Of a DNA stretch of 64,000 nt, positions 1 to 64,000 are shown in pieces; position 1 is the first letter of the stretch; each line of letters starts with the position of its first letter. Under the pieces are notes generated by a model. That model was not told the DNA's origin. It saw nothing but the letters and a program-made list of their open reading frames with translations, and searched no databases. Source of the stretch: Ensifer oleiphilus (GTDB lineage Bacteria > Pseudomonadota > Alphaproteobacteria > Rhizobiales > Rhizobiaceae); assembly GCF_013371465.1 (NCBI RefSeq), contig NZ_JABWDU010000003.1:992001-1056000 (forward strand). The letters are read 5' to 3'. Both the position numbers and the translations under genes were made by a program.

Positions 1-133
1 CGCCATCTCCCATGCGCAAAACGCCATCGAGGCCGCGGGTGAAACCCAATCCCCGGGACTGCGCCGCGCGCAGCAGGTGAAAGATGCACTCGAAGGCGCG
101 CTGCGGCTTCGCGGCCGCGGCGTCGGCCGGTGA
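1..133 (+). CDS. 3' end of an unidentified protein (partial)
   Basis: An open frame runs in from the left edge and stops at TGA 131-133, giving 43 residues that end in ...RLRGRGVGR. Nearly every codon ends in G or C, as in the certain genes of this window, so this is probably the tail of a real gene. The visible residues are Ala-, Gln- and Arg-rich and look helical. No family can be recognised from so short a tail, and the start lies outside the window. Confidence 0.45.
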   Translation, partial: AISHAQNAIEAAGETQSPGLRRAQQVKDALEGALRLRGRGVGR

Positions 134-223
134 ACAATTGAAGCCAGCAGGCTAACGGCCGCCGCTCCGATCGAGATCACCGCGCAGGTTCCATAACTTT
201 CGCACCGTCAAACAGGATCCACG

Positions 224-412
224 ATGCAACTGATGTCCATGCCGGCTGTTGCCGGCATATCCCTGGGCGTTGCGATCGCCAGCATCTTCTCTCGCAAGCA
301 TCGTGGAAAGCCCATCGGCGAGAGGACCCTCGCCGCCCTGGGAAGTTTCCTGGCTACGCTTCTCGGGCTGCTTGCTCTCAACTTCGGAATCTTCTGCGTT
401 CAGCAATCCTAG
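224..412 (+). CDS. small hypothetical membrane protein
   Basis: This is a 62-residue protein starting at ATG 224, with an AGGA ribosome-binding site six bases upstream. It shows two hydrophobic stretches, about residues 6-20 and 38-57, separated by a basic loop containing RKHRGK. That suggests a two-helix inner-membrane protein. Codon usage is G/C-ending like its neighbours. It is convergent with the amide-operon ATPase gene that ends at 541. No family is recognised, so the function is unknown. The start site and coding bias support a real gene, but the short length keeps confidence moderate. Confidence 0.45.
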   Translation: MQLMSMPAVAGISLGVAIASIFSRKHRGKPIGERTLAALGSFLATLLGLLALNFGIFCVQQS

Positions 413-540
413 CTGGACGCATTCAGGGCGTTGTCGATCACGGCTGGAGCAACCAGGCATGGGGCGCCGAACTCTACGGTGGGCAGGTGTTCGCGCGCCG
501 AAGCGGCAATCGCTGCCGAAGAACCGCCCGACGTGTCCGG

Positions 541-2219
<1,679 letters not shown>

Positions 2220-2223
<4 letters not shown>

Positions 2224-3164
2224 GAAAAGACGATCCTTGGGAAATAGAAGGACACGACCCAGTTCGGGGCGTCAACGATCTCGCTGATCCGGAGATCGCC
2301 GCAGACCGAGCAGAGCAGATAGGCATCGACCGGGCTCAATCCATGCTCGGCACCGAGCAGGTCGATCATGCGCATCAGGCTTTCTCGGGCGCCCGTCATC
2401 AGATCGGGGCCGATGCCGGTCGTCACTTCGTAGCCGGCAGCATCAAGATGGCGGGTCACTGGCCCCGGCGTTGTGAAGCGCGGGCTCGCGAGACGCGCAT
2501 CCTTCACCAGCTCGATAGTGGCCTCGACCTCCATCTGGCTCTCGATGGCGGTGCCGCAGACTTCGCCGTCGCCCTGGGCTGCGTGCGTGTCGCCGATCGA
2601 AAACAGCGCGCCCTCGACCTCGACGGGCAGATAGAGCGTGACGCCTGACGTCAGGTCGCGAATGTCGAGATTGCCGCCGACCCGGCGCGGCGGCACGACG
2701 GAATGCAGTCCCGGTTCGGCCGGCGCCACACCGATCGTACCGGCAAACGGCTTCAACGGAACGCGCCCGCCGGGGCCATAAAGCGCCGGCGCCATGGTGC
2801 TGGCCTCATAGGACCACATATGCAGCGCCGGCTCGCTGAACTGGTCGGCAAGCAGACCGAAGCCCGGAATATTGGCGGTCCAGCCGACGCCCGAGGGTAC
2901 GAAGCGGCGGATCGTAACCTTCAGCGCGTCGCCGGGTGCCGCACCCTCGACATAGACCGGGCCGGTGACCGGGTTGATCCGGTTGAAATCGAGCTTTGCC
3001 AGCGTCTCGAGCGTCGAGCCCGCACGCAACTGTCCGCCCGACGAATCCAGGCACTCGAAATGAATGGTTTCGCCCGGCTTGGCGATCAATGTCGGTTCAA
3101 AATCGCGGTTCCAGCCGAAATGATGCTTGGCGCGGTGAATGGTATGGGTGCAGGCAACGCACAT
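2220..3164 (-). CDS. Acetamidase/formamidase family protein
   Basis: A 314-residue protein that reads throughout as the FmdA/AmdA acetamidase-formamidase family. Members hydrolyse short-chain amides such as formamide or acetamide to the acid and ammonia. Recognisable segments are the N-terminal HTIHRAKHHFGW, the central GDTHAAQGDGEVCGTAIES with its conserved His and Glu, and the C-terminal LLCSVCGDLRISEIVD. No signal peptide is present, so it is cytoplasmic. It sits between the solute-binding protein gene and the ATPase gene of the same operon, and its stop overlaps the ATPase start. This places an amide-cleaving enzyme inside an importer operon controlled by AmiC/AmiR homologues. Exact amide preference cannot be read from sequence. 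Confidence 0.9.
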
Positions 3165-3224
3165 TTTTCTCTCCCCAGATGATAAGGGGCTCCCCGGACA
3201 TCGAGGCCCGGAGAGCCCGAGGGC

Positions 3225-4844
3225 TTATTGCTTCACGTAGATCGCGTCGTAGTTGATGACGCGGGTCGGATCGACGTAGATCTCGCCGGCGCCGCCCATG
3301 CGTGGCGACTTGGCAACGACGCGGCGTTCGTTGGTCACCGGCACCCAGGGCGCGTCCGCCATGATGTCGGTGAAGATCTTGCCCCAGGCCGCCTGGCGCT
3401 CGCCGGCCTTGGCCGGATCGGACATGGAGTCGGCTTCAACCGCACGCTTGTCGAGCGCCTCGTTGCAGTACCACGACCAGTTCCAGCCACCCTGAACCGC
3501 GCCGGAGCAACCGAGGATCGGCCCGTAGAAATTGGACGGATCCGGGAAGTCGGCGATCCAGGCCATGCCGCCCGACCAGATCATCGGTGCTTCGCCTTCG
3601 GTGCCGCCGGCAGCAATCACGTTGGCCTGGGCGAGTGCCCGGACCTCGGCCTTGATGCCGACGGCTGCCAGATCCTGCTGAATCGCCTGGGCGATGCGCG
3701 GCTGCGGATCGGTGTTGGTGGAATAGAGGATCGTTTCGAAACCATCGGGGTGACCGGCTTCGGCGAGCAAGGCCTTCGCCTTTTCGACGTCGAAGGCGTA
3801 ACCGGTGAAGCCCTTGTCGTAGCCCGGCATCAGCGGCGGCAGCGGCTGGTTGGCGGGCGTGGCGCGACCGTTGAGGATGCGGGTGATGCGTTCCTTGTTG
3901 ATCGCCATGTTGACGGCCTGGCGCACCTTGACGTCGTCGAAGGGTTTGACCTTGGTGTTGAGCGTCACGTAGCCGGTATGCAGTTGCTGACCGTCGACGA
4001 TGATCTCGGCGCCCTCGGGCGAGTTCTTGATCTCGAGGAACTTTGCCGGCGGAATGCCGTCGCCGGCGATGTCGACCTCACCCTTCTGCAGGCGCAGAAG
4101 CGCGACCAGCGGCTCCTGGCCAACCTCGACGGTGAACTTGTCGATGCGCGGCATGTCCTTGATGAAATAATCCGGATTGCGCTCGAAGGTCAGGCTCTGG
4201 CCGACGGTCCAATCTTTCAGGATGAAGGTGCCGGAGCCGACCGGCTTCTTGCCGAAATCGCCCGCGGCAGCCTCGACCGCTTCCTTCGGCACGACGGAGG
4301 CGAAGTTGACGGCGAGAACATGCAGGAAGGTGGCATCGGGGCGCGACAGGTGGAAGACCACGGTTGCGGCATCCGGTGCCTCGATGCCTTCGAGCGTCGT
4401 CGTCTTGCCGCCGGTGACATCATCGAAGCCCTTGATGGCGCCGAAGAAGCCGGCGCCCGGCCCTTGCGTCTTCGGATCGACCGCGCGCTCGATCGAGTAT
4501 TTCACGTCGGAGGCGACGATCTCACGACCGTTGGTAAACTTGGCGCCCTTGCGAAGCTTGAACGTGTAGGTCAGGCCGTCGGGCGCGACCTCGAAGCTCT
4601 CGGCAAGCGACGGCACAAGCTCGGTGGTGCCCGGCGTATAGTCCATCAGCCGCGAAAACAGGCTCTTGATCATCGACCAGTTGACCCAATCGTAGCCGAT
4701 GGCCGGATCGAGCGTGGCGATGTCGTCCTTGTAGGTGATGACGATGTCGCCGCCCTGCTTTGGCGCGTCCTGCGCAAAGGCAGGCAGTGGCGCGAGCACC
4801 AGCGCCGTCGCGACGGTTGAATTTCGAAGCCAGCGTTTGAACAT
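3225..4844 (-). CDS. ABC transporter solute-binding protein, DppA/OppA type (SBP_bac_5)
   Basis: A 539-residue periplasmic binding protein of the large dipeptide/oligopeptide class. The ATG at 4844 is preferred to an in-frame ATG at 4871 because AAGGGG lies just upstream and the product then begins with a classical signal peptide (basic MFKRWLR, hydrophobic core, cleavage near AFAQ|DA). Family hallmarks include the early GGDIVITYKDD strand and the mid-protein VRQAVNMAINKERI segment. It should capture the substrate for the two permeases encoded immediately upstream. With the acetamidase gene next to it, an amide or a peptide-like amide ligand is plausible, but the binding pocket cannot be assigned here. 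Confidence 0.93.
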   Translation of the reverse strand: MFKRWLRNSTVATALVLAPLPAFAQDAPKQGGDIVITYKDDIATLDPAIGYDWVNWSMIKSLFSRLMDYTPGTTELVPSLAESFEVAPDGLTYTFKLRKGAKFTNGREIVASDVKYSIERAVDPKTQGPGAGFFGAIKGFDDVTGGKTTTLEGIEAPDAATVVFHLSRPDATFLHVLAVNFASVVPKEAVEAAAGDFGKKPVGSGTFILKDWTVGQSLTFERNPDYFIKDMPRIDKFTVEVGQEPLVALLRLQKGEVDIAGDGIPPAKFLEIKNSPEGAEIIVDGQQLHTGYVTLNTKVKPFDDVKVRQAVNMAINKERITRILNGRATPANQPLPPLMPGYDKGFTGYAFDVEKAKALLAEAGHPDGFETILYSTNTDPQPRIAQAIQQDLAAVGIKAEVRALAQANVIAAGGTEGEAPMIWSGGMAWIADFPDPSNFYGPILGCSGAVQGGWNWSWYCNEALDKRAVEADSMSDPAKAGERQAAWGKIFTDIMADAPWVPVTNERRVVAKSPRMGGAGEIYVDPTRVINYDAIYVKQ

Positions 4845-4874
4845 TGTTGTTCCCCTTGTTGGTTGCTGCATGAT

Positions 4875-5795
4875 TTAACGGGCGCGAATGCGTGGATCGA
4901 CGAGCGGCGCGAGAATGTCGGCAAGCAGATTGCCGAGCACGATCGCGAGCGCCGAAACGAGCGTCACCCCCATGATGATTGGAATGTCGACCTGCTGGAT
5001 CGCCTGCCAGGCGAGCTGGCCGATGCCGGGCCAGCCATAGACGGCCTCGACCACGACGACGCCGCTCATGAACTGGCCGATATCGATGCCGATCATGGCG
5101 ATGATCGGCAACAGCGCGTTGGGCAATGCGTGGCGAAAGATGATGCGGGCCGACGACAGGCCTTTTGCCCGGGCGGTGCGGACATAATCCTGGTTGAGTA
5201 CGTCGATCATCGCCGAGCGCACCATGCGCGCATACCAGCCGGCACCGAGAACACCGAGCGTCAGCGCCGGCAGCACCACATGGGCCGGCGTGCCAAAGCC
5301 GCTCATCGGGAACCAGGCGAGCGTGACGGCGAAGACGTAGAGCAGCAGCAGTGCCGCAACGAACTGCGGCGCCGAGACGCCGACGAACGACGCCATCATG
5401 ACGAAGCGATCGACGAAACCGCCACGACGGACGGCCGCGAGCACACCGAGGAACACGCCGAGCACCACCTCTACGGCGATACCCGCCGCCATCAGGATCA
5501 GCGTCGCCGGCAGCCGGGCGGCGATCAGCGCGCCGACATCGGTCTTCTGCGCGTAGGACCGGCCGAGGTCGCCCTGAAACAGGCCCTGCAGATAGCTCCA
5601 GAACTGCACGAGCAAGGGCTGGTCGAGGCCGAGTTCTCGCCGGATGTTGGCGACCGTCTGCGCCGTGGCACTGCGGCCGGCGATCATGCGGGCGGGATCC
5701 GCGGGAAGCGCATAGAGCAGCAGGAAGGTGATGGCGGCAACGCCTAAGAGAATGAGCGCGGTCTGCACCAGACGGCGAAGCAGCAGGAAAACCAT
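4875..5795 (-). CDS. Peptide-type ABC transporter permease, DppB type
   Basis: The chosen start is ATG 5795, one base after the stop of the upstream DppC-type gene, giving about 306 residues beginning MVFLLLRRLVQ. An ATG 48 bases further upstream would overlap the neighbour. About six membrane helices are visible. The cytoplasmic EAA-type loop contains YVRTARAKGLSSARIIFRHALPNAL-like sequence, the standard contact site for the ATPase. The LPADPARMI segment after helix 1 is typical of DppB/OppB proteins. It forms a heterodimeric channel with the next permease. The family is certain and the ligand unknown. Confidence 0.93.
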   Translation of the reverse strand: MVFLLLRRLVQTALILLGVAAITFLLLYALPADPARMIAGRSATAQTVANIRRELGLDQPLLVQFWSYLQGLFQGDLGRSYAQKTDVGALIAARLPATLILMAAGIAVEVVLGVFLGVLAAVRRGGFVDRFVMMASFVGVSAPQFVAALLLLYVFAVTLAWFPMSGFGTPAHVVLPALTLGVLGAGWYARMVRSAMIDVLNQDYVRTARAKGLSSARIIFRHALPNALLPIIAMIGIDIGQFMSGVVVVEAVYGWPGIGQLAWQAIQQVDIPIIMGVTLVSALAIVLGNLLADILAPLVDPRIRAR

Positions 5796-5796
5796 C

Positions 5797-6645
5797 TCAG
5801 CCCCTCCCCCGCTGCGTCGGGTCGAGTATGTCGCGAAGCGCATCGCCGACCAGATTGAAGGAGAGAGCGGTCAAGAGGATGACGGCACCGGGGATGAAGA
5901 CCAGCCAGGGAGCGGCCTGAAAATAGCTCTGGCTTTCGAAGATGATATTGCCCCAGGACGGTGTCGGCGGCTGCACGCCGATGCCGAGAAAGGAGAGCGT
6001 CGCTTCGAGCAGCACTGTTGTGGCGATGCCGAGCGTTCCCCAGACGATCGCCGTCGGGATCAGATGCGGCAGGATGTGATGAAAGAGGATGCGGCCATGC
6101 CCGGCGCCAAGCGAGCGCTCGGCCAGGATGAAGTCGCGCTCCACCAGCCCGCGTGTTTCGGTGTAGACGATGCGCGCCACCTGCACCCAGTTGACGAGCG
6201 CGATCACCATGGCGACGATCCAGAGACTGGGGCGCAACAATGCTGCGAGAACGATGGCCAAGAGCAACGCCGGAAAGGCCATCATCAGATCGGTGAAGCG
6301 CATCAGCGCGCCGCCGACGATGCCGCGCATATAGCCGGAGAGAATGCCGATCAGTAGCCCGATCGTCACCGCGATACCGTTGGCAACGAGGCCGATGACG
6401 AGCGAGGTGCGGGCGCCGTAGAGAAGCCGCGAGAACAGATCGCGCCCGAGCGTGTCGGTGCCGAGCAGGAACTGCGCGCTCGGCGGCAGCGGCGCGCCCT
6501 CCAGCGTCAACCCGTCGAACATCTGCTCATCCGGGCTGTAGGGCGCAATCAAGGGGGCGGCAACTGCGAGGAACACCACAAGGGCAACGACGATCAGGCC
6601 GAACAGGGCTGCCGGCTGGCGGACCATGGCTTTCAATGCTTCCAT
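5797..6645 (-). CDS. Peptide-type ABC transporter permease, DppC type
   Basis: A 282-residue permease with an N-terminal hydrophobic segment, the DppC/OppC hallmark HFLLGTDTLGRDLFSR-like motif (here QFLLGTDTLGRDLFSR, about residues 58-73) and the EAA loop containing LAERSLGAGHGRILFHHILPHL. Further hallmarks are the LEATLSFLGIGVQPPTPSWG segment and the C-terminal FNLVGDALRDILDP. It pairs with the DppB-type permease. Its ATG shares one base with the TGA of amiR (TGATG), so the regulator and transporter genes are translationally coupled and probably form one transcript. Confidence 0.93.
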   Translation of the reverse strand: MEALKAMVRQPAALFGLIVVALVVFLAVAAPLIAPYSPDEQMFDGLTLEGAPLPPSAQFLLGTDTLGRDLFSRLLYGARTSLVIGLVANGIAVTIGLLIGILSGYMRGIVGGALMRFTDLMMAFPALLLAIVLAALLRPSLWIVAMVIALVNWVQVARIVYTETRGLVERDFILAERSLGAGHGRILFHHILPHLIPTAIVWGTLGIATTVLLEATLSFLGIGVQPPTPSWGNIIFESQSYFQAAPWLVFIPGAVILLTALSFNLVGDALRDILDPTQRGRG

Positions 6646-7226
6646 CAGCCTGCCTCCGGTAGCGGCTCGGCGCCACCCACAATCGAGGCTGCGACCTGCT
6701 CCATCGACAGCCGCCGCTGCATGGCGCAGTTGCGCAGGATGCGATAGGCCTCTTCTTCATCGAGCCTGCGGACACTGCTGATCTTTTGAACGGCGGCATG
6801 GACCAGCGGACGCATGCGCACCCGTTCTTCCAAATGGGCGATCTTGTCGATGACGCTCTGGCGCTCGCGATGGATGGCAAGCGCCATGACCAGCGCGGGA
6901 TAGACGGCCGATGACGCCAGCGGTTTGGCGATGATGGCGGAGGCACCCTGATCCATCGCCCAGGCGACACGGCCGGGTGCTTCGGACCCGAGCAGGGCCA
7001 CGAGCGGGCGCGGCGCGCGCGCGTCGGTCCAGGGCAACAACCCGGTCCAGCCCTGATCGGCATCGACCAGAATGAGATCGGGCAGATTATCGGCGGCAAG
7101 CGGCGTCCATTGAACATGAACGTGAAAGCCGAAAAGTTTCAACTGGCGGGTGAGGCGTTCCGTCGTTGCATCCTCACGATGGAGGATCGTGGCGCGCCAG
7201 CCGGCGAAATTCGGTGTTTCCCTCAT
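6645..7226 (-). CDS. amiR: AmiR-like ANTAR-domain transcription antiterminator
   Basis: A 193-residue protein with an N-terminal pseudo-receiver (roughly residues 10-115, containing LPDLILVDADQGW and GASAIIAKPL) and a C-terminal ANTAR domain (about 125-187, with LDEEEAYRILRNCAMQRRLS). ANTAR proteins bind RNA and prevent terminator formation. In Pseudomonas, AmiR is held inactive by the amide sensor AmiC. Here the start at 7226 overlaps the amiC stop by four bases (ATGA), matching that regulatory pair. A candidate terminator/antiterminator lies in the leader upstream of amiC (8367-8432). The assignment as amiR is by fold, length and partner. Direct RNA binding is inferred. Confidence 0.88.
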   Translation of the reverse strand: MRETPNFAGWRATILHREDATTERLTRQLKLFGFHVHVQWTPLAADNLPDLILVDADQGWTGLLPWTDARAPRPLVALLGSEAPGRVAWAMDQGASAIIAKPLASSAVYPALVMALAIHRERQSVIDKIAHLEERVRMRPLVHAAVQKISSVRRLDEEEAYRILRNCAMQRRLSMEQVAASIVGGAEPLPEAG

Positions 7227-8359
7227 GAGACGATCCGGAGCTGGGGTGGCTTGCGCGTGCGCCGGCCTGTCAGATACGGGTCGGCAACGATGGCGGGCTC
7301 GGAAGCGATAATGTCGAAGCCACCCTCGTCGTTAATGCGACCGAGGTGAAAAGGAAGTGCCGCGTGGCGGGTTTCGGCATCGATCCGGAGCGGACCGAGA
7401 ACGGTCGAGCGCGGTGCTGTGCAAAGCAGGCTGGACACGGTCGCCGGATCGTCGGTGCCGGCATCGATGATCGCCTCGGCACAGAGCTTGACGGCGGCAT
7501 AAGCGCTGGCAAAGACGCTGGAAATCCGGCGCGACGCGCCGAAACGCGCGCTCACCTCGGCCTTGAATGCCGCGTTTTCAGCGGAGGCCACGGTGTCGAA
7601 ATAGGCGGCGGCACAGAGCTGGCCGGTCGCCACGCCAAGACCGATATCGGTCAGCTCGCATTCCTGCAGATCACAGCTGACGACAGGGCAATTTTCCGGG
7701 CGGAAGGCGGGATCGCGCTCGCCAAGTGCCCGGATCGCGGCATGAAAGGCATAGCTCGACGGGCCGACGAGATTGTTGAGGATGAAGCTCGGCCGCCGCT
7801 GTTCGATCTCGGCGACGATGCGCTCGACTGCCGTTTCCTCAAGCGGCAGGTAGCGTTCGCCGAGCACCGATCCGCCCGCCTCCTCGATCAGTTCGCGGGC
7901 GAGCCGGTTCATTTCCCAGCCCCAAACATAGTTGGCACCAACGAGATAGGGGCGACGACCAAAGCGCGGCAGGAGATAGTCGAGCAGCGGCAGCAGATGC
8001 TGGTTCGGACAGCCGCCGGTATAGATGACGTTGTCGTTGGCCTCGAAGCCCTCGTAAGGGCACATGTACCAGAGCAACCCGTCATGCTTTTCGACGAGCG
8101 GGATGACCTCCTTGCGCGCCAGCGACGTGATCGTGCCGACGATATGCCGGCAGCCCTGATCGCGCAGCAGCGTGCGCGCGCCTTCGAGGTACTGATCGAT
8201 ATTGGCATGCGGGTCGATGAATACAGGCTCGATGCGGCCGGGATAACGCGCCGTGATCTCATCGATCGCCAGCTCGGCGCCATCGCGGCAGTCGCGGCCC
8301 ATCGTCCCGTAGGGGCCGGTTGTCGAGTAGAGGATACCGATCTTCACCGCGTCACGCAT
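7223..8359 (-). CDS. amiC: AmiC-like amide sensor (periplasmic-binding-protein fold, cytoplasmic)
   Basis: A 378-residue protein of the AmiC/branched-chain-binding fold starting MRDAVKIGILYSTTGPYG. It shares with AmiC the segments CPYEGFEANDNVIYTGGCPNQ and GRRPYLVGANYVWGWEMN. No signal peptide is present, consistent with a cytoplasmic sensor that sequesters AmiR. An alternative ATG at 8386 would add nine residues (MGFLVFGRS), but it lies inside the 3' arm of a terminator-like hairpin, so ATG 8359 is preferred. Its AGG-type site is only three to four bases upstream, so the start is not settled. It is the first gene of the operon. The ligand is probably a short amide. Confidence 0.87.
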   Translation of the reverse strand: MRDAVKIGILYSTTGPYGTMGRDCRDGAELAIDEITARYPGRIEPVFIDPHANIDQYLEGARTLLRDQGCRHIVGTITSLARKEVIPLVEKHDGLLWYMCPYEGFEANDNVIYTGGCPNQHLLPLLDYLLPRFGRRPYLVGANYVWGWEMNRLARELIEEAGGSVLGERYLPLEETAVERIVAEIEQRRPSFILNNLVGPSSYAFHAAIRALGERDPAFRPENCPVVSCDLQECELTDIGLGVATGQLCAAAYFDTVASAENAAFKAEVSARFGASRRISSVFASAYAAVKLCAEAIIDAGTDDPATVSSLLCTAPRSTVLGPLRIDAETRHAALPFHLGRINDEGGFDIIASEPAIVADPYLTGRRTRKPPQLRIVS

Positions 8360-8366
8360 GGACCTG

Positions 8367-8432
8367 CCAAAAACCAAAAACCCCATGACGCGTTTCCCAT
8401 CGGAGATGGGGCATCATGGGGCGAAACTGCCC
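8367..8432 (-). terminator. Candidate AmiR-controlled attenuator in the amiC leader
   Basis: On the minus-strand transcript an 8-bp perfect stem, CCCCATGA (8421-8414) with TCATGGGG (8388-8381), is followed by T5-GG-T5 (8380-8369), which looks like an intrinsic terminator. Within its loop a second hairpin forms, CCCATC/GATGGG (8410-8396). Just 5' is a short GGGC stem closing a six-base loop AGTTTC (8432-8419). Its 3' arm shares three bases with the terminator's 5' arm, so the two structures are mutually exclusive. ANTAR proteins bind paired hexaloop hairpins with A at loop position 1 and G at position 4. Here A1 is present and position 4 is T, so the match is partial. Confidence 0.6.
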
Positions 8433-8486
8433 GTCGACCATAGGGGTCATGTGAAATGGATTGAACTGCTCAATCCGTAGACAAGA

Positions 8487-8515
8487 TTAAGATACGGGCA
8501 ACGGACCTCTGTCAA
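8487..8515 (-). promoter_or_regulatory. Putative sigma-70 promoter of the amide operon
   Basis: On the minus strand TTGACA (8515-8510) and TCTTAA (8492-8487) are separated by exactly 17 bases. The -35 is perfect and preceded by C, the rhizobial CTTGAC preference. The -10 is weak. Initiation near 8480 would give a leader of about 120 nt before the amiC ATG, enclosing the attenuator. Confidence 0.5.
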
Positions 8516-8673
8516 GCAAGGATTGACAAGGATGCGACGCTCCGTGCGCAACTTTACGCACCGGGGCGGACGGAACCCGACAGCAAAGCGCTTCGCCCAA
8601 CGTCCTGAGGATGTGCAATGTCGTGAAGCGCAACCAGTCCGCTACCGCGGACCAGTCGAATGCAGTCGGAGGA
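8516..8673. other. Intergenic stretch between the TonB receptor gene and the amide operon promoter
   Basis: Both flanking operons run leftward, so the receptor transcript should end here. The only structure seen is GTCCGC-TACC-GCGGAC (8637-8652), a 6-bp stem about 20 bases past the receptor stop. It has no T-run on the minus strand, so it is a weak terminator candidate. No ORF is apparent. Confidence 0.35.
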
Positions 8674-11166
8674 TCAGAACTTCCGGCTGATGGCGATCTT
8701 GAAATTCCGGCCGGGCATCGCCGAGATCCCGTCGCTGAGATAGGGCTCGTAGTACTTGTCGAAGATGTTGTCGACGGCAAGATGCACCTCGCCGCCCTCC
8801 ATGAGGCCCGATGTCGGCGTCCAGTCGAGGAACAGGCCGTGCACCGCATAGCCGGCGCTCGGCGGGCGGGCATAGGTCTGGCCGCCCTGATTGTAGGGCG
8901 TGCGGTTCTGGTCGCCGACGAAGGTGCCGGTCCAGCCGAAGGCAAGGTCCCGATCAGGGACCTTGATCCCGGCGGTAGCAATCGCGGTCAGGGGTGCCAG
9001 ATCATTGATGTAGGTGTCGGGACCCCAGACATTGTTGACAGCACCGGTGCGCTCGCCCGTCATCCAGGAGACGCCGAGATCGGCGAACATGCGCTCGGTC
9101 TCGTAGTGCGATTGCAGCTCGATGCCGCGGATATTATAGGACGGCGTGTTCCAGTAGAACGGCACGTTGCCCGAGACACCGGTGAGATTGACGCTACCAA
9201 ACCGGCGTGTGACCGGATTGGAAACGTGGTTGTTGTAGAGCGAAATGCGGGTCGACAGCATGTCGTCGGTCATCAGCACGTCGTTGAAGCTCATGTCGAC
9301 GCCGATGTTGAAGGTGCTGTTGCGCTCGACGTCGAGATCGCGGCTGGTGCCAGAGGCCTTGGTCTGCACGCTCTGCGTCGAGTAGATCTCGTCGATGTTG
9401 GGCACGCGCATCGCATACGCCCAATCGGCAAAGAACCGCACCGACGGCGTTGCTTCCCACGAGAGGCTGATCGCCGGCGTCACGCCCTGGTGCGAGACGG
9501 CAGAATAATCGTGTCCGGCCAGCGGATTGTTGAAGCGCGGCGCTTCGTTTGGCACTCCTTTAGAACGGATGTGATCATAGCGCAGGCCCGGCGTCACGGT
9601 CAAAGTGTCGGTGAGTTCGATCCTGTCGCGGACGAAGGCCGCGAACGTTTTCTGGGTGCCTTCCGGCATGAACCAGGGGGCATAATAGCCGTAGTTGTAT
9701 TGCGCCTGGGTGCGGTTGGCGATGTCGTACATCCAGATGTCGCGGTCATGATCGAAGTACTGGACGCCGTAGTTCAGGCTGTGCGACAGGCCGCCGAGCG
9801 TGACGTTGGAGGTGTTTTCCGCCTCGAACTTGATGTCGGTATAGGCGGCATCGTTTTCATAGCCGCCGACGGATGCGCTGGGGTTGAGCCCAGGAATATC
9901 GGGGCGCGTCGCGTGCTGGCTGGTCTGCGCGAAGCTCGCCATCATGCGGTAGTTCACCAGGTCGCTGTCGCCGGTATAGCTGTAGTTCAGCGTCGAGGTG
10001 AAATCCTCGATCTCGCGCCAGGTGAGCAGGCGACGCATTGCTTCCTTGTAGCCGTAGCGCGTGATGTTGAAATCCGATGGCGCCGACTGGCCGCGAATGG
10101 CAGCCACCGGCCCCCAGTTGTCGTTCTGGCCGTAGGCGACCGTGCCTCTGATCTCGTGGCCGTCGTACTCGGCACCGATATTGGCAAGCAGCGTCGTGAG
10201 CTTCGAATTGGAATAGTTGTAGATTTCGCCGCCGCCGACACGCATGTCGTCGCTCTTGCGCCATGTCGCCGCCAGAAGTCCATCGTAGGTCACCGGGCCG
10301 CCGAAATCCGACTTGCCGTAGAGCGCACCGGTTTCGAGAAACTGCTTGTTGGCGCTCTGGAAGCCGGACTTGGCCCAGACGCCCCACTCTTCGCCCGGCC
10401 GCAGCATGTCGGCCGCGTCCGTGGTTTCCATCAGCACGGTGCCGCCGAAGCCGCCGTTGCCGTAACGCACCGACGTCGCGCCTTTTTCGATCTCGACGCG
10501 CTTCAGCAGTTCGGGCTCGATGAAGACCGTGCCCTGGTCGTATTTCTCGAAATTCTTCGGTGCGCCGTCGAGAATGATCCTGACATCGGACTGTCGGGCG
10601 AAGCCGCGGATGGCGAGTGTCTGTCCTTCGATGCGCACGCCACCGCCCATCGATACACCGGGGGTTTTCTGCAGCAATTCCGGGAGGCTCGAAGCTTGCG
10701 CCTTCTCGATGTCCTCGGCATCGAGAATGGCGACATTCGGCGCCCGGTCGCCGCGATTGGCATCGCCGCGCACGACGATCGGCGCCAGTTTCGTACCCTC
10801 GACGTCAACCGGCTCCGAGGCTTCGGTGGCACCCATGAGCTTCACCGTCGACCCGCCGAGGAACCGGTATCGGACGCCGGTTCCGCTCAAAAGACGCGAG
10901 AGCGCCTCATCCGCCGTCATCTCCCCGGAAAGGCCCGATGTTCTCACGCCTGACGCAACCGAGCTGTCGAACACGACCTGCAGCTTGAGCTGTGTGGCCA
11001 GGCGGTTGACGGCGGCGGTCAGCTTGCCGGCGGGCACGTCGACATGGTGCACCGACGCGTCCTGGGCAACCGCACCTGTGGCCGCAAAGGCAACCACAGT
11101 GCCTGCCATCAGCAGCTTGAAAATTCCGGAGTGGCGGCGTCCGCCGGTCGCATTCGAATATGGCAT
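8674..11166 (-). CDS. TonB-dependent outer-membrane receptor with N-terminal signalling (STN) domain
   Basis: About 830 residues from ATG 11166, chosen because GGAA lies just upstream; an ATG 15 bases earlier lacks this. A signal peptide (ending near AVAQDA) is followed by an STN/secretin-like domain (about residues 40-95, HHVDVPAGKLTAAVNRLA). Then come a TonB-box-like LAPIVVRG, a plug domain (about 120-240, with PGVSMGGGVRIEGQTLAIRG) and a 22-strand-type beta barrel ending in the terminal Phe ISRKF. The STN domain and the FecI/FecR genes upstream indicate a transducer receptor that signals ligand binding. The plug and barrel segments recall heme or haemoglobin receptors, but the ligand is not certain. 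No cognate ABC importer is adjacent. Confidence 0.93.
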   Translation of the reverse strand: MPYSNATGGRRHSGIFKLLMAGTVVAFAATGAVAQDASVHHVDVPAGKLTAAVNRLATQLKLQVVFDSSVASGVRTSGLSGEMTADEALSRLLSGTGVRYRFLGGSTVKLMGATEASEPVDVEGTKLAPIVVRGDANRGDRAPNVAILDAEDIEKAQASSLPELLQKTPGVSMGGGVRIEGQTLAIRGFARQSDVRIILDGAPKNFEKYDQGTVFIEPELLKRVEIEKGATSVRYGNGGFGGTVLMETTDAADMLRPGEEWGVWAKSGFQSANKQFLETGALYGKSDFGGPVTYDGLLAATWRKSDDMRVGGGEIYNYSNSKLTTLLANIGAEYDGHEIRGTVAYGQNDNWGPVAAIRGQSAPSDFNITRYGYKEAMRRLLTWREIEDFTSTLNYSYTGDSDLVNYRMMASFAQTSQHATRPDIPGLNPSASVGGYENDAAYTDIKFEAENTSNVTLGGLSHSLNYGVQYFDHDRDIWMYDIANRTQAQYNYGYYAPWFMPEGTQKTFAAFVRDRIELTDTLTVTPGLRYDHIRSKGVPNEAPRFNNPLAGHDYSAVSHQGVTPAISLSWEATPSVRFFADWAYAMRVPNIDEIYSTQSVQTKASGTSRDLDVERNSTFNIGVDMSFNDVLMTDDMLSTRISLYNNHVSNPVTRRFGSVNLTGVSGNVPFYWNTPSYNIRGIELQSHYETERMFADLGVSWMTGERTGAVNNVWGPDTYINDLAPLTAIATAGIKVPDRDLAFGWTGTFVGDQNRTPYNQGGQTYARPPSAGYAVHGLFLDWTPTSGLMEGGEVHLAVDNIFDKYYEPYLSDGISAMPGRNFKIAISRKF

Positions 11167-11259
11167 GATGATTCCAGACAATTGAAGATGACCGCGAAAG
11201 GGCCGGGTCTGGTTTCTGGACGAATGAGGTCCCCATACAGGGACACCTCGTCGCGATTT

Positions 11260-12252
11260 TTAGCGCAGGATCGTGATGTAGGGTCCAATCCGGTTGACCT
11301 TGATGTTGAAGGCGTCGGCAAGACCCTCCAACGCAATGACCGGATCGGAGAGATCGAAGCTGCCGGACACCCGTCGAGAGCCGACGGCAGCGTCGGCGAT
11401 CAGGACCTTGCCCGGGATGTAACGACCGATTTCCCCGACGACCGAAGAGATGGTGCGCCCGTCAAAGACGAGACGCCCGTCGCGCCATGCGGTCGCCAAC
11501 AGCGGGTCGACCGGTTTGATGTCACCGAGCCTTCCCTCGTGGTTGTAGCTCACCTGCTGGTTGATCTCGACGCGGCGCGGCGGTGTCGCCGCATCTGTCG
11601 CGACCGACACGGCGTGCTCAAGCACCGTGACGCTGGCCCCGTCGTCGGTCAGGTTGACGTCGAAGGCCGTTCCGAGCGCCGTCGTCGTTCCTGCGCCAGC
11701 CTCGACGACGAATGGCCTGTCCTTGTCGGCCGCGACCTGAACGAATGCCTCGCCACGCAACAGAACGATCCGGCGTTCGCCTGGGGTGAAGTGGTAGGCG
11801 ACAGCCGATTGAGCGTTGAGCTGCAGCGTCGAGCCATCGTCAAGTCTCAGGATCGGTCTCTCGCCCTTGTCGGCGATGACGTCGGCGCGCATCCACATTG
11901 CCCCGTCGAGCGCGAGAAAGGCGCCGGCGCTGGCAGCGAGAATGATCGCAAGCGATGCAGGGGTTTTTCGACGGTTTTCGGATGCCGCTACTGCTCTTTG
12001 AGCAAACTCCGGCTCACGCCTGATCAGTAGAGTGGCGTCACCGACCGCCCTTTGCGCCCGGGCAAAGATCTCGGCATGGCGAGGGTCTTCGGCGCTCCAT
12101 CGTTCAAACGCCAGCTGCAGCTCTTCATTGAAAGGGTCGCCTGTCAGACGCACAAGCCAGTCCACCGCCTGCTCTCGCACCCGTTTTTCGAATGCCTTGC
12201 GGTTGCGATTGACGGCGTCGCTCGGGAGATGGTGGTCGCCAACGGTGGTCAT
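11260..12252 (-). CDS. FecR-family anti-sigma regulator
   Basis: A 330-residue protein starting at ATG 12252, which overlaps the sigma-factor stop in ATGA. An upstream in-frame ATG at 12279 lies inside the sigma gene and is less likely. Order: N-terminal cytoplasmic DUF4880-like region (QAVDWLVRLTGDPFNEELQLAFERW), a membrane segment (about residues 98-115), then the periplasmic FecR domain (GERPILRLDDGSTLQLNAQS) and a C-terminal STN-like segment. It should hold the ECF sigma factor and receive the signal from the TonB receptor. The gene order sigma-FecR-receptor is the standard cell-surface signalling arrangement. Confidence 0.9.
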   Translation of the reverse strand: MTTVGDHHLPSDAVNRNRKAFEKRVREQAVDWLVRLTGDPFNEELQLAFERWSAEDPRHAEIFARAQRAVGDATLLIRREPEFAQRAVAASENRRKTPASLAIILAASAGAFLALDGAMWMRADVIADKGERPILRLDDGSTLQLNAQSAVAYHFTPGERRIVLLRGEAFVQVAADKDRPFVVEAGAGTTTALGTAFDVNLTDDGASVTVLEHAVSVATDAATPPRRVEINQQVSYNHEGRLGDIKPVDPLLATAWRDGRLVFDGRTISSVVGEIGRYIPGKVLIADAAVGSRRVSGSFDLSDPVIALEGLADAFNIKVNRIGPYITILR

Positions 12253-12773
12253 ACCGTGTCCTCCAGACGATCCAGGCAATGCAGGTAGGCCTTGCGCAGA
12301 TGTCGGTCCACCATGTTGCGGTTGATGCCCGTGCGCATCGCAATTTCGTCGGAGCTCAGATTGCCGATCCGATTTGCGAGAAAAACGCGCCGTCTTTGCA
12401 ACGACATCTCCATGATCGCCGTTTTCAGAATATGCAGCCTGCGGCGAAGGTCGATGTTGGCATCGGGGGCGGCGATATCGCTGGCAACGGCAAGCGCTTC
12501 TTCTTCGCTGCCGGAGAAAAGCTTCAGTTCGAAACGATCGCGGCGCAGCCGGTCGATGCCGAGATTGGCGCAGGCGCGGCGCAGAAACGCGCGCAAAGAC
12601 GATTTTCCCTCAAGCGACGTGCGACGATCCACCAGTCGCACATAGAGTTCGTGAACGACGTCGTTTGCCGTTGCCGGCGCGTGGCCGCGCCGCCGCGTCA
12701 TCGTGCAGAGCTCGTCGTAGTAGGCCACGATCGCGTCGTCGAGCATCAAATGCGAAGCTGATTTCTCTGACAT
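12249..12773 (-). CDS. FecI-type ECF sigma factor
   Basis: A 174-residue ECF sigma factor. Region 2 is at the N-terminus (ATANDVVHELYVRLVDRR, SSLRAFLRRACANLGIDRLRR). Region 4 is C-terminal, with the helix-turn-helix LSSDEIAMRTGINRNMVDRHLRKAYLHC. It should direct transcription of the receptor gene when the receptor is loaded. A TGA-N9-TCA iron box lies about 115 bp upstream, so expression is probably iron-repressed as well. Its TGA overlaps the fecR ATG. Confidence 0.9.
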   Translation of the reverse strand: MSEKSASHLMLDDAIVAYYDELCTMTRRRGHAPATANDVVHELYVRLVDRRTSLEGKSSLRAFLRRACANLGIDRLRRDRFELKLFSGSEEEALAVASDIAAPDANIDLRRRLHILKTAIMEMSLQRRRVFLANRIGNLSSDEIAMRTGINRNMVDRHLRKAYLHCLDRLEDTV

Positions 12774-12889
12774 GTCTGTTTTCAGGGCGGATCCGGACTG
12801 GCCGGCGGGAAGAGGATGGACGGCAATGCGTCGGCAGAAAGCCGGCCGCGGCGTTCATTAGCGCGTCCCTGCAACGCACACAACAAATA

Positions 12890-12904
12890 TGAGCATAACA
12901 CTCA
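12890..12904. promoter_or_regulatory. RirA-type iron-responsive operator (TGA-N9-TCA)
   Basis: The sequence TGAGCATAACACTCA fits the rhizobial iron-responsive operator TGA-N9-TCA bound by RirA, and is extended by A/T to ATGAG...CTCAT. It lies upstream of the FecI-FecR-receptor operon. Repression under iron sufficiency is inferred. A TGA-N9-TCA match alone can occur by chance, so position and the iron-type operon carry much of the weight. Confidence 0.55.
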
Positions 12905-13320
12905 TCTTTTATCGCGCCGTACCTGTTCGTCGCTCCCCTCCGTCTGTCTGGTGCCGCATACGAGCCGAAAACCCTCTCGACGACGATCCGTCAAGCATCC
13001 TGCGCCAAGACCGCCCAACCGGCCGAAACGCACTGCCCGGCCCTCACCTGAGCGCGGCGCTTTACGCTTTCCTTATGCCCAAGCCTCGTCTTCCCAAGCG
13101 ATTTTCTATGGATGGGCGGATTAGGCTCTGTGCGTGGTTGCCGCCGTTCCTGGATGAAAAGCTACGCAGCGAAATGACGAACGAGCGCAAACTCGAACGC
13201 TTTTGCCATGCTCATGCCGCTTTCAGGTGGCTTCAGACGGCCGCCTTCTCTTTACCCGGCACGCATGCCCGAAGCGGTGCCTTGAAGAGCAAACGAAAAA
13301 CCTACGACGAGTCTCACGCG
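12905..13320. other. Intergenic region between the fecI operon and a small divergent gene
   Basis: About 400 bp. An open frame runs across it into the following gene, but its translation is Arg/Pro/Ser-rich with mixed third positions and does not look coded. Upstream of fecI, the stretch just left of this region (12774-12889) also shows no gene. No repeat or terminator with a T-run was seen. Confidence 0.4.
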
Positions 13321-13617
13321 ATGAAGATCAGAAGCGCATTCAAGCTCGCTACGAAGCAGAGCCGGAACTTGCCCACCGAGTATTTCATCCTGGCGAATGT
13401 GCGCTTCGAAGGGCAGGTCGTCGGATACCTCGCCGGGCGGCCGATCCGCGAAACGGTAACCGACGACAGCGGGCTTCGTTATCGGTTCGTCGGCGTGGCC
13501 GCGCGCAACGCTGGTGGCGGACCGGACGTGCAGTCACTGAGGCAGGGCGAGTGGATCGTCCAGCCGGGACTGGTCTATGCCAGTATCGACGATGCTCCCG
13601 CCAACCGGGCCGCCTGA
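13321..13617 (+). CDS. Small conserved-looking hypothetical protein
   Basis: Ninety-eight residues from ATG 13321 (MKIRSAFKLATKQSRN...) with strong G/C third-position bias that begins near this ATG, which is why the longer open frame from 12889 was not used. The core reads as a beta-rich domain (YFILANVRFEGQVVGYLAGRP, LRYRFVGVAARNAGG, GEWIVQPGLVYASI). There is no signal peptide or membrane segment. No family is recognised. The ribosome-binding site is weak (GACGAG nine bases upstream). Confidence 0.6.
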   Translation: MKIRSAFKLATKQSRNLPTEYFILANVRFEGQVVGYLAGRPIRETVTDDSGLRYRFVGVAARNAGGGPDVQSLRQGEWIVQPGLVYASIDDAPANRAA

Positions 13618-13714
13618 CGCCGACAGCGTGGCGCAATGCTCGAAGACGACCGCAATGTCTATGTAATCTTGGCAGATTAGCTCCGGGGCAGACAATTCGA
13701 ACCCGGGATCAGAC

Positions 13715-14098
13715 ATGCCCTTCTACAACGCGCGCGGCGCTTTCGCCGTCATCGCCACCACCGCAACCGTCATTCTGACCGGCTGCGCCTCCACCGAGAT
13801 GAAGAACTATATCGGCCAACCGGTGGAATCGGTCATCATCGACTACGGGCCGCCGAGCGCAGTGCTCGACCTTGGCTGGGATCAGCGCGCCTACCAGTGG
13901 CGCAAGATCTCCACCAATGTCGTTTCCGGCTCGACCAGCGGCGAGATCCGCGACACGCGCCGCGGCCAGCGTTATGAAGAATACGTAACGCCGGGCTATG
14001 TGGAAGAACAGGAATGCTTCTACACATTCTACGCCCGCCAGCAGGGCGGCCGCTGGTACGTCACCAATTTCCGTCAACCGAAGCTCGAATGCGAGTGA
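13715..14098 (+). CDS. Predicted outer-membrane lipoprotein
   Basis: One hundred and twenty-seven residues with a lipoprotein signal peptide and the lipobox LTGC (Cys at about residue 24). The mature part (MKNYIGQPVESVIIDYGPPSAV...) resembles the SmpA/BamE-like small lipoprotein fold, where a GxP-type turn follows the first helix. The C-terminal half contains two further Cys (CFYTF and LECE) that could pair in the periplasm. It lies about 90 bp upstream of a response regulator/histidine kinase pair on the same strand and may be sensed by it or controlled with it. Lipidation is well supported; the function is not known. Confidence 0.75.
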   Translation: MPFYNARGAFAVIATTATVILTGCASTEMKNYIGQPVESVIIDYGPPSAVLDLGWDQRAYQWRKISTNVVSGSTSGEIRDTRRGQRYEEYVTPGYVEEQECFYTFYARQQGGRWYVTNFRQPKLECE

Positions 14099-14185
14099 GC
14101 GCTTCAACTCAAACGCAATTTGAGAAATGATGCATTCGGCACCGCGGTCACCGGCCATCCGGAACCGCAATCAGGAGAGATCGGC

Positions 14186-14860
14186 ATGCGCATCTTGCTG
14201 CTAGAGGACGAGCCCGAAATGGCATCGGCCCTGAAGACCGCGCTCGAGCGTCGTCAGGTGATCGTCGATCATGTTTCCACGCTCGCCGATGCCGAGGCCG
14301 TGGTCGAGCTCTGGTCCTACGATGTGATCGTGCTCGATCGCCGCCTGCCCGACGGCGAGGGTCTGAGCCTCATTCCGAAGCTGCGCGCGTTGCGCGTCGA
14401 GGCGCCGATCATGATGCTGACGGCGCTCGGCACCATCAACGACCGCGTCACCGGGCTCGATGGCGGCGCCGACGACTATCTCGCCAAGCCGTTTGCGGTC
14501 GAGGAGCTGATGGCGCGGCTTCGGGCGCTTGGTCGCCGCCCCGTCACGCTTAAGTCCGACCAGATCCTGGTCGGCCGCCTAACTTATGATTTCCGCCATC
14601 GCGAGGCTGTCGTCGACGACAAGCCGCTGGACCTGTTGCGGCGCGAAAGGCTGGCACTGGAAGCGCTGATGCGCCGGCCGGGTCGCACCGTGCTGCGCGC
14701 GACCCTGGAAGATTCCGTCTATGCGATGGAAGATGAGATCGATTCCAATGCGCTTGATTCCCATCTCTCGCGGCTGCGGCGAAAGCTCGAGGAGGTTGCG
14801 GCCGGTGTCGAGATCAGAGCAATCCGCAACCTCGGCTACCTGCTGCGCGCCACGGCATGA
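14186..14860 (+). CDS. OmpR-family response regulator
   Basis: A 224-residue regulator from ATG 14186, which has AGGAGA at optimal distance. The N-terminal receiver has the acidic LEDE pair, phospho-acceptor Asp51 (VIVLDRRLPDGEG) and the conserved Lys in LAKPF. The C-terminal winged-helix DNA-binding domain ends ...EIRAIRNLGYLLRATA. It overlaps the histidine kinase start by four bases, so the two are coupled. The domain assignment is certain. The signal and targets are unknown; the lipoprotein upstream is a candidate target. Confidence 0.94.
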   Translation: MRILLLEDEPEMASALKTALERRQVIVDHVSTLADAEAVVELWSYDVIVLDRRLPDGEGLSLIPKLRALRVEAPIMMLTALGTINDRVTGLDGGADDYLAKPFAVEELMARLRALGRRPVTLKSDQILVGRLTYDFRHREAVVDDKPLDLLRRERLALEALMRRPGRTVLRATLEDSVYAMEDEIDSNALDSHLSRLRRKLEEVAAGVEIRAIRNLGYLLRATA

Positions 14861-16326
14861 AAAAATCTCGCCCACGCTCGCTTCAATGGGTGCTGGTGCG
14901 CCGCCTCATCCTGCTACAGGCGGCGTCCTTCGTCGCCTTGATCGTTCTCTTGGTTGCGATCCTGATGATTGCCCAGCCTCGCCTGATCATCGACAACGAG
15001 GCGGCCATAAAGCACCTGTCCGAGGCCGTGGCCCGAGACGAGAACGGCGGCTTGCTGGTGCGCGACACCGAGGAACTCCGCGCGTTTCGGGAGGATTTTC
15101 CCAATCTCTGGTTCGTGATCCGCGATGCTGATGGACATTTTGTCCAGGAAGGCAGCATCCCCGCGGCATATGAAGCGGCTGGCGGCGAGCTCTTGAAGAA
15201 CATCGGTCGCGCGACCTTGCGGTTCGATGAGGGCGACCGGAGGCCGGAAGCAGCGCTTGCCAATGTCGACACCGACGTCGGCCCGGTGCAGATTCTTACC
15301 TCCTCGATCTCGTCGCGCGACGAGAATGACGGGCTCGAAGTCGAGATCAGCGTCAATGCCGACATGGCAAAGGATGCCAACGGCAATCCTGACTGGCTGC
15401 GCGTGCTGCCGGTCCTGGCGCTCCTTATCCTTTGCCTGCTGCTGCCGATCATTGTGGTCATGGGGGTCGCCACGCTGGTCACCACGCCGGCTGTCGTTCG
15501 GCGGTCGCTTGCCGGTCTCGTTGCGACGGCCGACCAGGCCGGGAGGATCGACATAGACAATCGCGCGGTGCAGCTGGAAACGGCCCAGGTTCCGACGGAG
15601 ATCGCCCCGATGGTGCATGCTTTCAACAACGCGCTTTCCCGTCTGGACGAAGGTTACGACCAACGCAATCGCTTCCTGACCGACGCGGCACACGAGCTGC
15701 GCACGCCGATCGCCATCCTTCGCACCCGCGCTGAACTGCTGCAGGAAGATCCGCAGAGCGCACGGCTGCGGAAAGATATCGAGCGGCTATCGCATCTGGC
15801 GCAACAGCTTCTGGAACGCCAGGTGCTTGAGCATAGCGCTGGTAGCCGCGAGGTCGTTGACCTCGTTGCGCTGGCCAAAACGCTTGCCGCCGATTTCGCG
15901 CCTCTTGCTTTCGAAGCCGGCTACGAACTGGCCTTCGAGGCGGAAGCAACAAAGCCAGTGCCAACAAGCATTCATGTGCAGCAGATTGAACAGGCCGTTG
16001 CCAACCTCCTGCGCAATGCCGTCGAGCATGGTGGCAACCGCGGAACCATAACCGTTCTAGTCGATGCACGAGGCGGCATCGAAGTTCATGATGACGGTCC
16101 CGGCATTCCCCACGACGAAAGGGAGCGTGTCTTCGAACCATTCTATCGTTTGCGCCCGCGTTCGAGCGGTGCCGGCCTCGGGCTCAATCTGGCCCGTGAG
16201 ATCGCCCGGCTGCATGGCGGCCGCATCGACATCCTCTACGGCTCCTGGTCCGGCGCACGGATAAGGCTGCAATTGCCGGTTCTCGACGTTAATCATCCGG
16301 CGATCCTGTCGACCGCCAGCGCGTGA
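14857..16326 (+). CDS. Sensor histidine kinase
   Basis: A 489-residue membrane kinase. It has an N-terminal helix (about residues 15-38), a periplasmic sensor region (about 40-185) and a second helix (about 188-213). A HAMP linker follows, then HisKA with phospho-acceptor His279 (DAAHELRTPIAILRTRAEL) and a HATPase_c domain with the N box (NLLRNAVEHG), G1 (DDGPGIP) and G2 (GAGLGLNLAREIARLHGG). It is translationally coupled to the response regulator. The periplasmic domain matches nothing I recognise, so the stimulus is unknown. Confidence 0.94.
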   Translation: MKKSRPRSLQWVLVRRLILLQAASFVALIVLLVAILMIAQPRLIIDNEAAIKHLSEAVARDENGGLLVRDTEELRAFREDFPNLWFVIRDADGHFVQEGSIPAAYEAAGGELLKNIGRATLRFDEGDRRPEAALANVDTDVGPVQILTSSISSRDENDGLEVEISVNADMAKDANGNPDWLRVLPVLALLILCLLLPIIVVMGVATLVTTPAVVRRSLAGLVATADQAGRIDIDNRAVQLETAQVPTEIAPMVHAFNNALSRLDEGYDQRNRFLTDAAHELRTPIAILRTRAELLQEDPQSARLRKDIERLSHLAQQLLERQVLEHSAGSREVVDLVALAKTLAADFAPLAFEAGYELAFEAEATKPVPTSIHVQQIEQAVANLLRNAVEHGGNRGTITVLVDARGGIEVHDDGPGIPHDERERVFEPFYRLRPRSSGAGLGLNLAREIARLHGGRIDILYGSWSGARIRLQLPVLDVNHPAILSTASA

Positions 16327-16517
16327 ACGGCGCCGGGCGGCGGTGGAAAACGTGAACCGGCACCGGCGGCCTCTCAACTTTTCAGATCACTTTTCGCCCT
16401 GGGCCTTATCAAGAGCCGGCCGATGGTCCACATATGTCGCGACGTTTCACGGCCGGCTTTCCCGAGAGCTCCCGTTTCGACAACAGCAGGCCCGTCAGAG
16501 CAGAGTGGAGAATTGCG

Positions 16518-17759
16518 ATGCAGACTTCATCCCAGGCCATGGCCGGAGCGCTGGATGAAAGCGGCGCCCTGCCAATGGAGAGCAGAAAGATTCTCGACTG
16601 GTTGGTCACCGAGACCCGCGACCAACGCTTCATCGACAATATCTTCGTGGATCTGTGTGAGCGGTTGGTGGAGGCGGGCGTACCGCTTGCGCGCTCAACG
16701 CTGCACTTCCGGATCCATCACCCGCAATGGCTCGGCGCCCGCATCCTCTGGCGCAAGGGACTGTCGGAGGCGGACATCCGCATGTACGACTATGGCGTCG
16801 AAGACACGTCCCAATATCTCAACAGCCCGCTCTACGCGATCAACAATGGCGCCAGCGAAGTTCGCAAAGATCTCGAGGCGACGGCCGATGACGACGTGCC
16901 GAACGCGCTCTATGACGAACTGCGCGCCGACGGCCTGACCGAATACCTCGCCTTGCCACTGGAACACACGCTCGGCAAACGCCATGTCGTGACCTTCTCC
17001 AGCGACCGCAAGGGTGGTTTCGAGGCGGCCCATCTCGAAATGCTTACCGGCTTGCTGCCGGTCCTGGCACTTGTCAGCGAAATCCGGCTAAAGAACCGGA
17101 TGGCGCGAACGCTGCTGGAAACCTATGTCGGGCCGCATGCAAGCGAACAGATCCTTGCCGGGGCGACGACACGCGGAAGCGGTGTGACCGTCAGCGCCGC
17201 GATCCTGATCTGCGACCTTCGCGACTTCACCAAACTCTCCGACCTCTGGCCGCGGGATGACGTGATCGAGCTTCTCAACGGCTATTTCGACGCCATGTCC
17301 GAGCCGATCGAGCGGCATGGCGGCGAGATCCTGAAATTCATGGGCGACGGCCTGCTGGCGATTTTTCCGCTCAGCAATGCCCAAGCCAGTGAAAACCTCC
17401 TGCAGGCCATCGGCGAAGCGGAGGCCGCGATCGCCACCTTGAACCAGGAGAACCTGGCGAGAGGCCGCGAAGCGCTGGGCTACGGCATCGGCGTCCACGT
17501 CGGCGACGTGATGTATGGCAATATCGGCTCGCGCCGTCGGCTCGACTTCACAGTGATCGGTCCGGCCGTCAATATCGCGTCGCGGCTGGAAAGCCTGACC
17601 AAGACGGCCAAACGTCCGGTGCTCTTGTCACGCGCCTTCGTCGAACTGGCGGGACGCACCCGCGAAATGGAGCATTTGGGCGCCTTTGCCGTAAAGGGGC
17701 TCGATGACCCGATCGACGTCTTCGCATTTTCGTCCGGAACCGCTCAAGCGGCGGAATGA
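16518..17759 (+). CDS. Class III adenylate/guanylate cyclase
   Basis: About 413 residues from ATG 16518, chosen over an ATG at 16434 because GTGGAG lies seven bases upstream. The N-terminal half (about residues 1-210) is a soluble domain of a kind often seen in rhizobial cyclases. The C-terminal catalytic domain contains the first metal Asp in AILICDLRDFTKLSD, the second in GGEILKFMGDGLLAIF, and the conserved GIGVHVGDVMYGNIGSRRRLDFTVIGPAVNIASRLE. No membrane segment is seen. The product is probably cAMP. Rhizobia carry many such enzymes and the inducing signal is unknown. Confidence 0.92.
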   Translation: MQTSSQAMAGALDESGALPMESRKILDWLVTETRDQRFIDNIFVDLCERLVEAGVPLARSTLHFRIHHPQWLGARILWRKGLSEADIRMYDYGVEDTSQYLNSPLYAINNGASEVRKDLEATADDDVPNALYDELRADGLTEYLALPLEHTLGKRHVVTFSSDRKGGFEAAHLEMLTGLLPVLALVSEIRLKNRMARTLLETYVGPHASEQILAGATTRGSGVTVSAAILICDLRDFTKLSDLWPRDDVIELLNGYFDAMSEPIERHGGEILKFMGDGLLAIFPLSNAQASENLLQAIGEAEAAIATLNQENLARGREALGYGIGVHVGDVMYGNIGSRRRLDFTVIGPAVNIASRLESLTKTAKRPVLLSRAFVELAGRTREMEHLGAFAVKGLDDPIDVFAFSSGTAQAAE

Positions 17760-17805
17760 TCAGTATCGAGGCTCGCGGCCCTGCACGAGGGATGGCAGCC
17801 GTCGT

Positions 17806-18432
17806 CTACTCCAGAAGCCCGCCCACCCGGCGCGCGACGGCCTGCGCCATTGTTTTCAGGTGGTCCGCAGCGGAATAGCCTGAGATCGTCTTGCGCGGTT
17901 TAAGATCATGGTCGCCGTCCTCCAGCCATAGAACTTCTATAGCATCGGACAGCTGATATCCGAGCGCCTCCTCGCGCGTGCCGAATTCGTCGCGTGTGCC
18001 CTGGCAGATCAATGTCGGCGTCTTCAGGTCTTCGAGGTGTTTGGTGCGCAGCTGCCCTGGCTTTCCCGGCGGGTGGAAAGGGTAGCCAAGGCAAAGCAGG
18101 CCGATGATTTTCCCCTGCGCGTAGAGCTCATCGGCAATCATGCTGGCGACGCGCCCGCCCATTGATTTGCCGCCGATCAGCAACGCGCCGGTGGCGCCAA
18201 GGGTCTCTACCGCAGCCTTGAACTCCGGATTGAGCGTTTCGGCACGGGGTGACGGCTTGCGGCCACCGGATCGGCGCGCTGCCATATAGTCGAACTCAAA
18301 CCGAACGACCCGAAAGCCTTCGGCGGCAAGCGCTTTGGCACAGGCAGTCATCGATGCGGAATCCATCGGCGCGCCGGCGCCGTGCGCAAGCAGGATGGTG
18401 ACGGCTGCATCTTCCGGCCCATCAAACAGCAT
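17806..18432 (-). CDS. Alpha/beta hydrolase (KANL3/Tex30-type, dienelactone-hydrolase-like)
   Basis: About 208 residues from ATG 18432, which has an AGGGAAGAG site; an ATG at 18468 is the alternative. The hydrolase features are the early ILLAHGAGAPMDS loop, the nucleophile elbow GGKSMGGRVAS with Ser, and the catalytic His in EDGDHDLKPRK. The length and the LAHGAG start fit the small KANL3/Tex30 group of alpha/beta hydrolases, whose bacterial substrates are mostly unknown. It is monocistronic and flanked by convergent or unrelated genes. Confidence 0.82.
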   Translation of the reverse strand: MLFDGPEDAAVTILLAHGAGAPMDSASMTACAKALAAEGFRVVRFEFDYMAARRSGGRKPSPRAETLNPEFKAAVETLGATGALLIGGKSMGGRVASMIADELYAQGKIIGLLCLGYPFHPPGKPGQLRTKHLEDLKTPTLICQGTRDEFGTREEALGYQLSDAIEVLWLEDGDHDLKPRKTISGYSAADHLKTMAQAVARRVGGLLE

Positions 18433-18637
18433 GGTCTCTTCCCTCTCGTCACCTTCCGCCAGCGACATTCAGCCTAACGTCAAACCCGGCACCAGCGTCC
18501 GTTCATCGGCCGGGCTGGCTCGCCAGCCGCTTGAGCGCATTCTTCTGGATCGCAACGCGTTCAGAGGAACGTTCCAAGGACACCAGCACTTTGATTCTCG
18601 GCCATATTTCCGGCCTTCAATCTGAAGGCAGACTACT

Positions 18638-19339
18638 CTAGCCGAGCGGGCTTGGCGCGAATTGCGCCACCAGTTCATGCCTATCGCCGGGATAGGTCAA
18701 TCGAACATGGGTTACCGGCGCGCGGCCACTCCAGGTGCGTCTCTCGATCACAAGACAAGCCGCCCCGCTCGAAATATCAAGCGCCTGCGCCGCGCCTCGG
18801 CCTGCGCCAACGGCTCTGATGCGATGCTCAGCCGTGCTCCAAGGCACCTTGCCCAGCAACCAGGAACCGGGCGCTGACGTTTCAAAGAGTTCCGTCTCGG
18901 CTTCGGGAACCGCCGCGAGGCTGATAAGCCGCTCCTCGAAGCAGAAAGGCCGGCCGCCGGCGAAATGCCGGCAGGTGACCTCAAGCAGTCTTGCAGACGG
19001 CGGTAGATCGAGGCGATCCGCATCCCTGCTCTCGGCCTTGCGGATATGGCGTTCATCGAGCTGGAAACTGTACTCCAATCCAAGGGATTGAACCTCCAGC
19101 TTGACGTCATGGATTTCCATTACCGCCGATTGCACGTGGGGAAATGTGACGTAGCTTCCGGATTTGCGTCGACGTTCGATCAGCCCGCGCTTGACCAGTT
19201 CGGTCAACGCCTTGTTCACGGTCATGCGCGAGCAACCGTATTGTTCGGTCAATTCATGTTCGAACGGGATACGGTGGCCGGGCGGCCACGCGCCAGAGAG
19301 AATATGACCTTCAACGTCCCCGAGGATTCGTTGGTGCAA
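18638..19339 (-). CDS. GntR-family regulator, HutC type
   Basis: The protein reads as HutC, the histidine-utilisation repressor group. A winged helix occupies about residues 8-70 (GHRIPFEHELTEQYGCSRMTVNKALTELVKRGLIERRR), followed by a UTRA ligand domain ending in RLTYPGDRHELVAQFAPSPLG. The first codon given, TTG 19339, has no good ribosome-binding site. About 30 further codons upstream read open in frame (...SDQPADETGNQTQSLS) but offer no ATG, GTG or TTG before a TAA near 19430, so the 5' end may be mis-started or degraded. No hut enzyme gene is adjacent; the target is unknown. Confidence 0.8.
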   Translation of the reverse strand: MHQRILGDVEGHILSGAWPPGHRIPFEHELTEQYGCSRMTVNKALTELVKRGLIERRRKSGSYVTFPHVQSAVMEIHDVKLEVQSLGLEYSFQLDERHIRKAESRDADRLDLPPSARLLEVTCRHFAGGRPFCFEERLISLAAVPEAETELFETSAPGSWLLGKVPWSTAEHRIRAVGAGRGAAQALDISSGAACLVIERRTWSGRAPVTHVRLTYPGDRHELVAQFAPSPLG

Positions 19340-19796
19340 CGAAAGCGATTGGGTTTGGTTGCCTGTTTCGTCGGCTGGCTGATCGCTCGAAATGTTGGCA
19401 CCCTCGGTGGCTTTCTGTCTCCAGCGAGCTTAAACATTTCCCAGCGTCGCGACAGCCCTCCCCTTGCCCTTTCCTGCTTTTCCACCAAAGCTTCGCTATC
19501 GGCCGACCTCACCGCACCGACAGGCGCCGGTTGACGCGTAAGCCATCCGTGCTTCCATACTCGCATCGTCACGAGCGCTTGACCGTGGCAGCCCGCTGAC
19601 GGGTCATTGGTGGATTCATCGCGCCGACAAGCATGACCGGCAGCCGCCGGTCGGAACGGTTACGGCGTAACCTATTGTAATTCTTTCAATTATTTCTGAT
19701 ATCGGCTCAACCTGAGCGCCTAGTACACCGGGTGGTGTCGCCGCGATAGGGCTTGCTTCGTCGAGCTCGGCTGCCAAGGCCATAAGATTGCCAAGC
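19340..19796. other. Intergenic region between hutC-like gene and first parS
   Basis: About 450 bp with no convincing gene; the open frames here have mixed third positions. It holds the ambiguous 5' extension of the HutC-like frame. No repeat apart from the parS that follows. Confidence 0.35.
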
Positions 19797-19812
19797 GTTG
19801 ACAGCTGTCAAC
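19797..19812. repeat. parS: parS partition site 1 (upstream of repA)
   Basis: A perfect 16-bp palindrome GTTGACAGCTGTCAAC. It fits the repABC parS consensus GTTNNNNGCNNNNAAC, bound by the ParB-like RepB. It lies about 750 bp upstream of repA. Four more identical copies lie downstream of repC. Confidence 0.85.
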
Positions 19813-19962
19813 CTCGCGCCTCGTGTGGTCAGAATCGCAACTCGGTAACCGCCTATGACGGCATCTGCCTTCCCGCGTTTCGCAGGAACACGCCGTGGAT
19901 CGCGGACTGCTTTCGAGAAACAGTAAGGCCGATGATCACCGTTCGTGCATGCAGCCCTCGTG

Positions 19963-20142
19963 TCAGTAGAACAGGTGCCACGGGGTCAGAAAGGCCCGGG
20001 CCCATTCCTGTTCGCGCTCGCGCTCACGATCGTTCGCCGGCTCGCGCGGCGTCAATTCGATGCGTGGCTTGACCGCCTGCACGACCGCCTTCGGTGCTGG
20101 AGGCTCCAGGTAGCCAAGCGTCATCCCGCCGAGATAGAACAT
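19963..20142 (-). CDS. Short candidate gene, 59 residues, divergent from repA
   Basis: A 59-codon frame on the minus strand, from ATG 20142 to TGA 19963, with 80% or more of codons ending in G or C. AGGGA lies six bases before the ATG. TTGACA-N17-AAGATC promoter elements lie further upstream (20216-20211 and 20193-20188). The protein begins MFYLGGMTLGYLEPPAPK, has a charged central stretch rich in Arg-Glu and ends FLTPWHLFY. No family is recognised. It is soluble and possibly basic-acidic helical in the middle. Its place between parS and repA makes a plasmid-related role conceivable, but that is inference. Confidence 0.5.
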   Translation of the reverse strand: MFYLGGMTLGYLEPPAPKAVVQAVKPRIELTPREPANDREREREQEWARAFLTPWHLFY

Positions 20143-20560
20143 GTTGCATCCCTTCCAGTCCGCCTGACATCATCGTCATCGCATCACGATCTTGCCACAA
20201 TCCGGCTCCCTGTCAATAGTCGACTAAATCCATATTCTAATAGCGATCATTTCAGCCGCGGTGGGCAATTCAGCCGGGCGGTGTCGCGACCTCCTTTCGG
20301 ACCTTATACACCTGGTCCGATGGCACCCGTGGCGGTGCTATTCTGCGGAGGTGCGATCGGTTCTCGATGACGGCTTTCCGGTCGACATCACCGGAGTTGT
20401 CCGCGGACAACTGATGACTTCTCCGGCGCGTTCACTGGTGCTTGGAGCACTTATACATGCTTTCGGCTATCCATTTGTACATTCACACCGAATCGGATCA
20501 TAGTGCATCTGCGCATATTGCCCCGATATGACAATTTTTGCGCAGTTTTTGGAGAACTCG
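20143..20560. other. repA upstream regulatory region
   Basis: About 420 bp that should contain the repABC promoter and the RepA/RepB autorepression operator. A 10-bp palindrome TAGTCGACTA (20217-20226) abuts the -35 of the divergent small gene. No clear sigma-70 pair for repA was identified by eye, and no parS copy lies inside this stretch. Confidence 0.35.
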
Positions 20561-21757
20561 ATGTTGCAGCATAAAATCCATGGCCTCGATGTGCAGGAGC
20601 ATTTACCAACGCTCCTGGCTGCCGATGCCTTGGAACTCGCGCATCAGCTCCAGCAGCACCAGAAGAAGATCTTCCCGCCGCAAATGCAAAAGACGTTGCG
20701 TCTTTTCAGCCCGGCCGAAGCAGCCGCCTTTATCGGAATCGGCGAAGGCTATCTGCGCCAGATCGCTTCAGAGGGCCATGGCCCCGAGCCGTTGTCAAAC
20801 GGGCGGCGCATGTATGCGGTCTCCGATATCGAGCGCATTCGTCGTGTTCTGGACGAGGGCGGCAAGGCGGGAAAATACGTACCGCATCGCCGCGGCGACG
20901 AGAGACTGCAGGTCATCTCGGTCATGAACTTCAAGGGTGGGTCGGCCAAAACAACGACCTCGGCACATCTTGCGCAATATCTGGCGCTTCGGGGCTACCG
21001 GACGCTTGCGATCGATCTCGATCCGCAGGCCTCGCTTTCGGCGCTCTTCGGCCACCAGCCGGAACTGGACGTCGGTGAATCCGAAACGCTGTACGGCGCC
21101 ATTCGCTATGAAAATCCGCGGCCAGTCGCCGAGATCGTCCGCTCGACCCATATGCCCAACCTTCACCTGGTCCCCGGCAACCTTGAACTCATGGAATTCG
21201 AGCACGAGACGCCGAAGGCGATGACCAGCGGCTCGGCCGAAACCATGTTTTTCGCGCGGATCGGCGATGTGCTTGCCGATATCGAGAGTTTTTACGACAT
21301 CGTCATCATCGATTGCCCGCCGCAGCTCGGTTTTCTCACCATGTCGGCGCTGTGCGCTGCGACATCGGTGCTGATTACCGTGCATCCGCAGATGCTCGAC
21401 GTCATGTCCATGTCCCAGTTTCTCTCGATGACGAGCGAGTTGATGCGCGTCGTCGAAGATGCCGGCGGCCGAACCAGCTACGACTGGATGCGCTATCTCG
21501 TGACCCGGTTCGAGCCGAATGACGGTCCGCAGAGCCAGATGACCGGCTTCATGCGATCGATCTTCGGCAACCGAATGCTGCACAACGCCATGGTCAAATC
21601 GACGGCCGTTTCCGATGCCGGCGTAACAAAACAGACGCTCTATGAGGTCGAGCGGTCGCAGTTTGTCCGCGGCACTTACGACCGCGCAATGGATTCCCTG
21701 ACGCTCGTCAATGGCGAGATCGAGGAACTCCTGCGCAAAGTGTGGGGAAGGAAATAA
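20561..21757 (+). CDS. repA: Plasmid partition ATPase RepA (ParA family)
   Basis: A 398-residue protein from ATG 20561. This start has GGAG six bases upstream and the typical RepA length; an in-frame ATG at 20528 lacks a site. An N-terminal DNA-binding region (AEAAAFIGIGEGYLRQIASEGHGPEP, MerR-like) precedes the ParA ATPase domain. That domain has a deviant Walker A (NFKGGSAKTTTSAHLA), IDLDPQASLS, and the DxxPQLG motif in IIDCPPQLG. RepA drives plasmid segregation with RepB and represses the operon. It is the first gene of a complete repABC cassette. Confidence 0.96.
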   Translation: MLQHKIHGLDVQEHLPTLLAADALELAHQLQQHQKKIFPPQMQKTLRLFSPAEAAAFIGIGEGYLRQIASEGHGPEPLSNGRRMYAVSDIERIRRVLDEGGKAGKYVPHRRGDERLQVISVMNFKGGSAKTTTSAHLAQYLALRGYRTLAIDLDPQASLSALFGHQPELDVGESETLYGAIRYENPRPVAEIVRSTHMPNLHLVPGNLELMEFEHETPKAMTSGSAETMFFARIGDVLADIESFYDIVIIDCPPQLGFLTMSALCAATSVLITVHPQMLDVMSMSQFLSMTSELMRVVEDAGGRTSYDWMRYLVTRFEPNDGPQSQMTGFMRSIFGNRMLHNAMVKSTAVSDAGVTKQTLYEVERSQFVRGTYDRAMDSLTLVNGEIEELLRKVWGRK

Positions 21758-21760
21758 GCC

Positions 21761-22756
21761 GTGGCCCGCAAGAACCTCATCGGTGTTTCAGACAACCACG
21801 TCGCAGACGGCGAGGACCGCCCGCTGGCTGGCCTCGTCGGCCTCAGTCCCGGCCAGCGGCCCTCGAGCCCGATCGGCGGTATTACACGCTCGCTTTCCAA
21901 CATTACGCAGAAGGTAGAGCGCGCGCAGGAGCTGGAACGCCAGCTCGCCGAAGGTCTGGCAATTATCGAGCTCGATCCGGCGCTCGTCGATGCTTCCTTT
22001 GTCGCCGATCGTCTCGGCGTTGCAGCCGAAGCCGAGCAGTCGCTTCTTCAGCAGATCCGGGACCACGGACAACAGGTGCCGATCCTGGTTCGCCCGCATC
22101 CAAGCGAAGATGGGCGCTACCAGGTAGCCTATGGACATCGTCGCCTGACCGCCATGCGAGAACTCGGTAGTAAAGTCAGGGCTGTCGTTCGCGATCTCAG
22201 CGACGAGCAGCTGGTGATCTCGCAAGGCCAGGAAAACAACGCGCGCACCGACCTCTCGTTTATCGAGCGTTCGCTATTTGCCGCTCGTCTAGAGGACCGA
22301 GACTTTTCGCGTGATGTCATCATGTCATCGCTGGGCGTCGATAAGGCGGCCCTGTCGAAAATGATCGCGATCGTACGCCGGCTTCCGGTCGACCTCATCG
22401 AGGCAATCGGCGCGGCACCATCCATCGGGCGGCGGCGATGGACCGAACTCGCCGATCTCGTGGCCAATGACGACAAGCGCACAGAAGCCCATGGTTACGC
22501 ACGCCGATCAGATTTCCTGGCCCGCGAGAGCGATCAACGGTTCGAGACACTGTTTGCATTCCTGAGCACGGTAAAGACCAGGAGCCAGGCAGTCGCGTGG
22601 GTGGCGCCGGATGATACCCGGCCCGTACGCATCCGGGAGACAAACAGCGAAACGACGCTTTCCTTCAACAAGAAGGCCGCGCCGGGCTTTGCAGATTTCG
22701 TGAGGCAGAGGCTCAAATCTCTGTACCTCGAATATCAAGAGGAAACAGGAGACTAA
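21761..22756 (+). CDS. repB: Plasmid partition protein RepB (ParB family)
   Basis: A 331-residue protein with a GTG start three bases after the repA stop and a GGAAGGA site inside the repA end. The ParB/Srx domain is seen at about residues 95-170 (QVPILVRPHPSEDGRYQVAYGHRRLTAMRELG, ENNARTDLSFIERSLFA). A KorB-type helix-turn-helix follows (DVIMSSLGVDKAALSKMIAIVRRLP). RepB binds the parS palindromes and, with RepA, partitions the replicon. The five parS copies in this window are its expected targets. Confidence 0.96.
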   Translation: MARKNLIGVSDNHVADGEDRPLAGLVGLSPGQRPSSPIGGITRSLSNITQKVERAQELERQLAEGLAIIELDPALVDASFVADRLGVAAEAEQSLLQQIRDHGQQVPILVRPHPSEDGRYQVAYGHRRLTAMRELGSKVRAVVRDLSDEQLVISQGQENNARTDLSFIERSLFAARLEDRDFSRDVIMSSLGVDKAALSKMIAIVRRLPVDLIEAIGAAPSIGRRRWTELADLVANDDKRTEAHGYARRSDFLARESDQRFETLFAFLSTVKTRSQAVAWVAPDDTRPVRIRETNSETTLSFNKKAAPGFADFVRQRLKSLYLEYQEETGD

Positions 22757-22761
22757 CAGAG

Positions 22762-22817
22762 CAAAAGAAAAAGGCTTCCGAACGACTGGCGCTGCGGAAA
22801 CCCTTCTCTCGTGTAGC
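22762..22817 (-). ncRNA. Antisense counter-transcribed RNA (ctRNA/incA) controlling repC
   Basis: In the 155-bp repB-repC gap the minus strand carries TTGACA (22852-22847), a 17-bp spacer and GATTCT (22829-22824), a good promoter. About 20-40 bases on, GGTTTCCG (22802-22795) pairs with CGGAAGCC (22780-22773), one G-U wobble, followed by TTTTTCTTTT. That is an intrinsic terminator giving an RNA of roughly 50 nt. Its position and strand match the ctRNAs that repress repC translation in repABC plasmids. The exact 5' end is estimated. Confidence 0.82.
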
Positions 22818-22911
22818 AACTAGAGAATCCCATTTCCGCGAATCACTGTCAAGCGTTTTTAACGTCGTTTCGGCGAACGAACTTCTTTTGCCTTTGAAAA
22901 GGTGAAGAAAG

Positions 22912-24207
22912 ATGGAGCGTGGAAATGTGACGACGCCCTTTGGGCGGCGCGCGATGACGCTTGGCATGTTCGCAAGCCAAGTCGTCGCGAGCGAAATCGA
23001 TTCGCATCAGTCGATCGATAAATGGAAACTGTTTCGGACTGTCTGCGAAGCCAAGGCGATCGTCGGTGTGTCCGACCGTGCCTTGGCCGTGCTCAATGCA
23101 TTGCTCAGCTTCTATCCGAAGGTCGAGCTGACCAGCGGCAAAGGCCTGGTGGTTTTTCCGTCGAACAACCAATTAGCACTGCGCACGCACGGCATGGCGG
23201 GCACGACCTTGCGCCGTCATCTGGCAGCCTTGGTGGAAGCTGGCCTCATCCTGCGCAAGGACAGTCCCAATGGCAAACGCTACGCCCGCCGAGACACAAA
23301 GGGGTCGATCGGCGACGCCTTCGGGTTCGACCTTTCTCCGCTGCTCGCACGCGCCCGCGAACTGCAGACAGCAGCAGCCGACATCGCCCTCGCCCGCCAG
23401 GAGACGCAGCTCGCACGTGAGCGTCTCAGCCTCTGCCGCCGCGACCTTTCCAAGCTCATCGAAGTTCTGCGCGAAACCGATCCCGTATCCGATTGCGACG
23501 ACCTTCAGCAACGTTACCTGCTCGCCGTTGAGCCCCTTCCAAGGAAACCAACGCTTGCTGAAATCGAACATGTGCTCGGCAAACTCGGCGTCTTGCGCGC
23601 GGAAGTTCTCAACCAATTGGAAAAACTGATAAATTTGCGAAAACTGGGCACCAATGATAGCCAAAATGGCTGCCACATACAGAGTTCATATCCAGACTCT
23701 CCTACTGAATCTGAACAGGGCTTAGGAAACGACACTCAGGCAGGTTTGAGATCGAACGGCGGAGAAAGTGTTGTTCTCGATGAACCATCGGTTAGCGAAA
23801 TCGTCAGGACCAACTTTGCCGACAAGCCCGAGCCGATGCCGACTGAGCAGCGTCACTCCACACAGGCTTTCCCTCTATCGACTGTGCTGAAGGCTTGCCC
23901 TGATATCATCGATTATGGCCCTGGCGGCGAAATCCGCTCCTGGCGTGATCTGATGACAGCAGCCGTGGTCGTGCGCTCCATGCTGAATGTCAGCCAAGGT
24001 GCACATGACGAAGCTTGCCGGGTACTCGGCCCAGAAACGGCAGCCGCGGTGCTTGCATGTATTCTGCAGCGTTCGACGCACATTGCGTCAGCTGGCGGTT
24101 ACTTGCGCGATCTGACCCGCCGTTCACTCCGGAAGGAGTTTGCCGTCGGTCCGATGATTATGGCGTTGCTGCGATCCCATCCTGGCAACGTGTCGCTAGC
24201 CAGCTGA
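22912..24207 (+). CDS. repC: Replication initiator RepC
   Basis: A 431-residue protein starting at ATG 22912 after GAAGAAAG. It reads as RepC throughout: the N-terminal half contains FGRRAMTLGMFASQ and the winged-helix-like region LRRHLAALVEAGLILRKDSPNGKRYARR. The mid-protein Arg/Glu-rich helix is followed by a low-similarity linker (about residues 250-315) and a conserved C-terminal third (SWRDLMTAAVVVRSMLNVSQGAHDEAC). In this family the origin of replication lies inside the repC coding sequence, so the oriV of the replicon is expected within these coordinates. The antisense RNA upstream should limit its synthesis. Confidence 0.96.
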   Translation: MERGNVTTPFGRRAMTLGMFASQVVASEIDSHQSIDKWKLFRTVCEAKAIVGVSDRALAVLNALLSFYPKVELTSGKGLVVFPSNNQLALRTHGMAGTTLRRHLAALVEAGLILRKDSPNGKRYARRDTKGSIGDAFGFDLSPLLARARELQTAAADIALARQETQLARERLSLCRRDLSKLIEVLRETDPVSDCDDLQQRYLLAVEPLPRKPTLAEIEHVLGKLGVLRAEVLNQLEKLINLRKLGTNDSQNGCHIQSSYPDSPTESEQGLGNDTQAGLRSNGGESVVLDEPSVSEIVRTNFADKPEPMPTEQRHSTQAFPLSTVLKACPDIIDYGPGGEIRSWRDLMTAAVVVRSMLNVSQGAHDEACRVLGPETAAAVLACILQRSTHIASAGGYLRDLTRRSLRKEFAVGPMIMALLRSHPGNVSLAS

Positions 24208-24236
24208 CCTCGAAGCTTGGTTTGGTTTTTGCTCCG

Positions 24237-24252
24237 GTTGACAGCTGTCAAC
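24237..24252. repeat. parS: parS partition site 2
   Basis: Exact copy of GTTGACAGCTGTCAAC, 30 bp after the repC stop. Here the palindrome extends to 20 bp, CGG...CCG, longer than the other copies. Confidence 0.85.
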
Positions 24253-24666
24253 CGATGTTGACCCGCGCCCGGAGTTCAACACAGCGAACGCATTATAACT
24301 GTTCCGCTGCGGCAGACGTGCGTCCATCGTTTGCATGAGTGGTGAGGTTCTCACCGGTCTGATGATCGAAGTGTGCCCCACGTAGCGACGTGGCTATTTT
24401 GAGCGATGCAGATAGTGAACCTGGCGTCCCGACAGATCATAACGCTTCTTGATTGTCGGAAGAAGAAAATTGCCCCATCTGAACCTCGCGACCTCCCAGA
24501 TGGCACTTCGGCAGCAACTGCGAGCGTTGATTCGCCGAGCTCATTAGGCAGGTCAGATGCGCGGTTGTGAGGCGCATCAATTTGCCTTGCGTTTGAACAA
24601 GGCCTGCGCGTAACTTCTCTCTGCGCGCAGTTTTAGCGCTGACATTCGTCAACCTTGGGGGCGATT
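24253..24666. other. Intergenic region downstream of repC
   Basis: About 410 bp containing no convincing gene. A minus-strand frame at 24437-24652 has mixed third positions and is not accepted. It separates the second parS from a small secreted protein gene. Confidence 0.35.
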
Positions 24667-25008
24667 ATGTATTTCAACAGGACGATACTTCGATCTTCGT
24701 TCGTCTCGCTGATGATTTCTCTGGCGGTCGTCGCCTCGCCGGTGGCCGTTCCAGGCAAGGCCAGCGCTCAAACCAATATCAACATCAACATCGGGGTCGG
24801 CACCAGCCTCAATAGCGGTCGCGGCATTACGTGTAGTCAGGGAGAACGGTTGCTCCGCAATCGTGGCTTCCGTGATATTCGTCGGGTTGACTGCCGAGGC
24901 AGGTTTTTTGTCTATCGCGCATGGCGTGGCAATACCCGCTTCGAAATCGGTGTTCGTCAAATCGACGGCAGAATTGTCGATATGCGGCGTATCGACCGTC
25001 GCAGATAG
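24667..25008 (+). CDS. Small secreted hypothetical protein
   Basis: A 113-residue protein from ATG 24667, with a G-rich site six bases upstream; an in-frame TTG at 24655 was rejected. It has a Sec signal peptide (MYFNRTILRSSFVSLMISLAV..., cleavage near KASAQT). A short Asn/Ile-rich stretch (NININIGV) and a mature domain with two Cys follow (GITCSQGERLLRNRGFRDIRRVDCRGRFFVYRA). The layout resembles small rhizobial periplasmic PepSY-like proteins, but I do not claim a family. It is the only clear gene between repC and the RHE_PE00001-like gene, surrounded by parS sites. Confidence 0.65.
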   Translation: MYFNRTILRSSFVSLMISLAVVASPVAVPGKASAQTNININIGVGTSLNSGRGITCSQGERLLRNRGFRDIRRVDCRGRFFVYRAWRGNTRFEIGVRQIDGRIVDMRRIDRRR

Positions 25009-25694
25009 ACGCGCGTTACACTGTCGGTGAGCGAGAGCCACCCATGGAACTCGGTCCGGAGCCATAACGATTTGACGTTGCGGCAACCATCCGGCGTCGC
25101 CGAGTAGCTAGAGGGCATCTAGCTCAGCCTCGCTGACGCTCTTGGGCAAGTCTTCTGCATCCTGTTCCTCAGCGCATAGCGTGGCCCAAGGTTGCGATCC
25201 TATACGGAACTTTGGCCAGCGGGACCGTAGAGTAGTCGCCGGCAGAGGTTGGATGTCCGCTCAGGGAGAGTGCGCCGCGGTTGGCGGTGGGAACGACTGT
25301 TGCAAGTTGGATGGCAGACTTTTCGGTTTTTTACGGAGCCCTCTACCGTTCAAGAGCGCAAAGCGTGCGCTGGAAGACAGACTTTATAAGCCCTTATCTG
25401 GCAAGCGAGACGGCGCTCCAAAGGAAGCTAAAGCGGCGATAACTTCCCTCACCTGAAGCCTCCGCCTGCTTATGGTGATCGACGCAAGACGAGCCGACTT
25501 CGGTACCAGCTGAGCGGCATCAGTCGATTGAGATCGGACGTTGTGCGCCACCCGGCCTATCGGACGTTCTGCGTGCAGAGCCTGCGCGGAAGATCCGCAC
25601 GCGGAGAAAGGTTGATACATACCAGGGGGCGAAACGATACTGCGGACCTGCACTGGCGGACAGTTGGGCTGCGCCTGCAGCAGTCACCCGGCGT
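25009..25694. other. Gene-poor region before parS 3
   Basis: About 690 bp with lower GC and mixed codon positions in all frames; the short open frames are not supported. I see no transposase, tRNA or attachment-site structure. Confidence 0.35.
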
Positions 25695-25710
25695 GTTGAC
25701 AGCTGTCAAC
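25695..25710. repeat. parS: parS partition site 3
   Basis: Exact copy of the 16-bp palindrome GTTGACAGCTGTCAAC in the non-coding stretch downstream of repC. Confidence 0.85.
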
Positions 25711-26215
25711 AGTTCTGGCCGCATCCATCTGGATTTCAACCCAATGAAACGAGGCTCGCGTTTTCCGTCAATGCCCTGGCTTCTCGAAGCAGCCAACGTT
25801 CGGTTTGGCTGAGACAACGACACCTATATGCGCCATTGGATTGCGCGCCTGGCGGTCAGGCCTGGGCGGCAGTGCCGTAGAAAGCGCACGAGCAATGGAT
25901 CATTGATCGATGTTGGACAATGTGACGCGGGCAAGACTCTAACCCGGCTGTGGAACAACATTGAGCTAAGTATTGATTGTCACTTCGATTGCTTCCGTGG
26001 AGCGGGCAGTTTGCCCTGATTAGACGGAGATCCGTGCCGCTTCGTGCGAGGGCTTCGGTGACGGCATTTGCTAGCTCCGTCTGTAAACATGCGCAGGATC
26101 CCATCCTCACGAAGATCTACCGCCGCCGGTAGGCTGGTAGAGGTTGCGGTCGTCTGTGATCTCATCGTCGGAGGGGCGCGCCTCCTTCTAGACGTTTCAG
26201 GCCACAGTGGATGCC
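25711..26215. other. Non-coding region between parS 3 and parS 4
   Basis: About 500 bp with no gene seen on either strand. No extra parS-like palindrome was noticed. Confidence 0.3.
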
Positions 26216-26231
26216 GTTGACAGCTGTCAAC
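26216..26231. repeat. parS: parS partition site 4
   Basis: Exact copy of GTTGACAGCTGTCAAC, about 520 bp from site 3. Confidence 0.85.
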
Positions 26232-26542
26232 TCGCCGCGGAATAGACAGAGTGTCTGCGAAATGATGCTGTTCGGGACGCCGTAGATGCCATGAACTGGG
26301 GAGCGGTAGTGGGCGACCCATCGCCTGGTAAAGGCTAAGGCGCCTTTATTGTCCGGCGCAGCAGCACCCCTCTGGAGAAACGCCAGCGGTCGTGATGGCA
26401 TGTGCGGCGCCTGTGGCTGAGTGGCGTTGCGCAATCATTTGTAACGAAGTTCCCGGGTGGGCTCTGGCATCGGGCCACCTTCCTTGTTGTCGGAGTGCGC
26501 CAGAATTGGCGTGATCATGCTACTCCGGTATCGCCGGCAACA
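26232..26542. other. Non-coding region between parS 4 and parS 5
   Basis: About 310 bp. No supported gene or further repeat. Confidence 0.3.
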
Positions 26543-26558
26543 GTTGACAGCTGTCAAC
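26543..26558. repeat. parS: parS partition site 5
   Basis: Exact copy of GTTGACAGCTGTCAAC, about 330 bp from site 4 and some 410 bp before the RHE_PE00001-like gene. Confidence 0.85.
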
Positions 26559-26968
26559 ACGGCCGTCACTCACCTGTTGCGCTTGCCTACAGGCTCAACA
26601 GATCTGTGACTCCGATTTTGTCTTCTCCCAACCCCGTCCGCTTTGCGCGGGAGCGTCAGCCAATCGCTGCCAGCACCCCTTCTTGCCTCTTTTAGAGCTG
26701 TTACCGGAATAGAAAGGATGCAGGTGTTATCCTGGTCAAGTCGGCTGTCATGCGTTGCGAATGCCCGGCAAGAGCGTACAATGACACTGTCAAATCGTTC
26801 GATTCGAGCCCGATTCACGCTCAATCGCAACGCCACGGCGGCCAATCTGGCCCTCCGGTTTGATCGACACAGAAAACCGACGACAATCACTGCTACATTC
26901 GGTAAAACGACGCATCTTATGTGTCGGAAGAAAACGTCCGACTTCCTTCCGTTTGGCGAAAATAACGT
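26559..26968. other. Upstream region of the RHE_PE00001-like gene
   Basis: About 410 bp with no supported gene; the open frames have mixed third positions. It should contain the promoter of the gene at 26969. Confidence 0.3.
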
Positions 26969-28132
26969 GTGATTGTAATGCGATACGATATCCCCAATTC
27001 AGTCCCGCAGACGCTGTATTCTGCGTCCATCGACGCGGAAGATCGCCTCGCGCGGCTGGATGAGCGCGCCGGTCGCCACCCGGTCGCCGAGGGATTCCGC
27101 GAGCGCGGTCAGTTCTTCGATGCCGCCAGTGCCCTCTGGGTCGCCGGTGAACTCGTCCACGTCGAGGACCTCGTGCTGCATGATGCGCATATGGATGCCC
27201 GGACCCCGACGCACGAGTTGACGATTGCGCACGTGATCCTGCGAACGCGCCGCCGGATCTGGCTGTCCGATCCGGATTGGGCTCTGTCGAGCGTCGGTCT
27301 CGGGGTTCTTCGAGGCGAGCAGGTTGCTGGCGGGATTGCGTCGGGTGATGCGGACAGGGGCCATCCGACCGAGGCGGTGGAAGAAGAAGACGTCGCCATT
27401 GACGACGATGCGGATGAGAACCCGCTATCACTCGAATTTGCTGAGATCGACGCGGCGATCGAACGGTCGCAGCGCCTGCTTGACGAGCAGGCGGGCGAAC
27501 TCGGTGAGACTGGATTTGGCGGACCGGAGCGCCCATCCGCGCCGGAGCCCAAGGGGCAGCTGGGGCTGCTTTTCGATGACGAGTGGGATGAGGGGGCGCG
27601 GCTCGACGCATGGCGGTCGTTGATCCCGGCGGCTGATCGGTTGCCGGCCTGCCTTGGGGCCGCGATGCTTTTCGATGCCTGGGAACAGATCGAGCCGCTT
27701 CGCAGGCAACATTGGCTCGGAGGGTTGCTCGTCGGCGCTTACCTGCGCGCCCGCGGCAAGGTGACGTCGCATCTGCTCTGCTTCAACACCGGCCTGAAGA
27801 CAATCCGCCACGAGCGACGCCGATCGAAAGAGCAGGAGGTGCGGCTGAGGGCTTTTCTCGAAGCTCAGGTTCTCACGGGAGACCTTGGTCTCAAGGAACT
27901 GGATCGGCTGTTCCTAGCCAAGACGCAGATGGAAATGCGCGTGCGCCACCGCCGTTCAAACAGCAGCCTGCCGAGCCTGATCGAGCTTCTGTTGTCCCGG
28001 CCGATCGTATCGGCTGGGCTTGTCGCGCGGCATGTGGGCGTCACCCAAAGGGGTGCGCTCAACCTGGTTCGCGAACTCGGCGCCAAGGAGATGACAGGCA
28101 GGGGGCGTTATCGCGGCTGGGGCATCTTGTAG
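26969..28132 (+). CDS. RHE_PE00001-family protein (DUF1612 with C-terminal helix-turn-helix)
   Basis: A 387-residue protein. From memory it matches the rhizobial plasmid family named after the first gene of R. etli p42e, with DUF1612 and a C-terminal HTH. The N-terminal half (SASIDAEDRLARLDERAGRHPVAEGFRERGQFFDAASALW) is followed by an acidic linker (EEEDVAIDDDADEN) and a conserved middle (LPACLGAAMLFDAWEQIEPLRRQHWLGGLLVGAYLR). The basic end (PIVSAGLVARHVGVTQRGALNLVRELG) is a helix-turn-helix. The start may be GTG 26969 or ATG 26978. Its constant place beside repABC suggests plasmid biology, possibly DNA-binding, but no biochemical role is known to me. Confidence 0.82.
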   Translation: MIVMRYDIPNSVPQTLYSASIDAEDRLARLDERAGRHPVAEGFRERGQFFDAASALWVAGELVHVEDLVLHDAHMDARTPTHELTIAHVILRTRRRIWLSDPDWALSSVGLGVLRGEQVAGGIASGDADRGHPTEAVEEEDVAIDDDADENPLSLEFAEIDAAIERSQRLLDEQAGELGETGFGGPERPSAPEPKGQLGLLFDDEWDEGARLDAWRSLIPAADRLPACLGAAMLFDAWEQIEPLRRQHWLGGLLVGAYLRARGKVTSHLLCFNTGLKTIRHERRRSKEQEVRLRAFLEAQVLTGDLGLKELDRLFLAKTQMEMRVRHRRSNSSLPSLIELLLSRPIVSAGLVARHVGVTQRGALNLVRELGAKEMTGRGRYRGWGIL

Positions 28133-28445
28133 CCGACCGCAGCGTCGGCAAACGTTGCCGATCATAATGTCGGGTCTCGCCAAATTTTGCCCGCGGCAGT
28201 TCTCGCTCGTTGAGACGGCGACTAAACCTTAAACGATAGGTCGACAATGGCAGTTGCCGGCCCGGATTGCGCCGGCACGATCTGCCGGTCGGTTCTCACT
28301 CGCATGGCCGCAATGATCGCGTTCGGCCTCCGGCTATCGGCGACTTAAGCGCGTCGCGATCCTTCAGATTCGCTTGATGCGCATTAAGGTCTTGTTTTGA
28401 CGCATCTCGTCATCGGAATATCGCGGAACACTTTTGCACGACACT
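28133..28445. other. Intergenic region between convergent genes
   Basis: About 310 bp between two convergent genes. A short inverted repeat GCCGAC-CGCAGC-GTCGGC starts right after the stop at 28130, and could end the upstream transcript, but there is no T-run. No gene seen. Confidence 0.35.
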
Positions 28446-29609
28446 TTAACCGAGTAGGTTGCGGATCGTCCGCATAAAGGCACGGGCACCCACCGCGATC
28501 AGAGCATCGGGAAAGTCGTAGTCGGGATTGTGCAGACGAGGATGGTTTTCGCCGGCCCCCAGAAAGAACATGGCCGAGGGGGCGACACGCCCGAACAGGC
28601 CGAAATCCTCCGATGCGTTCATCGGCAGCGTCGACGCGCCTTTGTCATGGCTGATCTCTTCTTCGGCAAGGGCACGACGCAGTTCGTCGACGGCCTCCGG
28701 CGCGTTGCTGCATTGATGGAAGATGTCCTCGTAGCTGATCGACGATGCGAGACCACCGGCCTCCGCGTGTTTATGGACCAGAGCTTCGGCGCTCTCTACC
28801 AGGGCGGCCATTTGCGCGTCGGTCAGCGTGCGCAAGGTCGCCCAGATCTCGGCGCGGCCGGGGCTGATGCCGAAGGCGGGTTCGCCAAGGCGCGCATGGG
28901 TCACCGTTACCAGCGTGAAGTCGGCGTCGAGGCGTCCGCCGGCCCCCAGGGCGGTCAGTTCCTCCAAAAGCCTGGCCACGGCGAAGGTCGGGGGGATGCC
29001 ATCCTCCGGGCAGGAGGCATGCGACGTCTTGCCGGAAAGCACGATCTTCATGCCGCGCGAGGCGCAATTGACCGGACCTTCCACCAGGGCGACGTGCCCC
29101 AGCGGCAGGCCGGGAAAGTTGTGCAGCGAAAACACGAAATCCGGTTTCAGCGTTTCGAATTTCGGGTCGGCCAAAACGGCGGCGGCCCCAGCTCCATTCT
29201 CTTCGGCCGGTTGGAAAAGCAGGATGGCTCGACCGCGTGCCGGTCTCCTGTGGGAGAGACCTTTGGCAAGAGCCATCAGGATTGCCGTGTGGCCGTCATG
29301 TCCGCAGAGGTGTCCCTTGCCGAGGATTTCGGATCGGTGTGGCAGGGACGAAAGCTCTTCGATCGGCAGAGCATCGAGTTCGGCGCGGATCATGACGGTC
29401 GGACCGTCGGCCGTTCCTTGATAGACGGCGGCTAAACCGTGTCCGCCGAGGTTGGTGACGATCGCGTCCGGTTCGCGCGACCGCAGCGCTTGGGTCACCG
29501 TCCTCGCGGTCTCGACCTCTTGGCCGGATAGCTCCGGCCTGCGGTGAAGTTCGCGCCGAAACACGGTGATCTCGTCCAGTTCGCCACCATTCAAAAACAT
29601 GCCCAACAT
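28446..29609 (-). CDS. M20-family amidohydrolase (hippurate hydrolase/aminoacylase type)
   Basis: A 387-residue metallo-amidohydrolase of the M20D group. It shows the N-terminal FRRELHRRPELSGQE, the metal-binding GHLCGHDGHTAILMALAKGL (Cys and His ligands), the catalytic Glu pair in FQPAEENGAG, the conserved HNFPGLPLGHVALVEGP and the C-terminal HNPDYDFPDALIAVGA. Members release an amino acid or amine from N-acyl substrates such as hippurate or N-acetyl amino acids. No signal peptide. The start is ATG 29609 or 29600; neither has a strong site. It stands alone on the minus strand, near amide-related operons. Confidence 0.9.
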   Translation of the reverse strand: MLGMFLNGGELDEITVFRRELHRRPELSGQEVETARTVTQALRSREPDAIVTNLGGHGLAAVYQGTADGPTVMIRAELDALPIEELSSLPHRSEILGKGHLCGHDGHTAILMALAKGLSHRRPARGRAILLFQPAEENGAGAAAVLADPKFETLKPDFVFSLHNFPGLPLGHVALVEGPVNCASRGMKIVLSGKTSHASCPEDGIPPTFAVARLLEELTALGAGGRLDADFTLVTVTHARLGEPAFGISPGRAEIWATLRTLTDAQMAALVESAEALVHKHAEAGGLASSISYEDIFHQCSNAPEAVDELRRALAEEEISHDKGASTLPMNASEDFGLFGRVAPSAMFFLGAGENHPRLHNPDYDFPDALIAVGARAFMRTIRNLLG

Positions 29610-29952
29610 CCCAAGCTAGAATATCGCCCGCGGCGTATCGCGGAGCTGGCCTCGGTCTAAGCAGCGAATGTGAAGTGGCGTTTCGGCTCTGTCCAGAGCA
29701 TCCCGCTCTTCAGGTGGATTCACCGAAGGGGACAGGATGCTCGGGAAACAAAACTCTGGAGCGTCCGCGCTGCGGTCTTCTCAACACACCGCTCTGCGGC
29801 CGTGAAGGTGAGAATGAAGAGGGTGCGTCGAGGGTGATGTATCTGGTCTATCCCGATCCTGACGGTGCCGGCCGGGAGGCCCGCCGGTTGGGGGAAATCA
29901 TCCGGCACGAGGCGCAGGGCATGGCTTAAGGCATCGGCCCGGCGCTCAACAC
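29610..29952. other. Intergenic region with a possible gene remnant
   Basis: About 340 bp between two minus-strand genes. A short + strand stretch (29837-29929) reads MYLVYPDPDGAGREARRLGE... with G/C-ending codons but has no supporting length or neighbour; it may be a decayed gene end. Nothing else seen. Confidence 0.3.
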
Positions 29953-30777
29953 CTATCTCCGGGCGCCGCCGACAAGCGAGATCGAACGCGCGGCGGCGGT
30001 CACCAGCGGGGCAAACCGTTCTTCGGTTTCTTCGGGCGTATAGCGGCTGCGCGACACCGCGATGTTGATCGCGCCGTAGGGCGTGCCGTTGGCATCCAGC
30101 ACCGGGGCCGCGATCGACAGGTCACCGTGAAAGTACTCCTCGAAGGCCGTGGCGTAGCCCTGGGTTGCCGATTGTTTCAGCTTCGTCTTCAGCGCGCCGA
30201 TGTCCCAGGTCGTATGGGGCGTAAACGGGTAGAGATCCGATTTTTCCAGAATCGCGTGCGCGGCGTCCTCCGGCAGACCCGAGAGGATGGCGATACCCGG
30301 TGCCGTGCAATAGGCCGGTAGCCGCGTGCCGGTGATGACGTCGTTGTTGAGCACGTGGCGGCTCATGAAGCGCGATACGAAAACGATGTCGGTGTCGTCG
30401 AGCACGGTGAGGTTGACCGTCTCCTCCGTCGCTTTGCTCAGGTGCAGGAGATAGGGCATGCCGCGTTCGACGAAGCCGCTGGCGCGGGTGTAGTGATAGC
30501 CGAAATCGAGCGCTTTCACCGTCAGCTCAAAGCGCTTGGTGTCCGGGTTCTTGCCGAGATAGCCGAGCTTGGCGAGCGTATGCGTGAACCGCTGGGCGGC
30601 GCTCATGTCGAGCCCGGTTTCCTCGGCGATCTGTGACAGGCTGAGGTTGGGGCGGCGGCCGTCAAAGGCTCTCAGAACCCTGAAGGCCTTCTCCACCGAC
30701 TGCACCAGCAAGGGATCGCGGTCTTCTCCCGACGTTTCGTTTTCGTCTGTCGTAGCCTTGCTTACCTTGCGCGCCAT
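29953..30777 (-). CDS. IclR-family transcriptional regulator
   Basis: About 274 residues from ATG 30777, with GGGG five bases upstream; an ATG at 30804 is an alternative. The N-terminal winged helix (SVEKAFRVLRAFDGRRPNLSLSQIAEETGLDMSAAQRFTHTLAKLGYL) is followed by the IclR effector domain with SRFMSRHVLNNDVITGTRLPAYCTAPG. It is divergent from the enoyl-CoA hydratase/transport operon starting at 30926. The 148-bp gap carries a repeated CATTGCAA (30890-30897 and 30907-30914), a plausible operator. It probably controls that operon in response to its substrate. Length and domains are typical. Confidence 0.9.
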   Translation of the reverse strand: MARKVSKATTDENETSGEDRDPLLVQSVEKAFRVLRAFDGRRPNLSLSQIAEETGLDMSAAQRFTHTLAKLGYLGKNPDTKRFELTVKALDFGYHYTRASGFVERGMPYLLHLSKATEETVNLTVLDDTDIVFVSRFMSRHVLNNDVITGTRLPAYCTAPGIAILSGLPEDAAHAILEKSDLYPFTPHTTWDIGALKTKLKQSATQGYATAFEEYFHGDLSIAAPVLDANGTPYGAINIAVSRSRYTPEETEERFAPLVTAAARSISLVGGARR

Positions 30778-30842
30778 GTATCCCCGGCCCCTGCGGTTTC
30801 CCACATATCGATAACAGAATCGCCAAGCCCAGGAAAAGGTGC

Positions 30843-30914
30843 TTGACAGCTAAAATAAACATAATCACACTATGACATAACAATTATCGCATTGCAATAG
30901 TTGTTTCATTGCAA
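30843..30914. promoter_or_regulatory. Divergent promoter/operator between the IclR gene and the ECH operon
   Basis: An AT-rich gap with TTGACA at 30843-30848 on the + strand. Two direct copies of CATTGCAA (30890-30897, 30907-30914) have a 17-bp period immediately before the ribosome-binding site of the enoyl-CoA hydratase gene. The repeat spacing, near two helical turns, fits a dimeric or tetrameric regulator. The link to the IclR protein is inferred. Confidence 0.4.
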
Positions 30915-30925
30915 CGGAGAGAATC

Positions 30926-31696
30926 ATGGACCGCTTCATTCTGACCGAACGGCGTGGCGAGGTCGGCATCATCACGCTGAACCGCCCCGAAATCCTCAAT
31001 GCCTGGCACAGCCCGATGCGCCAGCAGCTGGTTGCTGCCTTCAAGGCCTTCGAAGAAGACGAGGCGGTCCGCGCCATTATCCTCACAGGCGCCGGCGACC
31101 GGGCTTTCAGCGCCGGCCAGGACCTGAACGAGACCCGCACGTTCGATGGCGCCCGCGGCCAGGAGTGGGTGGGCGAATGGGAGCGGCTCTATGATGCGAT
31201 GCGCTCGCTGTCGAAGCCGCTGATTGCCGCGCTCAATGGCGTGGCCGCTGGTTCCGCGTTCCAGGTGGCGCTTCTGTGCGATTTCCGCATTGCGCATCCG
31301 GGCGTGCGCATGGGCCAGCCGGAAATCAACTCCGGCATCGCCAGCACCACAGGCCCCTGGATGATGCGTGAGATGATCGGTCTTTCCCGCACCATCGACC
31401 TGACGCTGAGCGGCCGGCTGATGCAATCGGAAGAATGCCAGGCCATCGGCATCATCAACCGCATCGTGCCGCAGGAACGCGTCATGGACGAAGCGCTCTC
31501 GCTGGCACATGAACTCGCCGCCAAGCCGCCGGTCGCCATGCGCCTTGACAAACAGCGCTTCAGGGAGATGACAGAGGCTGGTTTCCGCGACTGCCTCGAA
31601 GCCGGCGCCCGCATCCAGCGCGAAGCCTACGCCTCCGGCGAGCCGGCGCGGATGATGGAACAGTTTCTCGCACGGCGTGCGGCAAGCAAGGCCTGA
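30926..31696 (+). CDS. Enoyl-CoA hydratase/isomerase family enzyme
   Basis: A 256-residue crotonase-fold protein with a good GGAGAG site. It has the first oxyanion-hole region DRAFSAGQDLNE, the second GVAAGSAFQVALLCDFRIAHPGVRMGQPEINSG (with a family Glu position) and the C-terminal FLARRAASKA. Crotonase enzymes hydrate, isomerise or cleave acyl-CoA thioesters. It is the first gene of an operon that includes an acyl-CoA ligase and a PotD-type importer, a combination reminiscent of the CaiC/CaiD pair of carnitine metabolism. The substrate is therefore likely a small carboxylate activated to CoA, possibly an amino-acid betaine or lactam-derived acid. That last point is inference. Confidence 0.88.
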   Translation: MDRFILTERRGEVGIITLNRPEILNAWHSPMRQQLVAAFKAFEEDEAVRAIILTGAGDRAFSAGQDLNETRTFDGARGQEWVGEWERLYDAMRSLSKPLIAALNGVAAGSAFQVALLCDFRIAHPGVRMGQPEINSGIASTTGPWMMREMIGLSRTIDLTLSGRLMQSEECQAIGIINRIVPQERVMDEALSLAHELAAKPPVAMRLDKQRFREMTEAGFRDCLEAGARIQREAYASGEPARMMEQFLARRAASKA

Positions 31697-31753
31697 CAAG
31701 GGCCAGGCCGCTTATGGGAGGCGGCGCGTAATCCAATACAAGAGGGTAGAACA

Positions 31754-32830
31754 ATGACCAACGACAAACGCATACTGATTGATCGCCGCAGCCTTCTGAA
31801 AATCGGCGGAGGCCTGGGCGTTGCCCTGGCCGCGCCTGCCGTCTTCACGCGGTCCGCATTTGCCGCCGAAGCCCTGACCGTCGCCGATCCAGGCGGTCCC
31901 TACAGCCCGGGATACCGCAAGGCATTCTACGATCCCTTCGAACAGGCGACCGGCATCAAGGTCATCAATGTTGCCCGCGATGCCGAGCCTACCGCGCAGT
32001 TTCGCGCGATGGTCGAGACGCAATCCTACAGCTGGGACGTCTGCACGCTGACGCTGTCCGCCCGCGACATTCTGGAAAAGCGCGACCTGCTCGAGCCGAT
32101 CAACCTGCCGGCAGCCGACGTGCCCGGACTGATGCCCGACGCGCTCACCGAACTGTGGCTTGGCGTCGACGTCTACTCCACGATCATGGCCTATCGCACC
32201 GACCGCTTCGATGCCGCCAACGGCCCAAGCTCCTGGGCCGATTTCTGGAATGTCGAGAAATTCCCGGGCCGTCGCGCCTTGCGCAAGAACCCGATCGATA
32301 CGCTGGAACAGGCGCTGCTTGCCGATGGCGTCCCGCTCGCCGAGCTTTACCCGCTCGACATCGAACGCGCCTATGCCAGCCTCGAAAGGATCAAGCCGCA
32401 TGTCGATGTCTGGTGGACCGGCGGGGCGCAGTCGAGCCAGCTGATCCAGAGCGGCGAAGTCGACCTGATCGCGCTGTGGAACGCGCGCGCCCAGGCGGTC
32501 ATCGACGGCGGTGCGCCGGTCAAGATCGGCTGGAACCAGGGACTTTATTCGATCGAGGGCTGGGGCATTCCCAAGGGCTCGCCGCGCGCCGATATTGCCC
32601 GGCAGTTCGTCCGTTTCTGCGCCGATCCGAAGCAGCAGGCGCTGTTTACCGAGTTCCTCGCCTACGGCCCGACCAACCTGAAGGCCTATGAGCACATCCC
32701 GGCAGAACGCGCCGCGGCGCTTCCAACCTCCGAGGCCAATCTCAAGGTCATGACCATCGCGCGCGAAGACTGGTGGAGCGCCAACCGCTCCGAGATGACC
32801 GAGCGCTTCAACGCCTGGATCCTGGGTTAA
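31754..32830 (+). CDS. ABC solute-binding protein, PotD-like, Tat-exported
   Basis: A 358-residue polyamine-type (SBP_bac family) binding protein. The twin-arginine signal (IDRRSLLKIGGGLGVALAAP, cleavage near AFAAE) suggests export in folded form. The mature protein contains TVADPGGPYSPGYRKAFYDPFEQATGIKV and SWADFWNVEKFPGRR. It should deliver the substrate to the ATPase and fused permease encoded downstream. Ligand class is unknown: the PotD group binds polyamines, but many homologues bind other small cations or acids. Confidence 0.9.
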   Translation: MTNDKRILIDRRSLLKIGGGLGVALAAPAVFTRSAFAAEALTVADPGGPYSPGYRKAFYDPFEQATGIKVINVARDAEPTAQFRAMVETQSYSWDVCTLTLSARDILEKRDLLEPINLPAADVPGLMPDALTELWLGVDVYSTIMAYRTDRFDAANGPSSWADFWNVEKFPGRRALRKNPIDTLEQALLADGVPLAELYPLDIERAYASLERIKPHVDVWWTGGAQSSQLIQSGEVDLIALWNARAQAVIDGGAPVKIGWNQGLYSIEGWGIPKGSPRADIARQFVRFCADPKQQALFTEFLAYGPTNLKAYEHIPAERAAALPTSEANLKVMTIAREDWWSANRSEMTERFNAWILG

Positions 32831-32841
32831 GGGGAAATTAG

Positions 32842-33921
32842 ATGCTCGCGAAGCCCGAACAAGCCACTCGCCCGAAACTTCTCGTCGACGGATTGGCCAA
32901 GAGCTACGGCGCCACCGTTGCTCTCAAGCCCACGCACGTCGCGGTCCAGCCCGGCGAGTTCCTGACGCTTCTCGGGCCTTCGGGCTCCGGCAAGACCACC
33001 TTGCTGCAGATGATCAGCGGGCTGGTCTTGCCGACGGAGGGCCGGCTGTTCGTCGACGGCAGCAACGAGACGGACACGCCGGTGCACAAGCGCGACATCG
33101 GCCTGGTCTTCCAGCATTACGCCCTGTTTCCGCATCTGACGGTGGCCGAGAACATCGGCTTTCCCTTGAAGATGCGTGGCAAGAGCCGTGCCGAGGTCGA
33201 CAGGCAGGTCAAGGGTGCTCTTGATATGGTGCAGCTCGGCCATCTGGCCGGGCGGTTCCCGCGCGAGCTATCGGGCGGGCAGCAACAGCGCGTGGCGCTC
33301 GCACGCTGCTTCGTCTATCAGCCCTCGATCATCCTGATGGACGAGCCGCTGGGCGCGCTCGACAAAAAGCTGCGCGAACACATGCAGTTCGAGATCAAGC
33401 GGCTGCACCGGCAGACCGGCGCCACGATCATCTATGTGACGCACGATCAGGAGGAGGCGCTGGCGCTGTCCGACCGCATCTGCCTGATGAACCACGCCAT
33501 GGTCGAGCAGATCGGCCCGCCGCAGGAGATCTACAGCCGGCCGCGCACCGCCTTTGCCGCCGATTTCATCGGCATCTCCAACATCTTCCGCGGCCGCGTC
33601 GAGATTGGCTCCGGCGGTGTCGCCCATCTTTCAACCGAAAGCGGCCGCTACCGGATCGATGGCACCGGTCTTTCCAACAATGCCGAGATGGCGTTGGTGG
33701 TGCGGCCGGAGCATCTCGAACTCGGCTCGACCGGTGCAAACGAGATCAGCGGGCGGGTGGCAGAGGTTGTCTATGCGGGATCGGAAACCCGTCTGCTTGT
33801 CGACATCACGGCCGGCGAACTGGTCACTGTTCGTGTCCTTCCCGGCAAGCCGTTGCCGAGCATTGGCGAAACCATCAGGCTGAGCTGGGCGCCCGAAGCG
33901 GCCGTGTTGGTGACGCCATGA
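32842..33921 (+). CDS. ABC transporter ATPase, PotA-like
   Basis: A 359-residue ATPase with Walker A GPSGSGKT (about residues 50-57), Q-loop FQHYALFPHLTV, signature LSGGQQQRVALARC, Walker [12 protein letters not shown], switch His in THDQEEA and a C-terminal TOBE domain. It belongs to the CUT1/spermidine (PotA) class. Its last four bases overlap the permease start (ATGA). It energises the transport system formed by the neighbouring binding protein and permease. Confidence 0.94.
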   Translation: MLAKPEQATRPKLLVDGLAKSYGATVALKPTHVAVQPGEFLTLLGPSGSGKTTLLQMISGLVLPTEGRLFVDGSNETDTPVHKRDIGLVFQHYALFPHLTVAENIGFPLKMRGKSRAEVDRQVKGALDMVQLGHLAGRFPRELSGGQQQRVALARCFVYQPSIILMDEPLGALDKKLREHMQFEIKRLHRQTGATIIYVTHDQEEALALSDRICLMNHAMVEQIGPPQEIYSRPRTAFAADFIGISNIFRGRVEIGSGGVAHLSTESGRYRIDGTGLSNNAEMALVVRPEHLELGSTGANEISGRVAEVVYAGSETRLLVDITAGELVTVRVLPGKPLPSIGETIRLSWAPEAAVLVTP

Positions 33922-35684
33922 CCGCCACGGCCGTGACCCCAGCGCGCGCCGCGCGTCCCAACCGCTTCCGTTTCGGTCCGCTTTGGCTGGCCGTGCCGGG
34001 TATCGCTTTCTTGCTGATCTTCTTCCTCGTCCCGGTTGCGAGGCTGATGGGCCTCAGCCTCGAGGACGCCGACACCGGTGCGATGACCGCGAGCCACTAT
34101 GGGCGGATCTTCGAGACCGACGTCTACTTCCGTGTTCTCCTGATCACTTTCCGCATCGCCGGACTGACGACGCTCTTCTCGCTCGTGCTCGGCTATCCGC
34201 TCGCCTACTGGCTGTCGCGTCTGCCGGACCGGACGCGAGGGACGATGATCCTGCTCGTCATGGTGCCGTTCTGGACGAGTTACCTCGTCAAGAGTTTTGC
34301 GTGGGTCATTGTGCTCGGCCGTACCGGCGTTATCAACCAGATCGGCCTTGGATCGGGTCTGCTCAGCCAGCCGCTCGAGCTCTTGCACAACGAACTCGGC
34401 GTGATGATCGGCATGGTCCATGCCATGGTTCCGCTCGCCATCCTCACCATGCTGCCGGTCATGACCGGCATCGATCGCCGGCTGACGCAGGCATCGGGGA
34501 CGCTGGGTGCGACCCCTGCAAAGGGCTTCTGGCTCGTCTATTTCCCGCTCTCGCTTCCGGGCGCTGCGGCTGCCGGCCTGCTGACCTTCATCTCCTCGCT
34601 CGGTTTCTTCATCGTTCCGGCGCTGCTTGGCGGCCGTCAGCAGACGATGCTGGCGCAGTTGATCATCGTGCAGGTCCAGGAAATCCTGAATTGGGCCTTC
34701 GCAGGCGCTCTCGCCGCCATGATGCTGGCAGCAGCCCTGATCACGTGCTGGGTTTACGATCGGGTCTTCGGCCTTTCCAGCCTCTCGGGTGAACCGTCCG
34801 ACGGCAAGGCCGGCAAAACCGGTTTCCTGCGCGCCCTCGGTCTGGCGATCCTCGACCGGGTCGCAAGCATCAGCAGCGCCGTTGCGTCCGGCAGTCACGC
34901 TTTGCTGGGGCCGGCGGTTTCGAGCCGCATGCTCGGCATCTACAGCCTCATGATGTTCGCCTTCCTGATGCTGCCGACGCTCGTCGTCCTGCCGATCGCC
35001 TTTACCAGCTCGCAGTTCCTCGAGTTCCCGCCGCCGGGTTACGGCCTGGAATGGTTCCGGACCTACTTCACCTCCGACCTCTGGGTGGCAGCCACCATCC
35101 GCTCGTTCGGTGTCGCCTTCGCGACCGCCATCGTTGCAACGGTGATCGGCGGCTCCGCGGCGCTGGCACTTGCCCGCTCGCGCTCGCGCTGGCGCGGCAT
35201 CATCTTCGCCTTCTTCCTGGCGCCGATGATCGTGCCGCGCATCGTCATCGCCGTCGGCCTGTTCTATCTCTTCGCCCAGATGGGCCTTGTTGCCACCGAC
35301 CTCGGCCTGGTGATCGGGCACACGGTTCTGGCGCTGCCCTTTGCCTTCGTGGCCATCGCCGCGGTGCTGAAGAGCTATGACTGGCGGCTCGACCAGGCTG
35401 CGGCTACGCTCGGGGCAAACCGGGTCCAGGCGCTGCGGTTCGTGACCGTGCCGCTGATCAAGAGCGGCCTGACGGCAGCGTTCCTCTTTGCTTTCATCAC
35501 CTCGTTCGACGAGCTGACCGTAGCGATCTTCGTCAGCGGCGGCGTCAAGACGACCCTGCCGAAGCAGATGTGGGACGACATGATCCTTCAGCTCAATCCG
35601 ACGCTCGCGGCGGTTTCGGTTGTCGTCTTCATCGTCGTGACAACACTTCTCCTGGCGGCGGAAAAACTCCGCCGCTCCACCTGA
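33918..35684 (+). CDS. Fused ABC permease (PotB-PotC in one chain)
   Basis: A 588-residue protein in which a PotB-like N-terminal half (about residues 20-290) is followed by a PotC-like C-terminal half (about 330-580). Each half carries its own EAA-loop, QASGTLGATPAKGFWLVYFPLSLPG in the first and QAAATLGANRVQALRFVTVPLIKSG in the second. About twelve membrane helices are predicted by eye. Normally PotB and PotC are separate genes, as in the second transporter of this window (46.4-48.2 kb). The fusion is continuous, with a single start and no internal stop, so it is not a sequencing frameshift. Confidence 0.88.
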   Translation: MTATAVTPARAARPNRFRFGPLWLAVPGIAFLLIFFLVPVARLMGLSLEDADTGAMTASHYGRIFETDVYFRVLLITFRIAGLTTLFSLVLGYPLAYWLSRLPDRTRGTMILLVMVPFWTSYLVKSFAWVIVLGRTGVINQIGLGSGLLSQPLELLHNELGVMIGMVHAMVPLAILTMLPVMTGIDRRLTQASGTLGATPAKGFWLVYFPLSLPGAAAAGLLTFISSLGFFIVPALLGGRQQTMLAQLIIVQVQEILNWAFAGALAAMMLAAALITCWVYDRVFGLSSLSGEPSDGKAGKTGFLRALGLAILDRVASISSAVASGSHALLGPAVSSRMLGIYSLMMFAFLMLPTLVVLPIAFTSSQFLEFPPPGYGLEWFRTYFTSDLWVAATIRSFGVAFATAIVATVIGGSAALALARSRSRWRGIIFAFFLAPMIVPRIVIAVGLFYLFAQMGLVATDLGLVIGHTVLALPFAFVAIAAVLKSYDWRLDQAAATLGANRVQALRFVTVPLIKSGLTAAFLFAFITSFDELTVAIFVSGGVKTTLPKQMWDDMILQLNPTLAAVSVVVFIVVTTLLLAAEKLRRST

Positions 35685-35705
35685 CTCCTTATCCGAGATC
35701 CTCCC

Positions 35706-37238
35706 ATGACCGTTTCTCTCGAAGGCTTCCTCGGAAGCTTCACGACCAAGGCTGCCCGCAAACCGGAACAGGTGTTCGCCCGTTTCAACGGCGAGCCGAT
35801 CACCTTTGCCGCCCTTGACGCGATGTCCTCGGCGCTTGCCGCCGAGCTTCGCCAACGCGGCCTGAAATCCGGCGATCGTGCCGCTGTCATGATGCGCAAT
35901 TCGCGCCTGTCGCTTGCCGTCCTCTTCGGTCTTGCCAAGGCGGGCGTCGTCTGGGTGCCGGTCAACGCCCAGCAGCGCGGCGAAGGCCTGCGCTACATTC
36001 TGGAGCATTGCGAGCCGGGCGTCATCATCTGCGACGCGGAGCTTGCCGATACGATCGGCGAAAGCGGTGCCGTGTTGCCAACGGCCGGGCTCATTCTCGC
36101 GGGCGAACAGACCGGTGCGGCTTCTCTCGAGACAATCCTGTCGTCGGGCGCCGCCTTCGGCGAGGAGCCGCCTGCCGCCGACGATCTGTTTGCGATCATG
36201 TATACCTCCGGCACCACCGGTCGGCCGAAGGGCGTGCTGGTGACCCACGGCATGATCCGGCTCGCCGGCGAAGCGGTGCGGACGCTTTCGGTCGCCGGCC
36301 CCGGCGATGTCTTCTTCGTCTGGGAGCCGCTCTATCATATCGGCGGTGCGCAGCTGATCGTGCTGCCGATCATCGAGGACCTGTCGCTTGCCATGGTCGA
36401 CAAGTTCAGTGCCAGCCGCTTCTGGGATCAGGTGCGCAGATACGGCGCAACCCACATCCACTATCTCGGCGGCATCCTGCAGATCCTTTTGAAGCAGCCC
36501 GAAAGCGAGCGGGATCACGACCATCCAGTGCGGATCGCTTGGGGCGGTGGCTGCCCGAAGGAGGTCTGGCCCCTGTTCAAGGAACGCTTCGGCGTCGAGA
36601 TGCGCGAGTGCTACGGCATGACCGAAGCCTCCAGCATCACCACCTGCAACGCCACCGGTGTCGTCGGTGCCGTCGGGCAACCGATGCCCTGGTTCTCGGT
36701 CGATATCCTCGATGAAAAGGGCGAGCCGGTGCCGACAGGCGACAAGGGCGAGATCGTCGTGCGCACGTCGCTTGAGGGCGCCCTGTTCAAGGGCTACCTT
36801 CGCAATCCGGAAGCGACCGAAAAGGCCCTGCGCAACGGTGCGCTGCACACCGGCGATTCCGGTTCCTTCGATGCCGACGGCAATCTCTGGTTCCATGGGC
36901 GGCTGACCGACAGCGTCCGCTGCAAGGGCGAGAACGTTTCCGCCTGGGAGGTAGAGCACGTTGCCGCCGCCTATCCAGCGGTTGAGGATTGCGCCATGAT
37001 CGGCGTCGCCGCCGATGTCGGCGAGCAGGATATCAAGCTCTTCGTCAAACCGAAGCCGGGTAGCGCCATCGATCCGATCGACCTGTCGGGATGGCTCGCC
37101 CATCGGCTCGCGCCCTACCAGAACCCACGCTACATCGCCGTCGTCGACGAGTTCGAGCGCACGCCCAGCCAGCGCATCATGAAGCATCGGCTGCCTGCTG
37201 CCCTCGACGATTGCTGGGATCGACTGGCACGGCAGTAA
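35706..37238 (+). CDS. Acyl-CoA synthetase/AMP-dependent ligase
   Basis: A 510-residue ANL-superfamily enzyme. The P-loop YTSGTTGRPKG spans residues 166-176, with the adenylate motif GMTEASSITTCNATG, the hinge WFHGRLTDSVRCKGENVSAWEVE and the C-terminal catalytic region TPSQRIMKHRL, where the Lys aligns with the ligase lysine. It activates a carboxylate to its CoA ester. Homologues closest in context are CaiC-like ligases. It follows the transporter genes by 20 bp, so uptake and activation are probably coupled, and the crotonase-type enzyme would act on the product. Confidence 0.9.
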   Translation: MTVSLEGFLGSFTTKAARKPEQVFARFNGEPITFAALDAMSSALAAELRQRGLKSGDRAAVMMRNSRLSLAVLFGLAKAGVVWVPVNAQQRGEGLRYILEHCEPGVIICDAELADTIGESGAVLPTAGLILAGEQTGAASLETILSSGAAFGEEPPAADDLFAIMYTSGTTGRPKGVLVTHGMIRLAGEAVRTLSVAGPGDVFFVWEPLYHIGGAQLIVLPIIEDLSLAMVDKFSASRFWDQVRRYGATHIHYLGGILQILLKQPESERDHDHPVRIAWGGGCPKEVWPLFKERFGVEMRECYGMTEASSITTCNATGVVGAVGQPMPWFSVDILDEKGEPVPTGDKGEIVVRTSLEGALFKGYLRNPEATEKALRNGALHTGDSGSFDADGNLWFHGRLTDSVRCKGENVSAWEVEHVAAAYPAVEDCAMIGVAADVGEQDIKLFVKPKPGSAIDPIDLSGWLAHRLAPYQNPRYIAVVDEFERTPSQRIMKHRLPAALDDCWDRLARQ

Positions 37239-37286
37239 GGGCTGCGGTGTTTTACGCCGACACAACGAATGAAGGAAAGCGACGCG

Positions 37287-38108
37287 ATGGATCACTCAGG
37301 CGAAATCGTGCTGGTCGGCTGCGGCAACATGGGCTTTGCCCTGCTCGAAGGCTGGGTTGATAGGGCCGGTATTCCTGCGGCCGGCATTCATGTGGTCGAG
37401 CCTGGGGAACCTCTTCGCCAACGTGCAGTCGCTCGTGGCGCAACGGTTTATGACGATGCGGCCGGCTTGCCGGCTGCCTTGCGTCCGCACGCCGTCATTA
37501 TCGCCGTAAAACCGCAGATCGTCGGCTCGATGCTTGGCGCATACCACCGGTTCACGGACGCCGCGGTGTTTGTCAGCATCGCCGCCGGCGTGCCGATCTC
37601 GACCTTCGAGACAACGCTTGGCGAAGCTGCGATCGTTCGCGCCATGCCCAACATGCCGGCATCGATCGGCAAGGGGGTGATTGCTGCCTTTGCAAACGCG
37701 CATACCGACGACGGTCAGTTGGCGTATGTAACCGACCTTCTAGGGGCCGTCGGCAGCGTTCACTGGTTGACGGAGGAAAGGCTCGTCGATGCGGCAACGG
37801 CGATATCCGGCTCTGGGCCGGCCTATCTCTTCCATTTCATCGAGTGTCTGGCAGATGCGGGCGTTGCCGTTGGTCTGTCGGCGGAGACTGCTCTCGCCTT
37901 GGCAAAGCAGACCGTTGGTGGCGCTGCCGCTCTCGCCAGCACCAGCGCCTTTTCGCCGGCAGAGCTGCGCCAGCAGGTAACCAGCCCGAACGGCACGACG
38001 GCTGCCGCCCTTGAGGTCCTCATGACCGAGCCGGGACTGGCCGATCTGGTGAAACGGGCCGCTGAAGCGGCGCATCGCCGGGCGCTGGAACTTGCAATAC
38101 CTACCTGA
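37287..38108 (+). CDS. proC: Pyrroline-5-carboxylate reductase family protein
   Basis: A 273-residue P5C reductase homologue from ATG 37287, which has AAGGAA nine bases upstream; an ATG at 37269 is an alternative. It has the N-terminal Rossmann motif LVGCGNMGFALLEGW, the middle IIAVKPQ and RAMPNMPASIGKG, and the C-terminal family signature around AISGSGPAYLFHFIECLADAG and QQVTSPNGTTAAALEVL. The enzyme makes or reverses an imine of proline type with NAD(P)H. Its place at the end of a catabolic importer operon suggests a cyclic imino acid or a housekeeping paralogue. I use proC as a family symbol; the true substrate may differ. Confidence 0.85.
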   Translation: MDHSGEIVLVGCGNMGFALLEGWVDRAGIPAAGIHVVEPGEPLRQRAVARGATVYDDAAGLPAALRPHAVIIAVKPQIVGSMLGAYHRFTDAAVFVSIAAGVPISTFETTLGEAAIVRAMPNMPASIGKGVIAAFANAHTDDGQLAYVTDLLGAVGSVHWLTEERLVDAATAISGSGPAYLFHFIECLADAGVAVGLSAETALALAKQTVGGAAALASTSAFSPAELRQQVTSPNGTTAAALEVLMTEPGLADLVKRAAEAAHRRALELAIPT

Positions 38109-38132
38109 TCGCCAGCCGAAGATGCACCCGTG

Positions 38133-39059
38133 TCAGGGCGTGGTAAACGACGCGTCGCGCACGCCGGGAAGATGAAACGTCTGTTGGAAATAGGAGCGCA
38201 GCGCCTGCATCGGCGGCGTGAAGTCCGCGCCGCGCCGCCAGGCAAGGCCGACATCCATGGCAGGCACGGGATCGCGCACGTTGATCGTCTCGATGCGCCT
38301 GCCCTCGAGCGACCAGGGGCGGTGGACCATGTCGGACAGGATGGCGACGCCCTGGCCGTTGGCGACCAGCGAGCGCACCGCCTCTACCGACGAAGTCCGA
38401 AGAATGACGCGCGGCTGATAGGTCGAAGTGCTCCAGTATTTCAGCGACGAGTGGGCGGCTTCGTCGACCGTCAGCATGATGTAGGGTTCCTCGGCGATCT
38501 CGCGAAAGCCGACGCTGTCGCGCTGCAGCAGCGGATGCTGGGCGGGCACCCAGAGCCGCCGCGTCGAACTCATCAGCTTTTCTGTCGTCAGTGCCGGATT
38601 GAGGATATTCGAGGTCAGGAGCACCGCCATGTCGTAGCGGTTGGTGAGCAGTCCCTCTTCAATCGATTCCCGCTTCAGTTCGAACAGCTGCAGTTCCAGT
38701 TTTGGAAACAGACGCCGCAGCCGTTCGATGTGCTGCGGCAAGAAATAGCCGATGACGGTATAGGTGGCGGCGATCGCCAGCGTACCCTCGACGGCGCTGC
38801 TGACGACGTTGAGATGCGTCGCCTCGTCCACCTTCTTCAGGATCTCGTAGGCGTGCGAGAGGAACTCCCGCCCCGCCATCGTCAGGTCCATGCCGCTCGG
38901 CGTGCGCAAAAACAGGTTGGCGCCGACGATGCGCTCCAGCTCTTTGATAGCCGTGGTCACTGCGGATTGGGAGATCGAAAGATCGATCGCCGCCTGCGAT
39001 ATCTGGCCAAGCTCGGCGGTTGCTACGAAATAGCGAAGCTGGCGAAGGCTGATCGACAT
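38133..39059 (-). CDS. LysR-family transcriptional regulator
   Basis: A 308-residue LysR protein: N-terminal winged helix (LRQLRYFVATAELGQISQAAIDLSISQSAVTTAIKELERIVGANLF) and C-terminal substrate-binding domain. It is divergent from the PxpA/biotin-carboxylase operon, with a 287-bp gap containing repeated GAAAATCAGA elements. LysR regulators usually activate the divergent operon when the inducer binds, so it is the likely controller of genes 39.3-43.6 kb. Confidence 0.9.
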   Translation of the reverse strand: MSISLRQLRYFVATAELGQISQAAIDLSISQSAVTTAIKELERIVGANLFLRTPSGMDLTMAGREFLSHAYEILKKVDEATHLNVVSSAVEGTLAIAATYTVIGYFLPQHIERLRRLFPKLELQLFELKRESIEEGLLTNRYDMAVLLTSNILNPALTTEKLMSSTRRLWVPAQHPLLQRDSVGFREIAEEPYIMLTVDEAAHSSLKYWSTSTYQPRVILRTSSVEAVRSLVANGQGVAILSDMVHRPWSLEGRRIETINVRDPVPAMDVGLAWRRGADFTPPMQALRSYFQQTFHLPGVRDASFTTP

Positions 39060-39097
39060 GGCGCATTTCCCATCTGATTATTTGATACGATGGCTTC

Positions 39098-39225
39098 GAA
39101 AATCAGAAAGCCTGCCGCGCCTTTGAGCAGCCAGCTGGCCATTCCTCAGGCATTCCTCCGCAAGTCATTCTAAAGACGCTAATTTTCAAGCGGGGTTTTT
39201 GCAACTGCGAATTCTGAAAATCAGA
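39098..39225. promoter_or_regulatory. Candidate LysR operator sites
   Basis: GAAAATCAGA occurs twice (39098-39107 and 39216-39225). The second lies inside the palindrome TCTGA-AAA-TCAGA (39213-39225). Position upstream of the divergent pxpA-like gene and the LysR gene fits a regulator binding region. Affinity is not known. Confidence 0.4.
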
Positions 39226-39346
39226 TTCAAGCCATATGAAAATAGAATTTTTCAAATGCCGTGTTTCACCCTAGCGTTTCTCCAGAGGTCAGGGTTGCCG
39301 GGAGAGCAATCTCCAGGAGAGCGACCTGCAACAGAGGGATGAGGCA

Positions 39347-40123
39347 TTGCTCGACGTCGTCGATATCAATTGCGACATGGGAGAAGCGTTCGGTCGCTGG
39401 CGCATCGGCGATACGGACGATGCGACGCTGATGCCGCTGATCAGCTCCGCCAACATCGCTGCCGGTTTCCATGCCGGCGATCCCAACCTGATGGATGAGA
39501 CTGTTCGGCTTGCCGCCGAACATGGCGTCGGCATCGGCGCCCATCCCGGCTATCGCGACCTGCAGGGTTTCGGCCGCCGCAGGATTGCGGGCACTGCCCG
39601 CGAACTCGTCAACGACATGGTCTACCAGGTCGGTGCGATCCGCGAATTCGCCCGCCGTCACGGCGCGCCCCTGCAGCATGTGAAGCCGCACGGCGCGCTC
39701 TACATGGAGATGGCGGTCAATCGCGAGCTTTCGCAGATCTTCATGCAATACATGCGCACGGTCGCGCCGAATGCCTTCGTCTTCTGCATGGCCGGATCGG
39801 CGACGGAGCTTGCAGCCCAGGAAGTCGGCCAGCCCGTCATTCGCGAGTTCTACGCCGACCGCGATTATGACGACAGCGGCTCGATCGTCTTTACTCGCGA
39901 TGCCGGTCGGCCGGATGCCGCGGCAATCGCCCGCAAGGTCGTCCGCGCCTGCCGGGAAGGCCGGGTGCGCACTGTCACTGGCGCCGACGTCGATGTGCCG
40001 TTCGAATCCATCTGCTTTCATTCCGATACGCTGGGCGCGCTCGATATCGTGCGCCTCATGCGGGAGGCGCTGAGTGCCGAGGGCATTCGCATCGCTCCCG
40101 TCTCTCAGGTCAAAACCAGATAA
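39347..40123 (+). CDS. pxpA: LamB/YcsF family protein, 5-oxoprolinase subunit A (PxpA) homologue
   Basis: A 258-residue LamB/YcsF protein. It contains [32 protein letters not shown] and the [15 protein letters not shown] segment. The start is TTG 39347 after GATGAGG; the ATG eight bases upstream is out of frame. PxpA cooperates with PxpB and PxpC in ATP-dependent ring opening of 5-oxoproline in bacteria. Here the pxpB and pxpC homologues lie downstream with biotin-carboxylase genes between. The homology is clear. Whether the substrate is 5-oxoproline or another lactam is open. Confidence 0.87.
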
Positions 40124-40139
40124 CATAGCGGAGGCAACC

Positions 40140-40382
40140 ATGAGCAAGCACGAAATCCGATCGCCCCTTCCAGGAACCTTCTATCGCTCGCCTGCTCCGG
40201 ATGTCCCGCCCTTCAAGACGGATGGTGACGCGGTCTCTTCCAGCGACGCCATCGGCCTGATCGAAGTCATGAAGACTTTTCAGGAGATCCAGGCCGGCGT
40301 GGCCGGCGGCAACATCCGCTTTCTCGTCGACAATGAAGAGCCTGTCATGGCCGGCCAGGTGATCGCCGAGGTCGAGCAATGA
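40140..40382 (+). CDS. Small biotin carboxyl carrier protein
   Basis: Eighty residues from ATG 40140, with GGAGG at the right spacing. The biotin-attachment motif IEVMKTFQE places the acceptor at Lys45, in the expected position for a biotinyl domain. It is only the biotinyl domain, shorter than AccB of fatty-acid synthesis, which has a long N-terminal extension. The ATGA overlap with the biotin carboxylase gene indicates coupled synthesis of the two carboxylase parts. Confidence 0.88.
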   Translation: MSKHEIRSPLPGTFYRSPAPDVPPFKTDGDAVSSSDAIGLIEVMKTFQEIQAGVAGGNIRFLVDNEEPVMAGQVIAEVEQ

Positions 40383-41764
40383 AACTGCGCTCGGTTCTCG
40401 TTGCCAATCGCGGCGAAATCGCCGTCCGCATCATCCGCGCCGCCAAGGCGCTCGGTATCCGTACGGTCCAGGTCTATAGCGCCGCCGACGCCGACATGCT
40501 GGCCGTCAAGCTCGCCGACGAGGCGATCGAGATCGGGCCGCCGGCGCCAAAAAAATCCTATCTCAACATCGAAGCGGTGATTGCGGCAGCCAAGCGCGCC
40601 AATGTCGATGCGGTTCATCCCGGCTACGGTTTCCTGTCGGAAAATGGCGACTTCGCCGATGCGGTGGTTGCCGCCGGCCTCATCTTCATCGGTCCGTCCG
40701 GCGACGCCATTCGGCTGCTGGGTGACAAGGTCGCCGCCCGCACCGTTGCCGAAAAGGCCGGCGTGCCGACGGTTCCGGGCAGCGACGGCCGGATTTCCAG
40801 CCTGACGGAAGCGCTTGCCGTAACAGAGCGCACCGGCTTTCCCGTGATGATCAAGGCGGCAGCCGGCGGCGGTGGCCGCGGTATCCGTATCGCCAACGAT
40901 CCGGCCGAACTCGAAACGCAGTTTCCGCAGGCGTCCGCCGAAGCGCTGGCATCCTTTGGAGATGGCGGCCTCTATCTGGAAAAGGTCATCACCCGCGCCC
41001 GCCACGTCGAGGTGCAGATCCTCGGCGACGGTATGGATGTCGTGCATTGCTATGAGCGCGAATGCTCGCTGCAGCGGCGCCGGCAGAAAGTCTGGGAAGA
41101 AGCACCGTCCTTCCTGGTCCCGCCCGAGGTGAGGCAGAAGCTCTGCGACAGCGCCGTCGCGCTGGCGCGTTCCGTCGGTTACCGTGGGGCAGGTACGGTC
41201 GAATATCTCTACGACGACGAGACCCGCGAATTCTACTTCATCGAGGTCAACACCCGCATCCAGGTGGAGCATCCGGTGACCGAGATGATCACCGGCATCG
41301 ATCTGGTCGAGGAGATGTTCCGTATCGCCGCCGGCGCTTCGCTCTCGGTTGTCCAGTCCGACATAGCCGTCAAGGGCCATGCCATCGAGTGCCGGATCAA
41401 TGCCGAGGACCCGAGGCGCGGCTTTATGCCGGCGCCGGGCAGGATCGAAAGGCTCGACGTGCCGGAAGGCGAGGGCATTCGCTTCGACACGATGCTCTAC
41501 GAGGGGTACGTCATCCCGCCGTTCTACGATTCATTGCTCGGCAAGCTGATCGTCTGGGGAGAGGATCGCACCGCGTGCCTGGCGCGTCTTTCACAGGCGC
41601 TGTCGCAACTGAAGATCAAGGGCGTGCCGACGACGATCCCGTTGCATCGAGCCTTGGCTGCAGATGCGCAGATCGCCAAGGGCGCCTTTCATACCCGCTT
41701 TCTCGAGACATGGCTTGAAACTGAATTCGCCGCCGATGGCGGCCGTGCCGCGGAGGTCGCGTGA
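40379..41764 (+). CDS. Biotin carboxylase (AccC-like)
   Basis: A 461-residue biotin carboxylase. Domains: N-terminal VLVANRGEIAVRIIRAAKALGIRTV, ATP-grasp region with the glycine-rich AAGGGGRGIRIA, EVNTRIQVEHPVTEMITGIDLV (active-site Glu/Arg), and a C-terminal carboxylase domain. It would carboxylate the biotin on the 80-residue carrier. A second carboxylase pair for fatty-acid synthesis is expected elsewhere in the genome, so this set is dedicated to the catabolic operon. Its stop overlaps the next gene by one base. Confidence 0.92.
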   Translation: MKLRSVLVANRGEIAVRIIRAAKALGIRTVQVYSAADADMLAVKLADEAIEIGPPAPKKSYLNIEAVIAAAKRANVDAVHPGYGFLSENGDFADAVVAAGLIFIGPSGDAIRLLGDKVAARTVAEKAGVPTVPGSDGRISSLTEALAVTERTGFPVMIKAAAGGGGRGIRIANDPAELETQFPQASAEALASFGDGGLYLEKVITRARHVEVQILGDGMDVVHCYERECSLQRRRQKVWEEAPSFLVPPEVRQKLCDSAVALARSVGYRGAGTVEYLYDDETREFYFIEVNTRIQVEHPVTEMITGIDLVEEMFRIAAGASLSVVQSDIAVKGHAIECRINAEDPRRGFMPAPGRIERLDVPEGEGIRFDTMLYEGYVIPPFYDSLLGKLIVWGEDRTACLARLSQALSQLKIKGVPTTIPLHRALAADAQIAKGAFHTRFLETWLETEFAADGGRAAEVA

Positions 41765-42639
41765 TGCCGACACGATATACGTTCGGAGGCGACGAGCATC
41801 TGTTCGTCGAATGCAGCGACGAGATGTCGTTGGAAGCCTTCTTCAAGAGCCTCTCCATGGCCAACGGCGTCAAGGAGAGCGGCATCAAGGGCATCACCGA
41901 GATCTGCCCGGCCAATGCGTCGTTCCAGATCAAGTTCGACCCGGATCAGATCAAGCCCGATGACGTGCTGAGGGAAGTGCGCGCCATCGAGGGCGCTGCC
42001 GAACGGGCCGAGCCCGTCATCCGCACCCGCATCGTCGAAATTCCGGTCTTCTATAACGACCCCTGGACGCACGAGACACTGATGCGTTTTCGCGAGCGCC
42101 ATCAGGAACCGTCGGGAACCGACCTCGACTATGCCGCGCGCATCAACGGCTACGGCGACGTCGACGATTTCGTCGCCGCTCATTCGGGCTCGCCCTGGTT
42201 CGTGTCGATGGTCGGCTTCGTTGCCGGCCTGCCGTTCATGTACCAGATGGTCGAAAGGCAACGGCAGATCCAGGTGCCGAAATATCTGCGCCCGCGCACG
42301 GATACACCGCGGCTGACCGTCGGCCATGGTGGTTGCTTCGGCTGCATCTATTCGGTGCGCGGTGCCGGTGGCTATCAGATGTTCGGCATCACGCCGATGC
42401 CGATCTTCGACCCGACCCAGACCACCAGCTATCTCCGCGAGTTCATGGTGTTCTTTCGGCCGGGCGACATCGTCAAGTTCAAGCCGATCGATCGCGATGC
42501 CTACGACCAGGCGGTCGAAGATGTCGACAAGGGGCGGTTCAGCCCGCCGGTTCGCGAGGTCAGCTTCGATCTGCGCGAGTTCCAGAAGGATATCACTGGC
42601 TACAACACCCGGCTGGAGGGCATGATCAATGACCATTAA
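41764..42639 (+). CDS. pxpB: 5-oxoprolinase subunit B (PxpB/KipI-like, carboxyltransferase C-D domain)
   Basis: A 291-residue protein of the KipI/PxpB family, the C-D half of the carboxyltransferase-like (allophanate hydrolase subunit) domain. It shows SMVGFVAGLPFMYQM, YLRPRTDTPRLTVGHGG and GAGGYQMFGITPMPIFDP. The ATG at 41764 overlaps the accC-type stop in GTGATG; GTG 41761 is an alternative start. In 5-oxoprolinase, PxpB-PxpC opens the ring with ATP. With the biotin genes upstream it may also act as the transferase of a biotin-dependent carboxylase. Confidence 0.85.
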   Translation: MPTRYTFGGDEHLFVECSDEMSLEAFFKSLSMANGVKESGIKGITEICPANASFQIKFDPDQIKPDDVLREVRAIEGAAERAEPVIRTRIVEIPVFYNDPWTHETLMRFRERHQEPSGTDLDYAARINGYGDVDDFVAAHSGSPWFVSMVGFVAGLPFMYQMVERQRQIQVPKYLRPRTDTPRLTVGHGGCFGCIYSVRGAGGYQMFGITPMPIFDPTQTTSYLREFMVFFRPGDIVKFKPIDRDAYDQAVEDVDKGRFSPPVREVSFDLREFQKDITGYNTRLEGMINDH

Positions 42640-43600
42640 GGTGCTGCATCACGGTCTTGCGACCACCGTCCAGGACCTCGGCCGTCCGGGTTATTTTCAT
42701 CTTGGCATTCCGCTTGGGGGCGCGATGGATCGCTATGCGATGCGTGCCGCCAATCTGCTCGTCGGCAACGACGAGGGTGCGGCGGGCCTCGAGGCGGTGT
42801 TTCTCGGGCCCAAGCTCGAATTCACCGAAGACACGCTGGTTGCGGTGACCGGAGCGGACATGCCGGCAAAGGTCGACGGGGTCGAGCAGCCCGGGTGGAC
42901 GGCCTTCCCCGTTCGCGCCGGACAGACGCTGACCTTCGATTTCCTCAAATCCGGCGCCCGCATCTACATTGCCGTTGCGGGCAGCATCGACGTGCCGCTG
43001 GCGCTTGGCAGCCGCTCGACCTATCCGATCGGCGCGCTCGGCGGCTACAAGGGCCGGCCGCTTGCCGCCGGCGACGAACTGCCGATTGGCGCAGCCAACG
43101 GGTCCGGTGAAGCCCGTTCGGTGGCTGAGCAATTGCGGCGCCTGCCTGCGGCACTCGTGGCATTGCGCGTCCTGCCCGGTCTCTACTGGGATCGGCTCTC
43201 CGACGAGGCCAAGCAGAGCTTCTTTGCCGACGAATGGAAGGTGGCGCCGGAAGCAGACCGCATGGGCTACCGTTTCCGCGGTGGTCGCAAGCTTTCCTTC
43301 GTCGAGCGCGAGCAGCCGTTCGGCGCCGGCTCCGACCCGTCCAACATCGTCGACAGCTGCTACCCCTACGGCTCCATCCAGGTTCCCGGTGGAACCGAGC
43401 CGATCATCCTGCATCGCGACGCGGTGTCCGGCGGCGGCTACTTCATGCTTGGAACCGTGATCTCCGCCGACATGGATCTGATCGGCCAGATGCAGCCGCA
43501 TACGCCGACGCGCTTCATCGAGGTGACGATGGATGAGGCACTGGCGGCGCGGGCTGAGGAAAACGACCGGCTGGAAGCGCTGCGCGCGTCGCTGCGCTGA
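42629..43600 (+). CDS. pxpC: 5-oxoprolinase subunit C (PxpC/KipA-like, carboxyltransferase A-B domain)
   Basis: A 323-residue protein with the A-B half of the carboxyltransferase domain: VLHHGLATTVQDLGRPGYFHLGIPLGGAMDRYAMRAANLLVGND, PRGLVRAGQT-type segment (here AFPVRAGQTLTFDFLKSG) and the C-terminal GGYFMLGTVISADMDLIGQM. It overlaps pxpB by 11 bases. Together with PxpA, the BCCP and the biotin carboxylase it completes a five-gene set with the composition pxpA-bccp-bc-pxpB-pxpC. The start of the next, convergent gene follows at 43694. Confidence 0.87.
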   Translation: MTIKVLHHGLATTVQDLGRPGYFHLGIPLGGAMDRYAMRAANLLVGNDEGAAGLEAVFLGPKLEFTEDTLVAVTGADMPAKVDGVEQPGWTAFPVRAGQTLTFDFLKSGARIYIAVAGSIDVPLALGSRSTYPIGALGGYKGRPLAAGDELPIGAANGSGEARSVAEQLRRLPAALVALRVLPGLYWDRLSDEAKQSFFADEWKVAPEADRMGYRFRGGRKLSFVEREQPFGAGSDPSNIVDSCYPYGSIQVPGGTEPIILHRDAVSGGGYFMLGTVISADMDLIGQMQPHTPTRFIEVTMDEALAARAEENDRLEALRASLR

Positions 43601-43693
43601 GCGGAAACGGAGGAGACGGAGGGCAGGATGGAGCGTGGGCATCGAAAGGGAAAATCGGTAGCCGCGCTCAACAACGCCACCGAAGGCGCTCGC

Positions 43694-44734
43694 CTATTCG
43701 ACGACGCGGGTCAGATACGCCGCGGTGACGCTCGGACCCGGAATGATCGCGACGATTTTCATCTGCGCGATCGTCCGGTTCATCGAGGCGTCGATGTGGT
43801 TCTCCAGCATCGCTGCCGCCGCCGCGGTCGCACCACGCGTCATCAATTCCACGATCAGCCGGATTTCCGCGATCACCGCGGGATCGCCCGGAAGGCCGAG
43901 CTGCCGCAGCAGCCGTTCCGTCGCGGTGACCGGAAGCAAGTTGTTGCGGATCAGTTCGCGCAGCCGCTCGTTCGGCATGGCCAGCACGCAGCACTCGGTA
44001 AACTGCGCGCGGATGTCCTCGAGGCTCTGCCAGGCGTCGGCCGATTGCGCGCTGTCGAGTTCGCTGAGCCGGCTAAACAAGACAGCAAGCCGATCCCTGT
44101 CGATATGGCTGGCGCCGAGGGCAAGCGCCTGCGGCTCGAGCAGACGGCGCAGCATGAAATGGTCCTTGACGGTCTGGGCCGTCAGCGGGCCGGCGATCCA
44201 GTGCGAGCTTTGGTTCTTGCGCACCAGCCCGCGTTCGCGCAGCCGTGTCAGCACGTCGCGCACGACGGTGCGGCTGACGCTGAAGTGGTTGGCGAGTTCG
44301 TTTTCGATGATGCGGTACTGGCCGAAGATGACGCAGCCGGCGACGTCGTTCTCGATCTCGGTGTAGATGCGTTCCCAGGACGAGCGGCTTTGCAGTGCCT
44401 CGTCGGCATGCTGCGGGATGGTGAGCCCGAGCGACTTGATGTCGGTGCGGTTGGGTTCGATCGCCCGACCGGGCGGTCCGACCAGATAGCCGCGCCCCTT
44501 GAAGCGGTGGACCAGGCCGTCGCTTTCCAATTGCAGCAGCGCGCGCTGAACCGGCGCCCGCGAGATCTGCAGTATCTCGGCGATCGGCCCTTCAAGCAGA
44601 ACAAGACCGGCCGGCAGGATGCCGTCGGCGATATTGCTGCGCAGAACGTCCTCGGCAATTTCGTAGCGGCGCTGGGTATTCTGGCCGAGGCGTGGCTCGC
44701 TCATGCGATCGGGCGTCTTCCGTTTGGCTGGCAA
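43694..44734 (-). CDS. GntR-family regulator with two winged-helix domains
   Basis: A 346-residue regulator with two consecutive GntR winged-helix domains. Domain 1 spans about residues 22-82 (YEIAEDVLRSNIADGILPAG, ISRAPVQRALLQLESDGLVHR). Domain 2 spans about 120-180 (WERIYTEIENDVAGCVIFGQ, VSRTVVRDVLTRLRERGLVRKNQ). A FCD-type all-helical ligand domain follows (about 185-320). Ordinary GntR/FadR proteins have one HTH. The start is TTG 44734 with AGAGGA five bases upstream; ATG 44704 has a weaker site. It is divergent from the large PotABC/SDR/amidase locus and likely controls it. Confidence 0.85.
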   Translation of the reverse strand: MPAKRKTPDRMSEPRLGQNTQRRYEIAEDVLRSNIADGILPAGLVLLEGPIAEILQISRAPVQRALLQLESDGLVHRFKGRGYLVGPPGRAIEPNRTDIKSLGLTIPQHADEALQSRSSWERIYTEIENDVAGCVIFGQYRIIENELANHFSVSRTVVRDVLTRLRERGLVRKNQSSHWIAGPLTAQTVKDHFMLRRLLEPQALALGASHIDRDRLAVLFSRLSELDSAQSADAWQSLEDIRAQFTECCVLAMPNERLRELIRNNLLPVTATERLLRQLGLPGDPAVIAEIRLIVELMTRGATAAAAAMLENHIDASMNRTIAQMKIVAIIPGPSVTAAYLTRVVE

Positions 44735-45280
44735 TTTTATCCTCTTTCTTTACGCCACTTGCCGGGGAATGTGACAGCTGAAAATAAATGCATTTTGCAT
44801 ACGAGATGGCAAATTAAATGTGCGATTGCCTGTCATGCATCGCCAAGAGCAGCGTGATACGTGACGACGGATCCGGCAAAGGTGGGTGCCGTTGGAGCCC
44901 TGCAAGTTGCTTCTATATGGTGCGCTGGAGCGTGTAGGAACTGCAGATTGCACGGTATATATGATTGTCCGGCGCATTTTCCGGCCGAGGCCGGCGTCTG
45001 CGATGGCGTGTCGGGATGATGGCGCATTTCACGTCGAGATAAAAGACGAATAAAAGTCTATTGCATACAAAAATCATTCATGTCATTGTTCGTGACATGC
45101 AAGCGCTCAGAAGAAGCGTGCAGGTGGAACTTATTTTTTGAACCGCAAAGGACCTTCCTTCCCGACGCGCATGTGACCATGCGCGACAGCAATCGCATGT
45201 CCGTTCGGATGTCTCGTTGGCTCCGGCGATGGCGAAGCTTTGGGTGGTGAGCGTCTCGGCGGCAAACTGGCAGGAAACCA
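44735..45280. promoter_or_regulatory. Long divergent control region of the catabolic locus
   Basis: A 546-bp AT-rich gap. TTGCATAC occurs at 44795-44802 and again at 45061-45068. Around the first copy lie the nested symmetries ATGCA-TTT-TGCAT and TTTGC...GCAAA. A perfect inverted repeat CATGTCA-N7-TGACATG lies at 45079-45099. These are candidate operators for the adjacent two-headed GntR regulator. No gene was found inside the gap. Confidence 0.45.
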
Positions 45281-46357
45281 ATGTCGACGGTCCTTCAGCT
45301 CAAGAGCATCACCAAAGCCTACGGCGACATGCGCGCGCTCAACGGCATCGATCTCGCCTTGCCCGGCGATGCCTATATCTCGCTTCTCGGGCCGAGCGGA
45401 TCCGGCAAGACGACGCTCCTAAGAGTCATTGCCGGTTTCGAGCATCCGGATGCAGGCGCGATCCTGTTTGACGGCAAGCGCATCGACACCGTGGCGCCGC
45501 ACCAGCGCGGCATCGGCTTCGTCTTCCAGAACTTTGCGCTCTTTCCACATCTGTCCGTCGCGCAGAACATCGCCTTCGGCCTGGAAAACAGGGATGTCGA
45601 TCCTGTCACCGACCGACGCATCGTCGACGCCAGGGTGCGCGATATCATCAGCCTCGTCGGACTGTCCGGCCTCGAGGGCAGGGCGGTTACCCAGATCTCA
45701 GGCGGCCAGCGCCAGCGCGTCGCGCTCGCGCGCACGCTGGTCACCGAGCCGCGCATGGTGCTTCTCGACGAGCCGCTCGGCGCGCTCGACGCCAATCTGC
45801 GCGCCCGCATGCGGGCGGAGTTGAGGGCGATCCGCGAGCGCTGCGGCGTCACCTTCCTGCATGTCACCGGCAGCGAGGCCGAGGCTCTCGGCATGGGTGA
45901 CACGGTCCTGGTGCTCGAAAGCGGCCGCATCGCCCAGTCGGCCGATTCCGATACCGTCTACAACAGGCCCGCGTCTCCGGCCGTTGCCCGCTTTCTCAAC
46001 TGCTACAACCTTTTTGCAGGACGCATCGAAGGCGGCGCTTTCGTCGGCGGTGTCGGGCGATTTGCACTTGGCGCGTCAGCGCCGACGCGGGCGGCATCGC
46101 CTGCCTATGCGATCCGCTACGATCGGGTTTCGGTCCGCCCGCGCGACACTGCCATTGCCGAGGACGAGATCCGGATCGAGGCCAATTTCGTCGCAAGCGA
46201 ATATTCCGGTGCCGCGGTCAATTCCTTCTTTGCGCTCGATGACGGCAAGGTTTTCGAAGTCGAGAGCCACCTCAGCCATGCCGCGCCCGAAACCTATGCC
46301 GAACAGGGCCGCTACGCGCTCGTTTGGAAGCGCGAGGACGCCCTTGTCTATGCCTGA
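45281..46357 (+). CDS. ABC transporter ATPase, PotA-like
   Basis: A 358-residue ATPase with AGGAAA before the ATG. Walker A GPSGSGKT, FQNFALFPHLSV, signature ISGGQRQRVALART, Walker [12 protein letters not shown] and the later VTGSEAEALGMGD switch region, where the expected THD-type His is a Gly-Ser context (HVTGSEAEAL). It is followed by two permease genes. The loss of the canonical switch His is a visible oddity that could alter activity. A TOBE-type C-terminal domain is present. A second ATPase of the same class is encoded at 51139. Confidence 0.88.
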   Translation: MSTVLQLKSITKAYGDMRALNGIDLALPGDAYISLLGPSGSGKTTLLRVIAGFEHPDAGAILFDGKRIDTVAPHQRGIGFVFQNFALFPHLSVAQNIAFGLENRDVDPVTDRRIVDARVRDIISLVGLSGLEGRAVTQISGGQRQRVALARTLVTEPRMVLLDEPLGALDANLRARMRAELRAIRERCGVTFLHVTGSEAEALGMGDTVLVLESGRIAQSADSDTVYNRPASPAVARFLNCYNLFAGRIEGGAFVGGVGRFALGASAPTRAASPAYAIRYDRVSVRPRDTAIAEDEIRIEANFVASEYSGAAVNSFFALDDGKVFEVESHLSHAAPETYAEQGRYALVWKREDALVYA

Positions 46358-46417
46358 ACCCGTTTTCGCAAAACCCGGCGCTTGTGCGCCGCACCGTTCC
46401 CGCCCGGAGAATGAGAG

Positions 46418-47317
46418 ATGAGCATGATGGCCGTTGCGGAGCAGACGGAAACAGAACCCGTCGTCGAGAAGAAGTCACCGGGCAAGGCGCTTTGGCTGCT
46501 GGCACCCGGTGTCATCTGGATGAGCCTCTTCCTCGTCCTGCCCATGCTGATGATGGTCTATGTGTCCTTCTGGACGCAGACGACCTTCACCATCGAGCCG
46601 ACGCTGACGCTGAAGAGCTGGGTCACCTTCTTCACCAGCGACACCTATCTCGGTGCGCTGTGGACCACGGTGCGCATCTGGTTGATCGTGCTCGTCGCCA
46701 CAGTGGTGGTCGGCTATCCCGCCGCCCTTTTCGTCGGGCTGTTCGTGAAGAACAAGGCACTGCAGACGGTGCTCCTGGTTCTGTGCGTTATCCCCTTCTG
46801 GACCTCGTTCCTGATCCGCGTTCTCGCCTGGCGCCCGATGCTCGGCAAGGAGGGCGCGATCAACATGATCCTGATGAACCTCGGGATCACCGACGCACCG
46901 ATCGAGGTGCTGCTGTTTTCCGAACTGTCGGTGATCATCGGCATGACCCAGATCTACTGCGTGTTCATGGTCGGGCCGATCGCCTTCATGCTCGGCCGCA
47001 TCGACACGTCGATCATCGAGGCCGCCCAGGATTTGGGTGCCGGCTTCTGGCGGATCTTCCGCACGATCATCCTGCCGCTGTCGATGCCGGGCGTGGTTGT
47101 CGGTGCGATCTTCGTCTCGGTCATGGTCCTCGGTGAATTCGCGACCTCGGCCGCCCTGTCGGGCCGCAAGGTCAACCTGCTCGGAAACATCATCGTCACC
47201 CAGGTCGGTTCGCTGAAATGGGCCTTCGCGGCGGTCGCCGGCGTCGTGCTTACCATCCTGATGGGCGCGGTTGTGGCCGCACTGCTCAGGATCGTCGATC
47301 TCAGGAAGGAGCTCTGA
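46418..47317 (+). CDS. ABC permease, PotB-like
   Basis: A 299-residue permease of the spermidine/putrescine type with six membrane helices. It has the EAA loop AAQDLGAGFWRIFRTIILPLSMPG and a C-terminal cytoplasmic tail (LLRIVDLRKEL). The N-terminal VAEQTETEPVVEKKSPGKA tail is cytoplasmic and charged. It forms the channel with the PotC-like gene that starts three bases after its stop. Confidence 0.92.
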   Translation: MSMMAVAEQTETEPVVEKKSPGKALWLLAPGVIWMSLFLVLPMLMMVYVSFWTQTTFTIEPTLTLKSWVTFFTSDTYLGALWTTVRIWLIVLVATVVVGYPAALFVGLFVKNKALQTVLLVLCVIPFWTSFLIRVLAWRPMLGKEGAINMILMNLGITDAPIEVLLFSELSVIIGMTQIYCVFMVGPIAFMLGRIDTSIIEAAQDLGAGFWRIFRTIILPLSMPGVVVGAIFVSVMVLGEFATSAALSGRKVNLLGNIIVTQVGSLKWAFAAVAGVVLTILMGAVVAALLRIVDLRKEL

Positions 47318-47319
47318 TC

Positions 47320-48165
47320 ATGAATGCCAGCGGCATCAAAACCGGCCTTGGCGCCTATACCGCGCTCTTCCTCGTCTTCCTCTACGGCCCGCTCGTCGTG
47401 CTCGCCATCCTGTCCTTCCAGACGGGACCGGAGGGCGGCCCGCAGTTCCCGATCATCGAATGGTCAACCTATTGGTACAAGCACCTCTTCGGCCTGACGC
47501 CGCCGTCGCGCATCGCGCCGCTGCCGATCGAGCAGGCTCTGGTTCGCTCGCTCGGGCTCGCGGTGATGACCATGATCGTCTCGACGGTGCTGGGCGTCAC
47601 GGCAGCGCAAGCCTTCCGCCGCAAGTTCCGCGGCTCGGGCGTGGTCTTCTACCTCATCGTTCTCGGCATGATGGTGCCGGGCGTGCTCGTCGGTCTCGGC
47701 ATGGCGCTCGTTGCCAACACGCTCGGCATCGATCGCCACTGGTGGAGCACCGCCTTCGTTCTCCACGTGGTCTATACGTTCCCCTTCGCCTTCCTGGTGA
47801 TGCTGGCGATCTTCAACCGGTTCGACCCGAGCATGGAGGAAGCGTCCTGGTCGCTCGGCGTCACGCCGGCGCGCACCTTCCGCAAGGTGACGTTCCCATT
47901 GATCTTCCCCGGCGTTCTCTCCGCCATGCTCTTCGCCTTCACGCTCTCCTATGACGAGTTTTCGCGCACGCTCTTCGCCTCCGGCCGCGACCTGACTTTG
48001 CCGCTGGCGATCTACGGCACCTTCTCCGTCGAAGTGCATCCGAACGTCTTTGCCTTTGGCGTGCTGACGACGCTGTTCTCCTTCGCTCTGCTCGGCACCT
48101 ATGCGGCGCTGATGATGCTGTCGGTGCGCCGCGCCAAGCGTATCGCGATCCAGGAGGAGGCGTGA
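47320..48165 (+). CDS. ABC permease, PotC-like
   Basis: A 281-residue permease from ATG 47320, three bases beyond the previous stop, with AGGAAGGAG upstream. It has about six helices, the EAA loop EASWSLGVTPARTFRKVTFPLIFPG and the cytoplasmic end VRRAKRIAIQEEA. It shares one base with the start of the SDR gene (TGATG), so the operon is continuous. Confidence 0.92.
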   Translation: MNASGIKTGLGAYTALFLVFLYGPLVVLAILSFQTGPEGGPQFPIIEWSTYWYKHLFGLTPPSRIAPLPIEQALVRSLGLAVMTMIVSTVLGVTAAQAFRRKFRGSGVVFYLIVLGMMVPGVLVGLGMALVANTLGIDRHWWSTAFVLHVVYTFPFAFLVMLAIFNRFDPSMEEASWSLGVTPARTFRKVTFPLIFPGVLSAMLFAFTLSYDEFSRTLFASGRDLTLPLAIYGTFSVEVHPNVFAFGVLTTLFSFALLGTYAALMMLSVRRAKRIAIQEEA

Positions 48166-48914
48166 TGGCTGGGTCTCCCCCACTCGGCGCAGCGATCGTC
48201 ACCGGCGCCGGCTCCGGCATCGGCCGGGCCATCGCTCTGCGGCTGGCGGCCGACGGCTATGCCGTCGTCGTCAATGATCTCTCGGCTGAAAGCTCGGAAG
48301 CGGTTGCAGGCGAGATCGCGGCCGCCGGCGGTGTGGCGACGGCGATATCAGGCGACGTGTCCAGCGAAGCCGATGTCACGGCGACGGTGGAGAAGGCGGC
48401 ACAGTTGCACGGCCCCGTGGCACTGCTGGTCAACAATGCCGGCATCGCCCATCAGGCGCTGTTCGAAAATCTCGAGGTTGCCGATTTCGACCGGATGTTC
48501 GCGGTGCATGTGCGTGGCACCTTCCTGATGACCAAGGCGGTGCTGCCGGCAATGCTCACCCGCGGCGAAGGCGTGATCGTCAACATGGCCTCGCAACTCG
48601 GTCAGATCGGCGGCGTCGAGCTCGTGCACTACTCGTCCGCGAAGGCCGCGATCATCGGCATGACCAAGGCGCTGGCGCGCGAGGTGTCCAGCCGCGGCGT
48701 TCGGGTCAATGCGGTCGCCCCGGGCCCGATAAATACGCCGCTGGTGATGGGGCTTTCTAAGGATTGGCGAGACGCCAAGAAGGCGCAGCTGCCGCTCGGC
48801 CGCTTCGGCGAGCCGGACGAAATCGCCGCGACCGTTTCGTTTCTGGCGTCTCCCTCGGCAAGCCTGTTCGTCGGCCAGACGCTCGGGCCGAATTCCGGCG
48901 ACGTGATGCTCTGA
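48165..48914 (+). CDS. SDR-family oxidoreductase
   Basis: A 249-residue short-chain dehydrogenase from ATG 48165. It has the cofactor motif VTGAGSGIGRAIA, NNAGIAH, the catalytic Ser in NMASQLGQ, YSSAKAAIIGMTKA (Tyr and Lys) and the C-terminal PDEIAATVSFLASPSASLFVGQ. A second SDR gene follows after eight bases. In this operon the two dehydrogenases probably oxidise or reduce intermediates of the imported compound; the substrate is not known. Confidence 0.9.
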   Translation: MAGSPPLGAAIVTGAGSGIGRAIALRLAADGYAVVVNDLSAESSEAVAGEIAAAGGVATAISGDVSSEADVTATVEKAAQLHGPVALLVNNAGIAHQALFENLEVADFDRMFAVHVRGTFLMTKAVLPAMLTRGEGVIVNMASQLGQIGGVELVHYSSAKAAIIGMTKALAREVSSRGVRVNAVAPGPINTPLVMGLSKDWRDAKKAQLPLGRFGEPDEIAATVSFLASPSASLFVGQTLGPNSGDVML

Positions 48915-48922
48915 CAGGAAAG

Positions 48923-49702
48923 ATGAACATGCCAAATCCTCCCAAGACGCCCCGCATTGTCATCGTCACCGGTGCCGCCATCGGCATCGGTCAGGCCGCC
49001 GCCCAAGCCTTTGCCGCCAAGGGCGACCACGTCGTCGTCACCGACATTCTCGAGCGCGAGGCATCGGCGACGGTCGAGGCGATCCGACAGGCCGGCGGTT
49101 CCGCCGAATTTTCCTATTACGACGTCCGCTCGACATCGGCGACCGATGCGCTGGTCGCCGACCTGGAAAAGCGCCACGGCCGCATCGACGTCGTCGTCGC
49201 CAATGCCGGCATTGCCCATCGCACCCCGCTTGCCGCGCTGACCGACGACAAGTGGGACCTGACCTTCGACATCGACTTGAAGGGCATCTTCCGTCTCGCG
49301 CGCGCTGTTGCTCCCGGCATGCGGCGACGCGGCGAGGGCAGCATCGTCGCGCTCTCCTCGATCATGGGCGTTGCCTATGGCTGGGACGAGCATGTGCACT
49401 ATTCCGCCGCCAAGTCCGGCGTGATCGGACTGGTGCGCGGGCTTGCGGTCGAGCTTGCCGGCCACGGCGTTCGCGTCAACGGGGTCGCACCTGGCTACAT
49501 CCGCACGGCGCAGCTGCTCTCGGAGGAAAACTCGCTGGGGCCGGAGGGCGCCGAGGCGGCTGCCGCCTTCATTCCGATGAAACGGCTCGGGACGCCGGAG
49601 GATATCGCTGACGTCATCGCATTCCTGGCATCCGACAGCGCGAGATACATGACCGGCCAGGTTCTGGTCGTGGATGGGGGCCTCCTGGTGGGGCGCTACT
49701 AG
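48923..49702 (+). CDS. SDR-family oxidoreductase
   Basis: About 259 residues from ATG 48923. It has IVTGAAIGIGQAAAQAF, NAGIAHR, catalytic Ser in ALSSIMGVAYG, the Tyr-Lys pair YSAAKSGVIGLVRGLA, and the end VLVVDGGLLVGRY. It is paralogous to the SDR gene just upstream and could form a two-step or heteromeric pair. The GGAAAG site serves either this ATG or one six bases later, so the exact start is uncertain by two residues. Confidence 0.9.
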   Translation: MNMPNPPKTPRIVIVTGAAIGIGQAAAQAFAAKGDHVVVTDILEREASATVEAIRQAGGSAEFSYYDVRSTSATDALVADLEKRHGRIDVVVANAGIAHRTPLAALTDDKWDLTFDIDLKGIFRLARAVAPGMRRRGEGSIVALSSIMGVAYGWDEHVHYSAAKSGVIGLVRGLAVELAGHGVRVNGVAPGYIRTAQLLSEENSLGPEGAEAAAAFIPMKRLGTPEDIADVIAFLASDSARYMTGQVLVVDGGLLVGRY

Positions 49703-49780
49703 CGCCGCTTCACGCGGTTAATGAACATGGGGCGCGTGGCAAACGGGCTCCGGGGAACAACAACAACTGGAGAAGAGACA

Positions 49781-51013
49781 ATGCCAAATCTGGAAATCAA
49801 TCGCCGCTCCCTCCTCAAACGGTCCGCAGGGATGATGGCGCTTGCCATGGGCGGAGGCACACCGTTCCTGTCGTCTCGGGCCGCCTTCGCGCAGGCCGCC
49901 GATCTGGCAGGCCAGCAGCTGCGCACTATCGGTCTTTCGGTCACCGTTCAGGAGCGCATTCTCGAGCAGTTCAAGGCAGCGGCCGGCGTCGGCGGCACCT
50001 CCGGAACGGCCGCGACCTTCCCGGATGCCCAGACGAAGATCCTCTCCGGCTCCAAGGACTATGATTGCTGGGAAATCATCGCCGAGCGTCTGCCCTCGAT
50101 CGTCATGACCAACAATGTGGAGCCGGTTCAGGCTTCGGCGCTGAAGAACTGGGCCAACATCCGCGATACCTTCACAACCGCCAGCGACAAGTGGGATCGG
50201 TCCGCCCAGATCGTCGGCCAGATCTGGACCGACGAAAGCCAGACGGCGCTGAACATGGTCCCGGCCGTCTATAACTACGATTCCATCGGCTACAATCCCG
50301 ATGTGCTTTCCGCCGAAGAGGCCAACAGCTGGACCGCGATCTTCGATCCGAAGTGGAAGGGCAAGTCCGGCATCAACACCGATCCGCTGATTGCCATCGG
50401 CCAGGCGATGATGGCGATGAATTCGCTCGGCCTTTCCGACGTCAAGAACCCCGGCAATGCGACGGCGGCCGAGATCGACGAAGCTGCAAAGTTCCTGATC
50501 TCCAAGAAGAAGGAAGGTCAGTTCCGCGCGCTCTGGGGCGATTTCGGCGAGCTCGTCAACCTGATGGCATCGGGCGAAATGGTCGTCTGCGACGCCTGGC
50601 AGCCGGCGGTCATGGCCGTCAAGGCGCAGGGCAAGCCCTGCCGCTACGCCGTGCCGAAGGAAGGCTATCGCGGCTGGGCGATCGGCCCGGCGATGATTGC
50701 CGGCACGGCCAACAAGGACGCTGTTGTCGCCTATGCCGACTACTGGCTCTCGGGCGAGCCCGGCATCACCGTTTCCGAGCAGGGCTACTACTCGCCGTCG
50801 ACGAATATCAAGAATGTCATGGCGCCGGAAAAATATGCCTTCTGGTACGAGGGCAAGCCTTGGGTCGGCGCCGAGGAGCGCGGCATCAAGGAAGGCGACC
50901 TGCGTGACGGCGGCTCGCTCGAAGAGCGCGCCAAGAACGTCGCCTACTGGCACCAGTGGCCGGATGAATACGACCACCTGATCCAGAAGTGGGACGAGTT
51001 CCTCAACGCCTGA
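49781..51013 (+). CDS. ABC solute-binding protein, PotD-like, Tat-type signal
   Basis: A 410-residue binding protein from ATG 49781, with GGAGAAGAG just upstream; an ATG at 49721 was rejected. A twin-arginine type signal (INRRSLLKRSAGMMALAMGG, cleavage near AFAQA) precedes the mature chain with TDESQTALNMVPAVYNYDSIGYNPDVLS and EEANSWTAIFDPKWKGKSG. It is followed by a long hairpin and an ATPase gene. It is the exported partner of the transporter encoded here, and its homology to the signal-less binding protein at 54.6 kb is visible (EGYRGW..., YYSPSTNIKN). Confidence 0.9.
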   Translation: MPNLEINRRSLLKRSAGMMALAMGGGTPFLSSRAAFAQAADLAGQQLRTIGLSVTVQERILEQFKAAAGVGGTSGTAATFPDAQTKILSGSKDYDCWEIIAERLPSIVMTNNVEPVQASALKNWANIRDTFTTASDKWDRSAQIVGQIWTDESQTALNMVPAVYNYDSIGYNPDVLSAEEANSWTAIFDPKWKGKSGINTDPLIAIGQAMMAMNSLGLSDVKNPGNATAAEIDEAAKFLISKKKEGQFRALWGDFGELVNLMASGEMVVCDAWQPAVMAVKAQGKPCRYAVPKEGYRGWAIGPAMIAGTANKDAVVAYADYWLSGEPGITVSEQGYYSPSTNIKNVMAPEKYAFWYEGKPWVGAEERGIKEGDLRDGGSLEERAKNVAYWHQWPDEYDHLIQKWDEFLNA

Positions 51014-51021
51014 CGAAGGAA

Positions 51022-51053
51022 GACAGCCGGGAGGCAAACGCCTCCCGGCTGTC
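51022..51053 (+). terminator. 14-bp perfect hairpin after the binding-protein gene
   Basis: A GACAGCCGGGAGGC arm (51022-51035), AAAC loop and its exact complement (51040-51053) begin nine bases after the stop codon. There is no T-run behind it, so it may be an mRNA-stabilising or attenuating structure. That is common after highly expressed binding-protein genes, where it lowers expression of the following genes. Symmetry is exact over 14 bp, unlikely by chance. Confidence 0.6.
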
Positions 51054-51138
51054 AGCAAACAGGGCGCGGCCCTTGCACGGGCAACCGTGTGGCCGCCCGC
51101 CCGATGCCAGAATTTCCAGCAAGCTCCGGAGAGCCACG

Positions 51139-52245
51139 ATGATCTTCGACCTCGAACTCAATACTGTCGGCAAGGTCTATGACAACGGCACGCCCGCCGT
51201 GATCGATTTCAACCTGTCGGTCTCCAAGGGCGAGTTCATCGCGTTCCTCGGGCCGTCCGGCTGCGGCAAGACGACGACGCTGCGCATGATCGCCGGCTTC
51301 GAAACGATCTCCTCCGGCGAGATGCTGATCAAGGGCAAGCGCATGAACGACATCCGGCCGGAACACCGGCCGACGTCGATGATCTTCCAGAGCTACGCGC
51401 TCTTTCCCCACATGACCGTACGGCGCAATGTCGGCTACGGGCTTGACGTCAAGGGCATGGCAAAGGCGGAACGCGACGCCAAGGTCGACCGGATCCTGGC
51501 GACGCTCGGGCTCGAGGATATCGCCGAGAAAAAGCCCGACCGGTTGTCGGGCGGCCAACGCCAGCGCATCGCGCTCGCACGCGGGCTTGTGGTCGAGCCG
51601 GATATCCTGCTGCTCGACGAACCGCTCGGCGCGCTCGACGCCAACCTGCGCAAGGCGATCCAGAACGAACTGAAACTTTTGCAGAAGACGCTCGGCGTCA
51701 CCTTCGTCTTCGTCACTCATGCCCAGTCCGAGGCACTGGCGCTCTCCGACCGCATCGTGGTGATGAACCAGGGCAAGGTCGAGCAGATCAGCCCGCCGCA
51801 CCAGCTTTACACCCGGCCGAACACGGCGTTCGTCGCCCAGTTCATCGGCAACAACACGATCTTCCAGGGCGAGGTCGACGGCGCATCGGATGACCGGACG
51901 CTGGTTTCGACGCCGCTCGGTCAGCTTTCCGGTCGACCGAACGGCACGCTCGCCAGGAAATCGAGGGTCAACGTCGTCATCCCGGCCGAAGCGATCGAGG
52001 TGCACCCCGCCGCTCTGGTTTCGCGTGACCAGATTGCGCACACGGTCGGCGGTAACGTCGTCGGCGCCAGCGTCAGCCGCTTCGATGTGGTCGGCCACGT
52101 ATCCCATCTGACGGCAGCATTGGCCGACGGCCGCACGGTCTCGCTCGAAGCCCATGTCGACAAGTACCAGCCCGATGCCTTCCCCGTCGGCGCCGACATC
52201 CTTCTGAGCTGGCAGCCGGGCGAAGCCACCGTCATCCCAGCTTGA
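51139..52245 (+). CDS. ABC transporter ATPase, PotA-like
   Basis: A 368-residue ATPase from ATG 51139 (GGAGAG site). Walker [21 protein letters not shown], signature [14 protein letters not shown], Walker [12 protein letters not shown], switch His in [13 protein letters not shown] and a C-terminal TOBE domain. It differs from the ATPase at 45.3 kb, so the locus has two ATPases for one permease pair. This one keeps the switch His, unlike the first. Confidence 0.93.
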
Positions 52246-52279
52246 CCTTTTGAACGATAAAACACGAAGGAGACATACC

Positions 52280-53161
52280 ATGGCCAAGGAAATCCTCTGC
52301 AGCTTCGGCATCGACGTCGATGCGGTCGCCGGCTGGCTCGGATCCTATGGGGGCGAGGATTCGCCTGACGATATCTCGCGCGGCCTGTTTGCGGGCGAGG
52401 TCGGCAGCCCGCGCCTCTTGAAGCTGTTCGAGCGCTTCGGCATCAAGACCACCTGGTTCATTCCCGGCCACTCGATCGAGACCTTCCCGGAGCAGATGCA
52501 CGCCGTCGCCGATGCCGGCCACGAAATCGGCATTCACGGCTACACCCATGAAAACCCGATCGCCATGACGCGCGAGCAGGAGACCGAAGTCCTCGACAAG
52601 TGCATCGATCTCGTCACCAAGCTCTCGGGCAAGCGTCCGACCGGCTATGTGGCGCCGTGGTGGGAGTTTTCCAACGTCACCAATGAGCTGTTGCTGGAGC
52701 GCGGCATCAAGTACGACCACTCGCTGATGCACAACGACTTCACGCCCTACTATGTGCGCGTCGGCGACAAGTGGACCAAGATCGACTACTCCAAGAAGCC
52801 GTCCGACTGGATGGTGCCGCTCACGCGCGGCAAGGAGACCGATCTTATCGAAATCCCGGCATCCTGGTATCTCGATGACCTTCCGCCGATGATGTTCATC
52901 AAGAAGTCGCCGAACAGCCACGGCTTCGTCAATCCGCACGACATCGAGCAGATCTGGCGCGACCAGTTCGACTGGGTCTACCGCGAGATGGACTATGCGG
53001 TGTTTCCGATTACCATCCATCCCGACGTTGCCGGTCGCCCGCAGGTGCTGATGATGCTGGAGCGGCTCTATGCCCACATGATCAAGCATCCGGGCGTGAA
53101 GTTCGTGACCATGAACGAGATCGCCGACGATTTTGCCAAGCGCTTCCCGCGCAAGAAGTGA
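52280..53161 (+). CDS. Polysaccharide-deacetylase family protein (PuuE allantoinase-like)
   Basis: A 293-residue NodB-fold protein from ATG 52280 (AAGGAGACAT site). The fold is shown by the early SFGIDVDAV, the [26 protein letters not shown] motif with metal-binding His, APWWEFS and the C-terminal [20 protein letters not shown]. Its length and lack of a signal peptide match the cytoplasmic PuuE-type allantoinases rather than the exported cell-wall deacetylases. Such enzymes hydrolyse cyclic ureides or amides. The neighbouring hydantoinase, amidase and GNAT genes support a role in nitrogen-compound breakdown. Confidence 0.87.
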
Positions 53162-53222
53162 GCAACTGACGGGGGCGGTCCAGGTGCCGTCCCCGCCTCT
53201 TTTTAAGCGATTGGATCACGCC

Positions 53223-53555
53223 ATGTGCTCTCTCTGCGGCGTCCTTGGAGGCAACGAACATTGGGCCGATGCGGTGGCGCGGCCGGGCGTCTACACCCGC
53301 AATGTCGAGCGCATCGACCGAAGGCGCGAGCGTGCCAACCGGGTGCGTATCGCCAATACGATGCTGGCGCCTTTCGGCCTGAGTATTTCCGATTGGCAGG
53401 GTGCATCCTTCGTGCTTGCCACCCGCACCGGCAAGAGCGAGATCATCGAAGACCTCGGCCATCTCTGGCCGGCGGCCGAACGGCTCTGCGGCCGCCCCTG
53501 CGACCCGCTCGATCCCGGCATGATTGCCGCTGCGGAGGTCGCGATCGATGGCTGA
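53223..53555 (+). CDS. Small four-cysteine protein beside a CobW GTPase
   Basis: A 110-residue protein from ATG 53223, on the same strand and overlapping the CobW gene start. Cysteines are at positions 2, 5 (CSLC) and 89, 93 (CGRPC), with His13 and His80 nearby, a layout fitting a metal site. The middle has the helix-rich NRVRIANTMLAPFGLSISDWQG. No known family is recognised. Because CobW-type GTPases deliver metals, this protein may be their metal-bearing partner or client. That is inference from Cys spacing and overlap. Confidence 0.6.
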   Translation: MCSLCGVLGGNEHWADAVARPGVYTRNVERIDRRRERANRVRIANTMLAPFGLSISDWQGASFVLATRTGKSEIIEDLGHLWPAAERLCGRPCDPLDPGMIAAAEVAIDG

Positions 53556-54624
53556 GCCGCAGATCCCATTGTTGACCCCCATCAACCTGCTCACGGGCTT
53601 CCTCGGCTCCGGCAAGACGACGCTGCTTGCGCGTCTGCTCGCCGACCCCGCTCTTTCGGACGCCGCTGTCCTCATCAACGAATTTGGAGAAGTCGGTCTC
53701 GACCATCATCTGGTCGAGCGCATCGACGACACGATGGTGCTGCTGCAATCGGGCTGTCTCTGCTGTACGGTACGCGGCGAACTGGCCGATGCGATCAAGG
53801 ACCTGCACTCAAAGCGCGAGCGAGGCCTGGTTCCGCTCTTCCGCCGGATCGTTGTCGAAAGCACCGGGCTTGCCGATCCGTTCCCGGTCCTGTCGACGAT
53901 CAAATCCGATCCGGTTCTGCGTCATCATTTTCGCCCAGGCAACGTCATCACCACCATCGATGCGGTCAACGGGCTCCGTCAGCTCGGCACCTATGTCGAA
54001 TCCAATCGCCAGGCGGCGGTTGCCGACCGCCTTGTTGTCACCAAGGCCGACCTGGCGCTGGCCGTCGATGTGTCGGGTCTTGTCGAGAAACTCCGCAGCA
54101 TCAATCCGGATGCACCGCTGCTGACCGCGACCGATCCGTCCTTCGATCTGGCCGACCTCGTCGATGAAGACCTCAGCCTGCGCGCAGCGGCGCTGCAATC
54201 GACAAGCGGCTTTTATTGCGAAGCACCGGTTCAACTGGCAACGGCTGACGGCGGCGTGCATCAGTCGGCAGTGACCTCTTTCGTGATGACGGTGGAGCAT
54301 GCCGTCGACTGGACCGCCTTCGGTATCTGGCTAACGATGCTGCTGAACCGGCACGGCGACAGGGTGTTGCGGGTGAAGGGCATTCTCAACATTGCCGGCG
54401 AGGAACGCCCAGTCGCCATTCACGGCGTTCAGCATCTGGTGCATACGCCTGTGCATATGGAGCGCTGGCCGGACGGGGATCGCCGTTCGCGCATCGTGTT
54501 TATTGTTGACGGTCTGGATGTCGAGCTGCTGAAACGGTCGTTTACGGCCTTTGCCCTCGATCGGTCGCCCGTCGAGGACGCGGCCGTCCCGCAACGCAGC
54601 CTTCAGGAACGTCAGTCGTCGTGA
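53548..54624 (+). CDS. CobW/G3E-family GTPase (putative metallochaperone)
   Basis: A 358-residue G3E GTPase from ATG 53548, overlapping the preceding small gene by eight bases. Walker A GFLGSGKT at 17-24, metal-binding CLCC at 71-74, ESTGLADP switch region and a TKAD guanine-recognition motif. Proteins of this family insert Co, Ni, Zn or Fe into target enzymes. Inside an operon with a deacetylase and hydantoinase subunits, its client is probably one of those metalloenzymes. The GTPase class is certain and the metal unknown. Confidence 0.9.
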   Translation: MAEPQIPLLTPINLLTGFLGSGKTTLLARLLADPALSDAAVLINEFGEVGLDHHLVERIDDTMVLLQSGCLCCTVRGELADAIKDLHSKRERGLVPLFRRIVVESTGLADPFPVLSTIKSDPVLRHHFRPGNVITTIDAVNGLRQLGTYVESNRQAAVADRLVVTKADLALAVDVSGLVEKLRSINPDAPLLTATDPSFDLADLVDEDLSLRAAALQSTSGFYCEAPVQLATADGGVHQSAVTSFVMTVEHAVDWTAFGIWLTMLLNRHGDRVLRVKGILNIAGEERPVAIHGVQHLVHTPVHMERWPDGDRRSRIVFIVDGLDVELLKRSFTAFALDRSPVEDAAVPQRSLQERQSS

Positions 54625-55844
54625 TGAACAAACACCAGCCTGACCAAACGGCAACAGCGACACCAGCTCTTCATCTCGAAGGGCGCCCGCGCCTCCGTGT
54701 CCTCGGCACGGCGATCTCGCTGCTGGAGGAACTGCGGGTTCGCGCCGAGGCCGATCTCGGCATCGAGGTGGTGTTCGATAACAACGACTTCCTGACGACC
54801 CAGCACAAGGCGGCGCAGGAGCCTGACAGCTATGACATCTACGACCAGTGTTTCCACAACCTCGATATCGTCTGGTACTGGCGGGCGATCCAGCCGATCG
54901 AGATCGGCCGTATTGCGCTTTGGGACGAGATCAACGACCTGACGAAAACCGGCCATATCGGCCCGAATGCCCGGCTGGGGCAGGGGGATGCACCGGTCAA
55001 GAAACTGTTCGTGCAGCCCAATCTAGAACTCGGCGACACGCCGTCGAGCACGATCTCGATGCTGCCGACGACGCATAATTTCGACAGCTTCGCCTACAGG
55101 ACCGACGTCGCCCCCAATACGGTGTCGATGAACAGCTGGGCGGCGTTGCTCGACGAGCGCTGGGCGGGACGTGCGGCCCTGGTCGACGAGCCGGCGATCG
55201 GCATCTTCGATGCCGCCCTTGCCGCGCAGGCGTCCGGGCTGATGTCGTTCGACAATATCGGCGCCATGACGGTCGACGAGATCGACCGGCTGATCGGCCT
55301 GCTCGAAGAGCGCAAGAAGAACGGCTATTTCCGCGCCTTCTGGCGCACGGCGGAAGATGCGGCGCGGCTGATGGTGCGCGGCGAGACCGATATCCAGAGC
55401 ATGTGGTCGACCGGCATCAGCATTCTCAACGGCCAGGGCGTTCCGGTCGAACAGGCGGTGCCGGCTGAAGGCTATCGCGCCTGGCATGGGGGCTTGTGCC
55501 TCGCGCGTCATCTGTCGGGTCGCATGCGCGACGTCGCCTACGAGTACCTTAACTGGTGGATCTCCGGCTGGCCGGGTTCGGTTGTCGCGCGCCAGGGCTA
55601 CTACATCTCCACGCCGGAGCGCTCGCGGCAGTTCATGTCGGTGGCCGAGTGGGACTACTGGTATGGCGGCCTGCCGGCGGCCAACGACCTGCCGGGGCCC
55701 GACGGCACCATGCGCATCCGGGCGGGATCGGTTCGCAGCGGCGGCTCCTATTGGCAGCGCGCCAACTGCATCGCGGTCTGGAACACCACCATGGACGAGC
55801 ACAATTATCTGGTTCGCCGCTGGATGCAGCTGGTCGAGCGATAG
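54624..55844 (+). CDS. PotD-like binding protein without signal peptide
   Basis: A 406-residue protein in which the PotD-like fold begins about residue 20 (RPRLRVLGTAISLLEEL) and no hydrophobic export signal precedes it. Conserved family segments are STISMLPTTHNFDSFAYRTDVAPNTVSMNSWAALLDERWAGR and the later EGYRAWHGGL. Its ATG overlaps the CobW stop by one base (GTGATG), which leaves no room for a longer signal. It may be a cytoplasmic ligand sensor derived from a binding protein, as AmiC is in region 1, or it may export through an unusual route. Codon use is normal. Confidence 0.8.
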   Translation: MNKHQPDQTATATPALHLEGRPRLRVLGTAISLLEELRVRAEADLGIEVVFDNNDFLTTQHKAAQEPDSYDIYDQCFHNLDIVWYWRAIQPIEIGRIALWDEINDLTKTGHIGPNARLGQGDAPVKKLFVQPNLELGDTPSSTISMLPTTHNFDSFAYRTDVAPNTVSMNSWAALLDERWAGRAALVDEPAIGIFDAALAAQASGLMSFDNIGAMTVDEIDRLIGLLEERKKNGYFRAFWRTAEDAARLMVRGETDIQSMWSTGISILNGQGVPVEQAVPAEGYRAWHGGLCLARHLSGRMRDVAYEYLNWWISGWPGSVVARQGYYISTPERSRQFMSVAEWDYWYGGLPAANDLPGPDGTMRIRAGSVRSGGSYWQRANCIAVWNTTMDEHNYLVRRWMQLVER

Positions 55845-55855
55845 AGGGAAATGCG

Positions 55856-57223
55856 ATGATTCAGGATCTTGGCGGACGGTCGATCGCGCAGTTGTCTGCG
55901 CTGCTGCAATCCGGTGCACTCGATCCGCGCGACCTGACGGGTTGGACGCTTCAGCGGATCCGCAACCATGACGACCAGGCGATTTTCACCATGGTCCTGC
56001 CGGAGCGGGCGATGCGCGAGGCGGAGGCTTCCGCACGGCGCATCGCCGCCGGCCGTCCGCTCGGGCTTCTCGACGGCATTCCGGTCGCCTGGAAGGACCT
56101 GTTTGCCATATCGGGCGTGCCGACGACGGCGGGATCGGTTGTTCTGAAAGATGCGCCGGCGGCACAGGACGACGCGGCCGTGGTCACTGCGCTCGGCCAT
56201 GCCGGCATGGTCAGTGTCGGCCGGGTCAACATGAGCGAGTTCGCCTTTTCCGGGCTCGGTATCAACCCGCATTACGGCACGCCGCGCAATCCGCGCTCGC
56301 CCCAAGTCGATCGGCTGCCGGGCGGCTCGTCCTCCGGTTCCGGCGCCGCGGTTGCCGCCGATCTCGTGCCGGTATCGATCGGCACGGATACTGGCGGGTC
56401 GATCCGCATCCCCGCAACCTTCAACGGCATCGTCGGCTACAAGGCGACGCGTGGACGCTATTCCATGCGCGGCGTCTTTCCACTCGCCAAGAGCCTGGAT
56501 TCGCTCGGCCCTCTCTGCCGCTCGGTCCAGGATGCCGTCTGGGTCGACGCGGCGATGCGTGGCCTGCCGGCGCCTGAAATCCGTCGCGGCAGCCTCGAGG
56601 GCCTGTCGATCGTGGTGCCGACGACGGTGGTGTTCGACGGTGCCGAAGATGGGGTCGTCTCCGCTTTCGAGGCGGCAATCGGCCGGCTGCAGCGAGCTGG
56701 CGCCCAGGTGCGCCGCCAATCGTTTCAGGCGTTCGAGCGCATCTTCGAGACCATGGAGCGCCATGGCCCTTTGGTGACGGCCGAAGCCTACGCCCTGCAT
56801 AGAGGCCGGCTCGAAGGCCCGCAGGCCGCAATGATGGACCGGCGCGTCGTGGCGCGGGCGCGGTTCGGGCAAAAGATCAGTCTTTCCGATTACATCGCCA
56901 CGCTCGATGCACGCGAGGCACTCATCGCCGAAATCGCCAAAAGCGTTGGGCCGAACGAACTGATCGCCTATCCGACGGTTGCCCATGTAGCACCTCCGAC
57001 AGCGCCGCTTCTCGATGACGATGCCTTGTTCGTCGACACCAACGCCCGGACCTTGCGCAACACGTCGATCGGCAATTTTCTCGACTGGTGCGGCGTCTCG
57101 CTGCCCTGCGGCACTGGCGAGGCCGGCATGCCGGTCGGCCTGCTGCTCTCCGCCCAGCCGCATCACGACGCGCATCTGCTGTCCATGGCGCTTGGCGCTG
57201 AAGCGGTGGTTCGGGCCGATTGA
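55856..57223 (+). CDS. Amidase (amidase-signature family)
   Basis: A 455-residue amidase from ATG 55856, 12 bases past the binding-protein stop. Amidase-signature residues are seen: catalytic Lys in AWKDLFAIS, cis-Ser in RLPGGSSSGSGAAVAADL and nucleophile Ser in GTDTGGSIRIPA, then GYKATRGRYSM and the C-terminal CGVSLPCGTGEAGMPVGLLL. No signal peptide. It should cleave an amide bond of an imported substrate or intermediate. Specificity is not evident; family members act on many amides, including hydantoin-derived carbamoyl amino acids. Confidence 0.9.
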   Translation: MIQDLGGRSIAQLSALLQSGALDPRDLTGWTLQRIRNHDDQAIFTMVLPERAMREAEASARRIAAGRPLGLLDGIPVAWKDLFAISGVPTTAGSVVLKDAPAAQDDAAVVTALGHAGMVSVGRVNMSEFAFSGLGINPHYGTPRNPRSPQVDRLPGGSSSGSGAAVAADLVPVSIGTDTGGSIRIPATFNGIVGYKATRGRYSMRGVFPLAKSLDSLGPLCRSVQDAVWVDAAMRGLPAPEIRRGSLEGLSIVVPTTVVFDGAEDGVVSAFEAAIGRLQRAGAQVRRQSFQAFERIFETMERHGPLVTAEAYALHRGRLEGPQAAMMDRRVVARARFGQKISLSDYIATLDAREALIAEIAKSVGPNELIAYPTVAHVAPPTAPLLDDDALFVDTNARTLRNTSIGNFLDWCGVSLPCGTGEAGMPVGLLLSAQPHHDAHLLSMALGAEAVVRAD

Positions 57224-57437
57224 GCTTCATTACGCCCAGCGACAAGAGCAAGCGCACTTTGCGACTAGCCGGAGGGCGAAAGGCATAGTCTACTGCTTGA
57301 AGACCTCCGGAAACGCCGGTCGCAAAGGCCCTGAAGAGGCTGCGACATCCAAGGCGACCGATGGGAACAATGGGCCGCAATCGGCCGTCGCCTCGGCAAC
57401 ACGGGAACAGCCGAAGCGGACGGAATGGGAGCTTCGC

Positions 57438-58409
57438 ATGGACGTGAGTTATTCCACGGCAGGCACGGCTGCGCTCGAGCGCAAGCGGTATTGGGACGAG
57501 GCGGTATCGAGCACCTACTTTCCGCTCGACCTGCGCTTCCAGAACGCGGCGGCGTTTTCCGGGGACTTGAACGTCTGGGATCTCGGAGCGGTATCGCTGT
57601 CGCGGCTCGATTCAGATGGGCTCCTCTACCGCCGGCAGAAGCGGCACCTCTTGCATGAGCGCGAAGAAAGCTACTTGATCACCGTGCCGGAGAAAGCGGA
57701 GATCAGTTTCGAACAGAGCGGCAAGGCGGTGCGCTGCAAGCCGGGCGCCTTCCTCGTCGAGCGCAGCCATCTGCCATATGAGTTCAGCTATACCGCGAAG
57801 AATACGCTCTGGGTGCTGAAGGTGCCGATCGCGACGCTGCGCCCGCGTGTCGGCCTGCCCGAACGTATCGCGTCGCTGAGCTTCGATTCCACCCGGGGCA
57901 CCGGCGCATTGTTCGTCGACATGATCCGGTTGGTCGCACCACGGCTTGTCGAAATGGATGCGCCGGCCCGCGACATGACCGGCAAACACCTGGTCGATAT
58001 CCTTGCGATGTCGCTTATCTCCGACGAGCGCATGCTGATGTCGGACGCCGGCTCGGTTCAGGTCGGCCACCTTCACCGCGTCGAAAGCTATGTTCGCGCC
58101 AACCTTGCCCGAGCTGATCTCGGGCCGCAGGCGATTGCCGATGCCTGCGGCATCTCGGTGCGCTATCTGCATCAGCTGATGAAACGGCAGGGCACGTCCG
58201 TCTGCCACTGGATCCGGGTCCAGCGGCTTTTGCGCTCGGATGAGATGCTGCGCGATCCCTCCTGCCGCAAGCTGGTTTCGGAAATCGCCTATGCGCTGGG
58301 CTTCAGCGACCACGCGCAGTTCAGCCGCCACTACAAGGCGCATTTCGGCTACAGCCCGAGCGAGGCGCGGGAGCGCTACAGCCTGCTGAGCCCGAGCGGC
58401 TCCGGCTGA
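57438..58409 (+). CDS. AraC-family transcriptional regulator
   Basis: A 323-residue regulator from ATG 57438 with GGGAG six bases upstream; the open frame upstream of it is antisense-like sequence. The N-terminal half (about residues 20-190) is an AraC-binding-like domain. The C-terminal half has two helix-turn-helices, HLHRVESYVRANLARADLGPQAIADACGISVRYLHQLM and EIAYALGFSDHAQFSRHYKAHFGYSPSEARE. It lies within the amidase/hydantoinase gene run and is the probable local activator, in addition to the GntR regulator at 43.7 kb. Confidence 0.92.
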   Translation: MDVSYSTAGTAALERKRYWDEAVSSTYFPLDLRFQNAAAFSGDLNVWDLGAVSLSRLDSDGLLYRRQKRHLLHEREESYLITVPEKAEISFEQSGKAVRCKPGAFLVERSHLPYEFSYTAKNTLWVLKVPIATLRPRVGLPERIASLSFDSTRGTGALFVDMIRLVAPRLVEMDAPARDMTGKHLVDILAMSLISDERMLMSDAGSVQVGHLHRVESYVRANLARADLGPQAIADACGISVRYLHQLMKRQGTSVCHWIRVQRLLRSDEMLRDPSCRKLVSEIAYALGFSDHAQFSRHYKAHFGYSPSEARERYSLLSPSGSG

Positions 58410-58516
58410 GCCGACGGGCGACAGAATCCAGACAGATATGAGGTGAGCGCACGCCTGACCCGGCTGTGGGCGAAGCCTTGCCCGCTTTTCAATGAATCGA
58501 AGACAGGAGACGAACC

Positions 58517-60556
58517 TTGCAGAACCTTCGCGTTGCGGTCGATGTCGGTGGCACCTTTACCGACATCTGCATCATGGACGAGACCACGGGCCGGATCCGG
58601 GTCGAAAAGACCTCTTCCTCCGCCGATCCGATCGACGGCATCATGTCCGGCGTCGAAAAGGCCGGCATCGATCTATCGAAAGTGGCGCTGTTTTCGCATG
58701 GCACCACCGTTGCCACCAACGCTCTGATCACGCGGCGCCTGCCGCGCACGGCGATGGTGTGTACCCGTGGTTTTCGCGACGTGATCGAGATCCGCCGGGC
58801 CAACAAGGAAGACCTCTGGGATACCTACAAGGACGTGGTGCCGCCCTATGTGCCGCGGCGCGACCGGTTGGTGGTGACAGAGCGTGTTGATGCGCAAGGG
58901 GGGATCGTCGCCACGCTCGACGAGGACGAGGCCCGCGAAGTCGCCCGTATTCTCAAGCGCCGCAATGTCGCGGCTGTCGCCGTCTGCTTCATGAACGCCT
59001 TCATGAACGGTGCCAACGAGCGGCGGATGAAGGAGATCCTGATGGAGGTAATGCCCGGCGTGCCGGTATCGACCTCGTCCGAAGTCCTGCCCGAAATCTT
59101 CGAGCATGAGCGGTTCTCGACCACGGTTGCCAATGCGGCGCTCAGCCCTGTCGTTGTCGACTACACCTCGAGGCTCGGCAAGCGGCTGCAGCAGGACGGC
59201 TATGTGCGCGACCTACTGCTGCTCCACACTGGCGGCGGGGTGATGACGCCGAAGAGCGTCGAGGATTTCGCCGCACGGCTGGCCGGCTCCGGCATCGCCG
59301 CCGGCGCGATCGCCAGCAAGTACATCGCCGAGCTCTGCGGCTTCCGAAACTCGATCGGCCTCGATATGGGCGGCACCTCGACCGACGTGTCGCTTGCCTA
59401 TGACGGCCAGTCGCGCATCACCAAGGACTGGTTCATCGAGTTCGGCTACCCGATCCGGTTTTCGTCCATTGAAGTTCTGACCATCGGTGCCGGCGGCGGT
59501 TCGCTCGCCTGGACCGATGAGGCAGGCTCGCTGCGCAACGGTCCGCAATCGGCTGGCGCCAATCCGGGACCTGCCTGCTACGCCAAAGGCAACCGCCAGC
59601 CGACCAACACCGATGCCAATGTCGTGCTCGGCCGTCTCGGCACCAGCCTTGCCGGCGGCAAGATTACGCTCGATGCGGACCTGGCGTTTGAAGCCGTCCG
59701 TGAAGGCGTGGCCGAGCCGTTCGGGCTGGAGCCGCATTCGGCCGCCGATGCCATCATTCGCGTCGCCAATGCCAATATGTCGGACGCGGTACGGCTGATC
59801 TCGATCAGCCGCGGCTACGACCCGCGCGACTTTGCGCTGGTTGCCTTCGGCGGTGCAGGCGCCCTGCATGGCGCGGCAATCGCCCGCGAACTGTCGATCC
59901 CGGCCGTCATCGTTCCGCCGAACCCCGGCGTTACCTCGGCGCTCGGCTGCCTGCTCGTCGACATGCAGCACGATTTTTCCGAGAGTTATCTGAAGCCGGC
60001 TAACGATGCCGACGCAACCGCAATCGAAGACGCCTTCGTACGCCTCGAACAGGAAGCGCTGGAACGGCTCGCGCACGAAGGTGTGGCCGACAAGGATGTG
60101 CTGCTGCAGCGCAGCATCGACATGATGTATCTCGGGCAGTGGCGGTCGCTTGCCGTCGCCGCACCCGCGCCGGTCACCGACATCGCCCCGCTGGTCGAGG
60201 CCTTCCACCGCGAGCATCAGCGCGAATACAATTTCCGCCGCGACGAGACACCCGTCAGCCTGTTCCGCATCAATCTCAAGGCCGTCGGCATGGTGCCGAA
60301 GGCATCTCTCGCAAAGCACGAGCCGACCGGACTGATCCCTCAGCCGAAGACGCGGCGCAGCGTCTGGTTTGCAGCTGACGCCGCGGTCGATACACCCGTC
60401 TACGAGCGCGAGACGCTGCCCGCAGGCTTCGTCTTCAAGGGTCCCGCCATTGTCGAACAGCTCGATTCTACCGTCGTCGTCCCGCCGGAAACGACCGCGG
60501 AGGTAGACACCTATCTCAACATCATCATCCGTATCGAAGGTGAATCGAATGTCTGA
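58517..60556 (+). CDS. hyuA: Hydantoinase/oxoprolinase subunit A (HyuA-like)
   Basis: A 679-residue HyuA/OplAH N-terminal type subunit, with a TTG start at 58517 preceded by AGGAG. Motifs: the phosphate-binding VDVGGTFTDICIMD near the N-terminus, SHGTTVATNALI, the second GLDMGGTSTDVSLAYD and GAGGGSLAWTDEAGSLRNGPQSAGANPGPACY. HyuA-HyuB pairs open hydantoin, N-methylhydantoin, 5-oxoproline or lactam rings, usually with ATP. Its end overlaps the hyuB start by eight bases. Confidence 0.93.
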   Translation: MQNLRVAVDVGGTFTDICIMDETTGRIRVEKTSSSADPIDGIMSGVEKAGIDLSKVALFSHGTTVATNALITRRLPRTAMVCTRGFRDVIEIRRANKEDLWDTYKDVVPPYVPRRDRLVVTERVDAQGGIVATLDEDEAREVARILKRRNVAAVAVCFMNAFMNGANERRMKEILMEVMPGVPVSTSSEVLPEIFEHERFSTTVANAALSPVVVDYTSRLGKRLQQDGYVRDLLLLHTGGGVMTPKSVEDFAARLAGSGIAAGAIASKYIAELCGFRNSIGLDMGGTSTDVSLAYDGQSRITKDWFIEFGYPIRFSSIEVLTIGAGGGSLAWTDEAGSLRNGPQSAGANPGPACYAKGNRQPTNTDANVVLGRLGTSLAGGKITLDADLAFEAVREGVAEPFGLEPHSAADAIIRVANANMSDAVRLISISRGYDPRDFALVAFGGAGALHGAAIARELSIPAVIVPPNPGVTSALGCLLVDMQHDFSESYLKPANDADATAIEDAFVRLEQEALERLAHEGVADKDVLLQRSIDMMYLGQWRSLAVAAPAPVTDIAPLVEAFHREHQREYNFRRDETPVSLFRINLKAVGMVPKASLAKHEPTGLIPQPKTRRSVWFAADAAVDTPVYERETLPAGFVFKGPAIVEQLDSTVVVPPETTAEVDTYLNIIIRIEGESNV

Positions 60557-62504
60557 ACAGCAAAACCTGGACCCGGTGACCTTCGAGGTCCTGAAGAACT
60601 CCTTCATCACCAGCGTCGACCAGATGGCCGAGCAGATCCTCAGAACCTGCTACTCCTTCGTCATCTACAACCGCGACTTTTCGAGCGCCCTGCACGACGC
60701 CGAGGGCAATTCCGCAGCCCAGGGCAACCAGGACATCGCCGTCCATGTCGGCACGCTGCATTTCACCTGCAAGGACGTCATCCGTGCCTTCGACGGTGAC
60801 ATGCATCCGGGCGACGTCTACGCCATCAACGACCCCTATGCCGGCGGCACCCACTTCAACGACGTCCGATTGGTCCGGCCGATCTTCGTCGATGGCAGGA
60901 TCATCGCCTTCAGCCAGTCGAACGGCCATTGGTCGGATCTGGGCGGCAGCGTGCCTGGTTCGTTCGACGTTTCGGCCAAGGAAATGTTCAAGGAGGGCAT
61001 GCGCATCACGCCGATCCGGCTGTTCGACAAGGGACGGTTCTGCAAGGACGTCGCCCACCTGATCGCCTCCAACACCCGCGACCCGGCCTCGATCATCGGC
61101 GACATTCATGCCCAGGCCCAGGCAACCCAGGTCTGCGAGCGCGAGATCCTGCGGCTGGTCGGCAAGTACGGCGAGGGCACGGTGAAGCAGGGGCTTGGCG
61201 CAGTGCAGGATTATGTCGAACGCGCCATGCGCCAGCGCATCGCCGCGCTGCCCGACGGCGAGTGGGAAACGCAGGACTTCATCGACCGCGATCCGGCCGG
61301 CAGCGAAGGCATGATCCCGATCAGGGTCAAGCTGACGATCAAGGGCGACCGGGCAATCTACGACTTTACCGGCAGCCATCCGACCATCGGCTCGATCTAC
61401 AACTCGGCCTTCGGCGCCACCTTCTCGGCGGTGGCGGCCGGCATGAAGACCTTCTTCCCCGACCTGCCGCTCAACAGTGGCTTCTACCGGGTGTTCGAGA
61501 TCATCGCTCCCGAAGGCTCGATCGTTGACGCCAAATGGCCGGTGGCCGTCACCGGTTTCCTCATGCCCTTCGAGAAGATCATGAACGCGATCTATGAGAT
61601 CTGGTCGAAGATCATCCCTGAACGGGCGATCGCGTGCGCCTTTAATCTCGAATATCTCCTGACCGGCGGACGCGACGCGCGGGCGTCGGAAAAACCGATC
61701 TTCATGTTCTACGACTGGCTGCCGGGCGGCTGGGGCGGACGCAACGGCATGGACGGTTGCAACGTGACGACCGCCTGCTTCGGAACCGGACTGATGGCCC
61801 AGCCGGTCGAAGGACAGGAACGGGCAAACCCGATCCTGACGACGCAGTTCGAGGTACTGACGGATTCGGCCGGCCCCGGAAAATGGCGCGGCGGCGCCGG
61901 GGTGCTGAAGACATCCCGCATGCTTGAAGCCGAAAACACTGTCATTTCCTATATCTGCGACCGCGAGCGCGCCATCGTCTGGGGCATCGAGGGCGGGTTG
62001 CCCTCCATGCCGCACGGGTTGACGCTGACCCGCGAGAAGACCGGCAAGAAGGAATGGCTCGGCGCCACCTTCTCCGACGTGGCAATCGAAGCAGGCGACG
62101 TCTTCTCGCGCCCGACCGCCGGCGGTGGCGGCTTCGGTGACCCGCTGGAGCGCGATCCGCAGCGGGTTCTTGTTGACGTCATGGACGATTACGTCTCGGT
62201 CGAGAGGGCGGCAAAAGACTACGGCGTCGTCATCAACCCTGTCGATCCGGAAATCTGCGCCTACGAGATCGATGCGGCGGCGACAACCGAACTGCGGCGA
62301 CAGATCAGAGCTGATCGCCGGGGGTGGCTGGAGACGGATCCGGCCGAGATCTCTGCGCGGTTCAAGGCGGGCGAGATCGACGCGCTCGATGCGGTGCGCC
62401 ACCACGCCGTCATCCTCGACTGGGACACCGGCGATCCGCTGCCCGTCTCCACCGAACAGTTTCGCGACATGTATCGCAAGCGCTCGGCGGCTGGCTGGCA
62501 ATAA
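60549..62504 (+). CDS. hyuB: Hydantoinase/oxoprolinase subunit B (HyuB-like)
   Basis: A 651-residue HyuB subunit from ATG 60549 inside the hyuA end, with AAGGTGAA upstream. Segments: QQNLDPVTFEVLKNSF, RDFSSALHDAEGNSAAQGNQDIAVHVG, GDVYAINDPYAGGTHFNDV and PTAGGGGFGDPLERDP. The two-subunit hydantoinase/oxoprolinase reaction consumes ATP to open a ring C-N bond. The product would go to the nearby amidase or aminotransferase. The ring substrate is not determined. Confidence 0.93.
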   Translation: MSEQQNLDPVTFEVLKNSFITSVDQMAEQILRTCYSFVIYNRDFSSALHDAEGNSAAQGNQDIAVHVGTLHFTCKDVIRAFDGDMHPGDVYAINDPYAGGTHFNDVRLVRPIFVDGRIIAFSQSNGHWSDLGGSVPGSFDVSAKEMFKEGMRITPIRLFDKGRFCKDVAHLIASNTRDPASIIGDIHAQAQATQVCEREILRLVGKYGEGTVKQGLGAVQDYVERAMRQRIAALPDGEWETQDFIDRDPAGSEGMIPIRVKLTIKGDRAIYDFTGSHPTIGSIYNSAFGATFSAVAAGMKTFFPDLPLNSGFYRVFEIIAPEGSIVDAKWPVAVTGFLMPFEKIMNAIYEIWSKIIPERAIACAFNLEYLLTGGRDARASEKPIFMFYDWLPGGWGGRNGMDGCNVTTACFGTGLMAQPVEGQERANPILTTQFEVLTDSAGPGKWRGGAGVLKTSRMLEAENTVISYICDRERAIVWGIEGGLPSMPHGLTLTREKTGKKEWLGATFSDVAIEAGDVFSRPTAGGGGFGDPLERDPQRVLVDVMDDYVSVERAAKDYGVVINPVDPEICAYEIDAAATTELRRQIRADRRGWLETDPAEISARFKAGEIDALDAVRHHAVILDWDTGDPLPVSTEQFRDMYRKRSAAGWQ

Positions 62505-62558
62505 GAAGGGCATGCTTGGTGGGTGGGCGGTGCGTCCACCCGAAAACGGGAGAACGGC

Positions 62559-63002
62559 ATGGCAGGTGTTACGATCGTCGCGGCCACGGAGGCCGACAGG
62601 TCCGCATGGAACGAACTCCACGCGGGATTTGCCGCCTTCTATGGCGTCGACCAGACCGATGAGATGCGGGATCGGGTCTGGGGCTGGATCCGCGAGGGTG
62701 CACTCGAATGCCGGCTGGCGCTCGATGGCTCCGGCCGCCCGATTGGCCTGACCCACTTTCGCGAATACATCCGGCCGCTGATGGCCGCGCGGGGCGGCTT
62801 TCTCGACGACCTCTTCGTTACGCCCGAAGCCCGCGGGTACGGCGCAGCACCTGCTTTGATCCGGTCCGTTGCCGACATCGGACGAGAGCGTGGCTGGTCG
62901 GTCCTCCGCTGGATCACGCGCGACAACAATTATCGCGCACGGGGGCTCTACGATCAGCTGGCCACCAGAACGGATTGGCTGACTTATGATATTGCCCTGT
63001 AA
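62559..63002 (+). CDS. GNAT N-acetyltransferase
   Basis: A 147-residue GNAT from ATG 62559 (GGGAGA site), following HyuB by about 54 bp. Conserved acetyl-CoA region: GGFLDDLFVTPEARGYGAAPALIRSVADIGRERGWSVLRWITRDNN. A GGGTGG/CCACCC inverted repeat lies before it (62521-62541). Possible role: detoxifying or trapping an amine of the pathway. Substrate unknown. Confidence 0.87.
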   Translation: MAGVTIVAATEADRSAWNELHAGFAAFYGVDQTDEMRDRVWGWIREGALECRLALDGSGRPIGLTHFREYIRPLMAARGGFLDDLFVTPEARGYGAAPALIRSVADIGRERGWSVLRWITRDNNYRARGLYDQLATRTDWLTYDIAL

Positions 63003-63024
63003 CGCATCGAAACGGGAGACGCCG

Positions 63025-64000
63025 ATGACCGCACAGCCCAATTCCACCGAAGCGCGGGACATGGCCTACCATCTCCATTCCTACACCAACCCGCGCAAAC
63101 TGGAACGGGAAGGGCCGCTGATCATCGACCGCGGTGAAGGCATTCACGTCTTCGACAACAGCGGCAAGCGCTACATTGAAGGTATGGCCGGGCTCTGGAG
63201 CGTGGCGGTTGGCTTCGGCGAAAAGCGGCTGGTCGAGGTGGCGCGCAGGCAGATGGCAAGGCTGCCCTATTACCACACCTTCTCGCAGAAATCGCATGGA
63301 CCGGTGGCGGATCTGGCCGAGAAGCTGGTCGGCATGGCGCCGGTTCCGATGTCGAAGGTCTATTTCGCCAACTCCGGGTCCGAGGCCAACGACACCGCGA
63401 TCAAATTGGTCTGGTATCGCTCCAACGCCCTTGGAAAGCCGGAAAAGAAGAAGATCATTTCGCGCATCAAGGGCTATCACGGTGTGACGGCGCTGAGCGC
63501 CAGCCTGACGGGTCTGCCCAACAATCATCGCTCCTTCGACCTGCCGTTTGCCAACATCCTGCACACGACCTGCCCGCATTATCGCACTGGAGCCGAACCC
63601 GGTCAGGACGAGCTTGCCTTTTCGCGCTGCTGCGCAGAGGAACTCGAAGCGCTCATCCTCGAGGAAGGGCCCGAGACGATCGCCGCCTTCATCGGCGAGC
63701 CGGTCATGGGGGCCGGCGGCGTCATCGTTCCGCCGGAGGGCTATTGGGAGGCGATCCAGGACGTGCTGCGCAAATACGACATCCTGCTGATCGCGGACGA
63801 GGTGATTTGCGGCTTCGGGCGCACCGGCCACATGTTCGGGTCGCAGACCTTCAGCATTCGCCCTGATATCATGACACTTTCCAAACAGCTGTCGTCGTCC
63901 TACCAGCCGATTGCGGCGCTCATGATCAACGACAGTGTCTACGATCCGATCGCCAATGAGGCCGACCGGATCGGCGCGATCGGGCACGGATTTACCGCGA
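63025..64000 (+). CDS. Class III aminotransferase (partial at right edge)
   Basis: The first 325 residues of a PLP aminotransferase from ATG 63025, running off the window. Fold-type I class III features: MAYHLHSYTNPRKLEREGPLIIDRGEGIHVFDNSGKRYIEGMAGLWSVAVGFG, NSGSEANDTAIKLVWY, FIGEPVMGAGGV, IADEVICGFGRTG and the Schiff-base Lys287 in LSKQLSSSY. It resembles omega-amino-acid:pyruvate aminotransferases, which act on beta-alanine, GABA or polyamine-derived amines. As the last gene seen in the operon it would take an amine or omega-amino acid released by the hydantoinase and amidase. Confidence 0.9.
   Translation, partial: MTAQPNSTEARDMAYHLHSYTNPRKLEREGPLIIDRGEGIHVFDNSGKRYIEGMAGLWSVAVGFGEKRLVEVARRQMARLPYYHTFSQKSHGPVADLAEKLVGMAPVPMSKVYFANSGSEANDTAIKLVWYRSNALGKPEKKKIISRIKGYHGVTALSASLTGLPNNHRSFDLPFANILHTTCPHYRTGAEPGQDELAFSRCCAEELEALILEEGPETIAAFIGEPVMGAGGVIVPPEGYWEAIQDVLRKYDILLIADEVICGFGRTGHMFGSQTFSIRPDIMTLSKQLSSSYQPIAALMINDSVYDPIANEADRIGAIGHGFTA

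Follow-up and report, generated by a model that had tools for sequence, protein, structure and literature searches.

ANTAR proteins are described as recognizing an RNA with two hexaloops, each carrying A at position 1 and G at position 4 (A1 and G4; PMC3369931). In the E. faecalis eut genes the two hairpins are separated by linkers of 5–12 nt according to the same account, in which induction through EutV fell drastically with a linker of 3 nt. In the EutV report, Lys149 contacts G4 of the second hairpin, P2 (PMC8934654). K347 of NasR, which our alignment places opposite this lysine, matters by that protein's own report, where the K347R change is about 10-fold weaker and a C:G loop-closing pair was seen in SELEX (PMC7496416). 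A shortening model has been proposed for leaders of this type (PMC3369936), and a survey of actinobacterial ANTAR RNAs, which accepted linkers of 2–25 nt and one loop variation in its search step, reports diverged dual stem-loops (PMC8164766). The closest described arrangement to the one considered here is the P. aeruginosa amiE leader, in which two A1/G4 hexaloop hairpins lie upstream of an intrinsic terminator in an amide operon with an AmiC-like sensor and a regulator of the AmiR_N-ANTAR type (PMC3369936, PMC3369931).

The Ensifer oleiphilus locus has the same kind of sensor, regulator and amide operon, and its leader likewise places hairpins upstream of a predicted intrinsic terminator. 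The leader most likely works like the known ANTAR attenuators while departing in two features from the sequence by which the published motif is defined. It lies in a 64,000-nt stretch of contig NZ_JABWDU010000003.1 (positions 992,001–1,056,000), referred to here as the window; all coordinates are window positions, and the leader and operon are on the minus strand. The first gene, amiC (7223–8359), encodes an AmiC-like amide sensor (Peripla_BP_5) whose second-best match among solved structures is P. aeruginosa AmiC (E 2e-47) and in which no signal peptide is apparent by eye. Its start at 8359 is the one used by homologues, and an alternative start of a longer reading frame, at 8386, falls within the terminator. 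The second gene, amiR (6645–7226), encodes an AmiR_N pseudo-receiver joined to a C-terminal ANTAR domain, both above their curated Pfam cut-offs (PF21332, 35.6 bits against 27; PF03861, 42.7 bits against 27.3). From their domains, the genes that follow encode dppC-like (5797–6645) and dppB-like (4875–5843) ABC permeases, a family-5 substrate-binding protein (SBP_bac_5; 3225–4871), an acetamidase/formamidase-family amidase (FmdA_AmdA; 2220–3164) and a fused ABC ATPase with two ABC_tran domains (541–2223). The inclusion of transporter genes distinguishes the operon from the P. aeruginosa amide system, as does the position of the leader, which directly precedes amiC here and amiE in P. aeruginosa. 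Gene order is identical in R. johnstonii pRL11, and amiR adjoins amiC in all 110 loci examined.

The promoter proposed by the initial annotation is present, with a TTGACA −35 box at 8510–8515 and, after a 17-nt spacer, a TCTTAA −10 box at 8487–8492, both read from the sequence. The predicted leader of about 120 nt before the amiC start also holds if the assumed transcript start is correct. A TTGAC[AT] element occurs 76–89 nt upstream of P2 in all 79 leaders with a P2 called by regular expression (81 tried), and most relatives have (T)ATTTTA by eye at the −10 position. A simple consensus scan picked up neither this promoter nor the terminator of the leader. Close to the likely transcript start, folding and alignment place a 5′ hairpin, P0 (8458–8476), with a conserved ATTRRGCA element; most relatives instead form a GCCU-N7-AGGC hairpin across this element (alignment columns 10–24), with 86% of cells paired and double changes in 3 of 4 pairs. 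Among the 40 plasmid records listed, DNA similarity begins at the promoter in 21 (query 184–201, window 8517–8500), just before P1 in 12 (query 246, window 8455) and, in 7 records from Ensifer, at a point farther upstream.

Downstream of P0 follows a pair of neighboring hairpins with stems of 3 bp or more. P1 (8436–8448), which was absent from the initial annotation, can be drawn as GAC-CCCUAUG-GUC or as GACC-CCUAU-GGUC and lies 3 nt upstream of P2 (8419–8432), a putative antiterminator hairpin with the sequence GGGC-AGUUUC-GCCC. The 3′ arm of P2 forms the base of the 5′ arm of the terminator (8381–8422), which is followed by the U-tract TTTTTGGTTTTT (T5GGT5; 8369–8380). The hexaloop with its GGGC stem was thus correctly recognized and does overlap the terminator, with 3–4 shared bases rather than just the three first described. 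Similarly, the terminator-like stem and the T5GGT5 tract are there as annotated, but the stem consists of 12 outer pairs and a 6-bp inner hairpin (−29.1 kcal/mol) rather than 8 bp.

Folding energies are consistent with a competition between P2 and the terminator. The minimum free energy of the leader is −53.6 kcal/mol. Shuffled versions give −40.1 ± 3.7 kcal/mol (z −3.7), and 1 of 200 folds equally well. When no pairs are imposed, the terminator is favored over P2. Forcing P1 and P2 together in the window transcript costs 4.1 kcal/mol, leaving an 8-bp distal stem and an unpaired GGGG beside the U-tract. Forcing P2 alone costs 3.8 kcal/mol in the window and a mean of 5.6 (SD 2.5, range 0–13) over 81 leaders, the computed cost being 0 in at least one of them. 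This computed competition fits the shortening model, and an AmiR dimer gripping P1 and P2 could pay the cost of forming P2.

The initial annotation had offered conserved pairing in homologous leaders as a check, and this is borne out: P1, P2, the terminator and the inner hairpin are kept in 81 leaders, with compensatory changes. These comprise the window and the best 80 of 155 relatives from one AmiC scan, in all of which the leader block could be aligned. All 81 precede a terminator, whereas few of the actinobacterial ANTAR RNAs are reported to do so (PMC8164766). The terminator drawing has 92.5% of cells paired, against 30–43% for slid controls, with double changes in 13 of 24 pairs; the P2 drawing has 94.0% paired with double changes in 9 of 17. 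For both drawings the covariation score was reached in 0 of 500 shuffles, which ignore relatedness. Most of the covariation is held by the terminator and inner hairpin, where 9 of 17 pairs show double changes. P1 and P2 barely vary, and for this reason their covariation rests on two rows each (GC to AU in P2, AU to GC in P1). All four P2 pairs are nonetheless present in 81 of 81 leaders, and P1 is paired in all 80 rows with letters, L112 having a gap there. In L066 and L112 the regular expression for GC-rich hairpins missed P2 because its outer pair is A-U, yet both are paired in the alignment. P1 lies beside P2 more often than chance would give: a neighboring hairpin accompanies P2 in 43 of 52 dereplicated leaders linked to an AmiR lacking the G4-contact lysine (non-Lys leaders), compared to 15.0 ± 3.2 in shuffles (maximum 25 in 300 runs).

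There are several departures from the published target. First, G4 is missing from P2, so that the guess of a variant motif, made from this loop, was sound: in the 81 rows position 1 is always A, and position 4 is U in 68, A in 13 and G in none (examples are AGUUUC, AGUUUG, AAUAUC and AACAGC). In the wider set of 52 dereplicated non-Lys leaders, in which P2 was called regardless of loop sequence and the calls of L147, L179, L180, L182, L186, L189 and L190 were added before dereplication, 47 have A1, and position 4 is U in 24, C in 11, G in 9 and A in 8. Second, only P2 has a hexaloop as a rule. Drawn with a 3-bp stem, P1 leaves a loop of 7 nt in 61 of 80 leaders, of 6 in 14 and of 8 in 5, and many of the 7-nt loops could close one further pair to leave 5 nt. 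The window P1 loop begins with C and lacks the G found at position 4 in 60 of 80 P1 loops over all sizes, so neither of its hairpins has A1 and G4 together; both loops do in the P. aeruginosa leader (PMC3369936, PMC3369931). Third, the linker is 2–3 nt, against 5–12 nt in E. faecalis eut, from which the leader also differs in the missing G4 and in a valine for Lys149 (PMC3369931, PMC8934654). It shares with eut the overlap of P2 with the base of the terminator, A1 in P2, and the C:G loop-closing pair, which is present in 81 of 81 P2 hairpins, 80 of 80 P1 hairpins and 51 of 52 P2 hairpins in the dereplicated set. By eye, a YYYGNNN heptaloop recurs in P1 across clades on unrelated stems (GAC/GUC and CCGGC/GCCGG).

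Two smaller groups of leaders have different loops. In six from a sub-clade with Thr at the Lys149 position (L014, L018, L019, L021, L025 and L146), P2 lies only 46–54 nt after TTGAC and has loops such as AUUUGG, AUCUGG or AUCCGG; five lack an adjacent P1 as defined in the shuffle comparison, L021 being the one with a P1, and these leaders are possibly single-hairpin ANTAR attenuators. Three other non-Lys leaders (L171, L172 and L118) keep G4 in P2 (AAAGAG, AAUGAA and AUCGGA) with GAAAA as the P1 loop, and perhaps follow a different sub-code.

The protein departs from the known systems at the corresponding place. The ANTAR domain of the window AmiR aligns with that of EutV without gaps, and the residues matching the EutV RNA contacts Arg142, Glu160, Tyr164 and Met172 (PMC8934654) are all kept, but the position of Lys149 is occupied by Val146. 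P. aeruginosa AmiR has Lys at this position in the alignment. Among 110 AmiC-linked AmiRs (L003–L112; 104 distinct sequences) the residue is V in 83, I in 19, T in 6 and L in 2. Lys-type AmiRs (L113–L115 and L220) have leaders with G4 (AGGGCA, AGGGUA). A tight coupling between loss of Lys149 and loss of G4 looked clean at first and became weaker on wider sampling. G4 is present in 9 of 117 non-Lys leaders with a P2 call, a count that keeps the seven added calls (129 distinct non-Lys leaders, 12 uncalled), and in a further one on a Klebsiella plasmid (L218); the Lys-type leader of an A. tumefaciens plasmid (L221) has AAAAAA in P2 and AUCGGA in P1. For L218, L220 and L221 the P2 loops are manual entries, read by eye. 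On an AmiR tree of 140 rows, K149 changes two times and G4 three times, omitting the seven added calls, which looked misplaced. Since the tree allows one independent contrast, with exceptions besides, a co-change of K149 with G4 is only suggested by these sequences.

Within the 6.76-Mb genome, a covariance model of the leader (R1), with 150 of 4309 first-look candidates scored, gives 96.4 bits for the window leader and 17.3 bits (E 0.42) for the next match; there are three such further matches, with E from 0.42 to 4.7. The best of these, L207, is the one inspected and was rejected as lying early in an open frame by eye. AmiR therefore seems to serve its own operon, and a single site is consistent with self-control. 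A search for canonical A1/G4 dual hexaloops in the stretch near the second ANTAR gene of the genome (L210) and in seven others (L211–L217) gave one weak match, in L217, and the genome thus supplies no internal positive control. This second ANTAR protein, L002, has a receiver domain, an ANTAR domain and Lys at the K149 position; no NCBIfam model is above cut-off among its 25 matches listed, and the label NasT-like finds no backing in them.

Could these elements have a more ordinary explanation? Upstream, a TonB-dependent receptor gene in the same orientation ends at 8674, and the hairpin and U-run might simply be its 3′ terminator, with P1 and P2 incidental. This is very improbable: the conserved promoter intervenes between the receptor gene and the hairpin, P1 and P2 are kept in every row that can be judged, in relatives of the R. 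leguminosarum group the hairpin stays near amiC, and in R. johnstonii the gene upstream is a different one (DUF1349). Attenuation by a leader peptide or by coupling to translation is scarcely credible either, notwithstanding the conserved ATG in CACATGAC, which opens a small frame through P1, P2 and the terminator, in the window of 32 codons with its stop overlapping the amiC start. An ATG is at this position in 79 of 81 leaders (in L045 a downstream ATG was picked), but the frame ranges from 8 to 36 codons in the 59 of 79 where it closes and meets no stop within the stretch read in the other 20, P1 loops with 6 or 8 nt put it out of register, and no ribosome site precedes the ATG by eye. The conserved sequence around the 5′ arm of P1 accounts for the ATG itself.

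A different concern is that the attenuator is real and its RNA is read by something other than AmiR, namely the Lys149-type protein L002 or a ligand-binding RNA element. AmiR has lost the lysine that contacts G4, and L002 is encoded in the same genome. The leader, however, lacks the very base that EutV, of the Lys149 type, contacts, and the constant pairing of amiR with amiC favors AmiR as the reader. For a ligand-binding element, comparison with Rfam 15 found no family at threshold and two sub-threshold matches at E up to 10. We regard this explanation as quite unlikely.

We therefore favor, with a probability of about 85%, the interpretation that the leader is an ANTAR-controlled transcription attenuator through which the operon would regulate itself. 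This had been proposed initially, and it gains support from the conserved and covarying leader, the ANTAR and AmiR_N domains, the match to AmiC and the single site in the genome. The absence of G4 from P2 and of an A1/G4 hexaloop from P1, the short linker and the missing lysine all count against it; given the departures in motif and lysine, either the protein reads its RNA differently or another factor does so. In the mechanism we propose, transcription would start a few bases past the −10 box and the nascent leader would fold into P1 and P2. Without inducer, AmiC would hold AmiR, as in P. aeruginosa, the more stable terminator would displace P2, and RNA polymerase would halt at the U-tract, 9 nt upstream of the amiC start codon. 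With inducer, presumably an amide, a freed AmiR dimer would grip the P1 and P2 loops. P2 would then retain GCCC, the terminator would lose the four G-C pairs adjoining the U-tract, and the weakened terminator would allow read-through into amiC-amiR-dppCBA-amidase-ATPase. Termination in vivo, binding of AmiR to the leader and its release by amide are thus predictions of the model, as is release of the regulator by a binding protein rather than by the phosphorylation that applies to EutV.

More broadly, the Rhizobiales AmiC-linked AmiRs may be an ANTAR subfamily with an RNA code of its own, a tentative proposal that we consider plausible but somewhat short of probable. An aliphatic residue or Thr would replace the G4-reading lysine; P2 would be read by its shape, A1 and the C:G pair; P1 would have a loop rich in pyrimidines and frequently a G at loop position 4; the linker would be 2–3 nt; the Thr149 sub-clade may have dropped P1; and such systems could coexist with G4-reading ANTAR systems in one cell without cross-talk. 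A model of the 2012 type would be expected to miss these leaders, because A1 and G4 are fixed in both loops (PMC3369931). No report of this variant was found in the one open-access library searched, though supplementary tables may list Rhizobium leaders. The AmiC-linked leaders provide many natural leader-regulator pairs without G4, the sole contact with a specific base described for the EutV crystal, and ANTAR choice of RNA is therefore directly testable. They also suggest a concrete model for control of an amide-uptake operon common in Rhizobiaceae.

Relatives of AmiC are also found in Klebsiella, which accounts for 727 of the 1019 plasmid records that match at E up to 1e-40. In the one record opened, pKN-LS6, there is an amiC-amiR-permeases arrangement with, by eye, its own terminator-like leader (L218:1380-1480), the loop AAUGAA and a non-Lys AmiR. 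A plasmid operon of this type has been described in a Klebsiella strain that shows acetamidase activity (PMC13209695), which supports, by analogy only, an amide as the signal for the Ensifer operon.

Elsewhere in the window, the genes directly upstream on the same strand (8674–12773) encode a TonB-dependent receptor, a FecR protein and a sigma-70-family (ECF-like) protein by Pfam, a set that looks like Fec-type iron uptake. Rfam matches to ctRNA_p42d and S-element occur at 22761–22914, which we take to point to a plasmid replication region of the repABC type.
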